A stretch of 64,000 nt of DNA from Pirellulales bacterium (GTDB lineage Bacteria > Planctomycetota > Planctomycetia > Pirellulales > JAICIG01): NCBI GenBank assembly GCA_035533075.1, contig DATLUO010000031.1:1-64000 (forward strand). The letters are read 5' to 3'. Shown here piece by piece: positions 1-64,000 of this stretch (positions within the stretch are counted from its first letter, which is position 1; each line of letters begins with the position of its first letter). Made by a program: the position numbers and the translations under genes. The notes below the pieces were generated by a model. It searched no databases, had not been told where the DNA came from, and saw only the letters and a program-made list of their open reading frames with translations.

Positions 1-725
1 CCGGCCGGACTGGCAAGATTCAGAATCGGCTCCGGCCCCTGCAAGAGCGGCACGCCTTGATAGGTCGTCGGCAGAAAGCCGCTCCCCCACAGCGGAGCGC
101 CGCCGCGCGGGCCGCGCGGGCCTGATTGCAGCACCACGAAGCCCGGCAGATCCTGCGACTCGCTGCCGATGCCGTAGGTGACCCAGGCGCCCATGCTCGG
201 CAAGCCGAACCGCGGCACACCGGTGTTGGCGAACAGCTTGGCGGGACCGTGATTGAACACATCGGTGGCCATGCTGCGCACGATCGTCACGTCGTCGGCG
301 ATGGACGCCAGCCCCGGCACCAGTTCGCTCAGCTCCGCGCCGCTCTGACCATATCGGGCAAACTTGCGGCGCGTGCCCAGCAGCTTGGCATCGAGCTTGA
401 TGAAGGCGAACCGCTTGTTCTTGACGTACGATTCGGGCACGACCTGACCGTCGAGTTCCTGCAGCTTCGGCTTGTAATCGAACAGCTCCAGTTGACTTGG
501 GCCGCCGGCCATGAAGAGGTAGATCACGCGTTTCGCTTTGGCCGGAAAGTGCGTCGGCTTCGGGGCCAAGGGCGACGCGGCGATGCTGGTGGCACCTGCC
601 GACGGGGAACCGCCGATCAGATTCGCCAGCGCGATCGAGCCCAGCCCCAACGCGCAGTCGTGGAAAAAGTGCCGGCGTGTCCCGGTCAGGACGCTCGAAG
701 ATGGATGCCGGTCCATTCTGCTCAT
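1..725 (-). CDS. DUF1501 family exported protein, N-terminal part (cut by window edge)
   Basis: Only the first ~241 residues are present; the gene runs off the left edge. It begins at ATG 725. The N-terminus has a twin-arginine-like signal (RRHFFHDCALGLGSIAL) followed by the family hallmark GGPSQLELFDYKP and later VRSMATDVFNHGP and GAWVTYGIGSESQDLPG. These are typical of planctomycete DUF1501 proteins, which have an alkaline-phosphatase/sulfatase-like fold, are exported, and usually sit beside a DUF1549/DUF1553 cytochrome-domain gene. Such a partner lies on the same strand at 3952-6444, but a plus-strand repressor/peptidase pair separates the two. The substrate is unknown. Family assignment is secure. 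Confidence 0.9.
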   Translation of the reverse strand, partial: MSRMDRHPSSSVLTGTRRHFFHDCALGLGSIALANLIGGSPSAGATSIAASPLAPKPTHFPAKAKRVIYLFMAGGPSQLELFDYKPKLQELDGQVVPESYVKNKRFAFIKLDAKLLGTRRKFARYGQSGAELSELVPGLASIADDVTIVRSMATDVFNHGPAKLFANTGVPRFGLPSMGAWVTYGIGSESQDLPGFVVLQSGPRGPRGGAPLWGSGFLPTTYQGVPLLQGPEPILNLASPA

Positions 726-910
726 CGTAGCGCGGTAACCGCCGAAACGAACTCGTTTTGCCTCATCAACTATCATTGCAACGGATTTGTTTCCTGGCAA
801 TCCCCGCGATGTCGACGTTCGCCATAAGTCCCTCCTCGTCGATCGTCCGCACCAGCGCATTCTATCACTCGCCAGTGGCGGCACAACCAGCGCAGTGTCG
901 CAAACCGCTC

Positions 911-939
911 TTGACGCCGATTACAGATGTAACTATTTA
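911..939 (+). promoter_or_regulatory. Sigma70-like promoter for the BlaI/M56 pair
   Basis: TTGACG at 911-916 and TATTTA at 934-939 are separated by 17 bp, a good match to -35/-10 spacing. The -10 element lies inside the dyad at 919-950, so a repressor bound there would block RNA polymerase. The start codon at 973 is preceded by AAGGAG at 959-964. Confidence 0.6.
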
Positions 940-950
940 CACGCGTAATC
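919..950. promoter_or_regulatory. Putative BlaI-type operator dyad
   Basis: A 32-bp interrupted palindrome. The outer arms are GATTAC and GTAATC; the inner arms are TGTAA and TTACA, around a centre at about 934/935. The inner TACA/TGTA arms resemble operators of the BlaI/MecI family. It overlaps the predicted -10 element and lies just upstream of a BlaI-family gene, so autorepression is the likely role. Confidence 0.65.
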
Positions 951-972
951 GACGGCAAAAGGAGTTTGCGAC

Positions 973-1347
973 ATGACAGAAGTTTCGATTTCAGATGGCG
1001 AATGGCAAGTGATGAACGTCGTCTGGACCGCCCATCCGCTGGCGGCCCAGGACGTGATTGGCAGGCTGGCCGGCGAGGTGGATTGGGCGCCGGCGACTGT
1101 CAAGACCATGCTGCATCGGCTGGTTAAGAAGAACGTGCTGGCCTATGAGTCGCAAGGGAATCGGTACGTTTATCGTCCCCGCGTCCGCCGCTCGGACTGC
1201 GTCAAGAAGGCTAGCCGGTCATTTTTGCGGCGCGTGTTCGGCGGTGAATCGGCTCCGCTGCTGGCACATTTCCTGCGCACCTCGAAGTTGTCGCCCGACG
1301 AAATTGCCCAACTGCGTCAAATCCTCAGCGAACAGGAGCAATCATGA
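973..1347 (+). CDS. BlaI/MecI/CopY family winged-helix repressor
   Basis: A 124-residue protein of normal family length. The winged-helix region is clear: ISDGEWQVMNVVW near the start and the recognition segment APATVKTMLHRLVKK at about residues 37-51, followed by a C-terminal dimerisation part. Family members repress their own operon and are cleaved by an M56/BlaR1 sensor peptidase. The next gene is such a peptidase and overlaps by 4 bp (ATGA), so the two are translationally coupled. A dyad operator over the promoter supports autoregulation. AAGGAG lies 8 nt before the ATG. The signal it answers is unknown; beta-lactam sensing should not be assumed. Confidence 0.9.
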   Translation: MTEVSISDGEWQVMNVVWTAHPLAAQDVIGRLAGEVDWAPATVKTMLHRLVKKNVLAYESQGNRYVYRPRVRRSDCVKKASRSFLRRVFGGESAPLLAHFLRTSKLSPDEIAQLRQILSEQEQS

Positions 1348-3578
1348 ACGGATTCACCGATCTCGTCAGTGGTGTATTAATCTGGTCGGAAGAAGGCTTG
1401 GGGCTGGCCATCGACGCGGGCGCTTTGGCCGCACTACTGGCAACAATCGTGCTGGCTGTCAACGTCTTTGTTCGCCGCTGGCTTTCGGCGCGGCAAATGG
1501 GCCTCTTGTGGGGCTTGGTGCTGCTGCGATTGCTGCTTCCGGTCGCGCCGCCGAGCTCATTCAGTCTGCAGAATCTCTTGCCTTCGTTTGTCAGCGAAGG
1601 CGGTGAGCCTCGCGACATCGATCCTCAACCAGCCGCAGGCTATATGTACGCTGCGCCCCAACCGCAGCCGTATGAAGCAGCCGAGTTGGCGCTCGCTGCG
1701 TCGCCTCCCACCGGACCGGACTTAACGGAGCCTGGCGACAACGTCGCGGCGATGCTGCGATTGGTTTGGCTCGCCGGAGCGGCCGTGTTCATGCTGGCGA
1801 CGTTGATCGGTCATGGGCGGTTTTGCCGCCGGTTAAGACGGGCGCAACCGATTGACGACCCCAAGTTGTGCGATCTTTGGAAATCATGTCGTCAAATGGC
1901 CGGAGTGCGTGTCGATGTACCGATGCTGCTGTTCGACGGCGTCGAGCAGCCGGCCGTGTCGGGCATGTTACGGCCCAAGCTGCTCTTGCCGCCGCATGTT
2001 GCTGATCTCGATGAACAGCAATTGCGGATGGTGATGCTGCATGAGCTGGCACATGTGCGGCGCTGGCATGTCGCCGCCAATTGGCTGCTGGTTATCATTC
2101 GCGCGGCGCACTGGTGGAACCCGGTTTTCTGGCTGGCGGCTGCACGGTTTCAAAGTCTGCGCGAGCAGGCCTGCGACGCCTTTGCGCTCGAACGTATCGA
2201 CGGAGTTTCGTCCCATAGTTACGGCGAGTTGCTGCTGGCGCTCGCCGACCGTCGTCAATCGGCGTCGTGGCGGATTGTGTTGCCCGTGTCGATCCTCGGT
2301 TTTCTGCCGACCTACCTTCGCAAACGCGCCATGGGCAACCGGCTTAGGGCGTTGCGCGCGGCGGGAGTGAAACGAAGCGGCTGGCACACCGCAACGGTTA
2401 GCGGCATGGTCGCGTTGGCCGCCGCTTGCGGATTGACTGATGCCGGCTCCGCCCAAGCGCCGCCTCCGCAGCGTTGGTTCAACTGGCTGCCCGACGCGGG
2501 CTTCGATTTGAACCATTGGGACTCCGCTCCCGAAGTGGACCGCGGGCCGCTCGTCACTCGCACTTATGCTGTAGCCAAAGCCCTCGAGCGGATCGCCGAC
2601 GACGAGCGGTCCGAAGACAAGGCTGCGCGGAAGCTGAAAGCGCTCTTGATCCACACCCTAGCGGGCATGGAGGGGCATTACCGCTCGCCGGACAAGGCGG
2701 CTGCGGCAGTGGCCCTTCCGGCGCCCGTCGCGACTCGCCTGCAAGAGCCCGATATGCACGTGATGGCCGATCGTCCATCGGCGGAAGAACGCGTGACGCT
2801 GACAGGCACGGCCTTGACCGTGACGGCGTCGCCCGGCGCGCATGCGGAGATTGCCAGAAACTTACAAGCTTGGGAACAAAGCGGATTGGCTCAAATCTGT
2901 GTGGAGACGAGATTCGTGACCGACGATCGCGACATCGCCTCGGCGAGCGGAATCTCATGGCGATACTTGGAAGCGTTTTCGGCGGACGGCACTGAAACAT
3001 TTGCGGCGGAAGCCAGTGGTGGCATGCCGGTGGTTCACGCCAGCGCGGCCGTTGAATACTATCTGCCGATTGCCGTGGCCAACTTAAGCCGCAAGCAAGC
3101 GTCGGCCTTTGTGAACCGTGCCCAAGACTCGCGGCAGGCGAACCTGCTCCAGGCTCCGAAAATCACGCTGTTCAATGGCCAGCGCGGCACCTTGTTTGAC
3201 TTTACACAAACGCCGTTCGTCGTCGGAATTCACGAGGACCTCGCAGGACGACAGCAGCCCAAGATCGAAGTCATCGATGAAGGGACCACGCTGACGCTGC
3301 GGGCAATTCAAAGCCCCAATGATGCGAAAGTGCAGATCGAGGCGGGCGTCGAGTTGAGCGAGATCAGCGGCGTCGGCACCGTCTCGACCCTGTTTCATGG
3401 CGAACCGACATCGATTCAGATCCCTCGCGTCAAGCGCTGCCGGATTGACGTGGCATCGGAACTGCCGGACGGCGAATCATTACTGATCGGCTGCATTCCG
3501 AGTTACGAGCAGAAGAGGTTTTCTTATATACTACTGACGGTGCGGAGCCTTGGGGCGATCGCTGACGATTCGCCGTGA
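1344..3578 (+). CDS. BlaR1-like M56 membrane peptidase with C-terminal secretin-like domain
   Basis: 744 residues. The N-terminal half has several hydrophobic segments and the M56 zinc motif HELAHVRRWH at about residues 233-242, with REQACDAFAL downstream, as in BlaR1/MecR1 peptidases that cleave BlaI-type repressors. The C-terminal half is not a penicillin-binding sensor. Residues ~500-735 resemble a secretin-type beta domain (QICVETRFVTDD; LLQAPKITLFNGQRGTLFDF; GTTLTLRAIQSP), a module planctomycetes often carry outside true secretins. It overlaps the repressor gene by 4 bp. The fusion suggests a periplasmic sensor built on a secretin fold, but the ligand and topology are inference. Confidence 0.85.
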   Translation: MNGFTDLVSGVLIWSEEGLGLAIDAGALAALLATIVLAVNVFVRRWLSARQMGLLWGLVLLRLLLPVAPPSSFSLQNLLPSFVSEGGEPRDIDPQPAAGYMYAAPQPQPYEAAELALAASPPTGPDLTEPGDNVAAMLRLVWLAGAAVFMLATLIGHGRFCRRLRRAQPIDDPKLCDLWKSCRQMAGVRVDVPMLLFDGVEQPAVSGMLRPKLLLPPHVADLDEQQLRMVMLHELAHVRRWHVAANWLLVIIRAAHWWNPVFWLAAARFQSLREQACDAFALERIDGVSSHSYGELLLALADRRQSASWRIVLPVSILGFLPTYLRKRAMGNRLRALRAAGVKRSGWHTATVSGMVALAAACGLTDAGSAQAPPPQRWFNWLPDAGFDLNHWDSAPEVDRGPLVTRTYAVAKALERIADDERSEDKAARKLKALLIHTLAGMEGHYRSPDKAAAAVALPAPVATRLQEPDMHVMADRPSAEERVTLTGTALTVTASPGAHAEIARNLQAWEQSGLAQICVETRFVTDDRDIASASGISWRYLEAFSADGTETFAAEASGGMPVVHASAAVEYYLPIAVANLSRKQASAFVNRAQDSRQANLLQAPKITLFNGQRGTLFDFTQTPFVVGIHEDLAGRQQPKIEVIDEGTTLTLRAIQSPNDAKVQIEAGVELSEISGVGTVSTLFHGEPTSIQIPRVKRCRIDVASELPDGESLLIGCIPSYEQKRFSYILLTVRSLGAIADDSP

Positions 3579-3951
3579 GGCCAGTTTGACGGCCGGTTTT
3601 CTTCGCGGCCTCTCCGCCAGCCTAAACAGTGCATTCCCGCACCTGCCGGATGCGATAGGATTGGGCGAATGCCACGCCGACGATCATTCCATCTTTCGCC
3701 GCGGCGCCCTAAACCGCGGCACCGCAGGTATTTGCGCGTGCGCGCGAACCCATCACTTTGGGTAAAATGGCGCAGCGCGCTGCGCCGTGGAAAGGCGAAC
3801 GAGGGCAGTCTGCGCAGCGCGACGATAGGGGCCATTTCCAACCGAACGCGCAGCGCGCTGCGCGGACGCGAAATGGCATTGGGCGATGTCGAACCGAAAG
3901 CGGCGTCACCACCCTCACCCCAGCCCTCTCCCGGAGAGAGAGGGAGTTTCT
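3579..3951. repeat. Intergenic gap with two 18-bp perfect palindromes and a CT-rich repeat
   Basis: No convincing gene is seen. There are two near-identical palindromes, GGCGCAGCGCGCTGCGCC at 3769-3786 and CGCGCAGCGCGCTGCGCG at 3847-3864, sharing the core GCGCAGCGCGCTGCGC. A CT-rich stretch at about 3908-3950 contains CCCTCACCCCAGCCCTCTCC and a short hairpin (CTCTCC/GGAGAG). The latter abuts the stop codon of the minus-strand gene ending at 3952 and could help terminate the two convergent genes. Confidence 0.6.
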
Positions 3952-6444
3952 TCACTCCCTCGTGATAAACTCATCCAAGTTGATCGCCACGCGGGCCAAC
4001 ATCGTCCAAGCCGCCGTTTCCGCCGGTGAAGCGTCGGCGGGACGAACCGTGCCCGCAATCTGCTCCGCATCGGACAATCTCGCCGCAAACTGCCGCCGCT
4101 GAACGTTCAGCAAGTCTGACAACCGGGCAGCTTCGCCCGTCGCTGGCTCGCGAGCGAAGCACAGTCGGTACAAATAGCGAATACGCTCGGCATCGTTGGG
4201 CGACGGCGACTCGCGAATCACGCGAGCAGCCAACGCCTGAGCGGCTTCCATAAACACGCGGTCGTTCGCCAGGGTCAAGGCTTGCAGCGGCGTGTTGGAC
4301 CGCACGCGACGCGTGCAAGCCGTGTTGGCGTCGGGCGAGTCAAACGTCATCAGAAATGGATAGGGACTCGATCGCCAGAAATAGATGTAAAGACCACGGC
4401 GGTAACGATCGTCCCCGGTGTTCTCTTTCCAAAATTTCACCTGTTGCGTGAAGCGATAAATGCCTTCGGGCTGTGGCGGATAGACGCCCGGTCCGCCCAC
4501 TTCGCCGCTCAACAGCCCGCTGGCCGAAAGCGCGACATCGCGGATGGTTTCGGCGTCGAGCCGCAAGCGCGGCATGCGGGCCAGCAAGCGATTGGCCGGG
4601 TCGCGCTGGGCCAGGTCGGCGCGGTAGGCCGACGCCTGACGATAGGTTGCCGACGTAACAATCAGCCGATGGATGGTTTTCAGACTCCAGCCGTGGTCGA
4701 TGAGTTGGCCGGCCAGCCAGTCGAGCAATTCCGGGTGCGACGGCGGACTGCCTTGCGTGCCAAAGTCGTTATCGGTCTCGACCAGCCCCTGGCCGAAGTA
4801 TTGCTGCCAGAGACGGTTGACGGTCACCCGCGGCGTGAGCGGGTTGTTGGCCGAAACCAACCAACGGGCAAGTTCGAGTCGGTCCGCGACGGGCTGGCTG
4901 GCGGTCGAAGCCAGCACGGCGGGCACGCCCGGCTGCACCCGCGCTCCGCGGCGGAGAAAATCGCCCCGCATGTGGATATAGGTCTCACGCGGCGCGGCCC
5001 GCTCTTTCATCACCAGCGTGGTGGTAACACGCGCGGCGAGCTGCTTTTTGCGGTCTTTGAGATCGTTGAGCACCGTCACCAGCGGCACCAATTCTGGATC
5101 GACCTTGCGAAACTCCTCGGCGATCGCGTTCTTTTGCACGTCGTTGCGCGAGCCGGCATCCACGGCCAAAGCCTGCCGCACCGGCTCCGGCAATGCCGCA
5201 CGGGTTTCGTCGGTGAGCTTGCGCTCCCAGTCCTGCTGCCGCGTGCCGGCATTCGCCTCGACCTCGGCCAGCCGCTTTTCGACTTGAGCGATGTCGGCCA
5301 ACAAGGCGGGTTCCTCCTTGGCCTGCTGCATCGTCGGCACGGGCAGCGTCGGTTCGTCGGCGTTGTTCAACAAAGCGAAGAACTGGTAATAATCGCGCTG
5401 CGAAATCGGGTCGTATTTATGGTCGTGACAACGCGCGCAGCCCAGGGTCAGTCCTAGAAAAACCGCAGCCGTGGTATTCACCCGGTCGGCTACGCTTTCC
5501 ACGCGGAACTGCTCGGCGTCGGTGCCGCCTTCCTCGTTGCGGAGCGTGTTGCGATGAAAGCCGGTGGCAATGATCTGGTCGGGCGTCGCGCCGGGCAGCA
5601 TGTCGCCGGCAAGCTGCTCGACGGCGAACTGGTCGAAGGGCATATCGCTATTCAGGGCGTCGATCACCCAATCGCGATACTTCCAGATCGAGCGTCCGCT
5701 GTCGATGGTGTAGCCGTTGGAGTCGGCGTAGCGGGCCTGGTCAAGCCATTGGCGGGCCCACTTTTCGCCGTAACGGGGTGAATCAAGCAAGCGATCGACG
5801 AGCCGTTTGTAGGCATCGGGCCGCTCGTCGGCGGCGAACGCCTCGGTCTCGGCCGGGGACGGCAGCAGCCCGGTCAGGTCCAGCGACAAGCGGCGAATGA
5901 GTGTATACCGATCGGCCTCCGGCGACGGAACGATCTTTTCTGCATCGAGGCGGGCCAAAACAAAAGCGTCGATCGGGTTTCGCAGCCAAAGTGGCTGCGA
6001 CACCGCGGGCACGGCCGGGCGAACGAGCGGTTGAAAGGCCCAGTGGCGGCTGGCGGGCGACTTCGTGGGCACCGGCGAATCATCGGCAGGCGCGACGGCG
6101 CCCTGGTCGATCCAGCTTTTGAGCCGGTCGATTTCGGCCGCACTCAACGGCGGGCGATCTTCGGGCATGCGAATGATATCGCCGCTGCCGGTGACTGCGG
6201 CAATCAGCAGGCTTTCGCCGCTTTTGCCCGGCAGAATGGCCGCGCCGTTGTAGCCCCCAAGCTTGGCCGCCGCCACGGTGTCAAGCCGCAGGCCGGATTT
6301 TTGCTGGTCGGGCCCATGACACTCGTAGCAATGCCTGGCCAATAGCGGCTGGATTTCGCGGCGATAGTCAACCGGTTCGGCCGCCGGCGCGCGGTTGGCG
6401 GCAAGCACGATCGCGAGCGTCAGACACGGCCAAGGCGAACGCAT
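3952..6444 (-). CDS. PSCyt1/DUF1549/DUF1553 cytochrome-domain exported protein
   Basis: 830 residues. A signal peptide (about residues 1-22, ending APAAEP) leads into a planctomycete cytochrome-c-like domain with the haem motif CYECH at residues 39-43. DUF1549 follows (DAFVLARLDAEKI, LTGLLPSPAETEAF, and a second CARCHDHKYDP motif near residue 335), then DUF1553 (about 530-790; NPLTPRVTVNRLWQQYFG, THPELLDWLA-type region, SATYRQAS). This architecture is very common in planctomycetes and usually pairs with DUF1501. Its biochemistry is not established; roles in extracellular polymer degradation or electron transfer have been suggested. The DUF1501 gene at the left edge is the likely former neighbour. 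Confidence 0.93.
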   Translation of the reverse strand: MRSPWPCLTLAIVLAANRAPAAEPVDYRREIQPLLARHCYECHGPDQQKSGLRLDTVAAAKLGGYNGAAILPGKSGESLLIAAVTGSGDIIRMPEDRPPLSAAEIDRLKSWIDQGAVAPADDSPVPTKSPASRHWAFQPLVRPAVPAVSQPLWLRNPIDAFVLARLDAEKIVPSPEADRYTLIRRLSLDLTGLLPSPAETEAFAADERPDAYKRLVDRLLDSPRYGEKWARQWLDQARYADSNGYTIDSGRSIWKYRDWVIDALNSDMPFDQFAVEQLAGDMLPGATPDQIIATGFHRNTLRNEEGGTDAEQFRVESVADRVNTTAAVFLGLTLGCARCHDHKYDPISQRDYYQFFALLNNADEPTLPVPTMQQAKEEPALLADIAQVEKRLAEVEANAGTRQQDWERKLTDETRAALPEPVRQALAVDAGSRNDVQKNAIAEEFRKVDPELVPLVTVLNDLKDRKKQLAARVTTTLVMKERAAPRETYIHMRGDFLRRGARVQPGVPAVLASTASQPVADRLELARWLVSANNPLTPRVTVNRLWQQYFGQGLVETDNDFGTQGSPPSHPELLDWLAGQLIDHGWSLKTIHRLIVTSATYRQASAYRADLAQRDPANRLLARMPRLRLDAETIRDVALSASGLLSGEVGGPGVYPPQPEGIYRFTQQVKFWKENTGDDRYRRGLYIYFWRSSPYPFLMTFDSPDANTACTRRVRSNTPLQALTLANDRVFMEAAQALAARVIRESPSPNDAERIRYLYRLCFAREPATGEAARLSDLLNVQRRQFAARLSDAEQIAGTVRPADASPAETAAWTMLARVAINLDEFITRE

Positions 6445-6592
6445 GGTTTGAGCGAAGGCGGAAGGTTACGGGCAGTTGGCCGTTCGGTTGCCAAAGCTGC
6501 CGCTGGGAATGAACCTTGATGGTAAGCCATCGAGCGGCCGCTGACAAGAAAGACGATAGACAGTCGTCGCAGGGCGTGGCACAACGTAGGTT

Positions 6593-7723
6593 ATGGACCC
6601 CGCCGCACTAACCGCCGCACTTAAACTTGAAGCGCGGCGACTGGGCTTCGAACTGGCGGGCGCGTGTCCGGCTGTCACTGCGCAAGGCGTTCATCGCTTC
6701 CACGACTGGCTCGATGCCGGTTATGCCGGCGAAATGGCTTACATCACCGAGCGCCGAAACGCCTATGAACACCCACGGCACGTACTCGCAGGCGTTCGCA
6801 GTCTCTTGTTGCTGGCGATGCCTTACCGCACCACGGAGCCGGTCGGGCCGCGATCGGGTGAGGGGCGGGTGTCTCGATACGCCTGGGGCGGAGACTATCA
6901 CGACTTGATCCACGACCGGCTGAAGCAGCTTGCTCGCTCGCTGACGAGGCTCTCGCCTCAGGCCATGGTGCGCGGAGTGGTCGACACGGCCCCGCTGCTG
7001 GAGCGTGAGTTCGCCCAGCTCGCCGGTTTGGGATGGACCGGCAAGAACACGCTGCTGCTCAACCAGCGGCTGGGAAGCTGGTTCTTCCTGGCGGCCCTGC
7101 TGACCGACGCCGAGTTCGACTACGATGCACCGCACGACGCCGAGCACTGCGGCACCTGTCGGGCTTGTCTTGACGCTTGCCCAACGCAGGCCTTCGTCGC
7201 TCCCTACGTGCTCGACAGCCGCCGCTGCATCAGCTACTTGACGATCGAGCTGCGCGGCCCCGTGCCCCAGGAGCTGCGGCCGGCGTTGGGCGACTGGGCG
7301 TTCGGCTGCGATATCTGCCAGGATGTTTGTCCCTGGAACAGCCGCTCGCCGGCGAGCAGCGAAGCGGCGTTTGAACCGACGGCCGAAAGCAATCCACTTG
7401 AGCTGATCGGGCTTTTCCGGCTCGACGACGATGCCTTTCGCCGCCGCTTTCGCCACACTCCTCTTTGGCGGCCGAAACGTCGCGGCCTGTTGCGAAACGC
7501 GGCCCTCGTGCTGGGCAACCAGCGTCCACCGGAAGCCATCGCGGCCTTGGTCCACGGCCTGGGCGACGCCGAGCCGCTGGTGCGGGGCGCTTGCGCCTGG
7601 GCGTTGCAACAGTTCGACGACGTGCGGGCAAAGCAGGCAATCGAATCACGCTTGGCCGTGGAGGCCGATCCCGACGTTCGCCGCGAGCTGGATCGGCCAG
7701 CGATGCCCCTAAAGCGAGATTAG
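6593..7723 (+). CDS. queG: Epoxyqueuosine reductase QueG
   Basis: 376 residues, the usual length. It reduces epoxyqueuosine to queuosine in tRNA, using cobalamin and two [4Fe-4S] clusters. Ferredoxin-like cysteine motifs are visible: CGTCRACLDACP at about residues 186-197 and CDICQDVCPW at about 238-247. The catalytic-region signature VDTAPLLEREFAQLAGLGW is present, and the C-terminus has a HEAT-like segment (PEAIAALVHGLGDAEPLVR) as in many QueG proteins. It stands alone; downstream lie gene remnants. Assignment is firm. Confidence 0.95.
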   Translation: MDPAALTAALKLEARRLGFELAGACPAVTAQGVHRFHDWLDAGYAGEMAYITERRNAYEHPRHVLAGVRSLLLLAMPYRTTEPVGPRSGEGRVSRYAWGGDYHDLIHDRLKQLARSLTRLSPQAMVRGVVDTAPLLEREFAQLAGLGWTGKNTLLLNQRLGSWFFLAALLTDAEFDYDAPHDAEHCGTCRACLDACPTQAFVAPYVLDSRRCISYLTIELRGPVPQELRPALGDWAFGCDICQDVCPWNSRSPASSEAAFEPTAESNPLELIGLFRLDDDAFRRRFRHTPLWRPKRRGLLRNAALVLGNQRPPEAIAALVHGLGDAEPLVRGACAWALQQFDDVRAKQAIESRLAVEADPDVRRELDRPAMPLKRD

Positions 7724-7733
7724 GCGTTGGACT

Positions 7734-8054
7734 TTAGGCAATGCCCAGCGCGTGGCAACTCTCTTCGTAGCTCTTTTCTAAATCGAGCGGAATGGCGAGC
7801 TCATCCGAGCCGAGGATCGCCGCAATTACGAACTTTTCATCGGCGCTGCCGTCGTTTTGACCCGCTGTGCCGGGATTGCCCATCTTGGCAGTCCAGAAGG
7901 CCAGGCCTGCGGCGTCCGGCGCGCGACCGAGAATGATCTCGTACAAACTCGTGACATAGTGTGTTTTGTACTCGGTCGAGTTCAAGAACCCATCGATCAC
8001 CTTTGTCCGGCCGCTCGCATTGTTCTGTTGCTGAATTGCGTTCAGCCAGTCCAT
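7734..8054 (-). pseudogene. DUF4214 domain fragment
   Basis: A 106-codon open stretch that encodes the C-terminal part of a DUF4214 domain: FLNSTEYKTHYVTSLYEIILGRAPDAAGLAFW, seen here as VTSLYEIILGRAPDAAG, then a typical VIAAILGSDE. DUF4214 normally sits at the C-terminus of large exported proteins, as in the genes at 20857 and 36004. Here the start of the domain's parent is missing. Upstream the sequence passes in a different frame into an unrelated TPR fragment, with a stop (TAG) in this frame just before the ATG. It is most likely a remnant. Confidence 0.7.
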
Positions 8055-8460
8055 AGGCTACGCTACCGGCATCGGCCCCGTCGGAGCGTGCGCGTTGCAG
8101 GTCGATGAGGGCCTCATCGTATCGCCCGTCTCGATACGACAGCATGCCGCGATCGAGCGCCGCCGCCGCCAGTTTCGGATCGAGATCCAAGGCGCGATCA
8201 AAGTCGCGACGCGCGGCGTCGTTGCGTGCAAGCTGTGCGTTGGCGAGACCGCGATTGTAATAACACCACGGAGCGCGGTCCGCGAGCACCAGGCAGACCG
8301 TGAAGGCGGTCACTGCTTCCTCATAGTCTTCGAGCTGGTAGGCGGCCCGAGCGTGATAGAAATTAGGCCACAGGTCTTTCGGGTTCATTTCGACGGCCGC
8401 GCTGAAATGGGCGTCGGCTGCACTTAGGTTGCCGGCGGCTTCGGCCGCGCAGCCGACGGC
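8055..8460 (-). pseudogene. Tetratricopeptide-repeat (TPR) protein fragment
   Basis: This frame encodes about three and a half TPR units: NPKDLWPNFYHARAAYQLED, APWCYYNRGLANAQLARND with DFDRALDLDPKLAAA, and LDRGMLSYRDGRYDEALIDL. The stretch has no plausible start or end of its own. The frame is open to 8631, but above about 8460 it only mirrors a plus-strand DUF4214 fragment, and below about 8055 it mirrors the minus-strand DUF4214 fragment. It is one of four adjoining gene pieces. Confidence 0.7.
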
Positions 8461-8464
8461 CCTG

Positions 8465-8830
8465 GCCTCGCGTTCTGGACCAGCGAAGTAAGAATCCGGG
8501 GCACCGCCGACCGCGACGGCATCGTGCGCGACCTGCTCACCACGCCTGAAGCTGCTCACGACCTGCTCGACGCCTTCTATCCGGCTGCCGGGGGCGTCAC
8601 CGGCCATTCGCTTGCCGCACCGGGTACTCAAGCGGGTGGAGGATTAACGGACCTCGCGCAACTTACCGCTGCCGGCTGGGAAAACCTCTATCTGGAGGGC
8701 CCGTTCGACGACTCGCCCCAGGGCAATGACGGATTCTTCGCAAGCTTGGCCGCCGGAGCGGCCTGGGACGATGTGCAGTTTCTCCTGCTGACCACCGACC
8801 AGTTCTACACCAACCCGAACCGGCCCACGA
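8465..8830 (+). pseudogene. DUF4214-type exported protein fragment (plus strand)
   Basis: Plus-strand reading encodes DGIVRDLLTTPEAAHDLLDA, then LAAPGTQAGGGLTDLAQL, ENLYLEGPFDDSPQGNDGFF and LLLTTDQFYTNPNRP. This resembles the linker/DUF4214 regions of planctomycete exported proteins. It joins the TPR fragment abruptly on the left and a minus-strand DUF1501 fragment on the right at about 8831. There is no start codon with a ribosome site and no natural end, so it is called a remnant. Confidence 0.6.
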
Positions 8831-8832
8831 AT

Positions 8833-9271
8833 CGGTTTCGCCGACGACTTGGCCCATGCGCAGGCCGCCGCCCGCGAAGAGCACGCAGCCGGCCTCGGCC
8901 CAGTGATTGCGGCCGGGACCCGCCTCGATCTTGGGGCTGCGGCCGAACTCCCCCAGCACCACCACCAGCACGTCCTGGTCCAGGCCGCGGTTCCGCAGGT
9001 CGTCGAGCAGGGCGCACAGGCTGCGGTCGAGCAAGGCCATCTTCATCTTCAGGGCGGCGAAGATGTCGCTCTGCGGCCCCCCGTGGTGGTCCCACTCGCC
9101 GTCGCGCAGCGTGACCACCCGCACACCGGCCTCCACCAGCCGCCGGGCCAGCAGAAACGGCCGCGCATCCCAGTCGTACATAATGTTCTTCACCGTCTGG
9201 TGCGGGTATTTGCCCGCCTTGTGGCCATAGTCGGCCAGGAGGTGGTCTGGCTCCTTGCTCAGTCGGGCCAA
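8833..9271 (-). pseudogene. DUF1501 protein fragment (C-terminal region)
   Basis: The reading encodes an internal-to-C-terminal piece of DUF1501: PFLLARRLVEAGVRVVTL, WDHHGGPQSDIFAALK, VVVLGEFGRSPKIEAGPGRNH and AGGGLRMGQVVGETDS. Homology stops inside the VVGETDS motif at about 8833, where the sequence switches to the plus-strand DUF4214 fragment. It lacks the N-terminal half and the final portion. The DUF1501 gene at the left edge covers the complementary N-terminal region, but the two are about 8 kb apart and need not derive from one gene. Confidence 0.75.
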
Positions 9272-9362
9272 TCGGGCTAGCTACGCGCGCGTATTCGCCG
9301 AGGTGGGAAATTGCCCTTTAAGGGTAGGCAAAATCATTAGGCTTATCAAGCGGGCGATTGAC

Positions 9363-10313
9363 TCAAGACAGTTCTCGTCCCACCCCGGCCCGACGCGCCA
9401 GCTCAATCAGTTTGCCGCCCAGCGCGACGTCTTCAATCGCCAGCCCGACGCTCTTGAAGAGCGTGATCTTCTCCGGGCGGCTGCGGGCCATCGCCCGGCC
9501 GGCCACCACGTCGGCCAGATCGACGGCCCGCGACCAATCGAAAATCCCCTTTTGCAAAGCGTCGACGAAGTCGCCCGCCTCGTGCCGGCAGGCTTCCACG
9601 CTGTCGCAAACAATATGGTCGGCGCGGCGTACCACGACGGCGTCGATTTCCGCCCGCGTCAGCCAATTCGAGCCGACGGCGGCCACCAACGCGCCCTCCG
9701 CCAGGTCGTGACCGTCGAACACCGGCACGGCACTGGTGGTGGCCGTGATCACGATCGGCAAGTCCTGGGCGGCCTCTTGGGGACGATCGACCGGCACGAC
9801 TTCGATGGCCAACTGTCGCGACATACGCTGGGCAAAGGCCAGCCGCTTTTCTTCGCTACGGCTGTAGACAAACGCCCGCTTGAGCGGACGCACCGCGGCC
9901 AGCGCGGCCAACTGGGTCTCGGCCTGATGCCCGGCGCCGAACATGCCGGCCTCGCCGGCCTGCGGCGCGGCCATCCACTCGGCGGCCACGGCGGTGGTGG
10001 CCCCCGTGCGAAGCTGGCCCAGCCGGTCGGCCTCGACCAGCGCCGTCAGCTCGCCCGCTTGATCGTAAAGCCCCAGCAGGAACCGGGCCCCCTGCTTGGT
10101 CGTCGGGTAGCACTTCCAGCCGACCAGGCCCAGATACGGCGCGGCGGCGATCATCGAGTGCAGCACGACACCCGGCGCTTTGGCCCGCTGCCGCGGCACG
10201 TTGCTCGCTTCACCCGCCGCCAACCGCCGGAACGCTTCTTCCACCACGTCGATCGCCATTCGCATATCGAGCAAAGCGGTGACATCGGCTTCGGTGAGAT
10301 AAAGAGCGTTCAT
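9363..10313 (-). CDS. Ornithine cyclodeaminase / mu-crystallin family protein
   Basis: With the ATG at 10313 (MNALYLTEADVTALLDM) the protein is 316 residues, the family's normal length; an upstream ATG extension at 10421 is low-complexity and rejected. Family features include an Arg/Lys-rich substrate site (PGVVLHSMIAAAPYLGLVGWK), DRLGQLRTGATTAVAAEWMA, the Rossmann region GMFGAGHQAETQLAALA and ITATTSAVPVFDG. Members catalyse deamination of ornithine to proline or NAD(P)-dependent reduction of imines, and some make alanopine-like opines; the exact substrate cannot be read here. It stands alone on the minus strand after the graveyard. Confidence 0.88.
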   Translation of the reverse strand: MNALYLTEADVTALLDMRMAIDVVEEAFRRLAAGEASNVPRQRAKAPGVVLHSMIAAAPYLGLVGWKCYPTTKQGARFLLGLYDQAGELTALVEADRLGQLRTGATTAVAAEWMAAPQAGEAGMFGAGHQAETQLAALAAVRPLKRAFVYSRSEEKRLAFAQRMSRQLAIEVVPVDRPQEAAQDLPIVITATTSAVPVFDGHDLAEGALVAAVGSNWLTRAEIDAVVVRRADHIVCDSVEACRHEAGDFVDALQKGIFDWSRAVDLADVVAGRAMARSRPEKITLFKSVGLAIEDVALGGKLIELARRAGVGRELS

Positions 10314-10795
10314 CGCCGCAGTATACCCGCACGCGGGCAGCAATGAGAAACCTACGGCGGCTGGGGTAGAAGCCGGCCCGTCAAAAACTTTGCCTGGCGG
10401 CGTTCTGGAGTTATCTACCACTTTTTATGCCGGATCGCGAACTGAAACACCGAAAAGCGAGGTTTGAGGCGAAGTGACATACGTCAAGCTCCGACGCTTA
10501 TCGAATAAACCTGACGCCTTTTTTGCAAGAATTGCACCCGCCTGGACCTGGCCTCTTTAGCTGCCCCTGGCCCCTTTGGCTGCCCCAAGTCTCTGTCGAG
10601 CAGGGAATTGACAGCAGTGAAGAACGAGAACCAACCAGCGCCTACCGACGCCGCGGAGCATTTTCTTGCTGGTCTTGTCGGCCGCGCCGATCGGCGATTC
10701 CAGTCGCACGATAGCGGCGACCGCCCAAGGCGTTTTCCCGCAAGATGCTGCGGTGTAGAATGGAGCGTTGCTCAATTTTATCGGGAGGCGTTTCC
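10314..10795. other. Intergenic stretch, 482 bp
   Basis: No supported gene. Two head-to-tail 19-bp copies lie at 10548-10566 and 10567-10585 (CTGGCCTCTTTAGCTGCCC, then the same with two changes). A near-palindrome TGACATACGTCA lies at 10475-10486. GGGAGG at about 10783-10788 serves the following gene. Confidence 0.5.
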
Positions 10796-11365
10796 ATGCC
10801 GTTCACGGTCACTCGCAACGACGGCGGCACTAAGGATGCCGAGTTCGAGGCTTACGTCCGCTTGCTGCGGCAACAAGGCGTCGATTTAGGCAAATTACCC
10901 CGCGCGCCGGAGCCGGGCACGGCTCGCCGTTGGTTGTACGTCTGGGATTCTCGCGAAAAGGCCCAAGCGTTTGCCGATGAACTGAAAAGACGCACGGGCG
11001 AAAAGGCCTGGGTTGTCACCGAAGTGACTGCACCCGCCTCCGAAGGGCCAATCGGCCCCATCATCATTCAGGTTGCCAGACGCGCCGACGGCCTGGTATT
11101 CGGGTTGCCCACGCTCAGCCGCCTGACCATTCAATCTGCGTGCCCAAGTGCAAACGGCGCCGCAACGACTATTTCCGTGAACTTCGAGACGCTTGATGAT
11201 TTCTTGCGCACACACGGAAGCATCGGCGGCTTGGCTCGAGAAGTGGCGCCAACGCTGACCGGGCTAAAGCTCGAAGATCTCGAACAACTCGGGTACGCTC
11301 TCATCGAAGAGGACAGCGGCCGCACGCTTGTCTACGTCCCACCCGGCGACCTCGTTGCGGCTTGA
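10796..11365 (+). CDS. Hypothetical protein, 189 residues
   Basis: Start ATG 10796 (MPFTVTRNDGG) is chosen because TCGGGAGG lies about 7 nt upstream; the in-frame ATG at 10745 has no such site. No family recognised. It contains VRLLRQQGVDLGKLPRAPEP, a charged region, and a C-terminal part LEDLEQLGYALIEEDSGRTL. There is no signal peptide or membrane segment, so a cytoplasmic protein is likely. Codon use matches its neighbours. Confidence 0.65.
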   Translation: MPFTVTRNDGGTKDAEFEAYVRLLRQQGVDLGKLPRAPEPGTARRWLYVWDSREKAQAFADELKRRTGEKAWVVTEVTAPASEGPIGPIIIQVARRADGLVFGLPTLSRLTIQSACPSANGAATTISVNFETLDDFLRTHGSIGGLAREVAPTLTGLKLEDLEQLGYALIEEDSGRTLVYVPPGDLVAA

Positions 11366-11704
11366 TCTGGCTCAGGTGGAATGGCCTCGAGGGGCTTGAG
11401 CGGTGGCAGAATTTCCCACGCGTTAAGGTCTCATCAAGGGCCTGAAGAATGGCGACGGCCGGGCCAATACCAGCCGCCGTGCCGCGGCCCAGAGGTTACC
11501 CCGGCCACCGCCATTTCTCTCGGCGCCCGCCGCGTGCAGTATCGCTGTTGCCGAGACGGCCACGATCATTGACGGGGCATTCTGCGCAAACGACGCTGCC
11601 CGAGCACTTTGTCAAATCGGCAAACCTGGATTAAAGCTCAAGCTCGGAACCGGCAGAACCGATAGAGACGGCTGCACTCTGCAATCCGGGCACGGAGCCT
11701 TAAC
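11366..11704. other. Intergenic stretch, 339 bp
   Basis: Nothing beyond short GC-rich sequence was seen; no repeat or gene is supported. GGAG at about 11694-11697 may be the ribosome site of the next gene. Confidence 0.45.
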
Positions 11705-12523
11705 ATGACCCATCTTGCCACAGAAGCCGGCTCCAGCCGTGCCGATCCGCAGCAGGCGCGACCGCCGTCCAAGCCGGCCGCAAAATCGCCCTTAACCGTG
11801 CGCCTGCCTGATCTCAACGCGGGCCGAGCGACCGCACGCATCGACGCCGCGACCGCCGACGGCACTGGCCGTCTCGTTTCGACGGCGGCTGTGCCCGGCA
11901 CTGCCTCGCCAAGTGTCAGCAGCCAGGCAGCCTCACCGACGAGCCGTGAGCGTTTGGCGACGAAATTGTCGTTTTTCGCTCCCCGAAAGCCGCTCTTTCG
12001 CTCCGCGAAAGCCGACTTCTTCGCGAAGGTGATCGGCTTTGTTCGCCAGCCGAAATTCTGGCTGGCGTGTTTTGTTTTCGCCGCCGTGCAAGTGGTGTTG
12101 GCCCTGGTGGTCACACCGGGCGAGGAAGATTACGGACAGGCAGAGCGTGTCGAGGCCGCGCCCCAAAAGTGGGCCGCACCCGAATCCGCGCCTGCGGCGC
12201 GAATTGTCGTGCCCGCCGCTCCCAACCCCGCGGAGGCGATCGAGCCGGGCGGCGGTGTCAGCGACGGCACCACGACGCCGATGGGCCTCGCCGCGCCCAT
12301 CGAGCCTTCCGTCGATGCCCAAGGGGCCGATGGCGACGCCCTCACGGAAGCGGCAAGCGCGCTTTCCGCATCGCCTCCCACGCGAATGGCCGAGAACCGC
12401 CGACGGGCCGCAGGCAGCGGGCAGTTCGACGGCAAATCGGTCCGCGAACCGGACGGCGCCACCCTGGGCGGCATCGTGCCGCTGGGACCAAACCCCGAGA
12501 CGAACTCCCACGAACAACCGTAA
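11705..12523 (+). CDS. Single-pass membrane protein of unknown function, first gene of an ATPase unit
   Basis: 272 residues. The N-terminal ~115 residues are Pro/Ala/Ser-rich and basic near residues 80-105, followed by one membrane segment (FWLACFVFAAVQVVLALVV, about 117-135). The C-terminal half is Ala/Pro-rich and probably disordered and exported. No enzyme motif. Its stop codon overlaps the start of the CpsD-like ATPase gene by one base, and an ExeA-like ATPase follows 7 bp after that, so the three genes appear to be one operon. By context it may be a membrane anchor or chain-length-type partner of the CpsD-like protein, but that is inference. Confidence 0.7.
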   Translation: MTHLATEAGSSRADPQQARPPSKPAAKSPLTVRLPDLNAGRATARIDAATADGTGRLVSTAAVPGTASPSVSSQAASPTSRERLATKLSFFAPRKPLFRSAKADFFAKVIGFVRQPKFWLACFVFAAVQVVLALVVTPGEEDYGQAERVEAAPQKWAAPESAPAARIVVPAAPNPAEAIEPGGGVSDGTTTPMGLAAPIEPSVDAQGADGDALTEAASALSASPPTRMAENRRRAAGSGQFDGKSVREPDGATLGGIVPLGPNPETNSHEQP

Positions 12524-13425
12524 TGAGCACGCTCGACAAGGCGTTTATCAAGGCCTATCAACGGCATGGCCTGCACGGACCGCACGTGCCTTTCGGCCGG
12601 CAATCGCAGCCAGCGCCGGCCGACGCCGCGTCAGCCGATGCCCCGCTGGGCGCGGGCGAATCCCACGCCGCGTCCTCCGCCAGACCGCATTCCGCGCACA
12701 CGAAGGCGCCGGCGACGCTCTCTGACAAGCCGGTCGGCGCCGCTGAGGCACCGCCGGTCGGGCCGGTCCACGTCGCTGGCCCCAAGCCGGCTTTTGAAAT
12801 CGAAGGCTTCGAGTGGCCGGACGTCGTAGCGGCGCTCGGCGACGATCTCCGGGGCGATCTGGCGGCGCTGATCGATGAGTTACTTCCCCACAGCCGGGGT
12901 TCGCTCGCGGTCGGAGGTTGCCGCCGCGGTGAAGGTCGGACTACGGTGTCGCTGGTGCTGGCGCGGCAATTGGCCGGCAGCGGAGCGCGGGTGCTGGTGG
13001 TCGACGGCGACCTTCAACGGCCCGGGCTGGCGGAGATGCTCGGCACCGTGGCCGAGACCGGCTGGGACGAATTGCTGGCCAAAAAGCTGCCGCCGCACGA
13101 AGCGCTCATCGAGTCGCTCCGCGACGGTCTGACCATTCTGCCGCTGAAAGCCGCGGTCGAAGAGTCCCTGCTGGCGGCAAACACTGCCGCCGTGAAAGAG
13201 CTGCTTGAGCGCCTGCAAACCGAGTTCGATTTCGTCTGTATCGACCTGGGGCCGTCGACCGATGTGGGCGATGCCCGGCAGAAGTCGTTGTTTGCGGCCG
13301 GCATTCAGGCCGCCGTTGTCGTCAGAGACGTTCGTGACTGTCGCTTGGAACAGGCCCAGGCCGTGGGCCGGCAATTCGTCGAGCTGGGCACGGCTCATTG
13401 GGCCATCATCGAAAACTTTGTCTGA
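12523..13425 (+). CDS. CpsD/CapB-like P-loop ATPase (possible BY-kinase or ParA/MinD-like)
   Basis: 300 residues from ATG 12523. After a ~75-residue Ala/Pro-rich N-terminus comes a P-loop NTPase of the BY-kinase/ParA type: deviant Walker A CRRGEGRTTVSLVLA, Walker A' RVLVVDGDLQRPGLAEMLG, and Walker B-like FDFVCIDLGPS. The Walker A is unusual: R-R-G-E-G-R-T in place of the usual GxGKT lysine, so nucleotide use may be altered. There is no C-terminal Tyr cluster, so kinase autophosphorylation is doubtful. Flanked by a one-TM protein and an ExeA-like ATPase, it may act in exopolysaccharide or envelope assembly. Confidence 0.75.
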   Translation: MSTLDKAFIKAYQRHGLHGPHVPFGRQSQPAPADAASADAPLGAGESHAASSARPHSAHTKAPATLSDKPVGAAEAPPVGPVHVAGPKPAFEIEGFEWPDVVAALGDDLRGDLAALIDELLPHSRGSLAVGGCRRGEGRTTVSLVLARQLAGSGARVLVVDGDLQRPGLAEMLGTVAETGWDELLAKKLPPHEALIESLRDGLTILPLKAAVEESLLAANTAAVKELLERLQTEFDFVCIDLGPSTDVGDARQKSLFAAGIQAAVVVRDVRDCRLEQAQAVGRQFVELGTAHWAIIENFV

Positions 13426-13432
13426 TCGAGCC

Positions 13433-14248
13433 ATGTACGAAGCCTATTGGAAGTTGAAGCGGCGTCCCTTCGAGAGCGGCGCCAATCCGCGAGCCTACTA
13501 CCCCAGCGATGCGCACCAGGGGGCGCTCTTGAAGCTGCGCTATGCCATCGAGCACGAGCATGCGGCGGCCCTCTTGGCCGGCGCGCCGGGCACCGGAAAA
13601 ACGCTGCTCGTGCGGCTGCTCGCCGAACAGTTGCCCGACCGATACCGGCCCGTGGTCGAGCTGGTGTTTCCGCAGATGCCTCCCGGAGAGCTGCTGGCCT
13701 ATCTGGCCGCCGAGCTGGGCGCCGGCGCATCTGGGCCAGCGTCGATCGCCGAGAATGTGGGCCGGATCGCCCGCGAACTCGACGAGCGGCGCGCCAAGGG
13801 GCGGCACACCGTGGTCGTGGTTGACGACGCGCAGATGTTGGAGAGCCAACGCAGCTTCGACGCCTTGCGGCTGTTGCTGAACCTGGAGGCCGATGGCCGG
13901 CCGCTGACGACGCTGCTCTTGGTCGGGCAGCCTGCCCTGTTGCCGATGTTGGAGCGGATGCCGCACCTCGACGAGCGATTGGGAGCCAAATGCCTCATCC
14001 GGCCGCTGACGATCGAAGAAACCATGAGTTATGTCTCGCACCGCATGACGGTGGCCGGCGCCACGGGCATGGTGTTCGAACCGTCGGCGCTGGAAACGCT
14101 GTTTCTACTGACGCGCGGCGTTCCTCGCCGCATCAATCGGCTTTGCGACCTGGCGCTGCTGGTCGGCTTTGCCGAAGAGCAGCGGTCGATTTGCGCCGAG
14201 CACATCGAGGCCGTGGCGAAGGAGCTGGCGGTGGCCGCGGTAGAGTAA
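13433..14248 (+). CDS. ExeA/GspA-like AAA ATPase
   Basis: 271 residues from ATG 13433. It begins MYEAYWKLKRRPFE, a typical ExeA-family opening, with Walker A GAPGTGKTLLVRLL (about residues 44-57), Walker B HTVVVVDDAQML, and sensor-region RLGAKCLIRPLTIEE. The C-terminus RRINRLCDLALLVGFAEEQ is the family's winged region. Such ATPases occur in type II secretion and exosortase-linked polysaccharide loci; there is no peptidoglycan-binding domain here. It is the last gene of the three-gene unit and ends one base before the convergent CBS gene. Confidence 0.85.
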   Translation: MYEAYWKLKRRPFESGANPRAYYPSDAHQGALLKLRYAIEHEHAAALLAGAPGTGKTLLVRLLAEQLPDRYRPVVELVFPQMPPGELLAYLAAELGAGASGPASIAENVGRIARELDERRAKGRHTVVVVDDAQMLESQRSFDALRLLLNLEADGRPLTTLLLVGQPALLPMLERMPHLDERLGAKCLIRPLTIEETMSYVSHRMTVAGATGMVFEPSALETLFLLTRGVPRRINRLCDLALLVGFAEEQRSICAEHIEAVAKELAVAAVE

Positions 14249-14249
14249 G

Positions 14250-14696
14250 TCAGCTCTGGATGTAGCTCTTCAGATAGTGGTTTTCCATCGTGACCTCGTC
14301 GTGGTGCGCTTTCACCACGTCGCCGATGGAAATGATTCCGACCAGCTTGTCGTCCAAAAGCACCGGCAAATGGCGAATCCGCCGTTCGGTCATCAGGCCC
14401 ATGATGTCGTCGATCGAGTCGGTGGGGCTGCCGGTGATCAGTTCGTGCGACATGGCGTCGGTCACTTTCAGTTGATCGAGCGGTCCCCGGCGGCCGGCGC
14501 AGGCCCGCAAAATATCGCGTTCAGTGATAATTCCCAGCAGCGTGCCGGGCCCGCTGCCGTCGTCAGACCGTTGGCAGACGACCAACGAGCCGCAATTGTT
14601 TTCGACGAGCTTTTGTACGACCTGATCGAGCGTGGCATCGGGACCGATGGAATGCACCTGCGATCCCTTGCGACGGAGGATTTCTTCTAACATCAT
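14250..14696 (-). CDS. Two-CBS-domain protein
   Basis: 148 residues containing a tandem pair of CBS domains (about 5-70 and 80-140): VVQKLVENNCGSLVVCQRS, LLGIITERDILRACAG, then MTERRIRHLPVLLDDKLVGI and ISIGDVVKAHHDE. Stand-alone CBS pairs bind adenosyl ligands and regulate partner proteins. No partner is evident. It is convergent with the ExeA-like gene with a one-base gap. Start could be 14696 or the next codon 14693. Confidence 0.9.
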   Translation of the reverse strand: MMLEEILRRKGSQVHSIGPDATLDQVVQKLVENNCGSLVVCQRSDDGSGPGTLLGIITERDILRACAGRRGPLDQLKVTDAMSHELITGSPTDSIDDIMGLMTERRIRHLPVLLDDKLVGIISIGDVVKAHHDEVTMENHYLKSYIQS

Positions 14697-14979
14697 AGCG
14701 GAACGTCCTTTATAATGGCGATTGCGACGGAAGGAGTGATGTGCCGCCCCTCTCGTTCCTGCCCCACTCGTCTCGTTCCTGGCCCAGAAGTGCGAACATT
14801 ATACCGAAGGGGCGCGGGTTCGGTCAAACAAAATCCGCAAATGCGCCCCGGCGACCGATGCTCTTTCTTGCATAAATCGGCTTTCTGCTTTAACTTAAAG
14901 GTGTTACTGCGTGCCTGCCGTGGCCGCTTTCCGTCAGAACGCCAGTACAGGATGGGGCGGATTCATGTTAGTTAGAACC

Positions 14980-14985
14980 AGGAGG
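14980..14985 (+). promoter_or_regulatory. Strong ribosome-binding site that fixes a TTG start
   Basis: AGGAGG lies 8 nt before TTG 14994. There is no ATG or GTG start nearby in this frame, so this near-perfect site decides the start of the WYL-like gene. Confidence 0.75.
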
Positions 14986-14993
14986 CTCGACCC

Positions 14994-15404
14994 TTGTCTG
15001 AACGAACATCCCTGTCGGAACGACCGACATCTCTGACCGTCAGCGACCAGGACGAGATTTTCGATAAGATCAAGCTGGCCATCCACGACCGCGTGACGAT
15101 CGAGTTTGAGTATCGCGAATTGGACGAGCGCAGCACGATGCGCGTGGTCAATCCCCATTTACTCGGTCTGATCGAGAACTCGGCCACGATGGACGCCTAC
15201 CAGATCGGCGGCGAAAGCTGCGAGGGGCGTTTGCCCGGTTGGCGGCGGTTTCGCCTGGCGAACATCGTGAGGCTCAAACGGAGCAGCAACCGCTTCGAGC
15301 CGCGGTCGGAGTTCAAAGTCACTCCCAGACGCTGGAAGGGCGTGTTCGAGTCGATCAACGGACTCGGCCGGCACACCCTTGGCAAGCGTTCGCCGCGGCG
15401 TTAG
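14994..15404 (+). CDS. Small WYL-like domain protein
   Basis: 136 residues, starting at TTG behind AGGAGG. The sequence VTIEFEYRELDERSTMRVVNPHLLG, seen in pieces as TIEFEYRELDERS and NPHLLG, with DAYQIGGES and RRFRLANIVRLKRS, matches the beta-fold of WYL-type ligand-sensing domains (strand, conserved Pro, R-F-R-L-x-x-I). No HTH domain is attached, unlike WYL transcription factors, so it may act as a stand-alone sensor or bind nucleic acid. Its neighbour downstream is a decayed gene. Family call is moderate. Confidence 0.6.
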   Translation: MSERTSLSERPTSLTVSDQDEIFDKIKLAIHDRVTIEFEYRELDERSTMRVVNPHLLGLIENSATMDAYQIGGESCEGRLPGWRRFRLANIVRLKRSSNRFEPRSEFKVTPRRWKGVFESINGLGRHTLGKRSPRR

Positions 15405-15969
15405 AGGCGGCGGGCACGAAGCGTGGCGTAAGCGTCCTCGCTTGCGTCGTGGCCAGCGTCACGGTGCGGCGAGCAGCAAATCGGCCGTCTCGACCAGCCA
15501 ACCGCTGTGCCAGTCGTGCGCGCGCTTGGGGCCGTCGCGATAAACGTGGTCGATCATCAGATCATCAAGTTGCGCGTGCGTCTCCTGGTGATCCGGGCGA
15601 AAGTTGCCGTACCCGGCGAGAATCCCGCTTTGAAAACCACGTTGCCGGCGCAACTGACGAGCAACTGCAAGTATTGCGGTTCGAGGTCTTTGAAGAAGGG
15701 GGTGCCGGGCCAGAATCGGCTCAAGGGTTGACATGGGGAATGGTCCTCGCGATTGACGACGAATAGGTTTCAACATTCGGTCGCGGTCGTGGTCGCATAG
15801 AATCGTAACTCCGCCAGGTCAGAGGTCGCGGCCGCACGAAGCGAGAGTGTCGAACTGGGGGCGACGAAGGCGACGACCGCGGACTGTTCGAGGGAGTAAC
15901 TGTCTGCTAAACTGCTTGGAGCGGCTCAGTGGAATCGATCGCGATTGAACCCTTAACCACTGCCCTCCT
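15405..15969. other. Gap between WYL-like gene and decarboxylase genes
   Basis: 565 bp with no intact gene. It contains the cyclic-nucleotide-binding remnant listed separately (15600-15734, minus). A minus-strand stretch at 15470-15600 reads DLMIDHVYRDGPKRAHDWHS in one frame but is not recognised. From 15735 to 15969 nothing clear is seen. Confidence 0.45.
15600..15734 (-). pseudogene. Frameshifted remnant of a cyclic-nucleotide-binding protein
   Basis: From ATG 15734 the frame reads MSTLEPILARHP, and after removing one C from a CCCCC run it continues FFKDLEPQYLQLLVSCAG then NVVFKAG. This is the start of a Crp/cNMP-binding domain (F-F-x-x-L, then CA..V.F..G). The similarity then ends and the frame changes again. 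So the piece is truncated and frameshifted; it does not encode a complete sensor domain. Confidence 0.6.
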
Positions 15970-16452
15970 TTGGTCCGTTCCGAACAAGTCATCGAGGTTT
16001 TCGAGTCATTGGGTCTGACGCACGTCGTGTGGCTGCCCGACTCGACCCTGGGCACGTGGGAGCGTGCCCTGGTGGCCTCGTCCAAACTGCGGCTGGTGCG
16101 GGTCTGCCGCGAGGGAGAAGCCTGGGCGCTGGCGGCCGGGCTTTTCTTGGGCGGAGCTCGCCCGCTGGTCGTGATGCAAAACACGGGCTTGTTCGAATCG
16201 GGCGACTCCCTGCGCAGCGCGCTGTTCGATCTGGGATTGCCGCTGTACGCGATCGTCGGCTACCGCAGCTTCCTGTTGGAGGGTTCGCGGGACACGGCCC
16301 GACGCTACACCGAGCCGCTGCTGGCGGCCTGGGGTATCGATAGCGTGCTCATCGATTCGGCCGAGGCGATGCCGTTGTTGGCCGAGCACTATCGCCGTTG
16401 CCAGTTGTCGCGGCAAGCAGGGGTGGCATTGTGGGCCGAGGGAAAAGGATGA
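15970..16452 (+). CDS. TPP-dependent decarboxylase, alpha (PYR) subunit, sulfopyruvate/phosphonopyruvate type
   Basis: 160 residues; the start is TTG 15970, with no good ATG. It corresponds to the N-terminal pyrimidine-binding half of thiamine-pyrophosphate decarboxylases: LTHVVWLPDS, the catalytic Glu in VCREGEAWALAAGLFLGG, LVVMQNTGLFESGDSLRS and a C-terminal LLAAWGIDS. The beta (PP) half is the next gene, overlapping by 4 bp. Split alpha/beta pairs of this size are typical of sulfopyruvate decarboxylase (ComD/ComE) and of relatives acting on phosphonopyruvate. No phosphonate or coenzyme M genes are nearby, so the substrate remains open. Confidence 0.78.
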   Translation: MVRSEQVIEVFESLGLTHVVWLPDSTLGTWERALVASSKLRLVRVCREGEAWALAAGLFLGGARPLVVMQNTGLFESGDSLRSALFDLGLPLYAIVGYRSFLLEGSRDTARRYTEPLLAAWGIDSVLIDSAEAMPLLAEHYRRCQLSRQAGVALWAEGKG

Positions 16453-17069
16453 CCGCCGAAACCGTATCAACGCGTCGTCGCATGCCGCTGCTGCCGGCTG
16501 TGCAGGTCGTAGCCGGCCTGCGGGGCGACGCGATTGTCGTGACGACGATGGGCGCGGCCCGCGAGTGGCCGAAACTCTCGCAACATGCGCTCGATTTTCA
16601 TTATCTGCCCTCGGCGATGGGTCAGGCCCCGATGCTCGGCCTGGGTCTGGCGCTGGCCCAGCCGCATCGCGAAGTGATCGTCTTCAATGGCGACGGTTGC
16701 ACGCTGATGAACCTCGGCTGTCTGGTGACCATCGCCGCCGCGGGCGCCGCCAACTTCACGCTCATCGTGTTGGAAAACGGCATCTACGAAGTGACCGGCG
16801 GGCAAGCCACCGCGGCGGGCGCCAAGTGCGGCCAAGAAGTCGATTTCGCCGCGATGGCGCGGGCGGCCGGCCTGACCAGCGTCTTCGACTTCGACGATGC
16901 CGCAATCTGGCAGCGCGAGGCGGCGATGGCGTTGCATTCGCCGGGACCGCGGTTCCTATCTCTGCACGTCGCTCCGGTCGGGGCCGACTATCCGTTGCCG
17001 GCGTTGTCACCCATGGCCGAGCGGATCGCGGCCTTTCAGGCGGCCCTGGTGAGCCCTTCGTCGCAATAA
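16449..17069 (+). CDS. TPP-dependent decarboxylase, beta (PP) subunit
   Basis: 206 residues from ATG 16449, overlapping the alpha-subunit stop by 4 bp (ATGA). The TPP/Mg motif is clear: NGDGCTLMNLGCLVTIAAAG, then LIVLENGIYEVTGGQ, equivalent to the GDG...N motif. GDAIVVTTMGAAREW and LPSAMGQAPMLGLGLALA fit the PP domain fold. It pairs with the preceding alpha subunit to form one active site at the dimer interface. The intergenic inverted repeat just downstream is a likely terminator. Confidence 0.8.
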   Translation: MTAETVSTRRRMPLLPAVQVVAGLRGDAIVVTTMGAAREWPKLSQHALDFHYLPSAMGQAPMLGLGLALAQPHREVIVFNGDGCTLMNLGCLVTIAAAGAANFTLIVLENGIYEVTGGQATAAGAKCGQEVDFAAMARAAGLTSVFDFDDAAIWQREAAMALHSPGPRFLSLHVAPVGADYPLPALSPMAERIAAFQAALVSPSSQ

Positions 17070-17087
17070 GGGGCGGGGATTGCGTCC

Positions 17088-17151
17088 GACGTGGGGCGGC
17101 CTTCCTAGGCCGTCGCCCGGTTTTGACGGCCTAGGAAGGCCGCCCCACGTC
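17088..17151. terminator. 27-bp perfect inverted repeat, likely bidirectional terminator
   Basis: The arms at 17088-17114 and 17125-17151 are perfectly complementary (GACGTGGGGCGGCC...CCTAGGCCGTC), with a 10-nt loop containing TTTT. It lies between convergent genes. The minus-strand gene's stop codon (TAG at 17131-17133) is inside the right arm, in CCTAGG. It may belong to a dispersed palindromic family. Confidence 0.7.
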
Positions 17152-17823
17152 CGCGTCGGCTTGGTGGCCAACGGCTTTTGGCCCGGAATACTCGCTGGCG
17201 TATTGCGGCACGGCGATGCCGGGCGGCAAACGCGGGTCGGCAATCGGCGGCGATGCGGCCAAACGAAGCGGCAGCACGCCGGCCCAGACATTCAAGGCAT
17301 AGTCTTCTTCGTCATCGAGCGGCATGCCCGTGCGGACCTTGGCCGAGGCTTCCTCGATCGGCACCCGCACCACCAGCGTCCGCCGCAGCTCCTCGGCGTT
17401 CGGTCGCCGCGCGTCGGCCCACCGGCCGCGGACCAGGTGCTCGGCCAGGCAACCGAGGATTTCGAGCTTTTCGCCCTCGTCGCCGATGGCCGATCCCCGG
17501 CCGAACAGCACCACCGAACGGTAATTCATGGAATGATGGAACGCCGATCGGGCCAACACCAGGCCATCGACCAGCGTGACGGTGATGCATGCTTCGCTGC
17601 CGCGTGCCAGGGATTGCATCATGCGGCTGGCCGGCGAGCCGTGCAGATAGATCGCGTCGCCGATGCGGACATGAATCGTGGGAATGACGAACGGCTGCCC
17701 GTCGTCGACGAAACCGACGTGACAGACGAGCGCCTCGTCGAGAATGGCGTCGATGGCCGCGCGGTCATAGACCCCGCGTTGCGGAAGCCGGCGGATTTGA
17801 GAGCGGTTGCTTGTGGGGGGCAT
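17131..17823 (-). CDS. Pyridoxamine 5'-phosphate oxidase-like (FMN-binding split barrel) protein
   Basis: 230 residues. Family features: VCHVGFVDDGQPFVIPTIHV, YLHGSPASRMMQSLARG, TVTLVDGLVLARSAFHHSMN and YRSVVLFGRGSAI. This is the pattern of the PNPOx-like flavin_redox_2/NimA-type subgroup, which binds FMN or F420 and often reduces nitro compounds or quinones; the true substrate is unknown. The last residues (DVGRPS) and stop are encoded by an inverted repeat that also forms the terminator. Confidence 0.85.
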   Translation of the reverse strand: MPPTSNRSQIRRLPQRGVYDRAAIDAILDEALVCHVGFVDDGQPFVIPTIHVRIGDAIYLHGSPASRMMQSLARGSEACITVTLVDGLVLARSAFHHSMNYRSVVLFGRGSAIGDEGEKLEILGCLAEHLVRGRWADARRPNAEELRRTLVVRVPIEEASAKVRTGMPLDDEEDYALNVWAGVLPLRLAASPPIADPRLPPGIAVPQYASEYSGPKAVGHQADADVGRPS

Positions 17824-17832
17824 GTTTTTACG

Positions 17833-18084
17833 CTACGGGATCGTTCTCTGCCAAAGGTCCAAATCGTCACGCGTGCTGAAACCCATTTGCCGCCAGAATC
17901 GCTTGCCGTCGGCATTATGGCGGTACACCAGGCCGTTGCACTTCAATATGCCTAGCTCGCGCAGCCCGGCCAGACATTCTTCGACGAGTCGCCTGCCGAG
18001 GCCCGTGCGGCGAAATTCGGGCGTCACCGCCAAATGATACAAGAATCCGCGTCGTCCGTCGTGCCCGCATCGGCGAAGAGGAGA
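17833..18084 (-). pseudogene. Truncated GNAT acetyltransferase (C-terminal half)
   Basis: The reading carries the acetyl-CoA-binding core GHDGRRGFLYHLAVTPEF, then RRTGLGRRLVEECLAGL, ILKCNGLVY and ADGKRFWRQMGF. The R-x-x-G-x-G/A loop is intact, but the N-terminal strand region is missing: an in-frame TGA at 18085-18087 closes the frame, and the sequence beyond has no GNAT similarity. A TTG at 18042 is the best remaining start, giving 69 residues. It is probably non-functional. Confidence 0.72.
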
Positions 18085-18229
18085 TCATGTGGGGATAAGA
18101 CATCGATGGATACGGGCGGGTTCGCGGGCGACCGGTTCGGTAGCCGACTTCGTGAGAAGTCTGGTCGTCGCGTGCAAACTTTTCCATACGCCGTCGCTCG
18201 TCTCCTCGCCGCCGAGATGCCATCCGTTC

Positions 18230-18943
18230 CTAAGGTCGCCGCCGCGATTTGCGGTGGGCTTTTGCGGGCCGTGCAGTTCGTCGCAGCTCGGCGCGGATCG
18301 CGTCGGCGGCCTCCTCCTTTTCCCAGTAATCCCAACCTTCCGCGAGCAGGCCGTTTTCACCGCGCATCCACGTCGAACCATTGACGACGATGCGCTTGTG
18401 CGTCGGCGGCATCCCCCTCCACGGGCCAGTGTGCGTCATGGCGACGCGCCAACGACTCATGACTCAATCGCCGCTGACGGTCACTTGTTCCAGGTGGACC
18501 TCGATTTCGCTGAAAGCCGCGCGAATGGCCTCGGTGCGCTCCCGGAGCTCCTCGCGCCCGTGCATTTCGGCCCCGTCGGCGTGCAGCACGACGTCGGTCG
18601 TGGTGAGCTCGTCGATGGCTTCCAGCCTTCCTTCGTTCCACACTTCTTGCCACCAGCGGCGCACGAGCCGTTCGTAGACCGCCGACGGCTCGTTGGCGCC
18701 TTCGAGCGGATCGGCCAGCAGCGTCTGAGGATTGACCGGCGCACCGGGCTCGCTGTAAAGCTGAGCCAAAAGGGCGATTGTTTTCAGCTCGAGTGGTCCG
18801 CCCGACTCCGCTTTACGAATCAGGCGGTCGCTGACGCCCGCGCGTTCGGCGGCTTCGAGTTGCGACCATGCGCGTCCCACCCGCAACTCGCGCAAGCGAG
18901 TTCCGAGAACGCGAAACGACCGAGCTGACCTGCTTGCCGGCAT
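18230..18943 (-). pseudogene. XRE-type HTH regulator with SnoaL-like domain, split by an in-frame TGA
   Basis: From ATG 18943 the first part (159 codons) has an XRE HTH (LGTRLRELRVGRAWSQLEAA, ERAGVSDRLIRKAESGG) and the first half of a SnoaL/NTF2-like domain (LVRRWWQEVWNEGRLEAIDE, AEMHGREELRERTE, IEVHLEQVTVSGD). A TGA stands at 18464-18466, and the same frame then continues RWRVAMTHTGPWRGMPPTHK, the second half of the SnoaL domain, to 18230. So a single gene of 237 sense codons is interrupted by one nonsense codon; a CGA-to-TGA change would explain it. An insertion sequence lies only about 10 bp before the start. Confidence 0.75.
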
Positions 18944-18956
18944 CCTTATCCCTTAG

Positions 18957-20565
18957 TTCAAGTTTCGCGGTTTTCGAGCATAGTTCCAGCGGTCGATCGC
19001 GTTGAACGCGAAGGAAAAAAGCAGATGGCAAGCCGTAAATCGCGAGACAGGTGTCGCGGCGGCTTCGTCAGCCTGCAAGGCTGACAAATTCGATAAGCCG
19101 GGCAACCTGAGTTTTCAAGTATCCGGTGCGAGGGAGGTATCCACGAAACCCATCCTGGCAACTCAAGCGGCGCAGCGTCGTCAGCGCGTCGCCAAACGAC
19201 GGTTCGGCCTTCTTGGTGTACCAGGGACGGTCGGGAAACTTCACGTGCTTGTGACCCTCGCGGTGAAACCAAGCCACGATCAGGCTGTACAAGACCAGCG
19301 CCATCGGTGCGGTGCGCTCCACGGCCTTCGGCAAGCGATTGGCCGGGTCCTCCAGACCCAACAACTGCTTGCTGTGTTCGAAGGTGACCTCGATCGACCA
19401 GCGGCACGAGTAGTGGGAGAGAATCGTGCGCGCGTCCCAGTCCAGGCAGGTGCAGTAAAACATTTGGTCCGGGCGTTTGCCAACGGTGTCGCGGACGAGC
19501 ACGATGGTCAGCAGCCGCTGCCCGCCTGCTTTGTAATACAACGCTTGAATCGTCTTGACCAACAGGGTGGCGTGCAAGCCAAACTGATCGAAGGTCAACT
19601 CGGTCCAAGGTTGGCTCTGGTCCTCGGCCCAGGCTGCCATGCCGGGAAGGCGCTGGCCCTTCTTGCGTGGACGGCCACCTTTTTTTCCGGGCACCGCTTG
19701 CGGAGCCGGTTCGTACAGCGCGCCCTTGGGATGCACGTGACTGATGAGATCGACATTCTCCGGCAGCTTCTTCAAGACGCTCTGCCCGCCATAGGCGCTG
19801 TCGCCCGTGACCAGCAGCTTCCGGTCGGGAAACCAGCTTGCTACAAGGCAAATCAGCTCGACGGCCAGTTCCGGACGCGTGCGATGATTGGGGTCCGGCT
19901 TGCGAGCCTTCTTCTTGCAGCCCTCGGTGTTCTTCTTGCGACCCTTGGTCAGACCCTGGCGATTTCGGTAGAGGCGGAAAGCGATCGGCAAGCTCCAGAC
20001 CTTGGTTGGCGCCCAGAACGGGCAGCGAACGATGAGCGTCAGCACGACCCAATCGTGTCCCCAACTGGTGAGCGGCTTGGCCCGGCTGGAAATCAAGGGG
20101 TTGTGATGCATGCCCGCCCCGTAAACGGTCAATCCTCGTTTGCGGCAGAGCGTATCGTCCACCGCCAGCACAATCAGGCCGGTCGGCGCGAAAATGCGGA
20201 CGAGCAGTTGCGCGAGCACACAGCACAAGCCGTCGAGTTTCCAGGCTGCATGACTGAAGAAGCGGTGGTATCGGCTGTGGTGCCCCTTCTGGGTCGAGCC
20301 GCTGGACCAAATCAAGTCCGTCACATACCGATGGCGATGCGAGAGCACCCAGCCGCTCACCAGATCGAGAAAAATCAGGAAGCTTGGCGCGGTGAACACG
20401 CATTGGAATTCGGATAGCAACGTCTGAAAAGATGAAGTAACTTCCATGCTCGGCCTCCTTGCCGCGGGTTGCCTGGGTTGTGGAATTCACAGGTTTACCC
20501 GTTTTAGGCATGGAGGCCGACCTCATTTTGACCCAAACCGCCCCTCAAAAACCGCGAAACTTGAA
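18957..20565 (-). mobile_element. Complete insertion sequence, IS4/IS701-like, 1609 bp
   Basis: Terminal inverted repeats begin TTCAAGTTTCGCGGTTTT at 18957 and end with the complementary AAAACCGCGAAACTTGAA at 20548-20565; the match extends to about 22 bp with one difference. The element is flanked by the direct repeat CTTAG at 18952-18956 and 20566-20570, so it arrived by transposition. The TTAG part agrees with the YTAR target of IS701-type elements. One transposase gene fills it. The left end is inserted about 9-13 bp upstream of the XRE-SnoaL start codon. Confidence 0.88.
19068..20447 (-). CDS. DDE transposase, IS701-like
   Basis: 459 residues, intact. DDE motifs are visible: LIVLAVDDTLCRKRG (first D), LLVTGDSAYGG (second D), and WSIEVTFEHSKQLLGLED (catalytic E within a Y-C-R-W-x-I-E helix). 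VYGAGMHHNPLISSRAKPL and GWVLSHRHRYVTD are typical of planctomycete IS701/DDE_5-type enzymes. It moves the surrounding element by cut-and-paste. It is transcribed toward the broken XRE-SnoaL gene. Confidence 0.9.
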   Translation of the reverse strand: MEVTSSFQTLLSEFQCVFTAPSFLIFLDLVSGWVLSHRHRYVTDLIWSSGSTQKGHHSRYHRFFSHAAWKLDGLCCVLAQLLVRIFAPTGLIVLAVDDTLCRKRGLTVYGAGMHHNPLISSRAKPLTSWGHDWVVLTLIVRCPFWAPTKVWSLPIAFRLYRNRQGLTKGRKKNTEGCKKKARKPDPNHRTRPELAVELICLVASWFPDRKLLVTGDSAYGGQSVLKKLPENVDLISHVHPKGALYEPAPQAVPGKKGGRPRKKGQRLPGMAAWAEDQSQPWTELTFDQFGLHATLLVKTIQALYYKAGGQRLLTIVLVRDTVGKRPDQMFYCTCLDWDARTILSHYSCRWSIEVTFEHSKQLLGLEDPANRLPKAVERTAPMALVLYSLIVAWFHREGHKHVKFPDRPWYTKKAEPSFGDALTTLRRLSCQDGFRGYLPRTGYLKTQVARLIEFVSLAG

Positions 20566-20856
20566 CTTAGTGGTGCGACAAAATCACTTAACTCGACTGA
20601 TGCGATCGGCCACAAGTGTCCCTCTTGCACCCATTGATAATCGACGTTCTCGTGGGTTGCAACGACGAAAAGTATCTCAGGAATCCTCGCCGCGCCGGGC
20701 GGTGGTTAGACACGCTGATCGTTCCGCTATCGTTCCTCACGCGGCGGGTGGGCGGCGGTTATACTTGGGCCGCGTTGTTTGAGGTGGCGCCGCCGCGACG
20801 GGCGGAGCCTCTTGGGGCGGTGCCATAACCCATGCTGCCCTTCGGAGATCAACGTC

Positions 20857-23800
20857 ATGAGCCGTTCACACCGTGCCAACGCTGCCCAACGGCTGGTCCG
20901 CGGACGAAGTCCATTCGCGGGTCGACGGAACCGCGCGCGACGCGATGCGAGCTTGCCCCGATTAGAAAACCTTGAAGTCGGCCGCTCGCTCAACTTCCAG
21001 AGGCTGGAAACTCGGCGAATGCTGAGCGTTCTGCAGACGGAGACGAACGCACAAGGAACGGTCTACTCGCTGACCGACGCGTCAAGCGGCGGCTGGCTAG
21101 AAATGAAGGCCGCGGGCTCGAATGTGACACAGGTCATCGACACGAACGTGGCGACGTTCGGCCTCGACGCCTCCGGCGCAGCCGTAGCGCTGGAGGACAC
21201 CGGAAACCTTGTTCTGTTTCCGGCCAACTCGCCATCTCGAGAGGTCATGCTCAGCGGTGTGAGGAGTTTTGTAATCGATATCTCTGGGGTCGTCACCGCG
21301 CTGGCAGCACCTGGCGCAACTTTTGATTCTGTCTACTGGTTCAAGCCGGGATCGACGGAGCCCAACCCCTACAGCGGCGTCTTCACCGACCTGAGGGTTG
21401 AGCGCGGAGCCGCGGTTGCGGCACGTAACGATTATGCTTTGGTTGAGTTTCCCGACAGTTCCAGCCCTCCGCCGGCAGTCATGGCTACTGATGTGAGAAG
21501 CTTCGTCGTTGATCAGAGCGGTTCAATGGTTGCGCTGTCAGGCAGCGAGTTGCTGCGTTGGAGTCCTGGCAGTGATATGCCGAGCGTGATCAACGGGTCA
21601 TACACGGCGCTCGCCCTCGACGGCAAAGGTGATTCGGTGGCACTGGACAACAGCAACGCTTTGTGGCTATTGCCCCCTGGCTCTGATAAAGCTCAGCCGA
21701 TGGCTCCCGGAGTCAGCGTCATTACGTTTCTTGTCGATTCCAGCGGATCGGTAATCGCCTTTGAGCCAATCCCGAATACCACGAGCGGACCGCTAGTCCG
21801 GTTCGCCGCTGGTTCAACCACACCGCAGCCGCTCTATGAACCGGACGGATCCGACACACTTCAAGCCCAACAGTTTCTGTTAGACGGGTCCGGATCTCTC
21901 GTCGCGCTTGATGCCAGTCACGATCTCGTGCGCTTTGCACCGGGCGCTACCACGGCGCAGCTAATGGCTAGCAACATCACCGGGTTTGTGGTCGACGGAG
22001 CCGGCTTTGTCGTCGCACAGACAGCGAACTCCGCGTCGAGCTCGTCTCGGACAGGAAGCATAGCTCGAATTGGAATACCGGGTACAACGATCCAACAGTT
22101 ATCACCTGGCAGCTTATATGTGCCTACGGGAAGCGGGAACCTGATTCAGTTCGCGCCTGGGTCCGACTCGTCACAGAACATCGAGTCCGACGTCAAAACA
22201 TTCGCAGTCGATGGCGGGGGTGGCGTTGTTACGCTGAACACAGGCGATGTCCTAACGCGATTTGCGCCAGGGGCGACAACCTCCATGCAACTGGATACCA
22301 ACGCTGTACTCTCATTCATGCTCGACACAACCGGGCAGGTTGTCGCACTCGAGGCCAACGGCGACCTGGTGTTGTTCGACCCCACCTCCGCTGCACGGTT
22401 CGACCAGCGACAAGTGATGATCGCAGCCACGCAGTGGTCCGATGGGTCGTGGAATGCAGTTTCGTCTTTCCATATCGACCCACATGGGGTCATCATCGCC
22501 GTCATCGCTCATTTGTCCTCGCCCTTCCTGCTTGAGCATCCCACGCTCGAGGGCAGCACGCCCTATGTGATCGCGTGGTGCTTCGCGGCGACAAACGCAG
22601 AACTACATTACTTCACATTCAATTTCGAGCACCTCAGCGGCCCCGGCAACCCCGTCAACCTTCCTCTGCTCACTGCCGTTTCCCAGGTATATCTCCTGGC
22701 CGATGGATCAATGGCGGTGACAATTAAGGACACCTGGGACACGAACTTTCCTAGCTGGCTTGTGGTACCTCAAACGGGGCTCTTTGAGATGTTCCTCGTC
22801 CCGCAGAGCAGCGCGGGGACGGTTTTGGTGGACGAAGACATCCAAGCCTTTATGCCACCCGGCAACCCGCAGACAGGTTACTTCCTGACGGGCGTATCGG
22901 TGACAACCGGTCCAACCCAGCCTGGAAACCCGTGGGACTACAGCGAGCCGACGGCCGCGAGTGAGTTCGGCACGAGTTACACGTACACTGAACCGAGCGT
23001 ACAACAGCCCCAGCCGAGCCCATTCTTAGGGTTCCTTGAGGTGGGCCTTTTTTTCGTCGGAGGTCTTGTGTTGGGGCCTATTGTCGGCCTTGTCGCGGAC
23101 CCTATTCTCGGCCTTGTCGGGGACCTTGTTGGGGACGCGGCGGACGCCTTAGGCATCAGTGCCGAGGCTGCCGACGTTCTTGCCGGCGTGGTCGATCAGG
23201 CCGTCGCGAATGCCGTGGACCAGGGCCTCAACATTGCCGTGAACGGAGGCTCCTTCAACTGGACGCAATTCTTTGGCGCGGGGCTCTCGGCTCTGGACGG
23301 CGCTGACCTTGTCGGCAGCTTGGTTGGTTCTGTGGATCCGGTCGACGATTCGATCGTTGCCAACGTGCTGGATGGCGGTCTAAACAAAGCCGTCGGTGGG
23401 TTTCTGAAAGGTTTGGCCGACGGAGGAACGCTCAATAGCGCCCTCGGCCAAGCTGCCCAAGGGGCCCTTGACGGTCTTACGCGCGGCGTTGGCGATGCGC
23501 TGGAGAACTCAGAAATCGGCTCGACGTTCCTTCAGGAAGCCTCATCTTTTTTGAGCCAGGTGTCGGACGCTTCTGCAGACCTGCCATTTGTCAACTCCGC
23601 CGTGCTGGGATTCTTTAACGCCGCAGTCTCCGGCAACTGGAGCAATCTATCATTCGCCTCGCTCGCTGACTCGGGCGCCTCGTTGCTCGAACAAATCGCA
23701 AGCGACAACCTCAGCAATACGCCGTTTGCCAGCGATGCTGTATCGCTGCTGAGCAAGGCAGTTAGTGGACAGATTACGAGCAGTGCCTTTGGTAATACGT

Positions 23801-26085
23801 TTGCGCAAGACGCGCTATCATTTTTCGATAATTCGGTTGCCGATCAGCTCACTGGCTCAGACCTCGCCGGTAATATCGCCAGCTTTGTCAATCAAATAAG
23901 CCAGACCGGTCTCGGCACGTTCGTAAGCACAGGATTGGGCCAAGGTCTCGGAACGTTTTTACAACAGGCTGTATCCGGCGGTTTAACTACGTCGCCTCTG
24001 GCCGAGGGCGTCGGGGCGCTCTTGCAGCAGGTCGCAGGCACCACATCACTCGACACTTCTGAAATTGCTAATGGGGTTGGCGATTTGCTGCTGCAGGCCG
24101 GTGGCGCGGACAGTTCCATCGAGTCATCGCCGCTAGCGGTCGGGGTGGGAGAGCTCCTCCAACAAGCGAAAGCAGACGGGCTTGATCTTGTGAATTCTCC
24201 GCTCGTAGCCGGGGTCGGCAAATACCTTCAGCAATATCCGTTTAGCGCGACGGATTCGGGGTTTTCTAATGGCCTGGGCAGCTTTTTACAACAAGCGGTG
24301 CAAGACGGCCCTGCTTTCATGAGCTCCGCCTTTGCTACCTCGGTGGGGAAATTCTTGCAACAGGGCAGCGCGGAGTCGGCCCTGCTGAGCGATCCGACCA
24401 TTGCCAGCGAAATTGGGACGTTTCTACAACAGGCCGCGAAATCTGGCACCTTGTTCAGCAAATCCACATTGAGCGCGGACGTCGGTTCTTTCCTCACGCA
24501 AGCGGCGAGCGACGGCCAACAGTTCCTCAATTCGGGCTTTATGGGAGATGCTGCTTCGTTTCTGGCTGTCGCGAGCGCCGATACGAATTCGCTGCAGGCG
24601 ACTGCTACGATGCCGACGCTGCTTGGGACGTTCCTGCGCCTTGTAAGTCAGGATACTTCGTACCCGAGATCCGGCGTCGGCACGAATGCGGCCGCCTTCT
24701 TGCAGCAGTCCGAAGTAATCGACACTGATTTCCTGGAGCCCAACTTCGTCAACGGTCTCGAATCCCTGCTGCCTTCGCCGATCGCCGTAACTATCAGCTC
24801 CGAGCCCTCCGCGAATACATTCGTTGGTGCGCCGTTCAGCACGACGGTTCATGTTGCTGACGCGCTCGGCCACGCTCTGGGGGGCATTCCAGTCACCCTC
24901 ACTCTGCGCGTTAACTCCGGCAACGGCGCACTTAATGGCACCCTCACCGAGACGAGCGACAGCAACGGCGACGCGACATTCAATAACTTGTCGATGAATG
25001 AAGGCGGCGTAGGCTACGTCCTTACTGCAAGCGATGCTACGTCGAATACTGCTACATCGAGCCCGTTCGACATATCGGTTCAAGACTGGATTTACACGAC
25101 CAGTTCGGGATCAGTCGGCGTATCGGCTGCCGACGGGCTATTGGCCGGCGGTGCCGCCTCCCGTCACGGGAATGTGGCCGCGGGCACGGTGACGGGAGCG
25201 CAGGGCGGCTCGTTCACGTTCAACGCCGACGGCTCGTTCACCTATACGCCGGCCGTGAGTTTCCTCGGCTTCGACAGCGCGCCGTTCAACATGACCGACC
25301 CATCGGGCGACAAGGCGACTCAGACCGTCACCGTGCTGTCGCAGCACGCCGGCGTGGTCTGGAAGTTCTACGAGTCCGTGCTCAATCGCACGCCCGACCC
25401 GGCGGGTCTGCAATACTGGACCAATTACTTCAACAACGGCGGCAAGATCGGCGACATGGCGTTCGGCTTCTTCGAGAGCGACGAGCTGCTCGACAAGGTG
25501 CTGGGCAACTATTACGAGCAATACCTATTGCGGCCGCTCGACGCGAACGGGCTGACGTATTGGAAGGGAGTTTGGCACGCCACGGGCGGACCGGAGCAGA
25601 TCAAGGCCGGTTTCGCCGACAGCCCGGAGTTTTTTAGCTCGGCGGGCGGCACGCCGCAGTCGTGGATCGCGGCCCTTTATCAGCGCATCCTCAACCGCAC
25701 GCCCGACCCCAATGGCGAGTCGTTCTGGATGAACTACTACCAGCAGCAGACGGCGGCGGGCGTCGATGCCGGCACCGTACGCTACAACATCGCGCTGGGC
25801 TTTTTCGACAGCCCGGAGTCGTTCGGCCAGGACGTGGCCGGCTGGTTCCAAGAGTATCTGTTCCGCGCACCGACGGCCGCCGAGCAGGCGCAGTATGTGA
25901 GCCAAATGAAGGCCGGCGCGACCGACCGCACCATCGAGCAGGAGATCACGAACCTGCCGGAGTACGCCAACAATCCCTCGGCGCCGGCCGCCGGCACCGG
26001 AACGCCGCTGGCCGACTATTACCCGACGCCGGCGCAAACGCAGGCGGTGGTGGCGGCCAAGGACGCCTTGTTTGCGCGACTTTAG
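20857..26085 (+). CDS. Giant exported repeat protein with DUF4214 C-terminus
   Basis: 1742 residues; ATG 20857 (GGAG 9 nt upstream) is preferred over an upstream ATG at 20779. The N-terminus is basic and carries the planctomycete export motif FQRLETRRMLSV at about residues 49-60. Residues ~60-650 repeat a beta-propeller-like unit (for example NGDLVLFDP, SGSVIAFEP, GSGSLVALD). Residues ~770-1300 hold many ~25-33-residue helical repeats with the core FLQQA (VSGGLTTSPLAEGVGALLQQ). A Big-type Ig domain (~1308-1405), a VCBS-like segment (~1409-1495) and two or three DUF4214 units (~1496-1740; FYESVLNRTPDPAGLQYW, ALYQRILNRTPDPNGESFW) follow. It is probably secreted or surface-associated; function unknown. 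Confidence 0.8.
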   Translation: MSRSHRANAAQRLVRGRSPFAGRRNRARRDASLPRLENLEVGRSLNFQRLETRRMLSVLQTETNAQGTVYSLTDASSGGWLEMKAAGSNVTQVIDTNVATFGLDASGAAVALEDTGNLVLFPANSPSREVMLSGVRSFVIDISGVVTALAAPGATFDSVYWFKPGSTEPNPYSGVFTDLRVERGAAVAARNDYALVEFPDSSSPPPAVMATDVRSFVVDQSGSMVALSGSELLRWSPGSDMPSVINGSYTALALDGKGDSVALDNSNALWLLPPGSDKAQPMAPGVSVITFLVDSSGSVIAFEPIPNTTSGPLVRFAAGSTTPQPLYEPDGSDTLQAQQFLLDGSGSLVALDASHDLVRFAPGATTAQLMASNITGFVVDGAGFVVAQTANSASSSSRTGSIARIGIPGTTIQQLSPGSLYVPTGSGNLIQFAPGSDSSQNIESDVKTFAVDGGGGVVTLNTGDVLTRFAPGATTSMQLDTNAVLSFMLDTTGQVVALEANGDLVLFDPTSAARFDQRQVMIAATQWSDGSWNAVSSFHIDPHGVIIAVIAHLSSPFLLEHPTLEGSTPYVIAWCFAATNAELHYFTFNFEHLSGPGNPVNLPLLTAVSQVYLLADGSMAVTIKDTWDTNFPSWLVVPQTGLFEMFLVPQSSAGTVLVDEDIQAFMPPGNPQTGYFLTGVSVTTGPTQPGNPWDYSEPTAASEFGTSYTYTEPSVQQPQPSPFLGFLEVGLFFVGGLVLGPIVGLVADPILGLVGDLVGDAADALGISAEAADVLAGVVDQAVANAVDQGLNIAVNGGSFNWTQFFGAGLSALDGADLVGSLVGSVDPVDDSIVANVLDGGLNKAVGGFLKGLADGGTLNSALGQAAQGALDGLTRGVGDALENSEIGSTFLQEASSFLSQVSDASADLPFVNSAVLGFFNAAVSGNWSNLSFASLADSGASLLEQIASDNLSNTPFASDAVSLLSKAVSGQITSSAFGNTFAQDALSFFDNSVADQLTGSDLAGNIASFVNQISQTGLGTFVSTGLGQGLGTFLQQAVSGGLTTSPLAEGVGALLQQVAGTTSLDTSEIANGVGDLLLQAGGADSSIESSPLAVGVGELLQQAKADGLDLVNSPLVAGVGKYLQQYPFSATDSGFSNGLGSFLQQAVQDGPAFMSSAFATSVGKFLQQGSAESALLSDPTIASEIGTFLQQAAKSGTLFSKSTLSADVGSFLTQAASDGQQFLNSGFMGDAASFLAVASADTNSLQATATMPTLLGTFLRLVSQDTSYPRSGVGTNAAAFLQQSEVIDTDFLEPNFVNGLESLLPSPIAVTISSEPSANTFVGAPFSTTVHVADALGHALGGIPVTLTLRVNSGNGALNGTLTETSDSNGDATFNNLSMNEGGVGYVLTASDATSNTATSSPFDISVQDWIYTTSSGSVGVSAADGLLAGGAASRHGNVAAGTVTGAQGGSFTFNADGSFTYTPAVSFLGFDSAPFNMTDPSGDKATQTVTVLSQHAGVVWKFYESVLNRTPDPAGLQYWTNYFNNGGKIGDMAFGFFESDELLDKVLGNYYEQYLLRPLDANGLTYWKGVWHATGGPEQIKAGFADSPEFFSSAGGTPQSWIAALYQRILNRTPDPNGESFWMNYYQQQTAAGVDAGTVRYNIALGFFDSPESFGQDVAGWFQEYLFRAPTAAEQAQYVSQMKAGATDRTIEQEITNLPEYANNPSAPAAGTGTPLADYYPTPAQTQAVVAAKDALFARL

Positions 26086-26340
26086 ATCCCGACCCCGAAG
26101 GGGTTGCACTCGAAAGCCCAGGGTGCAGCGCAGCGGAACCCTGGGGTTCTGACGGGAAGAGAATTGTCAGCCCAAACGGGGCGTCATTCGCGGGGCCGCG
26201 CCCGACGGTTGCCTCTGCCACGATTCCGTGCGCAGGATGGGGAATGACGCCCTTACAGGGCTAAAGACGATTTGTGCCTTCCCGATACCCAGGGTTCCAC
26301 CCTGGGCTGTCGAATGACGCACCTTCGGTGCTACGGCCGT
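26086..26340. repeat. Dispersed palindromic repeats after the giant gene
   Basis: CCCAGGGT...ACCCTGGG arms occur at 26118-26125/26138-26145, and a tight copy, CCCAGGGTTCCACCCTGGG, at 26288-26306. Both are linked to similar flanks (GTCATTC.../GAATGACGC). This is a short interspersed repeat; it may terminate transcription of the preceding gene. Confidence 0.6.
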
Positions 26341-26690
26341 GCCTAAGAAGTGGGCAGCGGCCTCGCACGACGGTCGAGTGCGGCTGAGCGATCCACGGCT
26401 TTTGCAAATTTGCAAACACCGATAAAATACGGCATTTTTTGGCAACGAACCACCCATCGGTACTGCTTTTGGGCTGACTGCCTAATATGTACGCATGGTG
26501 CTGCTTCGGTGCTCAATTCATCAGCAACTGACTCACGGATGAGGGATGAGGGATGAGAGAGATAAGCTGATGAGCTTCCACGGAGCGGTGCAAGCCAATT
26601 GCAGCGCAAGATGACGGATGCGATGAGCGACCTCGCCCGATAGTTTTTATGCGACGCGAGGGGCCCATCACGGCGGAGCGTGATGCCTTT

Positions 26691-26708
26691 CCCGGCGCGC
26701 CGGGAATC
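26691..26708. repeat. CCCGGCGCGCCGGG palindrome, copy 1
   Basis: The 14-bp perfect palindrome CCCGGCGCGCCGGG is followed by AATC. Very similar copies occur at 42973-42987 and 44126-44139. Confidence 0.6.
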
Positions 26709-26791
26709 ACGAAACAACCCAAGCCAGCCGCGCGGTAGAACCAGAGGAATGACAGAAAGAATACAGACAGAAAAATGGGCGGCCGCAGTCG

Positions 26792-26825
26792 CAATCCAAA
26801 ATCCAAAATCGGCAATCCAAAATCG
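26792..26825. repeat. AATCCAAAATC tandem repeat
   Basis: Three overlapping copies of (C)AATCCAAAATC. The same motif, expanded and in an inverted arrangement, lies at 50235-50287. AT-rich, unlike the surrounding GC-rich sequence. Confidence 0.65.
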
Positions 26826-27189
26826 CCCCACCCCCCAGATTCATCGTTGCGGCGCGAAAATGAGCCGCGCCGGGCTGTCGCCGCAAGGTCCGACCGCCAA
26901 ATGGTTTGCAGCGCGGGGAAATCGGACACGCGTTTTGTTTTTGTCAACGATAATTATTTTCCGTCAACGGTAATTCGACCGCCCACGAATCCTCGTCGGC
27001 AGTCCGTGGTGCGTTGCCAGATTGACCGTGGCAGACGACGCGAAGCGTCGCTGATCGATCTTCGAAAAGTTGACAGAGAGGGGTGCAACCGGGAGGCAAT
27101 CCCGCAGATCCCGTGCTTCCGGAGGGGTGGGCACGGCGCCCACCCCCCCGTCGGTAGCCCCACGGCGCGCAGCCCGGCGTCGCGGTTTT

Positions 27190-28935
27190 TCAGGCCGTCT
27201 CCAGCGCGTGCCGGACGGGATCGACGAGCAGATCGAACTTGCCATTGACCACCATGCCGCGCGACTCGGCGGTCACCGGCCGCTTGTCCGCGGCCAACCG
27301 CTCGCCGTCGAGCAACAGGCTGGTCGTTGCCCACAGCTTCTTCAGGGCGGGCGATTGCAACTCCTCGTCACTGGCCGGATAGGCCAGCGACTTGTGCGGC
27401 TCTTCGGTGACCACCAGGTGATAAAGCGTCACGGGGCCGGCGGCCGAATCGACGCGGGCCAGCGCGCCGGCGATCCAATCGACGTCGCCCGGCTCGATTT
27501 GGCCGCGCGTCAGATGCAGCACGACCGGCGCCAGGCAGGCCGCGCGGTGCTGCCGGCACCACTCGGCGGCCAGCTCGGCCACGCGCTCGAAGGCGGTCAC
27601 CGGCGGGGCCGCCGCCGTCGGCTCCAGGTCGAAGTAGATCGGCTTCTTGCGGGTCAGCGAGATCAGCCCGCCGATGCCGTTGGAGACCTGCTCTTCGCTC
27701 TCTTCCACCCGGAGGGCGCCGGCGGCCAGATCGGTGTGATGGACAACCGACTGGCCGGCGAGCGGCCCTTCGAACCCGCGAACGTCGACCTCGCCCGACG
27801 AATCGAGACCGTAGGAGACAAGGGCCACGTCCACCACGCCGGAGGCAATCTTCGAGACCTGCTTCAACAGGTCGTTGGCGTGCTCCTGCAGCCGTCCCAC
27901 GGGGTTCTGCACGCTGGTGGCGAAGGGATCGGCCACCGAACGATCGAGCACGAAGGCCAGCAGCGCCGCTTGTTCCTTGCCGGCCGCGGCGAGCGGCGAC
28001 GCGTCGCTCGGCGCAGGTTCAGCGGCCGCGGGCGCCGCTTGGGCCGCCATCGGTCCGGGCGCCGGCGGGGCCGCAACGCCGCCCTTCGACGGCCAGTGGC
28101 GCGTGTGGGCCTTCACCAGCGACAGCATCTGAATCAGGTCGGCGATCTTGGCGTTGTAGATCAACCCGCGTGCGCCGGGGTTGACCGTGACGTGGGCCTC
28201 CTGCAGGGCCTCGACCAGGTGCGGCGGCAGCACGCTCGCGCGGCGAAACTGATCGCGGGCAGAACCGAGCGTGAGATAGACGTAGTTCGACGGATAGAGC
28301 GACGTGACCACGGCCGCCGACGCCGCCAGATGGGCCTGCAGCACCAAGGGATGTCCGCCCGGCGTGGTCAGTTCCAGCAACTTGCTGATGGCGAGCTGTG
28401 GATTGCCGTCGCCCGACGCGCCGGAAGCGATGTGGATGACCAGCGGCATGCCCGGCGAGGGGCCTGCGTCGGCGGCCCACCGCGCGATCAGGTCGCGGCA
28501 AGAATTGTAGGCGGCAATCTGCGGCGCCTTGGCTCCCAGGGTGGGCGCGTACCAGACTGGGAACTCGACGGTCTCTTCTCGCGGCGGGCCGAAGCCGCCG
28601 GGCGACGGCAGTTTGCGGACGCGCGTTTCCATGCGCAGCGGCGCGGCCGACAGCTCGCCGCTCGGCACAAACTCGCGTCCGGCCAGCGGACCGCCCCAGC
28701 GCGGGCCGACGTTGACTTGTCCTTGAGCATCGGACTGATAGCCAACCAGGGCCAGATCGAAGCTCGGGCCGCCGGCCAACTGCTTCAAGAGTGCATTGAC
28801 CGCGGTGGCCACACGCTCGGCGTTGGGCCGCGTGGAGGCTTTGCCTTCGGTGGTCAGCTCGCGCATGACCGCCCCCATGCCCGACGACTCGTCTACCAGA
28901 AGCACCACACAGCCGGGACTTTGAAGATCGCTCAT
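27190..28935 (-). CDS. Tandem von Willebrand A-like domain protein
   Basis: 581 residues from ATG 28935 (MSDLQSPGC). Two homologous vWA-type halves, about residues 8-275 and 325-575, are joined by an Ala/Pro-rich linker (APPAPGPMAAQAAPAAAEP). Half one starts CVVLLVDESSGMG, a MIDAS-like DxSxG, and half two AFVLDRSVADPF, without the DxSxS serines. Both have SFDLALVGYQSDAQG/VDVALVSYGLDSSG, a repeated G-x-x-x-x-x motif, and PLVIHIASG/PVVLHLTRG. There is no signal peptide. Such proteins bind protein partners, but the partner is not known. The gene is divergent from comEC, with 188 bp between. Confidence 0.8.
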   Translation of the reverse strand: MSDLQSPGCVVLLVDESSGMGAVMRELTTEGKASTRPNAERVATAVNALLKQLAGGPSFDLALVGYQSDAQGQVNVGPRWGGPLAGREFVPSGELSAAPLRMETRVRKLPSPGGFGPPREETVEFPVWYAPTLGAKAPQIAAYNSCRDLIARWAADAGPSPGMPLVIHIASGASGDGNPQLAISKLLELTTPGGHPLVLQAHLAASAAVVTSLYPSNYVYLTLGSARDQFRRASVLPPHLVEALQEAHVTVNPGARGLIYNAKIADLIQMLSLVKAHTRHWPSKGGVAAPPAPGPMAAQAAPAAAEPAPSDASPLAAAGKEQAALLAFVLDRSVADPFATSVQNPVGRLQEHANDLLKQVSKIASGVVDVALVSYGLDSSGEVDVRGFEGPLAGQSVVHHTDLAAGALRVEESEEQVSNGIGGLISLTRKKPIYFDLEPTAAAPPVTAFERVAELAAEWCRQHRAACLAPVVLHLTRGQIEPGDVDWIAGALARVDSAAGPVTLYHLVVTEEPHKSLAYPASDEELQSPALKKLWATTSLLLDGERLAADKRPVTAESRGMVVNGKFDLLVDPVRHALETA

Positions 28936-29123
28936 ACCCAACAGGATACCCGCCGGGCCGGCGCAGTTCAAATAAAGGCCGGTGGCTTACCACCGCGGCA
29001 GAAAAATGGGATAATCGCGGGAATGCCACAAGGCCAAGTTTTTAACGGCCGAGGCGGAATTCTGGCCAAGATCGGGACGTCTATCCGGCAACAAGTCATT
29101 CGTCAACGACGAGCGTGCAAGCA

Positions 29124-31661
29124 ATGCATGGTGACGACACGGTTGGTGATCGCCGCTGGCCCCGTTATCAGCCGTTGGTGCTGGTGGCGGCGGCATGCGC
29201 GGCGGGCATCGTCGCCGATCGCCTCGTTGCGTTGCGGACCGACGCCTGGCTTGCCCTAGGATTCACAACTTGGTGCCTCTGGTTTTTGGTTCGACGACGA
29301 CGCACTGCATTGCCGACCGCGCTATTGGCGTTGGCGCTGGCGGGCCTCGGCGGCGCCTGGCATCACCAACATTGGTTCCTGTCGGACAGGCACGAGATCG
29401 GCCTCTATGCCGCCGAGTCGCCGCGGCCGGCTTGCGTTGAGGCGATCGCGATTGGCAGTCCGCGGCAGATCGCGGCCCGGCCGCCCAATCCACTGCGCGC
29501 CATTCAGCAGCAAGACCGCAGTCGCCTGACCGTTCAGCTTGTGGCGTTGCGCGACGGCGACCGCTGGCTGCCGGCATCGGGCATGACGCAGGTGTGGGTC
29601 GACGGCACGGTCAGCGATGTCCATCGCGGCGACCGCCTGAGAATTGTCGGGCAGCTTTCCGCACCGGCCGGTCCGCAAAACCCCGGCGAATTCGATTTCG
29701 CCGGCCATAGCCGGGCCGATCGCCAACGCAGCCGGCTGGCCGCCGATTTCGTCGAGTGCGTCCAGGTTATCGAGCGGGGCAGCTTTTGGTCGCCCGCCGG
29801 CCTGCTTGACCGCCTGCGGCAGCGCGGCCACGAGTTGTTGTGGCGACAGATCGATGCCCGCCGGGCCGCGCTGGCGTCTGCCCTGCTGCTCGGCGTGCGC
29901 GACGAACTCGACGAACAGACGAACGTGGCTTTTGCCAAGACCGGCACGATCCATCTGTTGTCGATCTCCGGGCTGCACGTCGGCATCTTGTCGATGTTCT
30001 TGTTCGGCATCTTGCGGCTGGGATTGATCGGACGTCGCTTGGCGCTGGCGTGCGTCGCCATCACGACGATTGTCTACGCATTGGTGATTTCGGCGGAGCC
30101 GCCGGCAGTCCGAGCGACCATCGTGGTGCTGCTGGTCTGCCTGGCGACGTTGCTCCGTCAACGACCGCTCTCCTTTAATCTGCTGGCAGCAGGGGCGTTG
30201 GTCGTGTTGGTGATGAACCCCTGCGATCTGTTCCGCATCGGTCCGCAACTCTCGTTTTTGGCGGTGGCGGCGCTGATCGGGGCGGGCGGCCGCTTTGCAC
30301 CGCGACCGATCGCCGATCCGCTCGATCGCCTGATCGCACAAACGCGGCCGTGGCACGTCAAGCGGGCGCGCCGTTGGGCCAGCCGCCTGCTGCAAGGCTT
30401 CGCGATCAGCTTTTGCGTGTGGGCCACGGGCGTGCCCTTGGTGCTGTCGCAGTTTCACTTGATTTCGCCAGCCACGTTGGCGCTGACGCCGCTGTTGGCC
30501 GTGCCCGTCGCCACGGCCCTGATCTCGGGCTTTTTGTTGTTGACCGTAGGGTGGCTCGTTTGGCCGTTGGCGGCGATGTGCGGGGCGGTCTGCGATTGGT
30601 CTCTGTGGGCCATCGACGCGTGCATCGACTACGCAGCCTCGCTTCCCTGGAGCCACGCCTGGGCGCCGGGGCCGGCATTCTGGTGGCTGGCCGGCTTCTA
30701 CGCGGCGCTGGCGGCGTGCGTGGTTGCGCCACGTTGGTGTCCGCCGCCGCGTTGGTGCCTGGCGGGCTTCGCCGGTTGGACCGCTCTGGGCTTCGGCTTG
30801 CCCCTGGCAGCCGGTCGTGCCTCGCCGCGGCTGGAATGCACGTTCTTGTCGGTGGGCCACGGGTGCGCGGTGCTGTTGGAGTTGCCCGGCGGCGAGAATG
30901 TGCTCTACGACGCCGGCCGGCTCGGCTCGCCGGAAGCCGGGGCGCGGTCCATCGCGGGCTATCTCTGGCACCGCGGCATTACGCGTCTCGACGCGATCGT
31001 GCTCTCGCATGCCGACGTCGATCACTACAACGCGGTGCCCGAGTTGCTGACGAAGTTCCGCGTGGGAGTGATCTATGTGACTCCGGCGATGTTGCGCGAC
31101 GAAAGCCCCGCGATCGAGACCTTGCTGGCGGCGGTGCGGCAGTCCGGCGTGCCGCTGCGCGAAACGTGGTCGGGCGACCGGCTGCGCGTCGCCAGCGATT
31201 GCTTGCTCGAAGTCTGGCATCCGACGCGCCGCGGCGTGTTGGGCAGCGACAACGCCAACAGCCTGGTGCTCGATGTCGAATATCAGGACCGGCGGATTCT
31301 GCTGACCGGTGACTTGGAATCGCCGGGCATCGACGACCTCTTGGCCGAATCGCCCTGCCACTGCGACGTGGTTCTCACGCCGCACCACGGCAGTGCCCGC
31401 AGCAATCCGCCCGGCTTTGCCGCCTGGAGCACGCCCGAAGTGGCCGTCGTCAGCGGCAGTGCCAACGACCGCCGGCCCGAGGTCGACCGGGCCTATCGCC
31501 AGCGCGGCGCGTGCGTTTTGAACACGGCCGATTGCGGGGCGATTCATCTGGCCGTGACGCGCGAGCGGATCGAGGCATCGACCTGGAAACCGGTGGTGTA
31601 TGGCCCGACGTCTGAAAGTGCGGAGCGACCGGCAGAAGCAATCGCACTGTACCGGCCATGA
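29124..31661 (+). CDS. comEC: ComEC/Rec2 family DNA uptake channel protein
   Basis: 845 residues from ATG 29124 (GTG 29115 is an alternative). Three parts are visible: an N-terminal region with two membrane segments and a domain holding QVWVDGTVSDVHRGDRLRI; the Competence core with ALASALLLGVRDELDE and IHLLSISGLHVGILSMF near residues 250-300 followed by several membrane helices; and a C-terminal metallo-beta-lactamase-like domain from about 565 (LSHADVDHYNAVPELL, LLTGDLESPG, VVLTPHHGSARS). This is the usual ComEC/Rec2 architecture, which transports single-stranded DNA into the cytoplasm. The MBL motif has Asn-Ala where typical members have a glycine pair. Confidence 0.93.
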   Translation: MHGDDTVGDRRWPRYQPLVLVAAACAAGIVADRLVALRTDAWLALGFTTWCLWFLVRRRRTALPTALLALALAGLGGAWHHQHWFLSDRHEIGLYAAESPRPACVEAIAIGSPRQIAARPPNPLRAIQQQDRSRLTVQLVALRDGDRWLPASGMTQVWVDGTVSDVHRGDRLRIVGQLSAPAGPQNPGEFDFAGHSRADRQRSRLAADFVECVQVIERGSFWSPAGLLDRLRQRGHELLWRQIDARRAALASALLLGVRDELDEQTNVAFAKTGTIHLLSISGLHVGILSMFLFGILRLGLIGRRLALACVAITTIVYALVISAEPPAVRATIVVLLVCLATLLRQRPLSFNLLAAGALVVLVMNPCDLFRIGPQLSFLAVAALIGAGGRFAPRPIADPLDRLIAQTRPWHVKRARRWASRLLQGFAISFCVWATGVPLVLSQFHLISPATLALTPLLAVPVATALISGFLLLTVGWLVWPLAAMCGAVCDWSLWAIDACIDYAASLPWSHAWAPGPAFWWLAGFYAALAACVVAPRWCPPPRWCLAGFAGWTALGFGLPLAAGRASPRLECTFLSVGHGCAVLLELPGGENVLYDAGRLGSPEAGARSIAGYLWHRGITRLDAIVLSHADVDHYNAVPELLTKFRVGVIYVTPAMLRDESPAIETLLAAVRQSGVPLRETWSGDRLRVASDCLLEVWHPTRRGVLGSDNANSLVLDVEYQDRRILLTGDLESPGIDDLLAESPCHCDVVLTPHHGSARSNPPGFAAWSTPEVAVVSGSANDRRPEVDRAYRQRGACVLNTADCGAIHLAVTRERIEASTWKPVVYGPTSESAERPAEAIALYRP

Positions 31662-31695
31662 GCTGTGCAGCAATGCGGAAAATGATTACGGGTGA

Positions 31696-32316
31696 CTACG
31701 GGATCGTCTGATCCTCGTCGCAGAGCTTCAAAATAGTGTTCAGAAAGGCTTTCAACTCACGGCAAGCGTTCGCGGATACAAGGAGATTTTCCCCGGCGAG
31801 AATACGACCAGCATCGCGCGCCTTGACGTAGCTCTTGCCCTTCTGACCTGTTCGATAGACCTCGGCCAAGATATGGGCCGGAGGTTTAATGTGGTTGACC
31901 TTTTCCGGATCCGGCCCTGGTGCGGCTTTATTGCTGCCGGCTAGCTTCTGGATCTTTGCCCAGAACGGGAGCAACCATGCCTCGAAATCGTGTAGGGCCA
32001 CGTGGGGATGGAACCGGTCCTCGTTGCCCACCCAGGCACGCATCTTAGCCTTGGCGTCATCGGCCGCTTCGAAATCGGGTGGACGGGACCCCGTGTAAAC
32101 GTCGGACAGTGCAATCACGGCATCCGCTGCGCGTCGCTTGTCGCGCAACAACCGCTCGACGTCGCGTTTTAGCCTCTCTCCGGTTGGAATGCGGCCGTCG
32201 TAAGGCACCATGTCGAGCTTGGGCATCTTGCCCGATAATCGTCCGTGTAGAAATCGTAGCAGGTGCGGTTTGAACGCTGTCTCCGTTTTTCCTTCGACGA
32301 GAATGGCGATCCTCAC
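31696..32316 (-). CDS. DUF4276 family protein, second gene of ATPase/DUF4276 unit
   Basis: 206 residues. It opens MRIAILVEGKTETAF, the conserved glutamate motif of this family, which resembles Toprim-like acidic nucleases, and continues AVIALSDVYTGSRPPDFEAA (D cluster), PHVALHDFEAWLLPFWAK (conserved H-D-x-E-A-W), and YVKARDAGRILA. DUF4276 genes usually lie beside an AAA ATPase and the pair is predicted to function in defence, comparable in logic to ATPase/Toprim pairs such as PARIS. Its ATG overlaps the ATPase stop by 4 bp, so the proteins are probably co-translated. Nuclease activity is inferred, not shown. Confidence 0.82.
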   Translation of the reverse strand: MRIAILVEGKTETAFKPHLLRFLHGRLSGKMPKLDMVPYDGRIPTGERLKRDVERLLRDKRRAADAVIALSDVYTGSRPPDFEAADDAKAKMRAWVGNEDRFHPHVALHDFEAWLLPFWAKIQKLAGSNKAAPGPDPEKVNHIKPPAHILAEVYRTGQKGKSYVKARDAGRILAGENLLVSANACRELKAFLNTILKLCDEDQTIP

Positions 32317-33476
32317 GACCGGCCCCCCATGCGCCCCAACCGCCAGACCTCATCTAAGGTGTAATCATCGAGCCATTGATCGAGGTCGAGCTCGTCGGCC
32401 CACGTCATCTCGGCCGCTCCCGAGTCGTTCACGTCAATCGTTGCAACTTCGGATGGTTGCAGGCTGCGCACCAGCCTGTCGGCATGCGTGGCGACAATGA
32501 GTTGAGTCCGTTGCGACGACTCTCGAAACAGGTCCGCGAGCAGTGACAGGAGTTCCGGGTGGAGACTCACCTCCGGTTCATCGATGAGCGTGACTGCGCT
32601 CAATCCCGGACTCTGCAGAAGCGACACCAGCCACAGAAAACGGAGCGTCCCTTCCGAAAGCTGGTGCATATAGAAAGGCTGCTTGCTCGTTGCGTCTTTC
32701 CACGTCATGGCCACGGTACCGGCGGCGACCAGCGGAAAATTCAGGCGCTCGAAGCCGGGAAACCCCGCTCGCAATGTATCCTCAACTGTGTCGTAGCGGT
32801 CGGGATCGGTTTCCCTGAGCGTGTAGAGGCAGGAGACCAGGTCCGCGCCGTCATGGCCTGGCAATCTGGCGTCGCGCATCTGCTGTGGCAGACGGATTGG
32901 CGCACGCCGGCTCACATCGAGCACGTGGTAGTGGGTGGACGACGCCAAACGCTTGCGAAAATCCTCCGGTTGTTTATACACCTTCGGGACCTGCGACAAC
33001 GCCGTTTCCGCGGCGTCATAGTCCCAGTTCGGTGCAATGCGGCTGCCGTCCGGCGAGCAGTAATGTACGTCTCCATGATGTGCGTCGATTCGTTTGATCT
33101 CGCGGGCCTCCTGCATCTGCGGCTGCGTCAGCGTTTCATCGGCGATCTCATAGCCGACTCCGCGGGCGGCCAGCGCGACGCGATATCGAATCGGTTCGGG
33201 ATGCTTATTTCCCATTGCGAGATCGAACGCCATGGATCGCGATTTTCCGCCGTTGGCCGACGCCAAGTTGCTCAAATTGCTCTCGATTCCGCCCAAGTCA
33301 CTCATCGTTTGATTCAAGTCTCCAGACGCCGATGCCGCCAGCAGCGAGAAGACATCGAGCAGCGACGTCTTCCCGCATCCATTGGCCCCAATCAGCACCA
33401 TCAGCGGCCTTAGCTTGAGATCGACGTCGTGCAGACGTCGGAACCCTTGGATGTGGATCTTGTCAAAGGTCGTCAT
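32313..33476 (-). CDS. AAA_21/SMC-like ATPase, first gene of ATPase/DUF4276 unit
   Basis: 387 residues. ABC-type ATPase without membrane helices: Walker A GANGCGKTSLLDVF at about residues 33-46, an insert of low conservation, then the signature-like LSEGTLRFLWL, Walker B VTLIDEPEVSLHPEL and the switch motif IVATHADRLV. The start MTTFDKIHIQGFRRL is typical of this family. Such ATPases act as sensors or gatekeepers for a coupled effector; here the coupled gene is DUF4276, overlapping by 4 bp. There is no recognisable promoter in the 246 bp up to the divergent oxidoreductase gene. Confidence 0.88.
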   Translation of the reverse strand: MTTFDKIHIQGFRRLHDVDLKLRPLMVLIGANGCGKTSLLDVFSLLAASASGDLNQTMSDLGGIESNLSNLASANGGKSRSMAFDLAMGNKHPEPIRYRVALAARGVGYEIADETLTQPQMQEAREIKRIDAHHGDVHYCSPDGSRIAPNWDYDAAETALSQVPKVYKQPEDFRKRLASSTHYHVLDVSRRAPIRLPQQMRDARLPGHDGADLVSCLYTLRETDPDRYDTVEDTLRAGFPGFERLNFPLVAAGTVAMTWKDATSKQPFYMHQLSEGTLRFLWLVSLLQSPGLSAVTLIDEPEVSLHPELLSLLADLFRESSQRTQLIVATHADRLVRSLQPSEVATIDVNDSGAAEMTWADELDLDQWLDDYTLDEVWRLGRMGGRS

Positions 33477-33722
33477 GTTGTTCGCGGCGTGAACTTGTCT
33501 AGGGCACCCAATCCGACACCGAAAGATTCTCTTTTATGCGAGTTTACCGCCCCAAGGCGGTGTTGGAAACGTGAGACCGCGGAAAGAGGCGTCTCGACCA
33601 GCGGATCCGTCCGTGTTCGACCGGCTCGCGGGAGATTAGTAGCCCCGCCCCGCTTTCAGACGGCGACTCCCTGGTGTTAAACTGAACTTCGGGCGAACGG
33701 GCGGTTGAGGCAAGCGATTTCG

Positions 33723-35984
33723 ATGCGAAAAGTCAAAACGGGCGGAGGTTGGCCGGCGGTCTGGTACACGCTCCGCAAAGGCCGCGAGGTGGGCGGCCTG
33801 TGGAAGCTGTGGAAGGCCATGCGCAGCAAAAATGCCTGCAAGACCTGCGCGGTCGGCATGGGCGGGCAGGCGGGTGGCATGGTCAACGAGCAAGGCCACT
33901 TCCCCGAGGTCTGCAAGAAGTCGCTGCAGGCCATGGCCGCCGATATGCAGGGCGCCATCCGCCGCGATTTTTGGAGCACCTACTCGGTGGCCCAACTGCA
34001 GGCCTTCACGCCGCGCGAGCTGGAGTCGTGCGGACGCATCACCACGCCCGTCGTGCTCCGCCGCGGCGACGATTATTACCGGCCGATCGGCTGGCACGAG
34101 GCGCTGGCCAAAATCGCCGACAAGCTGCGGGCAACCGTGCCCGACGAGACCTTCTGGTATTTCAGCGGCCGCGGCTCCAATGAAGCGGCCTTTCTGCTGC
34201 AACTTTTTGCCCGACTGTATGGCACGAACAACGTCAACAACTGCAGCTATTACTGCCACCAGGCCAGCGGAGTCGGTCTGGCCAGTTCCGTCGGCACCGG
34301 CACGGCCACGGTCGGACTGGCCGATCTCGACGGCGCCGATCTGGTGTTCGTGATCGGCGGCAATCCGGCCAGCAACCATCCGCGGCTGATGCGCACGTTG
34401 ATGCAGGTCCGCCGACGCGGCGGCGAGGTGATCGTGATCAATCCGGTCATCGAGACCGGGATGGTCAACTTCAGCGTGCCCAGCGACGTCCGCAGCCTGC
34501 TCTTCGGCACGAAGATCGCCAGCCTCTACGTGCAACCGCACATCGGCGGCGACCTGGCGCTGCTGGCGGGCATCGCCAAGCGCATCGACGAGATGCAGGC
34601 CATCGACGCGGAGTATCTCAACCATTGCTGCGACGGATGGAACGAATTCTCGCTGTGGCTGCGCACGCTCGACTGGGCTGAAATCTGCCGCAAGTCGGGC
34701 GTCGAGCGTAAAGAAATCGACGCGATCGCCGACCGGTATGCCAGGGCCAACCACGTGGTCTTCAGTTGGACGATGGGCATCACGCACCACGTGCATGGCG
34801 TCGAGAACGTGCAGGCCATCGCCAACCTGGCGCTGCTGCGCGGCATGGTGGGGCGGCCCAACAGCGGCCTGCTGCCGATTCGCGGCCACTCGAACGTGCA
34901 AGGCATCGGCTCGGTCGGCGTGATGCCGAAACTCAAGCAGGCGCTGTTTGAGCGGATGGAAGCGCACTTCGGCGTCAAGCTGCCAAGCGGGCCGGGCCTC
35001 GACACGCTGGAATGCCTGGAGCGGGCAGACGGCGGCGGCTTGAAGGTCGGCGTCTGTCTGGGAGGCAACTTGTACGGCGCGTCGCCCGAAGCCCGGTTCG
35101 CGGCCCGCGCCCTCGGCAAGCTCGACCTGCTGGTCTATCTCAACACAACACTCAACACCGGCCATGCTCACGGTCTGGCCGAAGAAACGCTGATCCTACC
35201 GGTGTTGGCACGCGACGAAGAGCCCCAGCCGACGACGCAAGAATCGATGTTCAACTTCATCCGTCTCAGCGACGGTGGCCCGGCGCGCCATGAGGGCCCG
35301 CGGGGTGAAGTCGACATTCTGGCCGATCTCGCCCAGCGCGTGCTCGACGGCAGTACGCCGATCGACTGGTCGGCGATGCGCGACACCTCGCGCATCCGCG
35401 AAGCGATCGCGGTCGTCGTGCCGGGCTTCGAAAAGATCGCCCGCATCGACCGCACCAAAGAAGAGTTCGCCATCAGCGGCCGCGTGCTGCACGAGCCGCG
35501 TTTTCCCACGGCGAGTGGCCGGGCAAAGTTGCACACGCACACGTTGCCCGATCTGCCGGGCGGCGACGGCAGCCTGCGATTGATGACCGTCCGCAGCGAG
35601 GGCCAGTTCAATACGGTCGTCTACGAAGATTACGACCTGTATCGCGGCCAGGACCGCCGCGACGTCATTCTGCTGCACCCCACGGACGTCGAGCGACTGG
35701 GATTGGCAGAGAACCAGCGTGTGACCGTTCACAGCGAAGCCGGCTCGCTGCCGGGCATCCTGGTGCGGCCGTTCGCCGAAATCAAGGTCGGCAACGCCCT
35801 GATGTATTACCCCGAGGCCAACGTGCTGGTGCCCCGTCACGCCGATCCGCTCTCGAAGACTCCGGCGTTCAAGAGCATCGTCGTCACGTTGGAAGCGTCG
35901 CCGGCCGCCGAATTGCCGCGGGCGAAATCAAATGGCGCACCGGCAACGTTAAGAGTCGAGCGGAAGCCATTGCCGAGCTGTTAG
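33723..35984 (+). CDS. FdhF/YdeP family molybdopterin oxidoreductase
   Basis: 753 residues from ATG 33723 (an in-frame TTG lies 18 nt upstream). It matches the FdhF/YdeP group: an N-terminal NACKTCAVGMGGQAGG with few cysteines and no [4Fe-4S] CxxCxxxC domain, FWYFSGRGSNEAAFLLQL, NVNNCSYYCHQASGVGL, DLVFVIGGNPASNHPRL, LPIRGHSNVQGIGSVG and a C-terminal molydopterin-binding domain (RSEGQFNTVVYEDYD, LHPTDVERLGL). Enzymes here bind bis-MGD; the reaction is often unknown and acid resistance has been proposed for YdeP. No in-frame TGA for selenocysteine occurs. A possible twin-Lys/Arg signal is absent, suggesting a cytoplasmic site. Confidence 0.9.
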   Translation: MRKVKTGGGWPAVWYTLRKGREVGGLWKLWKAMRSKNACKTCAVGMGGQAGGMVNEQGHFPEVCKKSLQAMAADMQGAIRRDFWSTYSVAQLQAFTPRELESCGRITTPVVLRRGDDYYRPIGWHEALAKIADKLRATVPDETFWYFSGRGSNEAAFLLQLFARLYGTNNVNNCSYYCHQASGVGLASSVGTGTATVGLADLDGADLVFVIGGNPASNHPRLMRTLMQVRRRGGEVIVINPVIETGMVNFSVPSDVRSLLFGTKIASLYVQPHIGGDLALLAGIAKRIDEMQAIDAEYLNHCCDGWNEFSLWLRTLDWAEICRKSGVERKEIDAIADRYARANHVVFSWTMGITHHVHGVENVQAIANLALLRGMVGRPNSGLLPIRGHSNVQGIGSVGVMPKLKQALFERMEAHFGVKLPSGPGLDTLECLERADGGGLKVGVCLGGNLYGASPEARFAARALGKLDLLVYLNTTLNTGHAHGLAEETLILPVLARDEEPQPTTQESMFNFIRLSDGGPARHEGPRGEVDILADLAQRVLDGSTPIDWSAMRDTSRIREAIAVVVPGFEKIARIDRTKEEFAISGRVLHEPRFPTASGRAKLHTHTLPDLPGGDGSLRLMTVRSEGQFNTVVYEDYDLYRGQDRRDVILLHPTDVERLGLAENQRVTVHSEAGSLPGILVRPFAEIKVGNALMYYPEANVLVPRHADPLSKTPAFKSIVVTLEASPAAELPRAKSNGAPATLRVERKPLPSC

Positions 35985-36003
35985 GGCGGCGGCGGTGGTT
36001 CTG

Positions 36004-38274
36004 CTACGGGCCGATCGAGTTGAAGAATTCCTGCGACGAGACCATCTGCGAGACGATGCCTTCCTCAGTTCCGCCCGCGTTCAACTGGCTGATGAAATAG
36101 TTCGCGCCGTTGGCGTCGGCGTTGCGGCCGAGGTACGTCTGATATAACGATTGCACCAGGACTTGCTGATACTCGAGCTTCGACATCACCTGCGTGGCCA
36201 CGGTGGCCCGCGTGACGGGCGTGCCGCCGCCGGGAAGCTCCGCCCCGATGGCCGCCAGCGCGCCCGGATCGACGTGGCGGCCCAGCAAGTCGGTGTACAG
36301 CCCGTCGGCAAAACCATTGACCGTGCCGCCGTGCAAATTGAAATACTCGTCCGAGCCGAGCACGATCGCCTTGACGGCCGCAATCGAGTAGCCTTCGGTC
36401 AACAACTGGTTGAAGCTGTTCAGCGCGGCGGAATCCGCCAGCCGGCCCAGATAGGCTTCGAAGACCGAGTCGATTTCGCGGATGTGGTACTCTTGGCTCC
36501 CTTCGATGCGCTGGGTCATCACGATCGGCGCAAGCCCCGCGTTCAAGGCGGCGGACCAGTACGTCAAGGCCGAAGTCTCCGCGTCGCGCCCTAACAGCTC
36601 GATATAGACCTGGTTCACATAGCGCTCGACCGTGTTGCCCACCAACTCCACCAGAGTGGACGAAGTGCTGCTGCCGAAGGTCGAATTGCCCGTGTATTGG
36701 GCCGAGAGCTGGCGGTTGCCGATCGGCAGCGACGAGGTAGTGAAGGTGGCCTGCTGTTGGCCGTTGACCGTGGTCAGCGAGGCGCTGCCGATTTGCGTCG
36801 AGCCGTCGAAGAAGTTTACGGAACCGGTGGGCACGCCTACGCCGCTCGACTTGACGACGGCGGTCAGCGTGATCGACTGGCCGGGCGAAATGGCGTTCTG
36901 GGGCGTCGAAAGCGTCGTAGTGGTGACGATGGCCGTGACTTTTTGCGAAAGCGTCGACGACGTCGATGCGTTGAAACTGCTGTCGCCGGAATAGAACGCG
37001 GTGATCGAGTGCGTGCCGGCCGTCAGCGCCGACGTGGTGAACGTCGCTTCCTGCTGACCGTTGACGGTCGACAGCGTGCCTGAACCGAGCAGCGTCGTGC
37101 CATTATTGTCGAAAAAGCTTACCGTGCCGGTAGGCGTGCCGCTCAGTCCGCTGGCCGGAGAGACGGTCGCGGTGAAGGTCACCGATTGATTGAGCTGGGA
37201 GGGATTGGCCGACGAGACCAGCGTGTCGGTGGTGTTCGCGGGCGTGAGCACCACGCTGCTGGCATTGTAGGTGATCTGAAACCGCTGCCCGTTGATGATC
37301 AGGCTGCTTCCCTGGGCGAAGGTGCCGGTGATCGTGCCGGTCGATTGAATCAGCGTAAACGGGGTCGTCGTGGTGAGCGGAATGTTGAGCGACGCGGTAA
37401 GGTTCGCACCGCCCAGATTCACCGCGCCTTTGGCGGCGAGTTGGCTGTAGTTGCCGGGTCCGTTGCCGGCGACCGTGCCGTCCAGAAGCACGTTGAAAGT
37501 GGTCGACGCATCGAGGGTCACGGCGCCGGTGGTAAGCACGCCTGGCGAGCTGACGCTGCCGGGCGAAATGGTGCCGCCACCCGCCGTGGCCGTGATCGTG
37601 CCCGTCGTTCCAAAGCCTCCCAGCGTGCCGCCGTTCAGGCTTACGTCGCCGATGGTGCCGTCGGCCAGCAGCGTGCCGGCGCTGGCGGTGGTGCCGCCGC
37701 TGTAGCTGTCGACGGCAAGCAAATCCAGGGTGCCGGCGCCGGCTTTGGTCAGCCCGCCCGAGCCGCTCACGACGCCGCCCACATTGAGCTGAGCGCCGCT
37801 GCCGACGGTAAACGTTTGGCCGGCGCCCAGCACGAGGGGCAGGTTCATCGTGTCGGTGCCGCTGGTGTCGCTGTCGGTGACGCCCGCCGTGATGGTCAGC
37901 GGAGTGCTGCCGCCGAGGTTATAACCGCCCGACGCCCCATTGAACGTAACCGAATTGACGGAGAGGCCGGAGATATCGTCGGTGTTGGTCAGATTGGAAG
38001 CGCCGGCGGGGAAAACCAGCGAATCGCCGCTGACGGGCACGCTGCCGCTCCAGTTCGTCACGCCCGAGATGTTTGTGCTCCAATTTGCGCCCAGCACGCC
38101 GGTCCACGTGTCAGTCGACAAAGCCAGGCGAACTTCGAGCGATTCGAATTGCCGGCTGGACCGGGTGAAGCGGCTATGTCGCCCGCTCACTCGGTGAGCG
38201 GATCTGGAAAGACCGGAACGAGGCGCGCTGCTGCGCGACTTTTTCTTGCTTGTGCGTCGAGGGAACCAGAGCAT
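36004..38274 (-). CDS. Exported autotransporter-strand/Ig-like protein with DUF4214
   Basis: 756 residues from ATG 38274 (MLWFPRRTSKKKSR); an upstream ATG at 38367 is less likely. Basic N-terminus, then the export-type motif RQFESLEVRLALSTD (about residues 42-56). Residues ~60-320 show autotransporter-like beta-strand repeats (GGLTKAGAGTLDLLAVDSYS). Two bacterial Ig-like (Big_3) domains follow at about 353-445 and 447-545 (TPTGTVSFFDNNGTTLLGSG; VPTGSVNFFDGSTQIGSAS). DUF4214 units occupy ~548-755 (YVNQVYIELLGRDAETSALT; LYTDLLGRHVDPGALAAIG). Probably a surface or secreted protein of unknown role, using the same modules as the giant gene at 20857. Confidence 0.85.
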   Translation of the reverse strand: MLWFPRRTSKKKSRSSAPRSGLSRSAHRVSGRHSRFTRSSRQFESLEVRLALSTDTWTGVLGANWSTNISGVTNWSGSVPVSGDSLVFPAGASNLTNTDDISGLSVNSVTFNGASGGYNLGGSTPLTITAGVTDSDTSGTDTMNLPLVLGAGQTFTVGSGAQLNVGGVVSGSGGLTKAGAGTLDLLAVDSYSGGTTASAGTLLADGTIGDVSLNGGTLGGFGTTGTITATAGGGTISPGSVSSPGVLTTGAVTLDASTTFNVLLDGTVAGNGPGNYSQLAAKGAVNLGGANLTASLNIPLTTTTPFTLIQSTGTITGTFAQGSSLIINGQRFQITYNASSVVLTPANTTDTLVSSANPSQLNQSVTFTATVSPASGLSGTPTGTVSFFDNNGTTLLGSGTLSTVNGQQEATFTTSALTAGTHSITAFYSGDSSFNASTSSTLSQKVTAIVTTTTLSTPQNAISPGQSITLTAVVKSSGVGVPTGSVNFFDGSTQIGSASLTTVNGQQQATFTTSSLPIGNRQLSAQYTGNSTFGSSTSSTLVELVGNTVERYVNQVYIELLGRDAETSALTYWSAALNAGLAPIVMTQRIEGSQEYHIREIDSVFEAYLGRLADSAALNSFNQLLTEGYSIAAVKAIVLGSDEYFNLHGGTVNGFADGLYTDLLGRHVDPGALAAIGAELPGGGTPVTRATVATQVMSKLEYQQVLVQSLYQTYLGRNADANGANYFISQLNAGGTEEGIVSQMVSSQEFFNSIGP

Positions 38275-38460
38275 CGTAAATCTCACGTTGCGGGCTTGCG
38301 TGCGGGGACATTCATCGCCGTCATCTTCATCGGCAGGCGGGCGAAGCTGGGAGCCGTCGGCGTGCAAAAGTCGGGTCGTGCCGTCCGTGCGGGTCCGTCT
38401 TTGATAATCGTGCCGTCTTTTACAATCTAACGCCGAAGCTGCACGCAGGAGAAGGGCCGT

Positions 38461-39225
38461 TTATCTTTTTTGGCGTTCGGCGGCGAACAGCTCCTCGATC
38501 ATGTCCTGTACGCGGTCGGCCGTGTGCAGCAGCCGGATGTGCCACAGCGATCTGGGCAGCCCAACCGGGTCGAACAGGTCGGGTCCCAGACAACCGAGAA
38601 TCGCGGCGGCAAGCTGGTCGTTGCCGTCGCTGTGGCCATCGCGACCCACCGAGGCCTGAAAGCCCGCCCTGAGCGAATGCGCCACCATCGACCAGGCGGT
38701 GCCGCCCTGTTGCCAAGACGGGCGATCGCGAGTATCGTCGGCGAATTCGTGTGCCAGCGCGGCATCGAAGGCGAATTCAGCCACGTCGTCATGTATCAGC
38801 AAGCTGCCGATGAGCATGTCGTTCCAGCGCTCCACTTGCCGCCGCAGCCGGTTCAAATCGCCGGCGTCTTGGGCACCGACGCCCGGCCCGCAGAGAAGGA
38901 GAGTCAAGGCGCGGTGGCGGGCTTCGAGATGGCCGGTCAACACGCTCCGGGCAATCGGTTCGGCATCGGCCGTTTCTCGCCGGCGATCGTGGGCCGTCAG
39001 CACCGCCGCGCAGACGCGCGTCAGAACTTCGGTGGCCAGAATCTCTTCCAGCACAGGCCGAAGGCGAAGCTGTTTCAGCGATCGCGACCATCGCTGCTGG
39101 CGGCATTTGCAGACCGACCAGTATTGCCGCAGCGCCTCTGGCGAGATTTGCCGGTCAGAGCGGAGCACGAGCGGTGCGTGCGCCGTGACCACCGCGGCCA
39201 ACTCAAGCAAATCGACGAGGGTCAT
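38461..39225 (-). CDS. Hypothetical protein, 254 residues
   Basis: No family recognised. It is helical and rich in Leu, Arg and Ala, with a possible conserved acidic core (IGSLLIHDDVAEFAFDAALA, HEFADDTRDRPSWQ). There is no signal peptide or membrane segment. Two GGGTTCA repeats and GGG lie 7 bp from its start codon (39232-39248). It stands alone on the minus strand. Confidence 0.6.
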   Translation of the reverse strand: MTLVDLLELAAVVTAHAPLVLRSDRQISPEALRQYWSVCKCRQQRWSRSLKQLRLRPVLEEILATEVLTRVCAAVLTAHDRRRETADAEPIARSVLTGHLEARHRALTLLLCGPGVGAQDAGDLNRLRRQVERWNDMLIGSLLIHDDVAEFAFDAALAHEFADDTRDRPSWQQGGTAWSMVAHSLRAGFQASVGRDGHSDGNDQLAAAILGCLGPDLFDPVGLPRSLWHIRLLHTADRVQDMIEELFAAERQKR

Positions 39226-39231
39226 GAGGAA

Positions 39232-39248
39232 GGGTTCAGGGTTCAGGG
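39232..39248. repeat. GGGTTCA heptamer, two copies plus GGG
   Basis: Two tandem GGGTTCA units followed by GGG. The same heptamer is repeated eight times at 44064-44119, and each array begins within 5-7 bp of the start codon of a minus-strand gene. Confidence 0.75.
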
Positions 39249-39250
39249 CC

Positions 39251-39402
39251 GGTGGCTGGGGCAGAGCCGCGGTGCCAGCGTGGTTCTTACCCCAAGGCGT
39301 CGTCGCGGCGATGCCCCGGTGCGTGCGAGCCGGGGCATCGGTTGGCCGCCCAGTCGTCGACTACGCTCGACCTCGACTTGGCCAACCTCTGCCCCAGCCA
39401 CC
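39251..39402. repeat. Nested-palindrome element, copy 1 (152 bp)
   Basis: Termini GGTGGCTGGGGCAGAG (39251-39266) and CTCTGCCCCAGCCACC (39387-39402) are perfect 16-bp inverted repeats. Inside is a second inverted pair, GATGCCCCGG (39310-39319) and CCGGGGCATC (39330-39339). A second copy with the same four blocks and nearly the same length lies at 57139-57294. The inner sequence between blocks differs, so the four blocks are what is conserved. No transposase gene is present, as for a MITE-like element. Confidence 0.75.
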
Positions 39403-39709
39403 GCGACCCAACCGGGCAAGAGAGCCTGAGGGGACAAAGGCTCGCTCGCCACAGTGGGTTGCTGTAGAGGGAAAGCAAACCGGGTGCCGTCCCTGAGCAG
39501 GGATTGCCGCAGCACACCTAACTGCTTAGGGCCATGGGCATTTGTGGTTGAGGCGCTGGAGATCGGCCCTTCCGAAAGGGGGGGGCTGGTTGCCTTTTTT
39601 CAACGCTTCGCGTAAAAGAAATGCCACAATCTCACGTGATCGGGTCGTCCAAGTCGACGACCGCGCCGCCTCAGACGACCACAAACGCCAGAGTAGCAGG
39701 GAGAGTTAT

Positions 39710-39856
39710 GTGACATTGCCGGCCTTTAACGAGGAAGGCGATCTTCTCCGGCGGTTGGCCTGTTTCGACGGCGAGCAAGCGGCAGTAGAATACTGGCAGG
39801 TAAAACGCGGTGGTCGCGCACGCGGCATCGTTGAAATTATCGAGGAGCAATCATGA
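39710..39856 (+). CDS. Small protein, 48 residues, first of a two-gene unit
   Basis: A GTG start at 39710 is chosen: GGGAGAG lies a few bases upstream, and the upstream extension to 39542 is Arg-rich and not protein-like. The peptide is TLPAFNEEGDLLRRLACFDGE, here in pieces as FNEEGDLLRRL and AVEYWQVKRGGRARGIV. It overlaps the next gene by 4 bp (ATGA at 39853). No family recognised. The tight coupling to a second small gene recalls toxin/antitoxin cassettes, but neither shows a known toxin or antitoxin fold. Confidence 0.5.
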   Translation: MTLPAFNEEGDLLRRLACFDGEQAAVEYWQVKRGGRARGIVEIIEEQS

Positions 39857-40059
39857 TTCGTAACGATCAAGAGCTCGAAGCGACGCAGGAGCGGATCCGG
39901 CATTTCCAAGAGCAGATCGCCCATTTGCGTAAGGTCGAGACAAACCCGATGAGCTACCGCCTGTCTGCCTCAGGTTTCCTGGCGGAAACAGATCGCATGC
40001 AACTCGAAGTGCGCGACTATCTCGCATTGCACCCGAGTGAGGTTGCCACGACCACCTGA
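39853..40059 (+). CDS. Small helical protein, 68 residues, second of a two-gene unit
   Basis: MIRNDQELEATQERIRHFQE is followed by QIAHLRKVETNPMSYRLSAS and FLAETDRMQLEVRDYLALHP: a helical, charged small protein of a type common in bacteria but without known function. It overlaps the previous gene by 4 bp and ends 3 bp before the convergent hydroxyacid dehydrogenase gene. Small-protein pairs of this layout are sometimes regulatory. Function not assigned. Confidence 0.6.
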   Translation: MIRNDQELEATQERIRHFQEQIAHLRKVETNPMSYRLSASGFLAETDRMQLEVRDYLALHPSEVATTT

Positions 40060-40062
40060 CTG

Positions 40063-41064
40063 CTAAAACCACCGTGCCTTGTCCACCACGTTGATCAGCG
40101 GCTCATCGCGACGAAAACGGTGGATGTTCTCCAACAGCACGCCCAGGTGGCGTTCGGCAATACGCGGCGACGTGCCCGCCACGTGCGGCGTGATGATGAC
40201 GTTCGACATCCGCCAGAGCGGATGATCGGCCGGCAAAGGCTCGGTCTCGAACACGTCGAGACCCGCTCCGGCGATCTCTTCCTCCGTCAAGGCCGCGGTC
40301 AGGTCGGCCAGATCGACAATCGCCCCACGGCCGATGTTGATCAGGTAGGCACTCGGCCGCATCTGCCGGAATTGCTCGCGGCGGAACATCTTCTCCGTGT
40401 CGGGCGTGTGCGGCGCGGCAATCACCACGAAGTCGCTCTCCGCCAACAACTCCGGCAAGCGCGGCACCGGCCACAGGGCCGCCACGCCCAGCGGCGGCTC
40501 CGTGCGGAGCGGATCGACCGCGATCACCCGCAGGCCAAAGGCCAACGCCCGCCGGGCGATCTCGGCTCCGATGTGTCCCAGCCCCACCATGCCCATCGTG
40601 GCGTCGGCAAGGTGCCGGTGAGCGCGGTCGATCGCACTGGCCACGCCCGGCCCGTAGAGGAAATCCGACCGCGCCTGCTCGCCGCCCACCGGCGCCCAAC
40701 ACCCCTCGGCCTGTTGCCGGATATAATAGTGGAAGTTTCGAGCGAAGCAGATCACATAGCCCAGCACGTGATCGGCGATGACGTCGGAGAAAAGGCCCCG
40801 CATGTTCGTCAGCGTCAGCGGATGCGCGATCAATTCGGGGAACAGGTAGTGTTCTAAGCTGGCGGTGGGTGATTGCGCCCAGCGCAGGCGGCGGGCGGCG
40901 GCCAGCAGTTCCGGCGTCAGCTTGCCAAAAAAGGCGTCGGCCTCGGCGATCGCCGCCAGGGCTGCCGGGGCGTCGGGGGCGTTGACCACCTCCATCGGCT
41001 TCGCGGCGGCGGCGACTTTCTCCAGACGGTCGTTTTCGATCGGCGGGTGGATGACGAGTTTCAT
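40063..41064 (-). CDS. D-2-hydroxyacid dehydrogenase family protein
   Basis: 333 residues from ATG 41064 (MKLVIHPPIENDRL); an upstream extension to 41142 is rejected because it encodes only Pro/Ser/Ala-rich noise from a G-rich repeat. The NAD-binding motif GMVGLGHIGAEIARRAL (about 145-161) and the catalytic set are present: a conserved Arg in INIGRGAIVDLADL, Glu in GLDVFETEPLPADHPLW, and His in VIITPHVAGTSP. It oxidises or reduces a 2-hydroxyacid with NAD(P)H; the substrate is not predictable. It is divergent from the hemW-like gene, with a G-rich repeat between them. Confidence 0.9.
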   Translation of the reverse strand: MKLVIHPPIENDRLEKVAAAAKPMEVVNAPDAPAALAAIAEADAFFGKLTPELLAAARRLRWAQSPTASLEHYLFPELIAHPLTLTNMRGLFSDVIADHVLGYVICFARNFHYYIRQQAEGCWAPVGGEQARSDFLYGPGVASAIDRAHRHLADATMGMVGLGHIGAEIARRALAFGLRVIAVDPLRTEPPLGVAALWPVPRLPELLAESDFVVIAAPHTPDTEKMFRREQFRQMRPSAYLINIGRGAIVDLADLTAALTEEEIAGAGLDVFETEPLPADHPLWRMSNVIITPHVAGTSPRIAERHLGVLLENIHRFRRDEPLINVVDKARWF

Positions 41065-41068
41065 GTCA

Positions 41069-41098
41069 GGGGCTGGGGATTGGGGGTTGGGGATTGGG
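41069..41098. repeat. G-rich tract with four or more runs of GGG/GGGG
   Basis: Five runs of G (GGGG, GGGG, GGGGG, GGGG, GGG) spaced by 2-3 nt, with an imperfect GGGATT period, so a G-quadruplex could form in the plus strand. It spans the region between two divergent start codons (41064 minus and 41094 plus) and overlaps the TTG start of the plus-strand gene. Confidence 0.6.
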
Positions 41099-42236
41099 AA
41101 GTATTTCGGGGAATCCGCGAGCGGCCTATATACATGTGCCATTCTGCGCGCACCGTTGCGGATATTGCAATTTTACGCTGATCGCCCACCGGCCCGACTT
41201 GGTCGACCGCTATCTGCTGGCGCTGGAGCGTGAGCTGTCGTGGCTCGGTTCGCCGCGGCCCGTGGATACGATTTTCATCGGCGGCGGCACGCCCACCTAT
41301 TTGCCGCCCGCGGCGCTCCAGCGGCTGTTGCAAATCGTGCTGACCTGGTTCCGGCCTGAGGTCGGACACGAGTTTACCATCGAGGCAAATCCTGGCGGAC
41401 TCGACGGGCCGCGGGTGGCCGTGCTGGCGGCGCACGGCGTGACCAGGTTGAGCCTGGGAGCCCAGTCGTTCCACCAGGCCAAGCTCCGCGGCCTGGAACG
41501 CGATCATTGCGCGACCGACATCGAAACCGCCGTCGCGCTGGCCCGCTCGCGGCTCAAGTCGATCTCGCTCGACCTGATCTTCGGCGCACCGGGTGAGTCG
41601 CTGGAGGTCTGGCGGAACGATCTGGCCGCGGCGTTGCGGCTGTGGCCCGCTCACATTTCGACCTACGGGCTGACCTTCGAGCGTGGCACCACGTTCTGGG
41701 GCCGGCGACTGCGCGGCGAACTGGCGCCGGTGGGCGAAGAGCGGGAGCGGGCGATGTATGCTGAAGCGATCGAAACGTTGGTCGCTCGCGGCTTCGAGCA
41801 TTACGAGGTGTCGAATTTCGCCCGGCCCGGCCATCGTTGCCGGCACAACGAGGTGTATTGGGCGGCGCGGCCGTATTTCGCCGCCGGTCCCGGCGCCGCC
41901 CGCTATCTCGGCGGGCGACGCGAGGTGAATCATCGCAGCACGACCACCTGGATGGCCCGCGTGTTGGCCGGCTGGTCGCCGGTGGCGGAGGCCGAGGAGT
42001 TGTGTGCCGAAGACCGTGCCCGCGAGGCGCTGGTGCTGGGGCTGCGGCGATTGGAAGGGGTTTCGCGCCACGAATTCGCCGCCCGGACCGGCTTTGACCT
42101 CGATCGGCTTGTCGGACGGCCGTTGGCGAAGCATATCGAATTGGGCCTTTTGGTCGACGAGGGCGGCCGGGTACGTTTGACGCGCGAGGGGCTGTTCGTC
42201 AGCGACGCCATCTGGCCCGACTTCTTGCGCTGTTAG
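41094..42236 (+). CDS. hemW: HemW-like radical SAM protein (coproporphyrinogen III oxidase-like)
   Basis: 380 residues, start TTG 41094. The radical-SAM motif CAHRCGYCNF (C-x3-C-x2-C) is at about residues 18-27, preceded by AAYIHVPF. FIGGGTPTYLPPAALQRLL, EANPGGLDG, RLSLGAQSFHQAKLRGLERDH, DLIFGAPGESLEVW and the C-terminal HemN_C part (VYWAARPYFAAGPGAA) all fit. HemW proteins bind haem and act as haem chaperones and are often misannotated as oxygen-independent coproporphyrinogen oxidase. The start codon lies in a G-rich repeat, so the true start might be one or two codons different. Confidence 0.88.
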   Translation: MGSISGNPRAAYIHVPFCAHRCGYCNFTLIAHRPDLVDRYLLALERELSWLGSPRPVDTIFIGGGTPTYLPPAALQRLLQIVLTWFRPEVGHEFTIEANPGGLDGPRVAVLAAHGVTRLSLGAQSFHQAKLRGLERDHCATDIETAVALARSRLKSISLDLIFGAPGESLEVWRNDLAAALRLWPAHISTYGLTFERGTTFWGRRLRGELAPVGEERERAMYAEAIETLVARGFEHYEVSNFARPGHRCRHNEVYWAARPYFAAGPGAARYLGGRREVNHRSTTTWMARVLAGWSPVAEAEELCAEDRAREALVLGLRRLEGVSRHEFAARTGFDLDRLVGRPLAKHIELGLLVDEGGRVRLTREGLFVSDAIWPDFLRC

Positions 42237-42259
42237 CAGGGTGATGAATCCGAGTGGCC

Positions 42260-42550
42260 CTAACGCTTTTTGGCTTCACTCTGCTTTTTGGCCCGCCCCG
42301 CGCCACGTTTCTCCAGCCGCGCCTCGACTTCCTCCAGGGGAACCGATCTGCCGCTCGTACGTCGCTGGCGAACCATGCTCCAAAACTCGTTCGAGCTGGC
42401 CAACCTCAGGTCTTCGGCATCGTAGTCTTCGATACCTACCAGCACCGCGCACGGTTTTCCGCGCCGAGAGATCACGACGCGGTCAGACTGCGCCGAATCG
42501 AGGACGGCGTCGACGTTCGTTTGCAAGTCTTTGGCCGGGATTCGTTTCAT
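42260..42550 (-). CDS. Phd/YefM-type antitoxin
   Basis: 96 residues, MKRIPAKDLQTNVDAVLDSA, then DRVVISRRGKPCAVLVGIED YD: the Phd/YefM fold, where VxISRxGKPxAVLV is the family mark. It binds DNA to repress its operon and masks the toxin. The C-terminus is basic and rich in Lys/Arg, as for a toxin-binding tail. The start overlaps the toxin gene's end by 4 bp (42547-42550); the toxin is upstream, the reverse of the commonest order. Confidence 0.85.
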   Translation of the reverse strand: MKRIPAKDLQTNVDAVLDSAQSDRVVISRRGKPCAVLVGIEDYDAEDLRLASSNEFWSMVRQRRTSGRSVPLEEVEARLEKRGAGRAKKQSEAKKR

Positions 42551-42849
42551 AGGATGTCCTCCGTTTTCTGCGGCGGCTGTTTGCGCCGTATCGCTCGCAC
42601 ATGCACTCGTCGGTCCTCATCCGCGACGTCGTAAAAGACGCGAAAAGGACCGACCCGAAGTTCCCACACCGGCAGATCATGTTCAAACGAAGGCGTCAGG
42701 TCGATCAGACATTTGCGTCGACGCGTGGCCGTGGTCGGCTGATCGGAGAGCTGCCCGCGGATCTCCGCGACGAGTCGTCGCTGGTCGAACGCGCGTAGAT
42801 CCTCCAGTTCTCGAACGGCCAGTTCGTGCATCACGATATCATACGGCAT
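42547..42849 (-). CDS. RelE/ParE-type toxin
   Basis: 100 residues from ATG 42849 (MPYDIVMHELAVRELEDL); an upstream extension lacks a family match. RelE/ParE pattern: KCLIDLTPSFEHDLPVWELR, then VGPFRVFYDVADEDRRVHVRA, and a C-terminal IRRKQPP. The R-V-F-Y-x-V segment is conserved. Predicted to be a ribosome-dependent mRNA interferase or gyrase inhibitor. It lies first in the operon and is followed by the Phd-type antitoxin (4-bp overlap). Confidence 0.83.
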   Translation of the reverse strand: MPYDIVMHELAVRELEDLRAFDQRRLVAEIRGQLSDQPTTATRRRKCLIDLTPSFEHDLPVWELRVGPFRVFYDVADEDRRVHVRAIRRKQPPQKTEDIL

Positions 42850-42958
42850 CGGCGCAGGTACGTTAATATGCTCCCAAGCAGTGATTTTAACTTTGGCCGA
42901 TGTAAAAGACCATTCATGCCGCTGCCGCGATGAATCCGATTGGGGCTGCCGATGTTCC

Positions 42959-43001
42959 AGGGTGGGACCAGCTCCGGCGCGCCGGGATTGCCCCACCCTA
43001 C
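42959..43001. repeat. GTAGGGTGGG palindrome, copy A
   Basis: AGGGTGGGACCAG at the left and CCCCACCCTAC at the right form an inverted pair around CTCCGGCGCGCCGGGATTG. The final TA of CCCTAC supplies the stop codon (TAG on the minus strand at 42998-43000) of the following gene. Related copies are at 44545, 57078 and 62490. Confidence 0.65.
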
Positions 43002-44059
43002 AATCGCCGGTCAAGCTCTTCCAAGACTTCTTCCCAATCATCGGCCGGGCTGTTCAACAGTTGCTGACACAGCGTGCGCACGACATCGCGGCGGGCCGCG
43101 TCGGTGAGATAGTCGACCTGGCTTTTACCGTCGAGCCGCGCCCAGGCACAACCGGCAAAGTTGTCGATGGCGCGACGTTCGAGTTGCCGCCGCTCGTCGC
43201 CGGAAATTGCGCCTTCCATCTCGGCCAAATAGCTTTTCCAGAACAAACGCGACAGGTCCAAATAGGCCGCGTGCGCGGGGGCGTGGTAGGCGGCTTTCAG
43301 CATCAGGTGGCTGAGAAAAAAGCCCAGGTCGAAGGCCGGATCGCCGTAATGGCCTGTCTCGAAGTCGACCAGCAGCAGGCCGCCTTCGTAGACCAGCAGG
43401 TTCTTGGGACTGAAATCGGCGTGTACCAGCGAGTGCCGCTCGTGCCACGTCTGGTCGATCAACCGCTCCAAGGCCGCGGCGTGGCCCGGATGCGTTCGGA
43501 CCACGGAGCGATAGTATGGGTCGAGCCGCAGCTCGTCGTAGAGTCGCCGGTCGTCGAGTTGGGCCGCCACGTCGGCGTCGTGCCAGGTGCCCGCGTGCAG
43601 CCGGCCCAGCAGGCGGCCGCAGGCTTCGGCGATGACCGGCTCCACGCGGCCGCCCAACAGGTCGGCCTTCCAGACGCGGTGATCGGCCGGCGCGGCGCTC
43701 ATGGCGAAGGCGTAGTTGTCGCGGTCTTCGTGCAGCACGCGCGGCGTGGCCGCGATGAGCTGATGCGCCACGGTCGCCTCCGGCTGCGTTTCAGCCAATA
43801 GCAGCCGCTGGCAGATTCGCAACACCTCGACCTCGCGCCAGATACGCTCGACGCTGGAGAACCACGGCTGCGGCGTGCGCAACTGCGGCCGGGCCTGTTT
43901 GACGACGAAATCGCGATCTTTGCGGTCGGGCCGGGAAACATAGAGCACTTCGTTCGACACTCCGCCCGTCAACCGCCACACGACCACGCGCTCGTCGGCC
44001 GTGACCCAGCCCTGTTGGCGCAGATAGGCTTCGGCAGTAGTTTCATCGAGAAGGTGCAT
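42998..44059 (-). CDS. APH-family phosphotransferase (aminoglycoside/MTR kinase-like)
   Basis: 353 residues. Protein-kinase-like catalytic motifs are clear: LVHADFSPKNLLV (HxDxxxxN, about residues 216-228), LLVDFETGHYGDPAFDLGFF (DxD Mg site), and an N-terminal nucleotide-binding loop with LTGGVSNEVLYVSRP and FVVKQARPQLR. Members phosphorylate small molecules such as aminoglycosides or methylthioribose; no substrate can be inferred. Its 5' end lies 5 bp from an eight-copy GGGTTCA array, and its stop codon is in a repeat. Confidence 0.88.
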   Translation of the reverse strand: MHLLDETTAEAYLRQQGWVTADERVVVWRLTGGVSNEVLYVSRPDRKDRDFVVKQARPQLRTPQPWFSSVERIWREVEVLRICQRLLLAETQPEATVAHQLIAATPRVLHEDRDNYAFAMSAAPADHRVWKADLLGGRVEPVIAEACGRLLGRLHAGTWHDADVAAQLDDRRLYDELRLDPYYRSVVRTHPGHAAALERLIDQTWHERHSLVHADFSPKNLLVYEGGLLLVDFETGHYGDPAFDLGFFLSHLMLKAAYHAPAHAAYLDLSRLFWKSYLAEMEGAISGDERRQLERRAIDNFAGCAWARLDGKSQVDYLTDAARRDVVRTLCQQLLNSPADDWEEVLEELDRRL

Positions 44060-44063
44060 AGGA

Positions 44064-44124
44064 GGGTTCAGGGTTCAGGGTTCAGGGTTCAGGGTTCAGG
44101 GTTCAGGGTTCAGGGTTCAGGGTT
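44064..44124. repeat. GGGTTCA tandem array, eight copies
   Basis: Eight exact GGGTTCA units (44064-44119) followed by GGGTT. The plus strand has G3-N4-G3 periodicity, which can form a G-quadruplex and resembles telomere-type repeats. It lies between divergent starts at 44059 (minus) and 44149 (plus). Two units of the same heptamer lie at 39232-39245. Confidence 0.9.
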
Positions 44125-44125
44125 T

Positions 44126-44139
44126 CCCGGCGCGCCGGG
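44126..44139. repeat. CCCGGCGCGCCGGG palindrome, copy 3
   Basis: Perfect 14-bp palindrome, followed by ATTC. It sits directly after the GGGTTCA array and before the start at 44149. Confidence 0.6.
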
Positions 44140-44148
44140 ATTCAAGTT

Positions 44149-44529
44149 ATGGCGGAGACGATTTCGTCACGGACGCCGGAAGGCGAACCGAATGTTTGCC
44201 CGGTCTGCGAGGCCGTGATCGCCATCGAGCCTTCGTCGCCCTTCGGCGATGCGCCGTGTCCAAGGTGCGGCACGCTGCTGTGGTTTGTCAACACCGAACA
44301 CGGTCTGCGGCTGTTGGACGCCGAACTGGTTGAGCAAGTGCGGCAGCGGCTGACCGAAAGGTTCGGTGAAAGCGTATTCGAGATCGGATTGACCGATTCG
44401 CTCGATATCGTCGAGCTGGTAATGGAGCTGGAAGAAGAAATCGACCACGAAGTCCTGCGACGCGATCCAGACATGCTTGGCGAGATCATCGAATGGCTGC
44501 TGCGGCAAAGCCGGGAAAAAGATGACTAA
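44149..44529 (+). CDS. Zinc-ribbon protein with acyl-carrier-like C-terminal domain
   Basis: 126 residues. The N-terminal half has two CxxC pairs, NVCPVCEAVI (residues ~16-25) and APCPRCGTLLWF (~36-47), forming a zinc ribbon. The C-terminal half (~55-125) is helical with TDSLDIVELVMELEEEIDHE, matching the phosphopantetheine attachment motif DSLD/E of acyl carrier proteins. If that serine is modified, the protein carries an acyl or peptidyl group. No ribosome site is visible before the ATG. The combination of ribbon and carrier is unusual; the partner enzymes are not nearby. Confidence 0.7.
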   Translation: MAETISSRTPEGEPNVCPVCEAVIAIEPSSPFGDAPCPRCGTLLWFVNTEHGLRLLDAELVEQVRQRLTERFGESVFEIGLTDSLDIVELVMELEEEIDHEVLRRDPDMLGEIIEWLLRQSREKDD

Positions 44530-44544
44530 CGGATGCGAAGGGGT

Positions 44545-44587
44545 GTAGGGTGGGACCAGCGAGCTTGCGAGCGCCGGCCCACCCTAC
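44545..44587. repeat. GTAGGGTGGG palindrome, copy B (43 bp), between convergent genes
   Basis: GTAGGGTGGGACCAGC...GCCGGCCCACCCTAC is an inverted arrangement with inner CGAGCTTGCGAGCG. It separates the zinc-ribbon gene from the convergent selD fusion and could terminate both. The stop codon of selD (TAG, 44584-44586) is formed by the end of the repeat. Confidence 0.68.
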
Positions 44588-46809
44588 TTGACGCGCAGAC
44601 GCGGCGTTTCAGAGATGTGTTCAACGACTTGGCCGATCACGGCGGCGGGCTGCGATGAGCACTCATTCAACCGCGACAAATAGCCTTCGACCGCCGCGGG
44701 ACGAAAGCTGAGCAACAATCCGCCCGATGTTTGAGGATCGAACAAAGCGGCATACGCAGCCAAGTGTGCGCAGCTTGCGTTCCGCTCGATCTCGGCCTCG
44801 GCGGCGCGATTGGCCGGCGCCAGCGTGCTCTCGATGCCCTGCGCCAGTAGCTCCGCCGTGCCCGGAAGCAACGCCACGGCCGACAGGTCGATCTCGGCCG
44901 CCACGCCGCTGGCCCGCAACATTTCGAGCAGATGGCCGGCCAGCCCAAAACCGGTGATGTCCGTCATGCCTCCCGGATCGAACTCTTCCGCGATTCGGGC
45001 GGCAACCTGGTTGCTGGTGAGCAGGGCCGCCAGGAGCGGTTCCAGCCAGGTGGCCCGACACAGAGCGCGCATGTGCGCGGCCAACAACACGCCGCTGCCG
45101 AGGGGCTTGGTGAGCACAAGCCGATCGCCGGGCCGAAGACCACTTTTCAGACGCGGGGCGGCGCTTGTCTCGGCGAGCATCGTGAAGCCGACCGTAAGCT
45201 GATCGCCTTCGGTCGTGTGACCGCCCGCCAGCGTCGCTCCCGCCGCACACAGTTCGCGCAGTCCGCCCGAAAGCAGCTCGTAGAGCAACTGCTCCTGTTG
45301 CCGCGTCGGACCCTGCGGGACGGTGATCATCGCCAGTGCGGCCAGCGGCCGGCCGCCCAGTGCGAACACGTCCGACATGGCGTTGAGCGCCGCGACACGG
45401 CCCACCAGATACGGGTCGTCCATGAACGCCGGAAAGAAATCGACCGTCGCCACAACCGGCCTGCCCTCGGTCGGGCGAATGATCGCCGCGTCGTCGGGCG
45501 CGTCCAAGCCCAGCAACACGTGCTCGCTGGCCGGCACGTCGAGCCGCGCCAAGACCCGCGAGAGCACCGACGCGCCCACTTTGCTGCCACAGCCGGCACA
45601 CCGCGGGGCAAACGCGGCGGGCAGTGGGGCTGCCGCTTGCACCATGCGCGGCCGATAGTCCTGGTATTTGTCGACGAACCGGCTGTCAATGTAGTCCTTG
45701 ACCTTCCAGCACCATCGACCGTGCGCCGCCAGTCCTTTGTAGCTCAGGATTGCCCGGCGGTCGCCGGTGGCGATCAGCGACAGAAAGCCCCGCTGCGCCT
45801 GATACTCGACCAATGGCTCGCGGCGGAGCATGCGGTGAATGTTCTGCCACAGGACCGGGCCTTGCCGCACTGCGAACACGCCCGCCTTGGGACGCGGTTG
45901 TTCCGGACACGTGCCGGAATCGCCCACGACGAATACCGGAGCATCAGCCGCGGTTTGCAAGGTCGGTCGCACGATCAAAAAACCTTGCTCGTCGCACGGA
46001 AGTCCGAGCCTGGCAAGCAGCGGCGGAGCCGCGGCACCGGTGGCCCAAATCGCTAGATCGACCGGCTGCGTCGCGCCGTCGGAAAAAACGAGCCGGCCTT
46101 GCGCAACCTGGTCGACGCCGCGTGACAGCAGCAACTCGACTCCGCGACGTTCAAGTTCCCGCCGAGCGAGGCGGATGGCGCCTGTCGTCGCGCCGGGCAA
46201 AATCTCATCGCTCCCGTCCACGATGCGCAGCTCAAATCGCAGATCGGGCCATTGACGCCGGATATGGCCCGGCAGGCAAAAGGCGATTTCGACTCCGCCC
46301 GCCCCGGCGCCCACCACCGCGATTTGCACGGCCCGATTACCGTCGCGCGATTTCGCCAGGACAGCGAGACGCTCATCGAGCCGTTCCAGAAAGGTCTGCA
46401 TCGGCTTGATTGGCACGATCGCTTCACACATTGCGGCCGCGCCGGTCTGCTGGCCGATTCCCTTGGACACGGAACCGACGCCGATCGAGAGCACGTCAAA
46501 GGGGACCGCAGGCCGGTCTCGCAGCAAAACCAGTTTTGCCGTCACGTCGAGGCCGGTGACCTCGGCTTGCAGAAACCTGGCCCCCGTGGCCGCGCACAGC
46601 CGGACCAGGTCGATGGTCATGTGGTCGGGCGGGTAGAGGCCGGCCAGCGTACCGGGCAGCATGCCCGAATAGGTCGCCACCGGAAAGTCGGAGATGCACG
46701 TCAGCCGTGTGCCTGCGATCGGAGCCATGCGCCACATCCGCAGCACGTGGGCATTGGTGTGGCCGAGGCCGACGAGAACGACGTCGCGAGCGGGGAGAGA
46801 CGATTGCAT
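44584..46809 (-). CDS. selD: Selenide, water dikinase fused to an N-terminal NADH dehydrogenase-like flavoprotein
   Basis: 741 residues. Residues 1-345 are a pyridine-nucleotide-disulfide oxidoreductase (VVLVGLGHTNAHVLRMW, IAVVGAGAGGVEIAFCLPGH, ADAPVFVVGDSGTCP). Residues ~395-741 are SelD (RCAGCGSKVGASVLSRVL, TVDFFPAFMDDPYLVGRVAA, LAMITVPQGPTRQQEQLL, LVLTKPLGSGVLLAAH, MTDITGFGLAGHL, FDPQTSGGLL). The catalytic Cys/Lys pair is kept (CGSK, with the second Cys of the E. coli CGCK motif replaced by Ser). SelD makes selenophosphate for selenocysteine or 2-selenouridine. Ndh-SelD fusions are known. Stop codon lies in a repeat. Confidence 0.93.
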   Translation of the reverse strand: MQSSLPARDVVLVGLGHTNAHVLRMWRMAPIAGTRLTCISDFPVATYSGMLPGTLAGLYPPDHMTIDLVRLCAATGARFLQAEVTGLDVTAKLVLLRDRPAVPFDVLSIGVGSVSKGIGQQTGAAAMCEAIVPIKPMQTFLERLDERLAVLAKSRDGNRAVQIAVVGAGAGGVEIAFCLPGHIRRQWPDLRFELRIVDGSDEILPGATTGAIRLARRELERRGVELLLSRGVDQVAQGRLVFSDGATQPVDLAIWATGAAAPPLLARLGLPCDEQGFLIVRPTLQTAADAPVFVVGDSGTCPEQPRPKAGVFAVRQGPVLWQNIHRMLRREPLVEYQAQRGFLSLIATGDRRAILSYKGLAAHGRWCWKVKDYIDSRFVDKYQDYRPRMVQAAAPLPAAFAPRCAGCGSKVGASVLSRVLARLDVPASEHVLLGLDAPDDAAIIRPTEGRPVVATVDFFPAFMDDPYLVGRVAALNAMSDVFALGGRPLAALAMITVPQGPTRQQEQLLYELLSGGLRELCAAGATLAGGHTTEGDQLTVGFTMLAETSAAPRLKSGLRPGDRLVLTKPLGSGVLLAAHMRALCRATWLEPLLAALLTSNQVAARIAEEFDPGGMTDITGFGLAGHLLEMLRASGVAAEIDLSAVALLPGTAELLAQGIESTLAPANRAAEAEIERNASCAHLAAYAALFDPQTSGGLLLSFRPAAVEGYLSRLNECSSQPAAVIGQVVEHISETPRLRVK

Positions 46810-46860
46810 CGTCTCATGAAGTTAGACGGCAACCACCCGGCGTGTCTACAGACGCCCACC

Positions 46861-47031
46861 CTATTCCGGTCGCGGCTGCGAGAGGAACTCTTTGACGGTC
46901 GTCGGCTGTTTGGGCTGTTTGCCGGCGCAGCCGCACAGCGACAGCACGATCAGACCCGCAGTCAGCGCATAGCCCACGCTCTGCCTCAGCAAGGAGGGGC
47001 GGTTCGCCAACGGCTTCGCGAGAGGATTCAT
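46861..47031 (-). CDS. Small lipoprotein, 56 residues
   Basis: Start ATG 47031 (MNPLAKPLANR). A signal helix VGYALTAGLIVLSLCGCAG carries a lipobox (LCGC); the mature peptide is short (GKQPKQPTTVKEFLSQPRPE). Predicted outer-membrane or periplasmic lipid-anchored peptide of unknown role. An upstream in-frame ATG at 47127 gives a longer N-terminus without a signal peptide and is rejected. It is divergent from proC. Confidence 0.6.
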   Translation of the reverse strand: MNPLAKPLANRPSLLRQSVGYALTAGLIVLSLCGCAGKQPKQPTTVKEFLSQPRPE

Positions 47032-47143
47032 GGACGGCTGCTTTCGCGCAGGGCTGAAAAAAACGGAGTTCGTCGCGACTTTCGCAGAAAGGCGGACGGC
47101 TGTCCAGAGGTATTTTTTACGCCCCAAAACGCCCTAAGCTGTC

Positions 47144-47149
47144 TATAAT
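47144..47149 (+). promoter_or_regulatory. Possible -10 element (TATAAT)
   Basis: An exact TATAAT upstream of proC (start 47290), in an otherwise GC-rich gap. No good -35 was found at 17 bp, so this is a weak call. Confidence 0.3.
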
Positions 47150-47289
47150 TGGGAAGTTACGTCGCCGGCGACGGGGAGGAAGCCGCGGCGATACTCGGCG
47201 GGCCGGGTGGAGTATATTGTAGCGGATGTCCTTTTGCCCTAGCATGTTGCGGTTCCTTGTATCGACGGGCCCACGCCTGTTCTGTTGCG

Positions 47290-48105
47290 ATGCCTGACAA
47301 CCGTTTCGGATTTATCGGCGCTGGGCGGATGGCCACGGCGCTCGCCAAGGGCTTCGTGGAGCGCGGCCTGGCGACGGCCAGCCAGCTTGTCGCCAGCGAT
47401 CCCTCGACGGCCGCCGGCGAGCAATTTGAGCGGGCCACCGGGGGCCGCGTCGTCGCCGACAATCTCCAGTTGGCCGCCCAGGCCGACTGTCTGTTTCTGG
47501 CCGTCAAGCCTCAGCAGATGACCGGCGTTTTGGGGCAGCTTGCCGGTCGACTCAACCAACAGCACCTGCTCGTTTCGGTGGCCGCGGGCGTGCCGTTGGC
47601 TACCATTTCGCGGGCGCTGGGCGATGGCCCGCGGCTGGTGCGGGTCATGCCGAACACGCCTTGCCTGATCGGTCAAGGAGCCAGCGCCTACTGCCTGGGG
47701 CCGGGCGCCCGCGCCGCCGACGGCCAGTTGGTCGGCCGGTTGCTGGAAGCGGTCGGCCTGGCCTTGGAAGTCGATGAAAAACTGCTCGATGCCGTCACCG
47801 GCCTGTCGGGATCGGGGCCGGCGTTTGTGTATTTGATGATCGAAGCTCTCAGCGACGGGGGCGTGCGAATGGGGCTGCCGCGAGACGTGGCCCTGGCCCT
47901 GGCGGCGCAAACGGTGCGCGGAGCGGCCGAGTTGGTGCTCTCGTCGGGGCAGCATCCGGCGGCGCTGAAAGACCAAGTGGCCAGTCCGGGCGGCACGACC
48001 ATCGCCGGGCTGCAAGTGTTGGAAGCAGGGGCCGTGCGCGGGGCGTTGATGGCGGCCGTCGAAGCCGCCACGCGACGTTCCGCCGAACTGGGGAAATCTT
48101 CCTGA
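47290..48105 (+). CDS. proC: Pyrroline-5-carboxylate reductase
   Basis: 271 residues from ATG 47290, typical length. The Rossmann motif FGFIGAGRMATALAKGF (about residues 6-22) and ProC C-terminal signature LSGSGPAFVYLMIEALSDGG followed by GLPRDVALALAAQTVRGAAEL and SPGGTTIAGLQVLE are present. It reduces 1-pyrroline-5-carboxylate to proline using NAD(P)H. Two small downstream genes (48127, 48382) lie on the same strand with short gaps of 21 and 12 bp, so may share the transcript. Confidence 0.95.
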   Translation: MPDNRFGFIGAGRMATALAKGFVERGLATASQLVASDPSTAAGEQFERATGGRVVADNLQLAAQADCLFLAVKPQQMTGVLGQLAGRLNQQHLLVSVAAGVPLATISRALGDGPRLVRVMPNTPCLIGQGASAYCLGPGARAADGQLVGRLLEAVGLALEVDEKLLDAVTGLSGSGPAFVYLMIEALSDGGVRMGLPRDVALALAAQTVRGAAELVLSSGQHPAALKDQVASPGGTTIAGLQVLEAGAVRGALMAAVEAATRRSAELGKSS

Positions 48106-48126
48106 CGGAAGTTGAGGTGCAAAAGC

Positions 48127-48369
48127 ATGTCTGTGTTCTGTGTGATTGACGACAAGCACGTGCCGTTGTATCGCGTGGTGTGGGTCTCGGCGACGCCCCA
48201 TTTTTGCGGCGCCGAAGCGTGCGAGCGCGAAGGCTATTACGAAGTCCGGCTCGAACAGGGCGAGGTCGTGTGGGCCAATCACAAAGAGCGCGACGCCCTG
48301 CTCGAAGCGCTCGAAGAGTGGGCCGGCGGCGTGGGGCCGGAGGACGAAGAAGACGAAAGCTGGCAATAA
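48127..48369 (+). CDS. Small acidic hypothetical protein, 80 residues
   Basis: ATG 48127 (MSVFCVIDDKHVPLYRVVW). It continues VSATPHFCGAEACEREGYYE and ends in an acidic tail (GPEDEEDESWQ). No family recognised, no signal peptide. It lies 21 bp after proC and 12 bp before the next small gene. Confidence 0.55.
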   Translation: MSVFCVIDDKHVPLYRVVWVSATPHFCGAEACEREGYYEVRLEQGEVVWANHKERDALLEALEEWAGGVGPEDEEDESWQ

Positions 48370-48381
48370 GGCACCCAACCC

Positions 48382-48855
48382 ATGGAAATGGACGATCGCT
48401 TCGAGTGGCGCGAGACCTACTTCATTCTCTTTCCGTCCGCCCAGCGGCCGTCGCTGAAGCAGGTGGAGAAGGCGGTCCGCAAGCTCGGCTCGCACTTTGA
48501 GCTGAGCGGCGAAGAGGCCGACGAAAAGGGGCTGATCGAGTGCCTTCACATTCGTTCGCCCGAAGACCATTCGGCGCTGGAGATCGACTATCTCAGCGGC
48601 GACGAAGTGCTGGTGCAGATCGAAGAGCTGACTCGCGAGCTGCGCGGCGACAAGGCCGAGCGCGAGAAGCTGGGCAAGCTGAAGGGCTGCGACGCCCGCT
48701 TCGAGATCATGCACTTCGAAGAAATGGGCGACGCTTACGGCGAGGAGACCGACGAGGTGTTCGATCCCAGCGCCCTGCTGGTGGTGCTCGACGCCTTGGT
48801 CGAGTTGACCGGGGGCGTGGGCGTCGATCCGCAATCGGGAACGTTGCTGCAATAA
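48382..48855 (+). CDS. Hypothetical acidic protein, 157 residues
   Basis: MEMDDRFEWRETYFILFPSA, then QRPSLKQVEKAVRKLGSHFE, an acidic and charged middle (EADEKGLIECLHIRSPEDHS, VQIEELTRELRGDKAEREKL) and FDPSALLVVLDALVELTGGV. No catalytic motif, signal or membrane segment. It follows the small 80-residue gene closely and may form part of a proC-led transcript. Confidence 0.6.
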   Translation: MEMDDRFEWRETYFILFPSAQRPSLKQVEKAVRKLGSHFELSGEEADEKGLIECLHIRSPEDHSALEIDYLSGDEVLVQIEELTRELRGDKAEREKLGKLKGCDARFEIMHFEEMGDAYGEETDEVFDPSALLVVLDALVELTGGVGVDPQSGTLLQ

Positions 48856-48876
48856 ATCACCGGGTTCCAACTAAAA

Positions 48877-50220
48877 TCAGCACGTCAGCCGTTCGCGCCA
48901 ATACTCCTGCACGCTGGCCAGGTTGACGCGGTTCAAAAAGTTCGAGTAGGCCATCCACAGCGCCAGGCCGTTCAGGTCGCGAAACTGCGGAGGCAAATAG
49001 CGGGGCGGTGTCACCACGCCCGTCTTCAAAAGCGGGGCCAATACCGGCACGTCGTCGAGCGTCAGTTTGCCCAGGAACAAGTTGGGGATCAGGTCGGGGC
49101 GGCCGAAGCGAATGGCGATCCGCAGGAAGTTGTAGACCATCACAAAGCCCTTGCAGTAGCTGATGTCTTTGGTGAACGGCGCCCCGCCGCGCACCACGCC
49201 GCCGCGAAAAACACGCTGCGCGTGCTGATAGCACTCCGGTTCGCTGTATCCTTCCGAGCGATAAAACTCGCAGACCTCGCGAAAATCGGCGCCGTCTTCC
49301 GCCAGGTCGCAGGCCAGAATGCGGTTGTTCAGCCGCCGGGCACGGTCGGGCGTGGCATTCAGCGTGACCACTTCCATAATCACCGCCAGCCCTTCCTGAA
49401 TGGCCATCGTGCAAGGCGGCCCCTTGGCCAGCCAGGTGGCGAACGGCTGCCGCGCGCCGTTGAGGCTGGTGCCGACGTGGACCCAGCCCTCGTGAACTTC
49501 CAGCAAGTTGACGTCGCGTTCGGAAAACTTTCCGCCACGGCGGATTTTGACGTAGTCGGCGCCCGCCGCCGCGTCGGACAAAATGCCGTCGTCCAGCCGC
49601 GCATGCACCCTCTTGTCGCCGAAATAGCCGTCGAAACGCTGGTTGAGCTGCCGCACCACGTCGTCGCCCGTAAGCTCGCGGCGATAGCGCACGCCCAGGC
49701 CGTCTTCGGGGATGCCCGACAAGATGTCGTGCAGCAAGAGGCCCAGATCGCGGATGGTGACCGCGTCGCCGGTGAAGCGGTCTTTCGGGCTGCCGTAGAG
49801 GTCGCGAGAACGGCGATAGAATTCGGGCGTGCCGCGGGCCAGCAGCATTCGCACGACGTCTTGATATTCGCGACAATTGCGGGCCAGGATCTGCCCGAGC
49901 GCGTCGTTGCGGCCAAGCGCCTGCTCGACTTCCCGCTCCAGGGCCGCGAACTCGGCGATCTTGGCCCCTGCGTCGTAAGGCAGCGGACGCACGGCGGCGT
50001 AATACTCCGGCCCAACGTCGGGCAGTTCTTTCAGCCCCGACGCGAGCACTTTGGCCTCGACGCAATCGTCCCACTTGACGGCTTCACGGACGCGAATGGG
50101 CCGCTGGGCCTCGACGATGCGGTCCGACAGGAGGCGGACCTGCGCCACGTAGCCCGCGTCAGTCGGACCGAGGGCCAGGGCTGCCGGCGTCGGAGTGCTA
50201 TTCAACAGGGTCGGATCCAT
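48877..50220 (-). CDS. QEGLA-motif protein (DUF1704 family, putative metallopeptidase)
   Basis: 447 residues from ATG 50220 (MDPTLLNSTPTPAALALG). The family mark is MAIQEGLAVIMEV, with the metallopeptidase-like LEVHEGWVHVGTSLN (H-E-x-x-x-H) about 40 residues before it, and REYQDVVRMLLARGTPEFYR, DAVTIRDLGLLLHDILSGIP. Relatives are called flavohemoglobin expression-modulating QEGLA proteins or tyrosine carboxypeptidase-like. The function here is not proven. The 5' flank is an AATCCAAAATC inverted repeat, then glnB on the same strand. Confidence 0.82.
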   Translation of the reverse strand: MDPTLLNSTPTPAALALGPTDAGYVAQVRLLSDRIVEAQRPIRVREAVKWDDCVEAKVLASGLKELPDVGPEYYAAVRPLPYDAGAKIAEFAALEREVEQALGRNDALGQILARNCREYQDVVRMLLARGTPEFYRRSRDLYGSPKDRFTGDAVTIRDLGLLLHDILSGIPEDGLGVRYRRELTGDDVVRQLNQRFDGYFGDKRVHARLDDGILSDAAAGADYVKIRRGGKFSERDVNLLEVHEGWVHVGTSLNGARQPFATWLAKGPPCTMAIQEGLAVIMEVVTLNATPDRARRLNNRILACDLAEDGADFREVCEFYRSEGYSEPECYQHAQRVFRGGVVRGGAPFTKDISYCKGFVMVYNFLRIAIRFGRPDLIPNLFLGKLTLDDVPVLAPLLKTGVVTPPRYLPPQFRDLNGLALWMAYSNFLNRVNLASVQEYWRERLTC

Positions 50221-50234
50221 TAACGCGATTTTCG

Positions 50235-50287
50235 ATTTTGGATTTTCGATTTTGGATTCGCGCAATCCAAAATCGAAAATCCAAAAT
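50235..50287. repeat. AATCCAAAATC inverted repeat upstream of the QEGLA gene
   Basis: The arms ATTTTGGATTTTCGATTTTG...GGATT (50235-50258) and the complementary AATCCAAAATCGAAAAT...CC (50264-50287) are 24-bp perfect inverted repeats around CGCGC. The unit AATCCAAAATC also occurs at 26792-26825. AT-rich against a GC-rich background, it lies between glnB and the QEGLA gene and may act as a terminator. Confidence 0.7.
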
Positions 50288-50290
50288 TCC

Positions 50291-50638
50291 TTAAACCGCT
50301 TCGGGGCCGCGGACGCGGTCGCTGATGCGAATCGACTGCTCGGCGGGCACGACGAAGATTTTCCCGTCGCCAATCGTCCCCTCCGGACCCGTGCGCGCGA
50401 CGCTCATGATGCAATCCACCGTGCGATCGAGAAAGTCGTCGTTGACGAGAATCTCCAGCTCGATCTTCCGCAACAGGTTGGTCTTGTATTCGTGCCCGCG
50501 ATACATCTCGGTGCGGCCGCGCTGCCGACCATAACCCTGTGCGTCGCAAACGGTCATCCGCGTGACGCCGATCTTGTCCAGCGCCTCACGGAGCGGTTCC
50601 AGCTTGGTCGGCTGGATGATGGCGACAATCATTTTCAT
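50291..50638 (-). CDS. glnB: P-II nitrogen regulatory protein
   Basis: 115 residues, MKMIVAIIQPTKLEPLREAL, with the T-loop signature YGRQRGRTEMYRGHEY (Tyr 51 equivalent present) and the C-terminal ARTGPEGTIGDGKIFVVPAE. Functions by binding ATP/2-oxoglutarate and gating glutamine synthetase adenylylation or ammonium transporters; uridylylation at the T-loop tyrosine is likely. No amtB or glnA is nearby. It lies downstream of the zincin metalloprotease gene (34 bp gap) on the same strand. Confidence 0.93.
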   Translation of the reverse strand: MKMIVAIIQPTKLEPLREALDKIGVTRMTVCDAQGYGRQRGRTEMYRGHEYKTNLLRKIELEILVNDDFLDRTVDCIMSVARTGPEGTIGDGKIFVVPAEQSIRISDRVRGPEAV

Positions 50639-50671
50639 CGAGTTGGCCTCCTTCTGCCTTCCGCCTTTCTC

Positions 50672-53437
50672 CTACGGCCTCTGCAGGTTCAACCGCGCAT
50701 CAACCACTTTGCGAATCAGCCCAGCCGTCTCTTCCAGATGGGCGCGCGTGTAGGTGTCGAGCTTCAACTCGGCGTTGCCCAGCACTTGCTTGATTTTCTG
50801 TTCCAGTCCCGACAGCTCGAAGGCGGCCACGGTGCGACAGTCGTCGGGCGCGCCGCTGGTGCCCATGGCCACGCTCGACAGCCGCTTGAGGTAGCGCCGC
50901 TGCAAGTCGCGCCGCAAGGGGCTGATGGCCGGCTTGCGATTGCTGTACTCGCCCGGCTTGAGCTGCCCGGTCTCCGCGAACACCGCCGCCGTCAGCCGCG
51001 ACAACAACTCGGCCGTGGTCAGCGCGTCCTGGTCCGTCGGCACCTTCAACTCCGAATCGTGAATCCGGTCCAGCGTCAACGACGACATAAGCTGCGACAG
51101 GATGCGGTCTTGCCACATGCCGATCACTTCATGCACCGCATAGTCGATGCGGTTGGGCATATCGCTGCCCCAGTGATACCAGCGCGTCGCCGCCAGCTTG
51201 TTGTAGAGCTCCGGCGGAAAGTTGAACGGTTTGTCCGAAAGCACGTTCTCTTCGACCAAGGCCAGCGCGTCTCGCTGCTTGGCTACCGGCACGATCACGA
51301 ACGGCGGCCGGGCGTTCGGATCGCTCTTGTGGTCGCGGTTCACCAGAATGCCGCCCACCTGGCGCGAGGCAAAAAACATCGCCGTGCCGTAGTTGCCCAA
51401 CAGCACGCCGAACGCCTGCCGGGCACGTTGATAGCCATCGCCCTCGGGCGTCACCCGCTCTACCACGGTCGGCCACAACTCGCCGATCAGCTTGGCGCGC
51501 AGCTTGGCATACTCGATGGTGTCGCTGCCCATGTCGAAGCGGTTGGCCAAAGGATCGGGGTCGATGCCGCGCGTATCTTCGTCGGTGGCGTAGGCAAGCT
51601 GCGGCTCGGCCGCACGCGCCGCGATCTTGCGCAGCTCGGCTGCCTCGCCCTCGGTCCCGCCGGGCAACGGCTTGTAGCCATACTCGATGGCCCACATGTC
51701 ATACGGACCGATCGTCTGCGAATAGTAGTCGCCCTGCTTCATCTCCTTGGGAACGATGTTCACCGGAGCGTAATCCATCACCGAGCCCGTCAGACCGGTC
51801 TCTTTGGTCTTGTCGGTGTCGTTCAGGTCGGCCAGCGACAGCATCGAGCTCGATTTGAAGTTGTGGCGCAAGCCGAGCGTGTGACCGACCTCGTGCATCA
51901 CTACCTCTTTCAGACCCTGCGAAATCATTTTTTCCTGCTGCTGCAACGTGCCGACCGCCGGGGCGTTGGCCAACAGCGAGATGGCGCCCAGCGCGAACTC
52001 GCGACTCATGCCGTGGTGCAGCTCGCAACGGCAGAGATAGCTGTGCCGATGGGCGAACGGCAGCCGCTGGACCTCCGCACGATAGCTTTCCAGATCGAGT
52101 GGGCCGCCGGTCAGGGCGGCAATGGTGGCGGGTGTGAACGTCTCGTATTCCCGCTTCCAGAACTGCACGAAGTCGGCGTCGAAAATAATGTCGGCGTCGA
52201 GAATTTGCCCGGTGATCGGGTTCACGCGGCTGGGACCCATCGCGAAGCCCGCGCTGGCCGTGATCCAGCGGAACGTGTTGTAGCGAATGTCTTCCGGGTC
52301 CCAATCGTCGCTGTCTTGCTGCTGGATCACCTGGATGGCGTTATAGAATCCGGCCTTTTCGAAGGCCTTGTTCCACTCCAAAATGCCGTCACTGATCGGC
52401 TTGCGATATTTGTAGGGGACCGTCTTTTCCATGTAGAACGTGATCGGCTTCTTGGGCGTCGAGACCTCGGCCGTGGGGTCGTCTTTCTGCAGGTCCCAGC
52501 GATTGACGTAGCGCACGAAACGGTCTTCGTCGCTCTTCTTGGAAAAGTCTTTGATGGCCGTCAGGAAGTAACCCACGCGGTCGTCGGCCAATCGCGGCTG
52601 ATAGCCGGTCTGCGGCAGGGCGCTGATCGAATAATGGATGTTGATCGTGGCCCCGCGGCTGTCGGGCACGGTGTCGAACTCGAGGTTGCCGCTCGAGGCG
52701 TAGGTGGCCGCCACCTCCAACTCGACGTTCTGCGCAAAACCCTTCACCGACTCCCACGACGACTTGTTGCCGGCAAAGTAGAATCCGGGCAACATGCGAG
52801 AAATCTGTGGCAGGTCGCTCATGAAGATCGGGCCGAGATCGACCACCATGCCGCCCGACGGCCCCGTGGTGACAATCGGCAGACTGAACAGCACGCTGTC
52901 GGTGTAGGCCAGCCTGACGGCCTTCTCCTCCGGGCTGCCGTGTGCCGCGCGGAAACGGACGTTGCGGCGGACCACGTGAATGCTGTCGTCGACCTTGCGG
53001 AACTGCCACAGCCAATCGTCGCCAAAGCCCCAGGTCATGCCGCCCAGCAACATCCCTTCGCCGATGCCGCGCGAAATCGAAATCAGCACGATGAAGTCGC
53101 GGTTGAGCTGGCTGGGACTGATCTCGGCATAGAGTTGGTTCTCTTTGCGGTGCAACTTGATCAGGCCGTCGATCGCTTTGAAGTCGCGGAGCACATCGGA
53201 GTACGACGGGTGCTTGGAGCGGGGGCTGCTCGTCGCCGCACTGGCGCCACTCGCCGCCGCCTCGGAAGACGTGGTGCTGGGGCCATCTTTCTTCTCGCCG
53301 GCCTTGTCGGTGGCTTTATCCGCAGGCGGCTTATCGTCGGCCCGCACCGTGCCGGCGAGCGTTGGGGCGCCGACAAGCATCATCGACGAGAGCGACAAAC
53401 AGACCTGGCGCCGCAAGCGGCTGAGCATGGCCAACAT
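50672..53437 (-). CDS. Zinc-dependent metalloprotease (DUF5117/DUF5118-type), exported
   Basis: 922 residues from ATG 53437 (MLAMLSRLRRQVCLSLSSMM), preceded by GGAAGA. A signal peptide ends near ADDKPP, followed by an acidic Ala/Ser linker. The body has YAEISPSQLNRDFIVLISIS and GGMVVDLGPIFMSDLPQIS. The zinc-binding motif is VVMHEVGHTLGLRHNFKSS (HEVGHxxGLRHN, about residues 510-528). LAYTDSVLFSLPIVTTG and the C-terminal LLSRLTAAVFAETGQ fit the DUF5117/5118/4953 zincins of planctomycetes. Predicted to be periplasmic or secreted. Its role in the neighbourhood is not clear. Confidence 0.88.
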   Translation of the reverse strand: MLAMLSRLRRQVCLSLSSMMLVGAPTLAGTVRADDKPPADKATDKAGEKKDGPSTTSSEAAASGASAATSSPRSKHPSYSDVLRDFKAIDGLIKLHRKENQLYAEISPSQLNRDFIVLISISRGIGEGMLLGGMTWGFGDDWLWQFRKVDDSIHVVRRNVRFRAAHGSPEEKAVRLAYTDSVLFSLPIVTTGPSGGMVVDLGPIFMSDLPQISRMLPGFYFAGNKSSWESVKGFAQNVELEVAATYASSGNLEFDTVPDSRGATINIHYSISALPQTGYQPRLADDRVGYFLTAIKDFSKKSDEDRFVRYVNRWDLQKDDPTAEVSTPKKPITFYMEKTVPYKYRKPISDGILEWNKAFEKAGFYNAIQVIQQQDSDDWDPEDIRYNTFRWITASAGFAMGPSRVNPITGQILDADIIFDADFVQFWKREYETFTPATIAALTGGPLDLESYRAEVQRLPFAHRHSYLCRCELHHGMSREFALGAISLLANAPAVGTLQQQEKMISQGLKEVVMHEVGHTLGLRHNFKSSSMLSLADLNDTDKTKETGLTGSVMDYAPVNIVPKEMKQGDYYSQTIGPYDMWAIEYGYKPLPGGTEGEAAELRKIAARAAEPQLAYATDEDTRGIDPDPLANRFDMGSDTIEYAKLRAKLIGELWPTVVERVTPEGDGYQRARQAFGVLLGNYGTAMFFASRQVGGILVNRDHKSDPNARPPFVIVPVAKQRDALALVEENVLSDKPFNFPPELYNKLAATRWYHWGSDMPNRIDYAVHEVIGMWQDRILSQLMSSLTLDRIHDSELKVPTDQDALTTAELLSRLTAAVFAETGQLKPGEYSNRKPAISPLRRDLQRRYLKRLSSVAMGTSGAPDDCRTVAAFELSGLEQKIKQVLGNAELKLDTYTRAHLEETAGLIRKVVDARLNLQRP

Positions 53438-53720
53438 AGTTGATCTTCCGGATGGAGATTGGGAAAGGTTTCGTGCGTGCAACAATCCGCCTTGGGCTAA
53501 CCGGCATAACCGTCGGCCAAGACACTGTGGTTAAATATACCCCAATCTACCGGCGTTGCGAGGGGCAGAACTGAGGCGGGGTGGTTTACTGCTGCATTGC
53601 CGAGTCGGCTGGAGGTGTGGCCCTTGCCACCGGCCCAGAGCAGCCAAATACATCCTAAGCAGGGGGGTTAAGTCGGTCGTGTGGGTTTTCCTACGGCTTG
53701 AGGCGCCGTCGCTTCGGGCG

Positions 53721-56700
53721 CTACGGCCGGCGGAGCGATTTGCCGACGAGCGTCTCCTTTTGCACGGGCGCCACGGCGGGATCGAATTTCAGCTCGTGCT
53801 CCGAGTCCAAGGGAGTGCCTGCACGGCCATACCCTTGCAGGTGAAACTTGTAAACGCCGGCCGGTAGCGCCTGTAAAGTAAACTGGCCCTTTGCATCCGT
53901 CTTTCCTTGCCAGCTTTTCGGCCCGCTCACGGTAACGTTGATGCGGTCCGCCGGTACGCCTTGAAACAGGACGGTTACGCTCAAGTTGGCCTTTTGATCG
54001 CCCCCGGCCGGCTTGGGCGGCGCGGGCACGACGCGAAACTCGAAGCGTTGCGGCCGTTCGGGCGTGTTGCCCGCCTCGTCGGTGGCCCGTGCCAGAAATT
54101 GCGAAACGCGGCCTGCCGGGTAGAACGTCTTGTCGTTCGTCGGCAACGAAGCCTCCCACACGTTGCCACCCGCGGCGGCCGGTTGCGCGAGGACGGGCAT
54201 TTTCCACTCGCCCGAGTCGTTGGGGTCGAGGGCCACTTCCACTTTTTTCACCGCGCCGCGCTCGTCGGTGGCGCGCAGCACGACGTGCAGCTCTTGGCCT
54301 ACCACCGCCGTGGGCAAGCGGTCGACCTCGATCGTCGGCGGCTTCGTGTCGAGCGTGAACGAACACGACACCGGGCGGAGATTGCCCAGCGTGGCGACGA
54401 CCTGCAACTCCTGGTCTTGATAGGCGTCGGTCGGAAAGCCCACTTCAATGTCGCCGACGGCCGCCTCGATGGCGAGCAGGCCGTCGGCCGCGGCGGGTAA
54501 CAAGAGAAACTTTGCCTGGCGGTCGGCGTGCAGCTCGACGCGCCGCTGCGTCTGGCCCGTCTCGGCGTCGATCTCGATGCGGACCAGGTTGCCGCGGCCG
54601 CGCAACCGGTCCTTGGGAAAATCGGCCGCCAGTTTCACGCGCGCCGGCTCGCCTTTTCTCAGCCAGTTTTGCTGGCCGGCCGGCGGCCCGATCAGCCGCA
54701 AGTCGAAATCGTCTTTGGGCAACTGCGTCCCGCGCGGCCCGTCGCAACGGATATCGTACCGGAACGCACGCGGATAATGGTCGGCGCTGACAAACACCTC
54801 CACCGGCCGGTCGTCGAGGTCCTTCGGCGGAATGATCGAAGCGCCCAACAAGCGGCCCGGCGGCGCCAGCGTTCCCTTGCCATATTGCCAGTCGATCGCC
54901 GATCCCTCGGGCGGCAGCCAGCCGGCATCGAGCGGCGCGAAGTCGAGCTCGATCAGCCGCTTGTCGAAATCGAAGCGGGCCGTCGGAGTGAGATAGCGGC
55001 GCGGATGGAGCGGCTCCAGAGAAATCCAGAACCGCTGCACGAGCGGTTGGCCTCCGGGTGCGGCGTCTTGCACCTCGCACACCAAGGCCGCAATCGGCTG
55101 GCCTTTGGGCGGCCCGGCGGGCGGTGCGTCGGCGCCGGCCGGCCCGGCCGCTTCCTTCGCCGCCGGTTTCGCCGGCTCAGCAAGCGGAAGCGGTTTCTTT
55201 TCGTCCGCCTCCAGCTTCAAAGTTTTGGCCTGCAGCACTTTGAAGCCGCCTGGCAGCTCATCCTCGACGCCGGGCAAGCGACCGAGCAGATCGGGCGGCA
55301 CGATGCCCGCGTCGGTGTACGCCAGCAGGCGATATTCGATTTCGCGTGGCCGGCGCGATGGATTGTGAAGCGACACGTGAAACGTGGTCTGCCCGGACGC
55401 CAGCGGCCGCAGAATGCGCCTTCTCGGATCGTCTTCCACGATCTCGTGCATCCCCTCCGGGCCGGGTGCCTCGACCACAAGCCTGATCGGCTCCAGCGGC
55501 CGCACGCGCACGTCGATCGTGTCGCGATCGGTCCGGCCTTCGGTCTCGATCTCCAACGTCAACCGGGCCGTGGACTCGAACCCTTTTGCCGCCCGGACCT
55601 TCACGGCGAGCATTTGTTCGCGATCGTCGGTCAGCTCCAGTTCGCCGTGCGTCGGCTCGATGAGCAGTTGAGACTGCTTATAGTCGGCCACTTTCCACCG
55701 GGCACGCACCGGTCGCGGAGGATCCGCTTCGATCCGCCACTGGACTTGGACCGCGTCATCGGCGGCAAGCTCGACCGGCGCTTTTTTGTTCAACCGCACG
55801 AGTTTCAAATTCCACGGAAGATTCAATTCGGGCAAACGGTCGCGAAGAATGAGGTCGCTTTCCATGTCGGCCGGAATGTTGGCCCGCGCGTCCAACAAGC
55901 GCAAGCGGTTGGCGGCATCCGAGCGTTTTGCGGCATCCCCGTCGTCGTTGAGACCGGCGATCAGGGCGCCGCGCAACGACGCGACCTGGGCGCCGATCGT
56001 GCGCAGCTCCGTCTGGTCCGACGAAGCGCCGCTGAGCCCACTCAACAGCTTATTTACGACGGCGGACTGGCCGCCGACGAGCTGAAGCCACTTTGCCTGC
56101 CAGCCTGCGAACTGCGCCGTCCTCTTCCACGCAGGCGGGCGCGGAACGATCTCGTCGTCGGTGGGCTTGTCGGAAAGGGGAAGCGATGCTTTCAGCGTCT
56201 CCAACAGCGCGATGCGCCGTTCGGCCTCGATCCAGGGGAACTCCAAAACGGCTTCGATCGTCGCCGGATCGCCACGATCAAATCGTTCGGCAAATCGTTC
56301 GGCGAAACTCGCCTCCAGCGCGTTCATCGGCGCCTGAAGCTTGCTGCAGGCCGCCTCCAAATCGGCGAGCCAGGTTCGGGCGTCGATGGCCTGGCCCGTG
56401 GCATCGGGCTGGCTGCGAAGCAGCGCCAGCAGTCGGGGAAGACCGTCCAGCAGAGCGTCGATGTTGCCCACATCCGCTCCGAGAACGAGCGGCGACTCGA
56501 TGTAATAACGCAGCCGCAACAGCAGATCGTTCCGCAAGCGGACCGCCGTCTGCAACTGCGGGTGCTGCTGTGCCCGGACGAGTGCCAGCGGCAAGTCGGA
56601 GGCATATCGGTTTAACTTGCGTCGCTCCTCATGCAAATCGCCGGACAGACCGCTCAACTGCCTTGGATCGTTGCTCACGCCGCACAGCCATCGTAACTCG

Positions 56701-58466
56701 TACCCTTTCAGTTTCTCGACCGACTGCAGCCAGCGATGGGGCGCGTAGTCGATCGCGGTCCAGTCGTGCGCGGCGCGGTCGACAAGCTCATGACACAGCA
56801 GCCATTGCTCCGCGAGCGATGCCAGAAAAGGATCGTCGTTTTTCTTGCCGCCGGCCGTGTCCTCGTCTTGGGAAAGCGGTTTGGCGACCGTGTCGGGCGA
56901 CTCGGCGGTGGCGTGGTCGTTGTCGTTGGCAGCCGGCGCAGCGGCTTGCGGCGGCTTTTTGTCGCCGTCGGGTTCCGCGACGGCGGGCGTGGCCGCAGCA
57001 GCGTCGCCTTCGGCCTTGGCGGTTTTGTCGGGCGCGGGCGCCTCGGCGGCTACGAGGTTGAAAACAACGCCGTAGCCGTAGGGTGGAAAAAGCGCGCTTG
57101 CAATCGCCGGCCCACCGTAAGTGACGTCGCTTACTTTTGGTGGCTGGGGCAGAGGCTGGCCACGTAGCGGTCGAGAATGATCAAAAACGCCGCGGCCAGC
57201 CGATGCCCCGGTAGCGTCACCACCGGGGCATCGCTGGCCGGCGGCGACTTTCGGCAATTGCAAGTCGATTGCGGCCAGCTCTGCCCCAGCCACCGCGAAT
57301 GTGTCGTTGCCAGCCGCGTGCGGTAGATTCATCGTGCCATACAAGCCCGAAGCGCGAGCGAGGAATCGCGACCGATTTGCCTCGCGTGCGCGTCGGGTGG
57401 TTGTCGCCTTCGGCTCGTCGACCTTGGGCGTGGGAGCCTCGCTGGGTTCCGCATCGCCTTTCGTGGGGGCGGGGACGGCCCGCTTAGTCCGGCCCACCAG
57501 CAGTACGTTGGCCGCCTCGGCCACCACGCGTTCGCCGTCCGCCGCCGGACCGAGGAGCTGAGGCGTTTGCGTTTCGCGGCCACCGCTGGCCTGCCACACA
57601 TAGCGGCCGACGCCTTCTCGCACGTACTGATACAGTTCCGCCAAGTCGACGCCGTTGTCGTTCTTGTCGGCCTTGCCCGCCAGTCCTTGGGCGACGAAGT
57701 GGGAAAACACGCACCGCGGGTCGGCATCGGCATGGGCGGCGTGTGACTTCTCAAACAGGTCGTGCGAGGCAAGCACCCACAGCCCCCGATCTCGCCCGGC
57801 TTGTTCCTTCACGAACTGCCGGTTTTTTTCGGCCAGCAACTGCGGAAACTCGTTGAGAACCATGCCCAACGCCAGATCGTGATCGAGCGATCCGGCGTCG
57901 AGCACCAGCAGCTTCGTTTTCGCGCCGCAGGCTGCGATCGCCTCGAAGACGGCGCCCAGATCCACCAGGCCGACCGCCGTCGTTTTGCCATCCGGAGGGT
58001 AGTAGTCGCTGCCCAGCAAATACGCGGTCGCGGCACTCTGAGCCTGGTTGGCAGAGACGCCGTGGGCCGCCAGGTAGACGATCAGCACGTCCTGCTCTCG
58101 CAGCTTCTGTGTTTTCAGGCTCTCCAGCCAGGCGTTGAGCTGATCGGCGCTGGTGGCGCCTTCGCCTCCGGGCAGGAAACGCACGGAAGCGATGCTCTTC
58201 AGGCCCTCGAGCGACTGCCTGGCGAAGGCCAGGGGCGGCGCGGCCAGCACGTCGTAGTCCGTCACCGCGGCGGCGGCCAGATACGTCACGGGCTGCGGGC
58301 CAACCATCCAAAAGACCGCCCAGGCGAAGCACGCCAGCAGACCGGCCCCCAGCAGCGACCAGAACACTCGGCGGACCTGGCGGCGAACCCGCGGATCGCC
58401 CGTAGCCGCTTGAGCGTCCCGCCAAGATCGCCGCGGACCTCCCGGAACGTGGCCGGCCGATGACAT
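53721..58466 (-). CDS. Giant caspase-like membrane protein, predicted catalytically inactive, with Ig-like/CarboxypepD domains
   Basis: 1581 residues. One membrane helix (VFWSLLGAGLLACFAWAVFW, ~35-54) precedes a caspase/metacaspase fold (~90-330): the His motif LIVYLAAHGVSANQ and LLVLDAGSLDHDLALG, where active C14 enzymes have D-A-C-x-S-G; the Cys is replaced by Gly here. Asp/Glu-rich KNDNGVDLAELYQYVREGV follows. Residues ~391-463 come from two interspersed repeats, then a disordered Pro/Ala tract (~475-545). The C-terminal half (~1000-1560) is beta-rich with a Big-like region (RATDERGAVKKVEVALDPND) and a CarboxypepD-type domain (VSGPKSWQGKTDAKGQFTLQ). It is divergent from tssK, with 212 bp between. 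Function unknown. Confidence 0.75.
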   Translation of the reverse strand: MSSAGHVPGGPRRSWRDAQAATGDPRVRRQVRRVFWSLLGAGLLACFAWAVFWMVGPQPVTYLAAAAVTDYDVLAAPPLAFARQSLEGLKSIASVRFLPGGEGATSADQLNAWLESLKTQKLREQDVLIVYLAAHGVSANQAQSAATAYLLGSDYYPPDGKTTAVGLVDLGAVFEAIAACGAKTKLLVLDAGSLDHDLALGMVLNEFPQLLAEKNRQFVKEQAGRDRGLWVLASHDLFEKSHAAHADADPRCVFSHFVAQGLAGKADKNDNGVDLAELYQYVREGVGRYVWQASGGRETQTPQLLGPAADGERVVAEAANVLLVGRTKRAVPAPTKGDAEPSEAPTPKVDEPKATTTRRAREANRSRFLARASGLYGTMNLPHAAGNDTFAVAGAELAAIDLQLPKVAAGQRCPGGDATGASAGRGVFDHSRPLRGQPLPQPPKVSDVTYGGPAIASALFPPYGYGVVFNLVAAEAPAPDKTAKAEGDAAAATPAVAEPDGDKKPPQAAAPAANDNDHATAESPDTVAKPLSQDEDTAGGKKNDDPFLASLAEQWLLCHELVDRAAHDWTAIDYAPHRWLQSVEKLKGYELRWLCGVSNDPRQLSGLSGDLHEERRKLNRYASDLPLALVRAQQHPQLQTAVRLRNDLLLRLRYYIESPLVLGADVGNIDALLDGLPRLLALLRSQPDATGQAIDARTWLADLEAACSKLQAPMNALEASFAERFAERFDRGDPATIEAVLEFPWIEAERRIALLETLKASLPLSDKPTDDEIVPRPPAWKRTAQFAGWQAKWLQLVGGQSAVVNKLLSGLSGASSDQTELRTIGAQVASLRGALIAGLNDDGDAAKRSDAANRLRLLDARANIPADMESDLILRDRLPELNLPWNLKLVRLNKKAPVELAADDAVQVQWRIEADPPRPVRARWKVADYKQSQLLIEPTHGELELTDDREQMLAVKVRAAKGFESTARLTLEIETEGRTDRDTIDVRVRPLEPIRLVVEAPGPEGMHEIVEDDPRRRILRPLASGQTTFHVSLHNPSRRPREIEYRLLAYTDAGIVPPDLLGRLPGVEDELPGGFKVLQAKTLKLEADEKKPLPLAEPAKPAAKEAAGPAGADAPPAGPPKGQPIAALVCEVQDAAPGGQPLVQRFWISLEPLHPRRYLTPTARFDFDKRLIELDFAPLDAGWLPPEGSAIDWQYGKGTLAPPGRLLGASIIPPKDLDDRPVEVFVSADHYPRAFRYDIRCDGPRGTQLPKDDFDLRLIGPPAGQQNWLRKGEPARVKLAADFPKDRLRGRGNLVRIEIDAETGQTQRRVELHADRQAKFLLLPAAADGLLAIEAAVGDIEVGFPTDAYQDQELQVVATLGNLRPVSCSFTLDTKPPTIEVDRLPTAVVGQELHVVLRATDERGAVKKVEVALDPNDSGEWKMPVLAQPAAAGGNVWEASLPTNDKTFYPAGRVSQFLARATDEAGNTPERPQRFEFRVVPAPPKPAGGDQKANLSVTVLFQGVPADRINVTVSGPKSWQGKTDAKGQFTLQALPAGVYKFHLQGYGRAGTPLDSEHELKFDPAVAPVQKETLVGKSLRRP
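57078..57118. repeat. GTAGGGTGG palindrome, copy C, inside a coding region
   Basis: GTAGGGTGGAAAAAGCGCGC...GCCGGCCCACCGTA is a diverged copy of the family at 44545. It lies within the giant caspase-like gene and is translated as part of residues ~449-463 (VSDVTYGGPAIASALFPPYG). Confidence 0.6.
57139..57294. repeat. Nested-palindrome element, copy 2, inside a coding region
   Basis: Termini GGTGGCTGGGGCAGAG (57139-57154) and CTCTGCCCCAGCCACC (57279-57294), with inner GATGCCCCGGT (57202-57212) and ACCGGGGCATC (57222-57232), match copy 1 at 39251-39402 in all four blocks; length 156 against 152 bp. It is in frame within the giant caspase-like gene and encodes about residues 391-442. Confidence 0.75.
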
Positions 58467-58678
58467 ACTTCACTCCTTCTCGGATCACAGATATAACGCC
58501 TGCCACCGCATATTCTGGACTCATTCCCAGCCGCATGCTGTATAACCCCTGCCACCGTCAGCGGCAACCGGGGCGCTGGTTGCATCTGTAAAGCCGCTCG
58601 TTCTTACATTACGATACAGAGAACGCCGTGCTCGGCCATGCCTGTACCGGCGATCGAATCTTCACCTTTTGCACTCTT
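58467..58678. other. Divergent promoter gap between giant gene and tssK
   Basis: No gene and no clear -35/-10 pair are seen. The two start codons are 212 bp apart. Confidence 0.4.
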
Positions 58679-60157
58679 ATGCGCAACCAGCCCGTTCATT
58701 GGTCGGAGGGAATGTTCCTGCGGCCGCACCACCTTCAGGCGGCCGACCGGCACTGGGCTGAATTGATTCAGACCTCGGAGCAGTGGGACCACCAATACAA
58801 TTATGGTCTGCGGCAGCTTGAGTATAGCAAGGAAGCCCTGTTGAACTTCCAGTTCCAGGTGAACACCTGCCAGGCGCGGATGAAGGACGGCACGCTCGTT
58901 TCGCTGGGTGCGTTTCAAGAACCCGACCGCGTCGATGTGAAGCGGGCCTTGCAGGAAGTCGAGACCTTGCGGCAGCAGACCGTCGGCCTCGAAGAAGCGT
59001 TTCAGGCGCGCGCCAAGGTGCAGGTGTTTCTGGCCGTGCCCAAGTTGAAGCTCGGCAGCGCCAACGTGGCGACGGCGGCCGACGGCGACGACCGCGAGTT
59101 GTGCCGCTATCACGAAACACAGTCGGCGTTGCAAGACGAGAGCCGCGGAGGCAACGACCAGGAAGTCCGCTTCCGCTCGCTGAACGTGAGATTGCTGCTG
59201 TCCACCGAGCCGACCGCCGGCTACGAGCTGCTGCCGATCGCCGAAATCGAACGGGCCGGCGCAGGCGGCGCCACGCCCCAGTTGACGAGCTATATTCCGC
59301 CCCTGCTGGCGGCCGACGCCTGGCCTCCCTTGGCCCGCGATTTCGTGCGGGCCATCTACGACATGGTGGGCAACAAACTGCAGCTTCTCACCGAGCAGGT
59401 GCAAAGCCGCGGACTGACGCTGGCCAGCCAGGAGCCGGGCGATCTCGACCGGCTGTGGATGCTGGCCCACCTGAACGAGGCCTACGCGACCCTGGGAGTC
59501 TTGACCTTCGCCGGCGGCGTCCATCCGTTGGCGGCCTACACCGAGCTGTGCCGGCTGGTCGGCAAGCTGGCGATTTTTGGGCCCGACCGCCGTGTGGGCG
59601 AAGTTCCCCGCTACGACCACGACGACCTGGAGCGAATCTTCGCCTGGGTCAAGCAGCAGATCGACACCATGTTGCACGCCATCCGGGAGCAGAGCTACCA
59701 GCAGCGCTTTTTCGTGCGTGCCGGCCTGGGCATGCAGGTCTCGCTGGAACCGAGATGGCTCAATCCCGATTGGCAATGGTACGTCGGCGTGGCCACCAGC
59801 GATCTGAACGAGACCGAATGCCGAGAGCTGGTGTCTCCCGGACAGCTCAATTGGAAGCTGGGCAGCAAAGACCAGGTGGAAATCATCTTTCAGCAGGCCC
59901 GCGCGGGACTGACGCTGTTGCCGCTGGACCGGACGCCCCCCGCCTTGCCGCTGCGCGGCTGGCTCTATTTCGAGGTGGGCCGGCAAAACGAAGCCTGGCG
60001 CGACGTGCAAAAAACGCAAACACTGGCGATGCGTTTCCGCGAGAGCTTGGTTTATAATGGCCACGAGTCGGGCGACGACCGTACGTTGACCGTGAACTTT
60101 CGTGGCAAGCGAATTAAACTGCAGTTCGCCCTATTTGCAGTGCCCTTGACGACATGA
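58679..60157 (+). CDS. tssK: TssK-like T6SS baseplate subunit
   Basis: 492 residues from ATG 58679 (an in-frame upstream ATG lacks homology). The TssK hallmark NQPVHWSEGMFLRPHHLQAAD is visible as QPVHWSEGMFLRPHHLQ near the start. LDRLWMLAHLNEAYATLG, LCRLVGKLAIFGPDRRVGEV, QRFFVRAGLGMQVSLEPRW and LNETECRELVSPGQLNWKLG fit TssK, which links the baseplate to the membrane complex of type VI secretion. The gene is followed, with a 4-bp overlap, by tssL. Length slightly exceeds the usual ~450. Confidence 0.88.
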   Translation: MRNQPVHWSEGMFLRPHHLQAADRHWAELIQTSEQWDHQYNYGLRQLEYSKEALLNFQFQVNTCQARMKDGTLVSLGAFQEPDRVDVKRALQEVETLRQQTVGLEEAFQARAKVQVFLAVPKLKLGSANVATAADGDDRELCRYHETQSALQDESRGGNDQEVRFRSLNVRLLLSTEPTAGYELLPIAEIERAGAGGATPQLTSYIPPLLAADAWPPLARDFVRAIYDMVGNKLQLLTEQVQSRGLTLASQEPGDLDRLWMLAHLNEAYATLGVLTFAGGVHPLAAYTELCRLVGKLAIFGPDRRVGEVPRYDHDDLERIFAWVKQQIDTMLHAIREQSYQQRFFVRAGLGMQVSLEPRWLNPDWQWYVGVATSDLNETECRELVSPGQLNWKLGSKDQVEIIFQQARAGLTLLPLDRTPPALPLRGWLYFEVGRQNEAWRDVQKTQTLAMRFRESLVYNGHESGDDRTLTVNFRGKRIKLQFALFAVPLTT

Positions 60158-60789
60158 CCCCCGATTTCGCCAGAGCCGTCGACCCCGTCTTTCTGCACGT
60201 GCTGCGGCTGCAAGAACGCCTGGCCAAAGGCGAAACCGCCTCGCCGCCCGACGAGCAGGCGAAGATCCGCGGCCTGATCGACAAAGCCGAGAGCATCGTG
60301 GGCCAGACCAGCGAGTGGAAACTGGCCAAGTATGCGCTGGTGGCCTGGGTCGACGAGATGCTCGTCGATCCGGCCTGGGAGGGAGCCAACTGGTGGACCA
60401 ACCACGTGCTGGAGTGGGAGCTGTTCAACACGATGGAACGCTTTCACCTGTTTTACGAGCGGGCCAAAGACGCCTATGCGGCGGGCTTTCGCAACGCCTT
60501 GGAAGTGTTTTATGTTGCCGTGGTGCTCGGCTTTCGCGGGTTATATAAAGAGGAACCGAGCTCGCAGCTTGCGGCGGGCCGCGAGTTGCCCGAAAACATC
60601 GAGAAATGGGCGGCCCAGATTTCGATGGCCATTCGCATGACGCCGCGGCCGCCGATCGTCAGCGGCGGCAAGCCGGTGGCCGGCGCTCCGCCGTTGACCG
60701 GACAGGCGCTGTTGATCAGCTCGTCGATGCTGGCGGCGGTGGTGGCGGCGGTCGCGGTGGGGAGTATCATTATCGCCCGGGGCCTCTGA
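60154..60789 (+). CDS. tssL: TssL/DotU-like T6SS membrane protein
   Basis: 211 residues, overlapping tssK by 4 bp. DotU/TssL features: LRLQERLAKGETASPPDEQA, YALVAWVDEMLVDPAWEGAN, WWTNHVLEWELFNTMERFH and ALEVFYVAVVLGFRGLYKEE. A single C-terminal membrane helix (LLISSSMLAAVVAAVAVGSI, ~180-199) ends the protein. It would join the inner-membrane complex with TssM. There is no peptidoglycan-binding extension. Confidence 0.88.
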   Translation: MTPDFARAVDPVFLHVLRLQERLAKGETASPPDEQAKIRGLIDKAESIVGQTSEWKLAKYALVAWVDEMLVDPAWEGANWWTNHVLEWELFNTMERFHLFYERAKDAYAAGFRNALEVFYVAVVLGFRGLYKEEPSSQLAAGRELPENIEKWAAQISMAIRMTPRPPIVSGGKPVAGAPPLTGQALLISSSMLAAVVAAVAVGSIIIARGL

Positions 60790-60800
60790 TCGACGTTGGA

Positions 60801-62456
60801 ATGGTGATGCAATACCTTCGGCAGTTTTTCCAGGTTCTGTTCCATCCGATTTGGCTGCTGTGTACGTCGCCGCAGCAATTGATCGCCACGCCGCGCAGGC
60901 TGCTCGGTCTGTCGCTGGCGGCCAGAGTGGCCATTCTGGTGGCGATGTTCCTCGTGCTGGCCACGCTGGCGATCTTCTACCAGGCGCTGAAACAAGACGA
61001 GGCCTGGTCGCGGTACGTGTCGATTCTGTCGGTGCTGAGCGTGCTGTCGCTGGTCATTCCGGTCGTCACCTATCAGACGCTGAAGCTCTGGTTGGAAGGC
61101 GAGACTTCGGAGTTTCAAGACATCGATCGCGCCTGGCAGGCGGGCGTGGCCGAGCTGGAGCGAAACGGCATCGAAGTTTCGCGCCTGCCGCTGTTCCTTC
61201 TGATCGGCTCGCCCGGCGAGTTCACCGAGCGGGCGCTGTTCGATGCGGCCAAGCTCAGCTTGACGGTGCGGCAGTTTCCCGAAGGCGACAGCGCCCTGCA
61301 CTGGTATGCCACCGGCGACGCCTTGTACCTGGTCGCCAGCAAGGTGGGCTGCTTGAGCAAAGTTGCCGGCGACGGCGAGCGGGCCGTCGAGAGCGACCGC
61401 AAACACAGCGGCCCGCCCGAGGCCGACGCGGCCCGTGAGCCGCGGCCCGCTCCGGTCGGGGACCTGCGCATGACCATGGGCGCGGTGCCCGACATCCGCG
61501 AGACGATGGCCAGCGCGGCGCTGGCCCCTCCGCCCTCGGCGGCGGGCCGTTATCGCGGCACGATGGAGTTCAACCCCGTGGACGACAGCCGCCTGGCGCC
61601 CGGCACCGCCCAGCTTGTGGCGGTCCGCGAGTCGGTCCATCTGAGCCACGAAGAGTGGCAGGCGCAGCCGCGGCGACTGCGTTATCTCTGCCAGCTCATT
61701 CGCCGTGCGCGGCAGCCGTTTTGCCCGATCAACGGCGTGGTGGCGTTGCTTCCCTATGCGGTCATTCAGCGCGGCGACGACGATGCCAGCGAAGTGCGCA
61801 AGTCGGCCCGCGAAGACATCACCACGTTGTCGCAGGCCCTCCGCTTGCGGTATCCGTTGATCGCGTTGGTCACCGGCATGGAGAGCGAGGACGGTTTTTG
61901 CGAGCTGGTGCGGCGGGTCGGCCCCGAGCGCGCCAAGCGGCAGCGGTTCGGCAAAGGGTTCGTGGTTTGGGACGACGCCACCTCGGAACAGTTGGGAGCG
62001 CTCTGCATTCATGCCTGCGGGGCCTTCGAAACGTTCATCTACGAAATGTTCAAGGAACGGGGCGCGCTGACCAGCGAAGACAAAACGCCGGGCAACCGCA
62101 AGCTTTACACGCTGCTCTGCCGCATCCGCCGCAACTTTCAGGACCGCCTGGACGACATTCTGGCGCAAGGCTTTGCCCAGGATCCGGAGCAGAACGGCCA
62201 GGCGGCCGGGCCGTTGTTTGGCGGGTGCTATTTCGCGGCCACCGGCGACACGGCCGGCAGCCAGGGCTTTGCTCGCGGCGTGCTGCGCGACCGCTTGACC
62301 GACCCTGAGGAGCGAGACGGTCCGCTCTACGAAGACCTGGAGTGGTCGCAGTCGATGTTGCGCGAAGACGCCTGGTATCGTCGGTTGGCCTACGCCGGCT
62401 TCGTGCTCGACACGGTGCTGTTGGCCGCGGCGGCGGGCGCGTTCTTCTTGCTCTAG
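60801..62456 (+). CDS. Short TssM/IcmF-like protein without Walker A motif
   Basis: 551 residues from ATG 60801, 11 bp after tssL. Two N-terminal membrane helices (ARVAILVAMFLVLATLAIFY, VSILSVLSVLSLVIPVVTY) precede a cytoplasmic domain; a C-terminal helix (LDTVLLAAAAGAFFLL) closes it. The IcmF/TssM GTPase region starts RLPLFLLIGSPGEFTERALF, where the normal P-loop GxxGxGKT has become GSPGEFTE, so nucleotide binding is doubtful. It lacks the ~600-residue periplasmic part of TssM (about 1100-1200 residues). Assigned by order (tssK-L-M) and the N-terminal pattern. It may be a reduced TssM in a T6SS-like system. Confidence 0.72.
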   Translation: MVMQYLRQFFQVLFHPIWLLCTSPQQLIATPRRLLGLSLAARVAILVAMFLVLATLAIFYQALKQDEAWSRYVSILSVLSVLSLVIPVVTYQTLKLWLEGETSEFQDIDRAWQAGVAELERNGIEVSRLPLFLLIGSPGEFTERALFDAAKLSLTVRQFPEGDSALHWYATGDALYLVASKVGCLSKVAGDGERAVESDRKHSGPPEADAAREPRPAPVGDLRMTMGAVPDIRETMASAALAPPPSAAGRYRGTMEFNPVDDSRLAPGTAQLVAVRESVHLSHEEWQAQPRRLRYLCQLIRRARQPFCPINGVVALLPYAVIQRGDDDASEVRKSAREDITTLSQALRLRYPLIALVTGMESEDGFCELVRRVGPERAKRQRFGKGFVVWDDATSEQLGALCIHACGAFETFIYEMFKERGALTSEDKTPGNRKLYTLLCRIRRNFQDRLDDILAQGFAQDPEQNGQAAGPLFGGCYFAATGDTAGSQGFARGVLRDRLTDPEERDGPLYEDLEWSQSMLREDAWYRRLAYAGFVLDTVLLAAAAGAFFLL

Positions 62457-62489
62457 TGCTCTGTCATTCGCCGATTGACGGATGCAGTG

Positions 62490-62590
62490 GTAGGGTCGGA
62501 GCGAGCGAGCTTGCGAGCGCCGGCCCACCGAATATCGACGTCGTTTTCATGGTGGGCCGGCGCTCGCAAGCTCGCTCGCTCCCACCCTAC
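62490..62590. terminator. 40-bp inverted repeat (palindrome copy D), likely terminator
   Basis: Arms at 62490-62529 and 62551-62590 are complementary with one mismatch, around a 21-nt spacer. The ends are GTAGGGT(C/G)GGAGCGAGCGAG and CCCACCCTAC, as in copies A-C, so here the unit is arranged as a pair in inverted orientation. It lies 34 bp beyond the end of the tssM-like gene. Confidence 0.7.
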
Positions 62591-62998
62591 GAAGTTTTGC
62601 GCCGTCCATCATTGGAGGGCTCACAGAGCACTGGCCGCTGCTCGGCATTGAGCCACCCTGGAGCTTTAGCGAACGCGACACGTTTGTCGCGGCGATGTTG
62701 GCGCCGGGACACTCGATCGCGAGGCGGCGGTAAGGACCGGACGAAGAATAGCTTCCTCCTGCATTCCCGCTCCCGCCGGCGCGCATCCGAAGCCTTGCGG
62801 TCCGCCGGCGCCCGCGCTGCCGGCACCATTCGGCGGCCTCAGGCATCGTCAACCGCGCCACTGCGGCGCAGAACAAAAGCGCCGCGCGCACGGCGCTTTT
62901 GTTTTGCGCCGCTGGCGGCACGTCGCCATAAGTGATTATATCTACTAGGTTTGCGACTTAGGCACGCGCCAGTTTTTCGCGAAGTTGTCTCTTGGGGC
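62591..62998. other. Gap of about 410 bp before the right-edge gene
   Basis: No supported gene. A hairpin-like GCGCCGCGCGCACGGCGC lies near 62880-62897. The open frame of the next protein may begin anywhere between 62936 and 62999. Confidence 0.4.
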
Positions 62999-64000
62999 GT
63001 GGCCGCACAACGGTTTCCGTGGAAATTCAGCCAACGAACTGCCACCACCACGCCCGGCGGCACCAGCAGTGGCGGCACCTTCGGCGACGGCACCAAGGAC
63101 ATCGACACCGCCGGCGCCCACGAAACCAAGCCGCAAGGCTCCGATACGCTCAACGCCGAAACCTACCAATCGACCAGCCAAAGCTACACCGACGGCGGCA
63201 GCTACTCCGCCAGCGGCGGCAGCGAAAGCCGCAACGGCACCTTCAACGCCAACGACACCGACCTCAACACCGATGACGAGACCGAGTCGGGCGGATATAA
63301 TGGCGGCAGCACCGGCAGCGAGAACCTGTCGGCCGACGACAGCACGCTTGCCACCGAGAGCGCCAACGGCAACTACACCAGCGCCTCGGGCAGCGTGAGC
63401 GCCACCGGCAACTCGACCAACGACGATCTGCACACCGACGACGGCAAGAAGTCGGAGAGCTTCCCGGTGGGCGCCACCGGCAGCCACACCGATTCGAGCG
63501 GCTACTACGACAAGGACCACGGACACGCCACCGGCCCCTTCAGCGAGGCAGGCGGCGCCATCACCACGGAGGACCAGAGCTACACCGACGACGACATCGC
63601 CAGCGCCAGCGGCCAGCAACACGATACGCAAACCAGCTCGCCCGGCGCGGGCGTGACGGTCGCCACCGACGACCAAAGCTCCGGCTCGACCAGCAAAAGC
63701 TACCACGACTCCGGCGACCGCGACCAGACCGCCGCCGGCACCACCGACTCGGGCAGCGACACCTCGATCGAACACGACACCAGCTCGCTGACCGACAAGA
63801 CCACCACCACGGTCACGGGCGGCGGCTCCGTCGAGACCGACGGCGGCGGCGACACCGCCGATTACACCTATACCGGCAGCTACGACATGGCCAAGGGCAG
63901 CGAAACCGACGACGGCACCTTCCGCCGGGAAGACCAGCCCAGCTCCAGCGGCAGCTACACGGCCAGCTATACCGCGCCGGGCGACCCCGGCACCACCTGG
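62999..64000 (+). CDS. Ser/Thr/Gly/Asp-rich repetitive protein, start uncertain, cut by right edge
   Basis: The frame is open from 62936 to the window end. GTG 62999 is used as the start, TTG 62951 being an alternative; neither has a good ribosome site or signal peptide. From about residue 15 the composition is extreme: SSGGTFGDGTKDIDTAG, YTDGGSYSASGGSE, NGGSTGSENLSADDST, DSSGYYDKDHGHATG. It is acidic with few hydrophobic residues, as in the extracellular stalk or N-terminal part of giant planctomycete proteins (some of Rhs/YD type). The 5' end may be truncated. No domain can be named. Confidence 0.5.
   Translation, partial: MAAQRFPWKFSQRTATTTPGGTSSGGTFGDGTKDIDTAGAHETKPQGSDTLNAETYQSTSQSYTDGGSYSASGGSESRNGTFNANDTDLNTDDETESGGYNGGSTGSENLSADDSTLATESANGNYTSASGSVSATGNSTNDDLHTDDGKKSESFPVGATGSHTDSSGYYDKDHGHATGPFSEAGGAITTEDQSYTDDDIASASGQQHDTQTSSPGAGVTVATDDQSSGSTSKSYHDSGDRDQTAAGTTDSGSDTSIEHDTSSLTDKTTTTVTGGGSVETDGGGDTADYTYTGSYDMAKGSETDDGTFRREDQPSSSGSYTASYTAPGDPGTTW

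Follow-up and report, generated by a model that had tools for sequence, protein, structure and literature searches.

A short TssM and a candidate rebuilt membrane complex in the type VI secretion systems of Planctomycetia

In canonical type VI secretion systems (T6SSi), the TssJLM channel is regarded as the anchor that defines the type, and a Walker A motif is common, though not universal, in the TssM (IcmF) family. In the Bacteroidetes T6SSiii (TssN/O/P/Q/R), lineage-specific proteins replace TssJLM, and TssM and TssL homologues are absent. Acinetobacter has a non-canonical membrane complex without TssJ, with TsmK, TslA/AsaA and TagX/AsaE (PMC10564176). In the CTS1 system of Citrobacter rodentium, two length variants of TssM are made and the C-terminally truncated form is functionally required (PMC4256274). 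For Rhodopirellula baltica, the available sections of the published papers list T6SS genes only, with neither a truncation nor partner proteins described (PMC2660368, PMC5394234).

Here, a window of 64,000 nucleotides from a Pirellulales bacterium (contig DATLUO010000031.1) was analyzed. It carries a tssK-tssL-tssM unit with the following features.

58679-60157, + strand: tssK, baseplate-membrane complex adaptor (PF05936, E 3e-71, 241 bits; TIGR03353, E 6e-74, 250 bits)
60154-60789, + strand: tssL (DotU) of the short type, with a single transmembrane segment (TM) at the C-terminus (PF09850, E 2e-22, 80 bits)
60801-62456, + strand: short tssM, 551 aa, cytoplasmic half only, three TMs (PF14331, IcmF-related_N, E 4e-14, 53 bits)
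61206-61229, + strand: lost Walker A site, reading GSPGEFTE (Walker A in 0/81 short homologues)
62397-62453, + strand: TM3, the final 19 residues of TssM, periplasmic side empty beyond it (hydropathy)

The start of tssL overlaps the end of tssK by 4 bp. An earlier note on this DNA had called TssK and TssL standard, in agreement with the domain matches. It had also described a TssM-like protein of half length, without the periplasmic part and with GSPGEFTE at the P-loop; domain models, hydropathy and the alignment of homologues bore out all of this. Hydropathy placed the TMs of TssM at 41-59, 72-90 and 533-551, and the stop codon follows TM3 immediately. A domain-model search detected no periplasmic TssM domain in the window ORF. 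When 60801-62456 was compared with long TssM by profile (hhalign), the cytoplasmic region was matched (probability 99.7, E 1e-26), and the AlphaFold2 model reached a pLDDT of 86.6 and a pTM of 0.81. The TssM profile matched no sequence in the PDB, and a Foldseek search with the model gave no significant match. Judged by the features of the TssM (IcmF) family, the homologous cytoplasmic domain, the N-terminal TMs and TM3 are present, and the Walker A motif and the large TssJ-binding periplasmic domain are absent. The Ser/Thr/Gly/Asp-rich ORF behind tssM, once suggested as an effector or surface partner, is incomplete, running off the contig end at 64804. It had no family match and was not seen in other T6SS loci, and the suggestion was dropped.

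The short form is not peculiar to this genome. All 81 complete short TssM homologues lack Walker A and end near TM3; they share about 20-46% identity with the window TssM and are spread over dozens of genera. The tail after TM3 was 0-9 aa long in 69 of 82 homologues. A frameshift or pseudogene behind the short TssM was rejected, since the 81 complete homologues are equally short and share the end point. Class-wide counts were made in a sample of 199 Planctomycetia genomes. Short TssM and TssC occurred together in 79 genomes, TssM only in nine and TssC only in two (Fisher P 2e-42; here and in the counts of F4, HEAT and barrel below, shared ancestry is handled by genus tallies only). A full-length TssM was seen in one class member, on a 9.9-kb contig of a genome without TssC.

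The remaining T6SS genes were searched for in the genome of the window. Their absence anywhere in the genome had been named as something that would refute the T6SS-like unit, and tssB, tssC, hcp, tssE, tssF and tssG were found, together with tssA and tagJ, on another contig (C275). Thus the TssB/TssC sheath, the Hcp tube, the TssE/F/G/K baseplate and TssA are all encoded. The VgrG/PAAR spike and ClpV (TssH) occur in the loci of relatives (e.g., G136, G075, G146).

In the other classes of the phylum TssM is long, with 1129-1560 aa and Walker A in the 12/12 sequences read. TssJ upstream of tssK was confirmed in three of five candidates tested, and no match to the F4, HEAT or barrel genes described below was obtained in the 14 sister-class loci examined. 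Because these classes keep the long TssM with Walker A, the short TssM is a variant shared across the clade, conserved with TssC across dozens of Planctomycetia genera. The earlier note had left open a degenerate complex or a distinct planctomycete variant. The TssC-linked conservation and the contractile genes in the genome speak for the variant and against a degenerate relic. Evidently, TssM in this lineage can do without Walker A.

Next, the missing periplasmic components were looked for. In the 199 Planctomycetia genomes, IcmF_C was found in no TssC-positive genome and TssJ (PF12790) in none (0/199), with a positive E. coli control. Some long TssMs of the sister classes are also missed by the periplasmic Pfam models. 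Therefore, F4-I and F4-V were compared directly with a profile of long TssMs, and no similarity was observed (probabilities 0.1-0.2%). On these two results, we rejected the possibility, raised earlier as an objection, that the classical periplasmic part is encoded by a gene of its own.

Four extra families co-occur and cluster with the T6SS genes: F4-I, F4-V, a secreted protein with HEAT repeats and a barrel protein of the outer membrane. The first lies next to tssK in the window.

53721-58466, - strand: F4-I, 1581 aa, pseudo-caspase with one TM (N-terminus inside) and an Ig-like rod, in divergent orientation to tssK (NF047832, E 8e-8; family A2/A5, co-occurrence, linkage)
58419-58427, - strand: SWR motif in the cytoplasmic tail (W[RK] enrichment in F4 tails)
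58311-58367, - strand: single TM, residues 34-52, positive side inside (hydropathy, charge)
57609-58148, - strand: pseudo-caspase domain, LVLDAG at the Cys motif, HG kept (NF047832 match, alignment)
53724-55804, - strand: C-terminal rod, about residues 888-1581, beta-sandwich (Ig/transthyretin-like) domains (model; CarboxypepD_reg/SdrD_B matches in the family)
58467-58678, no strand: 212-bp intergenic region between the divergent F4-I and tssK genes (gene positions)

Judging from the gene positions, the 212-bp gap probably holds divergent promoters. The unit had been noted as divergent from a pseudo-caspase, and the gene at 53721-58466 indeed matches the caspase model NF047832, at 32 bits and below its cut-off of 140. 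The catalytic His-Cys dyad of clan CD peptidases is lacking: HG is kept and the Cys is replaced by the DAG of LVLDAG. Mentioned only in passing at the time, the pseudo-caspase turned out to be the partner conserved with the system, and of all features it was the most informative. The F4-I model (residues 490-1581) was of moderate confidence (pLDDT 62), and a Foldseek search with F4-I returned only strings of Ig/MG-like domains at low TM-scores.

F4 proteins are inner-membrane proteins of 1500-1800 aa that are mostly extracytoplasmic. They usually come as two paralogues, an Ig-like rod type (F4-I) and a vWA type (F4-V, vWA in 12/12), whose profiles show homology along some 630 positions (E 2e-44). 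F4 matches at E<=1e-25 were obtained in 62 genomes, 59 of them TssC-positive. In 15 of 26 near-complete F4-bearing genomes, F4 lay no more than 10 kb from tssM (P ~2e-24), and in 17 of the 18 genomes where two F4 matches scored, the pair lay within 10 kb. The HEAT protein (E<=1e-30) was detected in 61 genomes, 60 of them T6SS-positive, and the barrel (E<=1e-70) in 44, of which 43 were T6SS-positive. In two lineages, G191 (Schlesneria-type) and G162, the order F4I-barrel-HEAT-F4V-tssM-tssL-tssK is contiguous. R. baltica-like genomes (g30 type) have the HEAT protein, and a barrel match is absent. In the genome of the window, HEAT and barrel lie on contigs (C161 and C268) that carry no other detected T6SS genes, and their assignment to the system is therefore tentative; the C268 barrel match, which is not near T6SS genes, resembles general paralogues.

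Based on these observations, we favor a working Planctomycetia T6SS with a rebuilt membrane complex, in which the periplasmic half of TssM and TssJ have probably been replaced by a module of F4, HEAT and barrel proteins. As F4 has no detectable homology to the periplasmic part of TssM, such a replacement would be by analogy. TssK and TssL would dock the baseplate to TssM, which keeps only a membrane-embedded cytoplasmic platform made up of the two TMs near its N-terminus, a pseudo-GTPase-like domain that lacks the P-loop, and TM3. F4-I and F4-V would take the place of the absent envelope-spanning half and of the lipoprotein TssJ. In their predicted layout, a short cytoplasmic tail with the conserved WR motif leads into a single TM, which is followed by a caspase fold, inactive in most, by a helical region and finally by the Ig rod (F4-I) or vWA (F4-V). 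Together with F4, the HEAT protein, secreted or lipid-anchored, and in most lineages the barrel may span the periplasm and form the exit through the outer membrane. We infer that the four families physically form a complex and carry the path of the needle. The planctomycete periplasm, which is enlarged and variable, may be the reason for the replacement.

The system might also have no dedicated trans-periplasmic channel. TssM-TssL would then serve only to fix the baseplate to the inner membrane, periplasm and outer membrane would be pierced by the tube unaided, and F4 would be regulators or sensors, with vWA and pseudo-caspase as adhesion or firing-signal modules. T6SSiv-type systems are reported to work without TssJLM; the F4 architecture is sensor-like and FHA proteins are encoded nearby. 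Part of family f21 also keeps short TssM and TssC without most of the extra proteins: the HEAT or barrel match is often missing, and two such loci that were read had a single, shorter F4 only. However, two large extracytoplasmic proteins, HEAT and usually the barrel are conserved with the system, which exceeds the needs of a sensor, and we regard this explanation as unlikely. Still less probable is that F4 proteins are T6SS cargo, either large effectors or proteins resembling polymorphic toxins, with caspase domains for autoprocessing. Polymorphic toxins are known to use caspase-like domains for processing (PMC3482391), the R. baltica F4-I adjoins hcp and vgrG, and a DC motif is kept in some F4-V, including the copy in the genome of the window. 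Against this, F4 has one TM near the N-terminus, with the positive charge on the inner side, and a conserved motif in the cytoplasmic tail (W[RK] in 33/45 tails, shuffle mean 12.9, maximum 22). Moreover, there is no variable C-terminal toxin domain, the catalytic Cys is lost in most F4, and the same two F4 types are fixed class-wide. A decaying T6SS, with TssM as pseudogene remnant of a full-length gene, would fit the half length, the missing P-loop and the fragmented assembly, but is contradicted by the 81 complete homologues, which share this architecture, come from dozens of genera and nearly always occur with TssC; it is hardly credible.

If the rebuilt membrane complex is correct, the Planctomycetia T6SSs could perhaps be set apart as a distinct type, a proposal we hold with less assurance than the complex itself. 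It would combine a minimal TssL-TssM platform, two pseudo-caspase paralogues (Ig-rod and vWA), a HEAT protein that is either secreted or a lipoprotein, and a beta-barrel of the outer membrane, a replacement of TssJ and the TssM channel suited to a wide, variable periplasm. In a whole class, which includes the cultured R. baltica and Stieleria, the contractile machine persists without the envelope-spanning part, and the sister classes retain the original. This amounts to an experiment by nature that bears on two questions: what TssM can afford to lose, and how a contractile system gets across a periplasm of unusual width. Four protein families and a possible docking motif can now be named.

The R. 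baltica T6SS is the same system; its locus holds both F4-I and a short TssM. The T6SS of the other Planctomycetota classes shares the phylum, the core genes and a similar gene order, and differs by a long TssM with Walker A, by TssJ in at least three loci and by the lack of F4, HEAT and barrel in the loci examined. Compared with the canonical TssJLM of EAEC and Agrobacterium, TssK, TssL and cytoplasmic TssM are homologous, and TssA, B, C, E, F, G and Hcp are present in the genome of the window. In contrast to that system, the window TssM ends after TM3 and lacks Walker A, TssJ is missing and other envelope proteins are associated. The truncated TssM of C. rodentium CTS1 has 807 aa and keeps part of the periplasmic domain, and the full-length TssM is also made and needed (PMC4256274). 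As in Acinetobacter, TssJ was lost, apparently offset by lineage-specific envelope proteins, whereas Acinetobacter keeps a full-length TssM with the periplasmic channel and Planctomycetia lack that half (PMC10564176). Replacement of TssJLM by lineage-specific proteins is likewise a feature of the Bacteroidetes T6SSiii. Planctomycetia keep TssL and the TssM platform, which argues against membership in T6SSiii.

The window's contig has 64,804 bases in total. Three open reading frames had been claimed by the earlier note as a secretion unit, and all three were borne out:

58679-60157, TssK, open reading frame
60154-60789, TssL, open reading frame
60801-62456, TssM-like protein, open reading frame

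The sole domain match of this TssM was the N-terminal IcmF domain (PF14331, 53 bits). Its transmembrane helices were located at residues 41-59, 72-90 and 533-551, the last residue of the third helix being the C-terminal end of the protein, and GSPGEFTE stands at the P-loop position. AlphaFold2 gave a confident model (pLDDT 86.6, pTM 0.81). In a profile comparison, its cytoplasmic region was aligned with that of long TssMs (probability 99.7, E 1e-26), with no alignment beyond this region. Downstream, a Ser/Thr/Gly/Asp-rich frame at 62951-64000(+) runs on to the contig end at 64804 (L004:4952-6805). It comprises at least 618 aa without a stop, the opposite strand is likewise open, and no family match was found. 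This frame is probably a low-complexity surface-type protein with, as far as seen, no connection to the T6SS.

The genes tssA, tssB, tssC, hcp, tagJ/ImpE, tssE, tssF and tssG were all found on contig C275 of the same genome. Therefore, the tssK-tssL-tssM unit is the operon for the membrane complex of a T6SS that looks complete. VgrG, PAAR and ClpV genes were found in T6SS loci of relatives. On C275, tssA is preceded by a sigma-factor gene; a sigma-70-type factor of ~230 aa lies directly upstream of tssA here (L003:12379-13074(-)) and in 12 other T6SS loci, and is a candidate dedicated T6SS sigma factor of the Planctomycetia operons. Between tagJ and tssE, the operon holds an 808-aa ORF (L003:4861-7287(-)) in which a CxxCxxCC domain is fused to a methyltransferase that has a PKMT-type C-terminal domain; a similar methyltransferase was seen near the pseudo-caspase family F4 in G136. 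A run of N separates tssE from tssF (L003:3028-4332).

Among 199 sampled Planctomycetia genomes, the short-TssM profile matched 88 and TssC 81, with both in 79. Of 82 distinct complete TssM ORFs, 81 were short (445-683 aa), none of these carried a Walker A motif, and most of the complete ORFs end within 10 residues of the third helix. TssJ was found in 0/199 genomes, with a positive E. coli control, and IcmF_C only in G019. This genome, one of the 88 matches, lacks TssC and encodes a full-length TssM with Walker A (1357 aa, L054:997-5070) together with a TssL of 431 aa, both on a small contig (C97) that is either contamination or a horizontally acquired fragment. A second TssC-like gene follows tssC in tandem in G136, G061, G078, Rhodopirellula and Stieleria loci, and a third, distant TssC lies near F4 or tssK in several genomes; a mixed sheath is possible.

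As a control, the sister classes were analyzed. In a phylum-wide search, Planctomycetia TssMs were short without exception, and nearly all other planctomycete classes had TssM frames of ~1000-1680 aa, the few shorter frames outside Planctomycetia being weak or fragmentary matches. From 14 sister-class loci, 12 TssMs were recovered (1129-1560 aa), all with Walker A. Three of five TssJ-size lipoprotein candidates upstream of tssK matched PF12790 (TssJ). F4, the HEAT-repeat protein and the outer-membrane barrel protein were found in 0/14 of these loci.

F4 is encoded divergently from tssK in the window and has a paralogue in the same genome:

53721-58466(-), F4-I, Ig-like rod type
C97, L190:8588-13741(+), F4-V, vWA type

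F4 proteins (1500-1800 aa) consist of a positively charged N-tail, one transmembrane helix, a caspase-like domain, a helical region and one of two alternative C-termini: Ig/transthyretin-like domains in F4-I, the type of the window copy, and a vWA domain in 12/12 F4-V. Both types are homologous over ~630 profile positions (E 2e-44) and are therefore paralogues. They are usually paired, at most 10 kb apart in 17/18 genomes with two scored matches. In most copies, another residue stands in place of the catalytic Cys (DAG in the window). The F4-V on C97 keeps LVLDCN and a GHG motif; judged by these residues, its site may be active, whereas that of the window F4-I is dead. A WR/WK motif was present in 33/45 cytoplasmic tails (shuffled mean 12.9, maximum 22).

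The extra families are associated with the T6SS. F4 (E<=1e-25) matched 62 genomes, 59 with TssC. The HEAT-like protein is secreted and has a lipobox in certain lineages; it matched 61 genomes (E<=1e-30), 60 with a T6SS. The barrel protein, which has a signal peptide and a C-terminal barrel region whose final residue is aromatic, matched 44 genomes (E<=1e-70), 43 with a T6SS. In 15/26 near-complete genomes with an F4 match, tssM lies within 10 kb of F4 (chance ~2e-24). Relatedness among the genomes inflates these genome-level statistics, but the tallies cover 46-51 genera. The order F4I-barrel-HEAT-F4V-(FHA)-tssM-tssL-tssK was observed in G162 and in G191, whose locus is the same as L149 (uncultured Schlesneria), and vgrG-hcp-F4I / tssK-tssL-tssM-sigma-tssA-B-C-C2-tagJ-E-F-G in R. 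baltica. In the window's genome, the HEAT (C161) and barrel (C268) copies lie away from T6SS genes. Part of family f21 has the short TssM with no HEAT or barrel match, and two such loci each held a single, shorter F4. Barrel matches were absent from genomes G031, G080, G084, G102 and G136 of genus g30.

T6SS carrier lists have included R. baltica since 2009 (PMC2660368), and many T6SS genes are recorded there (PMC5394234). In searchable full-text articles, which include neither subscription papers nor preprints, no account of the short TssM or of these partners was found. Most likely, a platform of TssL and short TssM would hold the TssK baseplate. We infer that the extra families contact the T6SS and function as follows: the F4 pair would be anchored beside this platform, possibly docked via the WR motif, and together with the HEAT protein would span the periplasm, with the barrel protein, where present, at the outer membrane. 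F4 has no detectable homology to the TssM periplasmic part, therefore a replacement would be an analogous one. According to PMC5394234, the periplasm of planctomycetes is variable and at times greatly enlarged, which could explain, as a hypothesis, why a fixed-length TssM-TssJ channel was abandoned.
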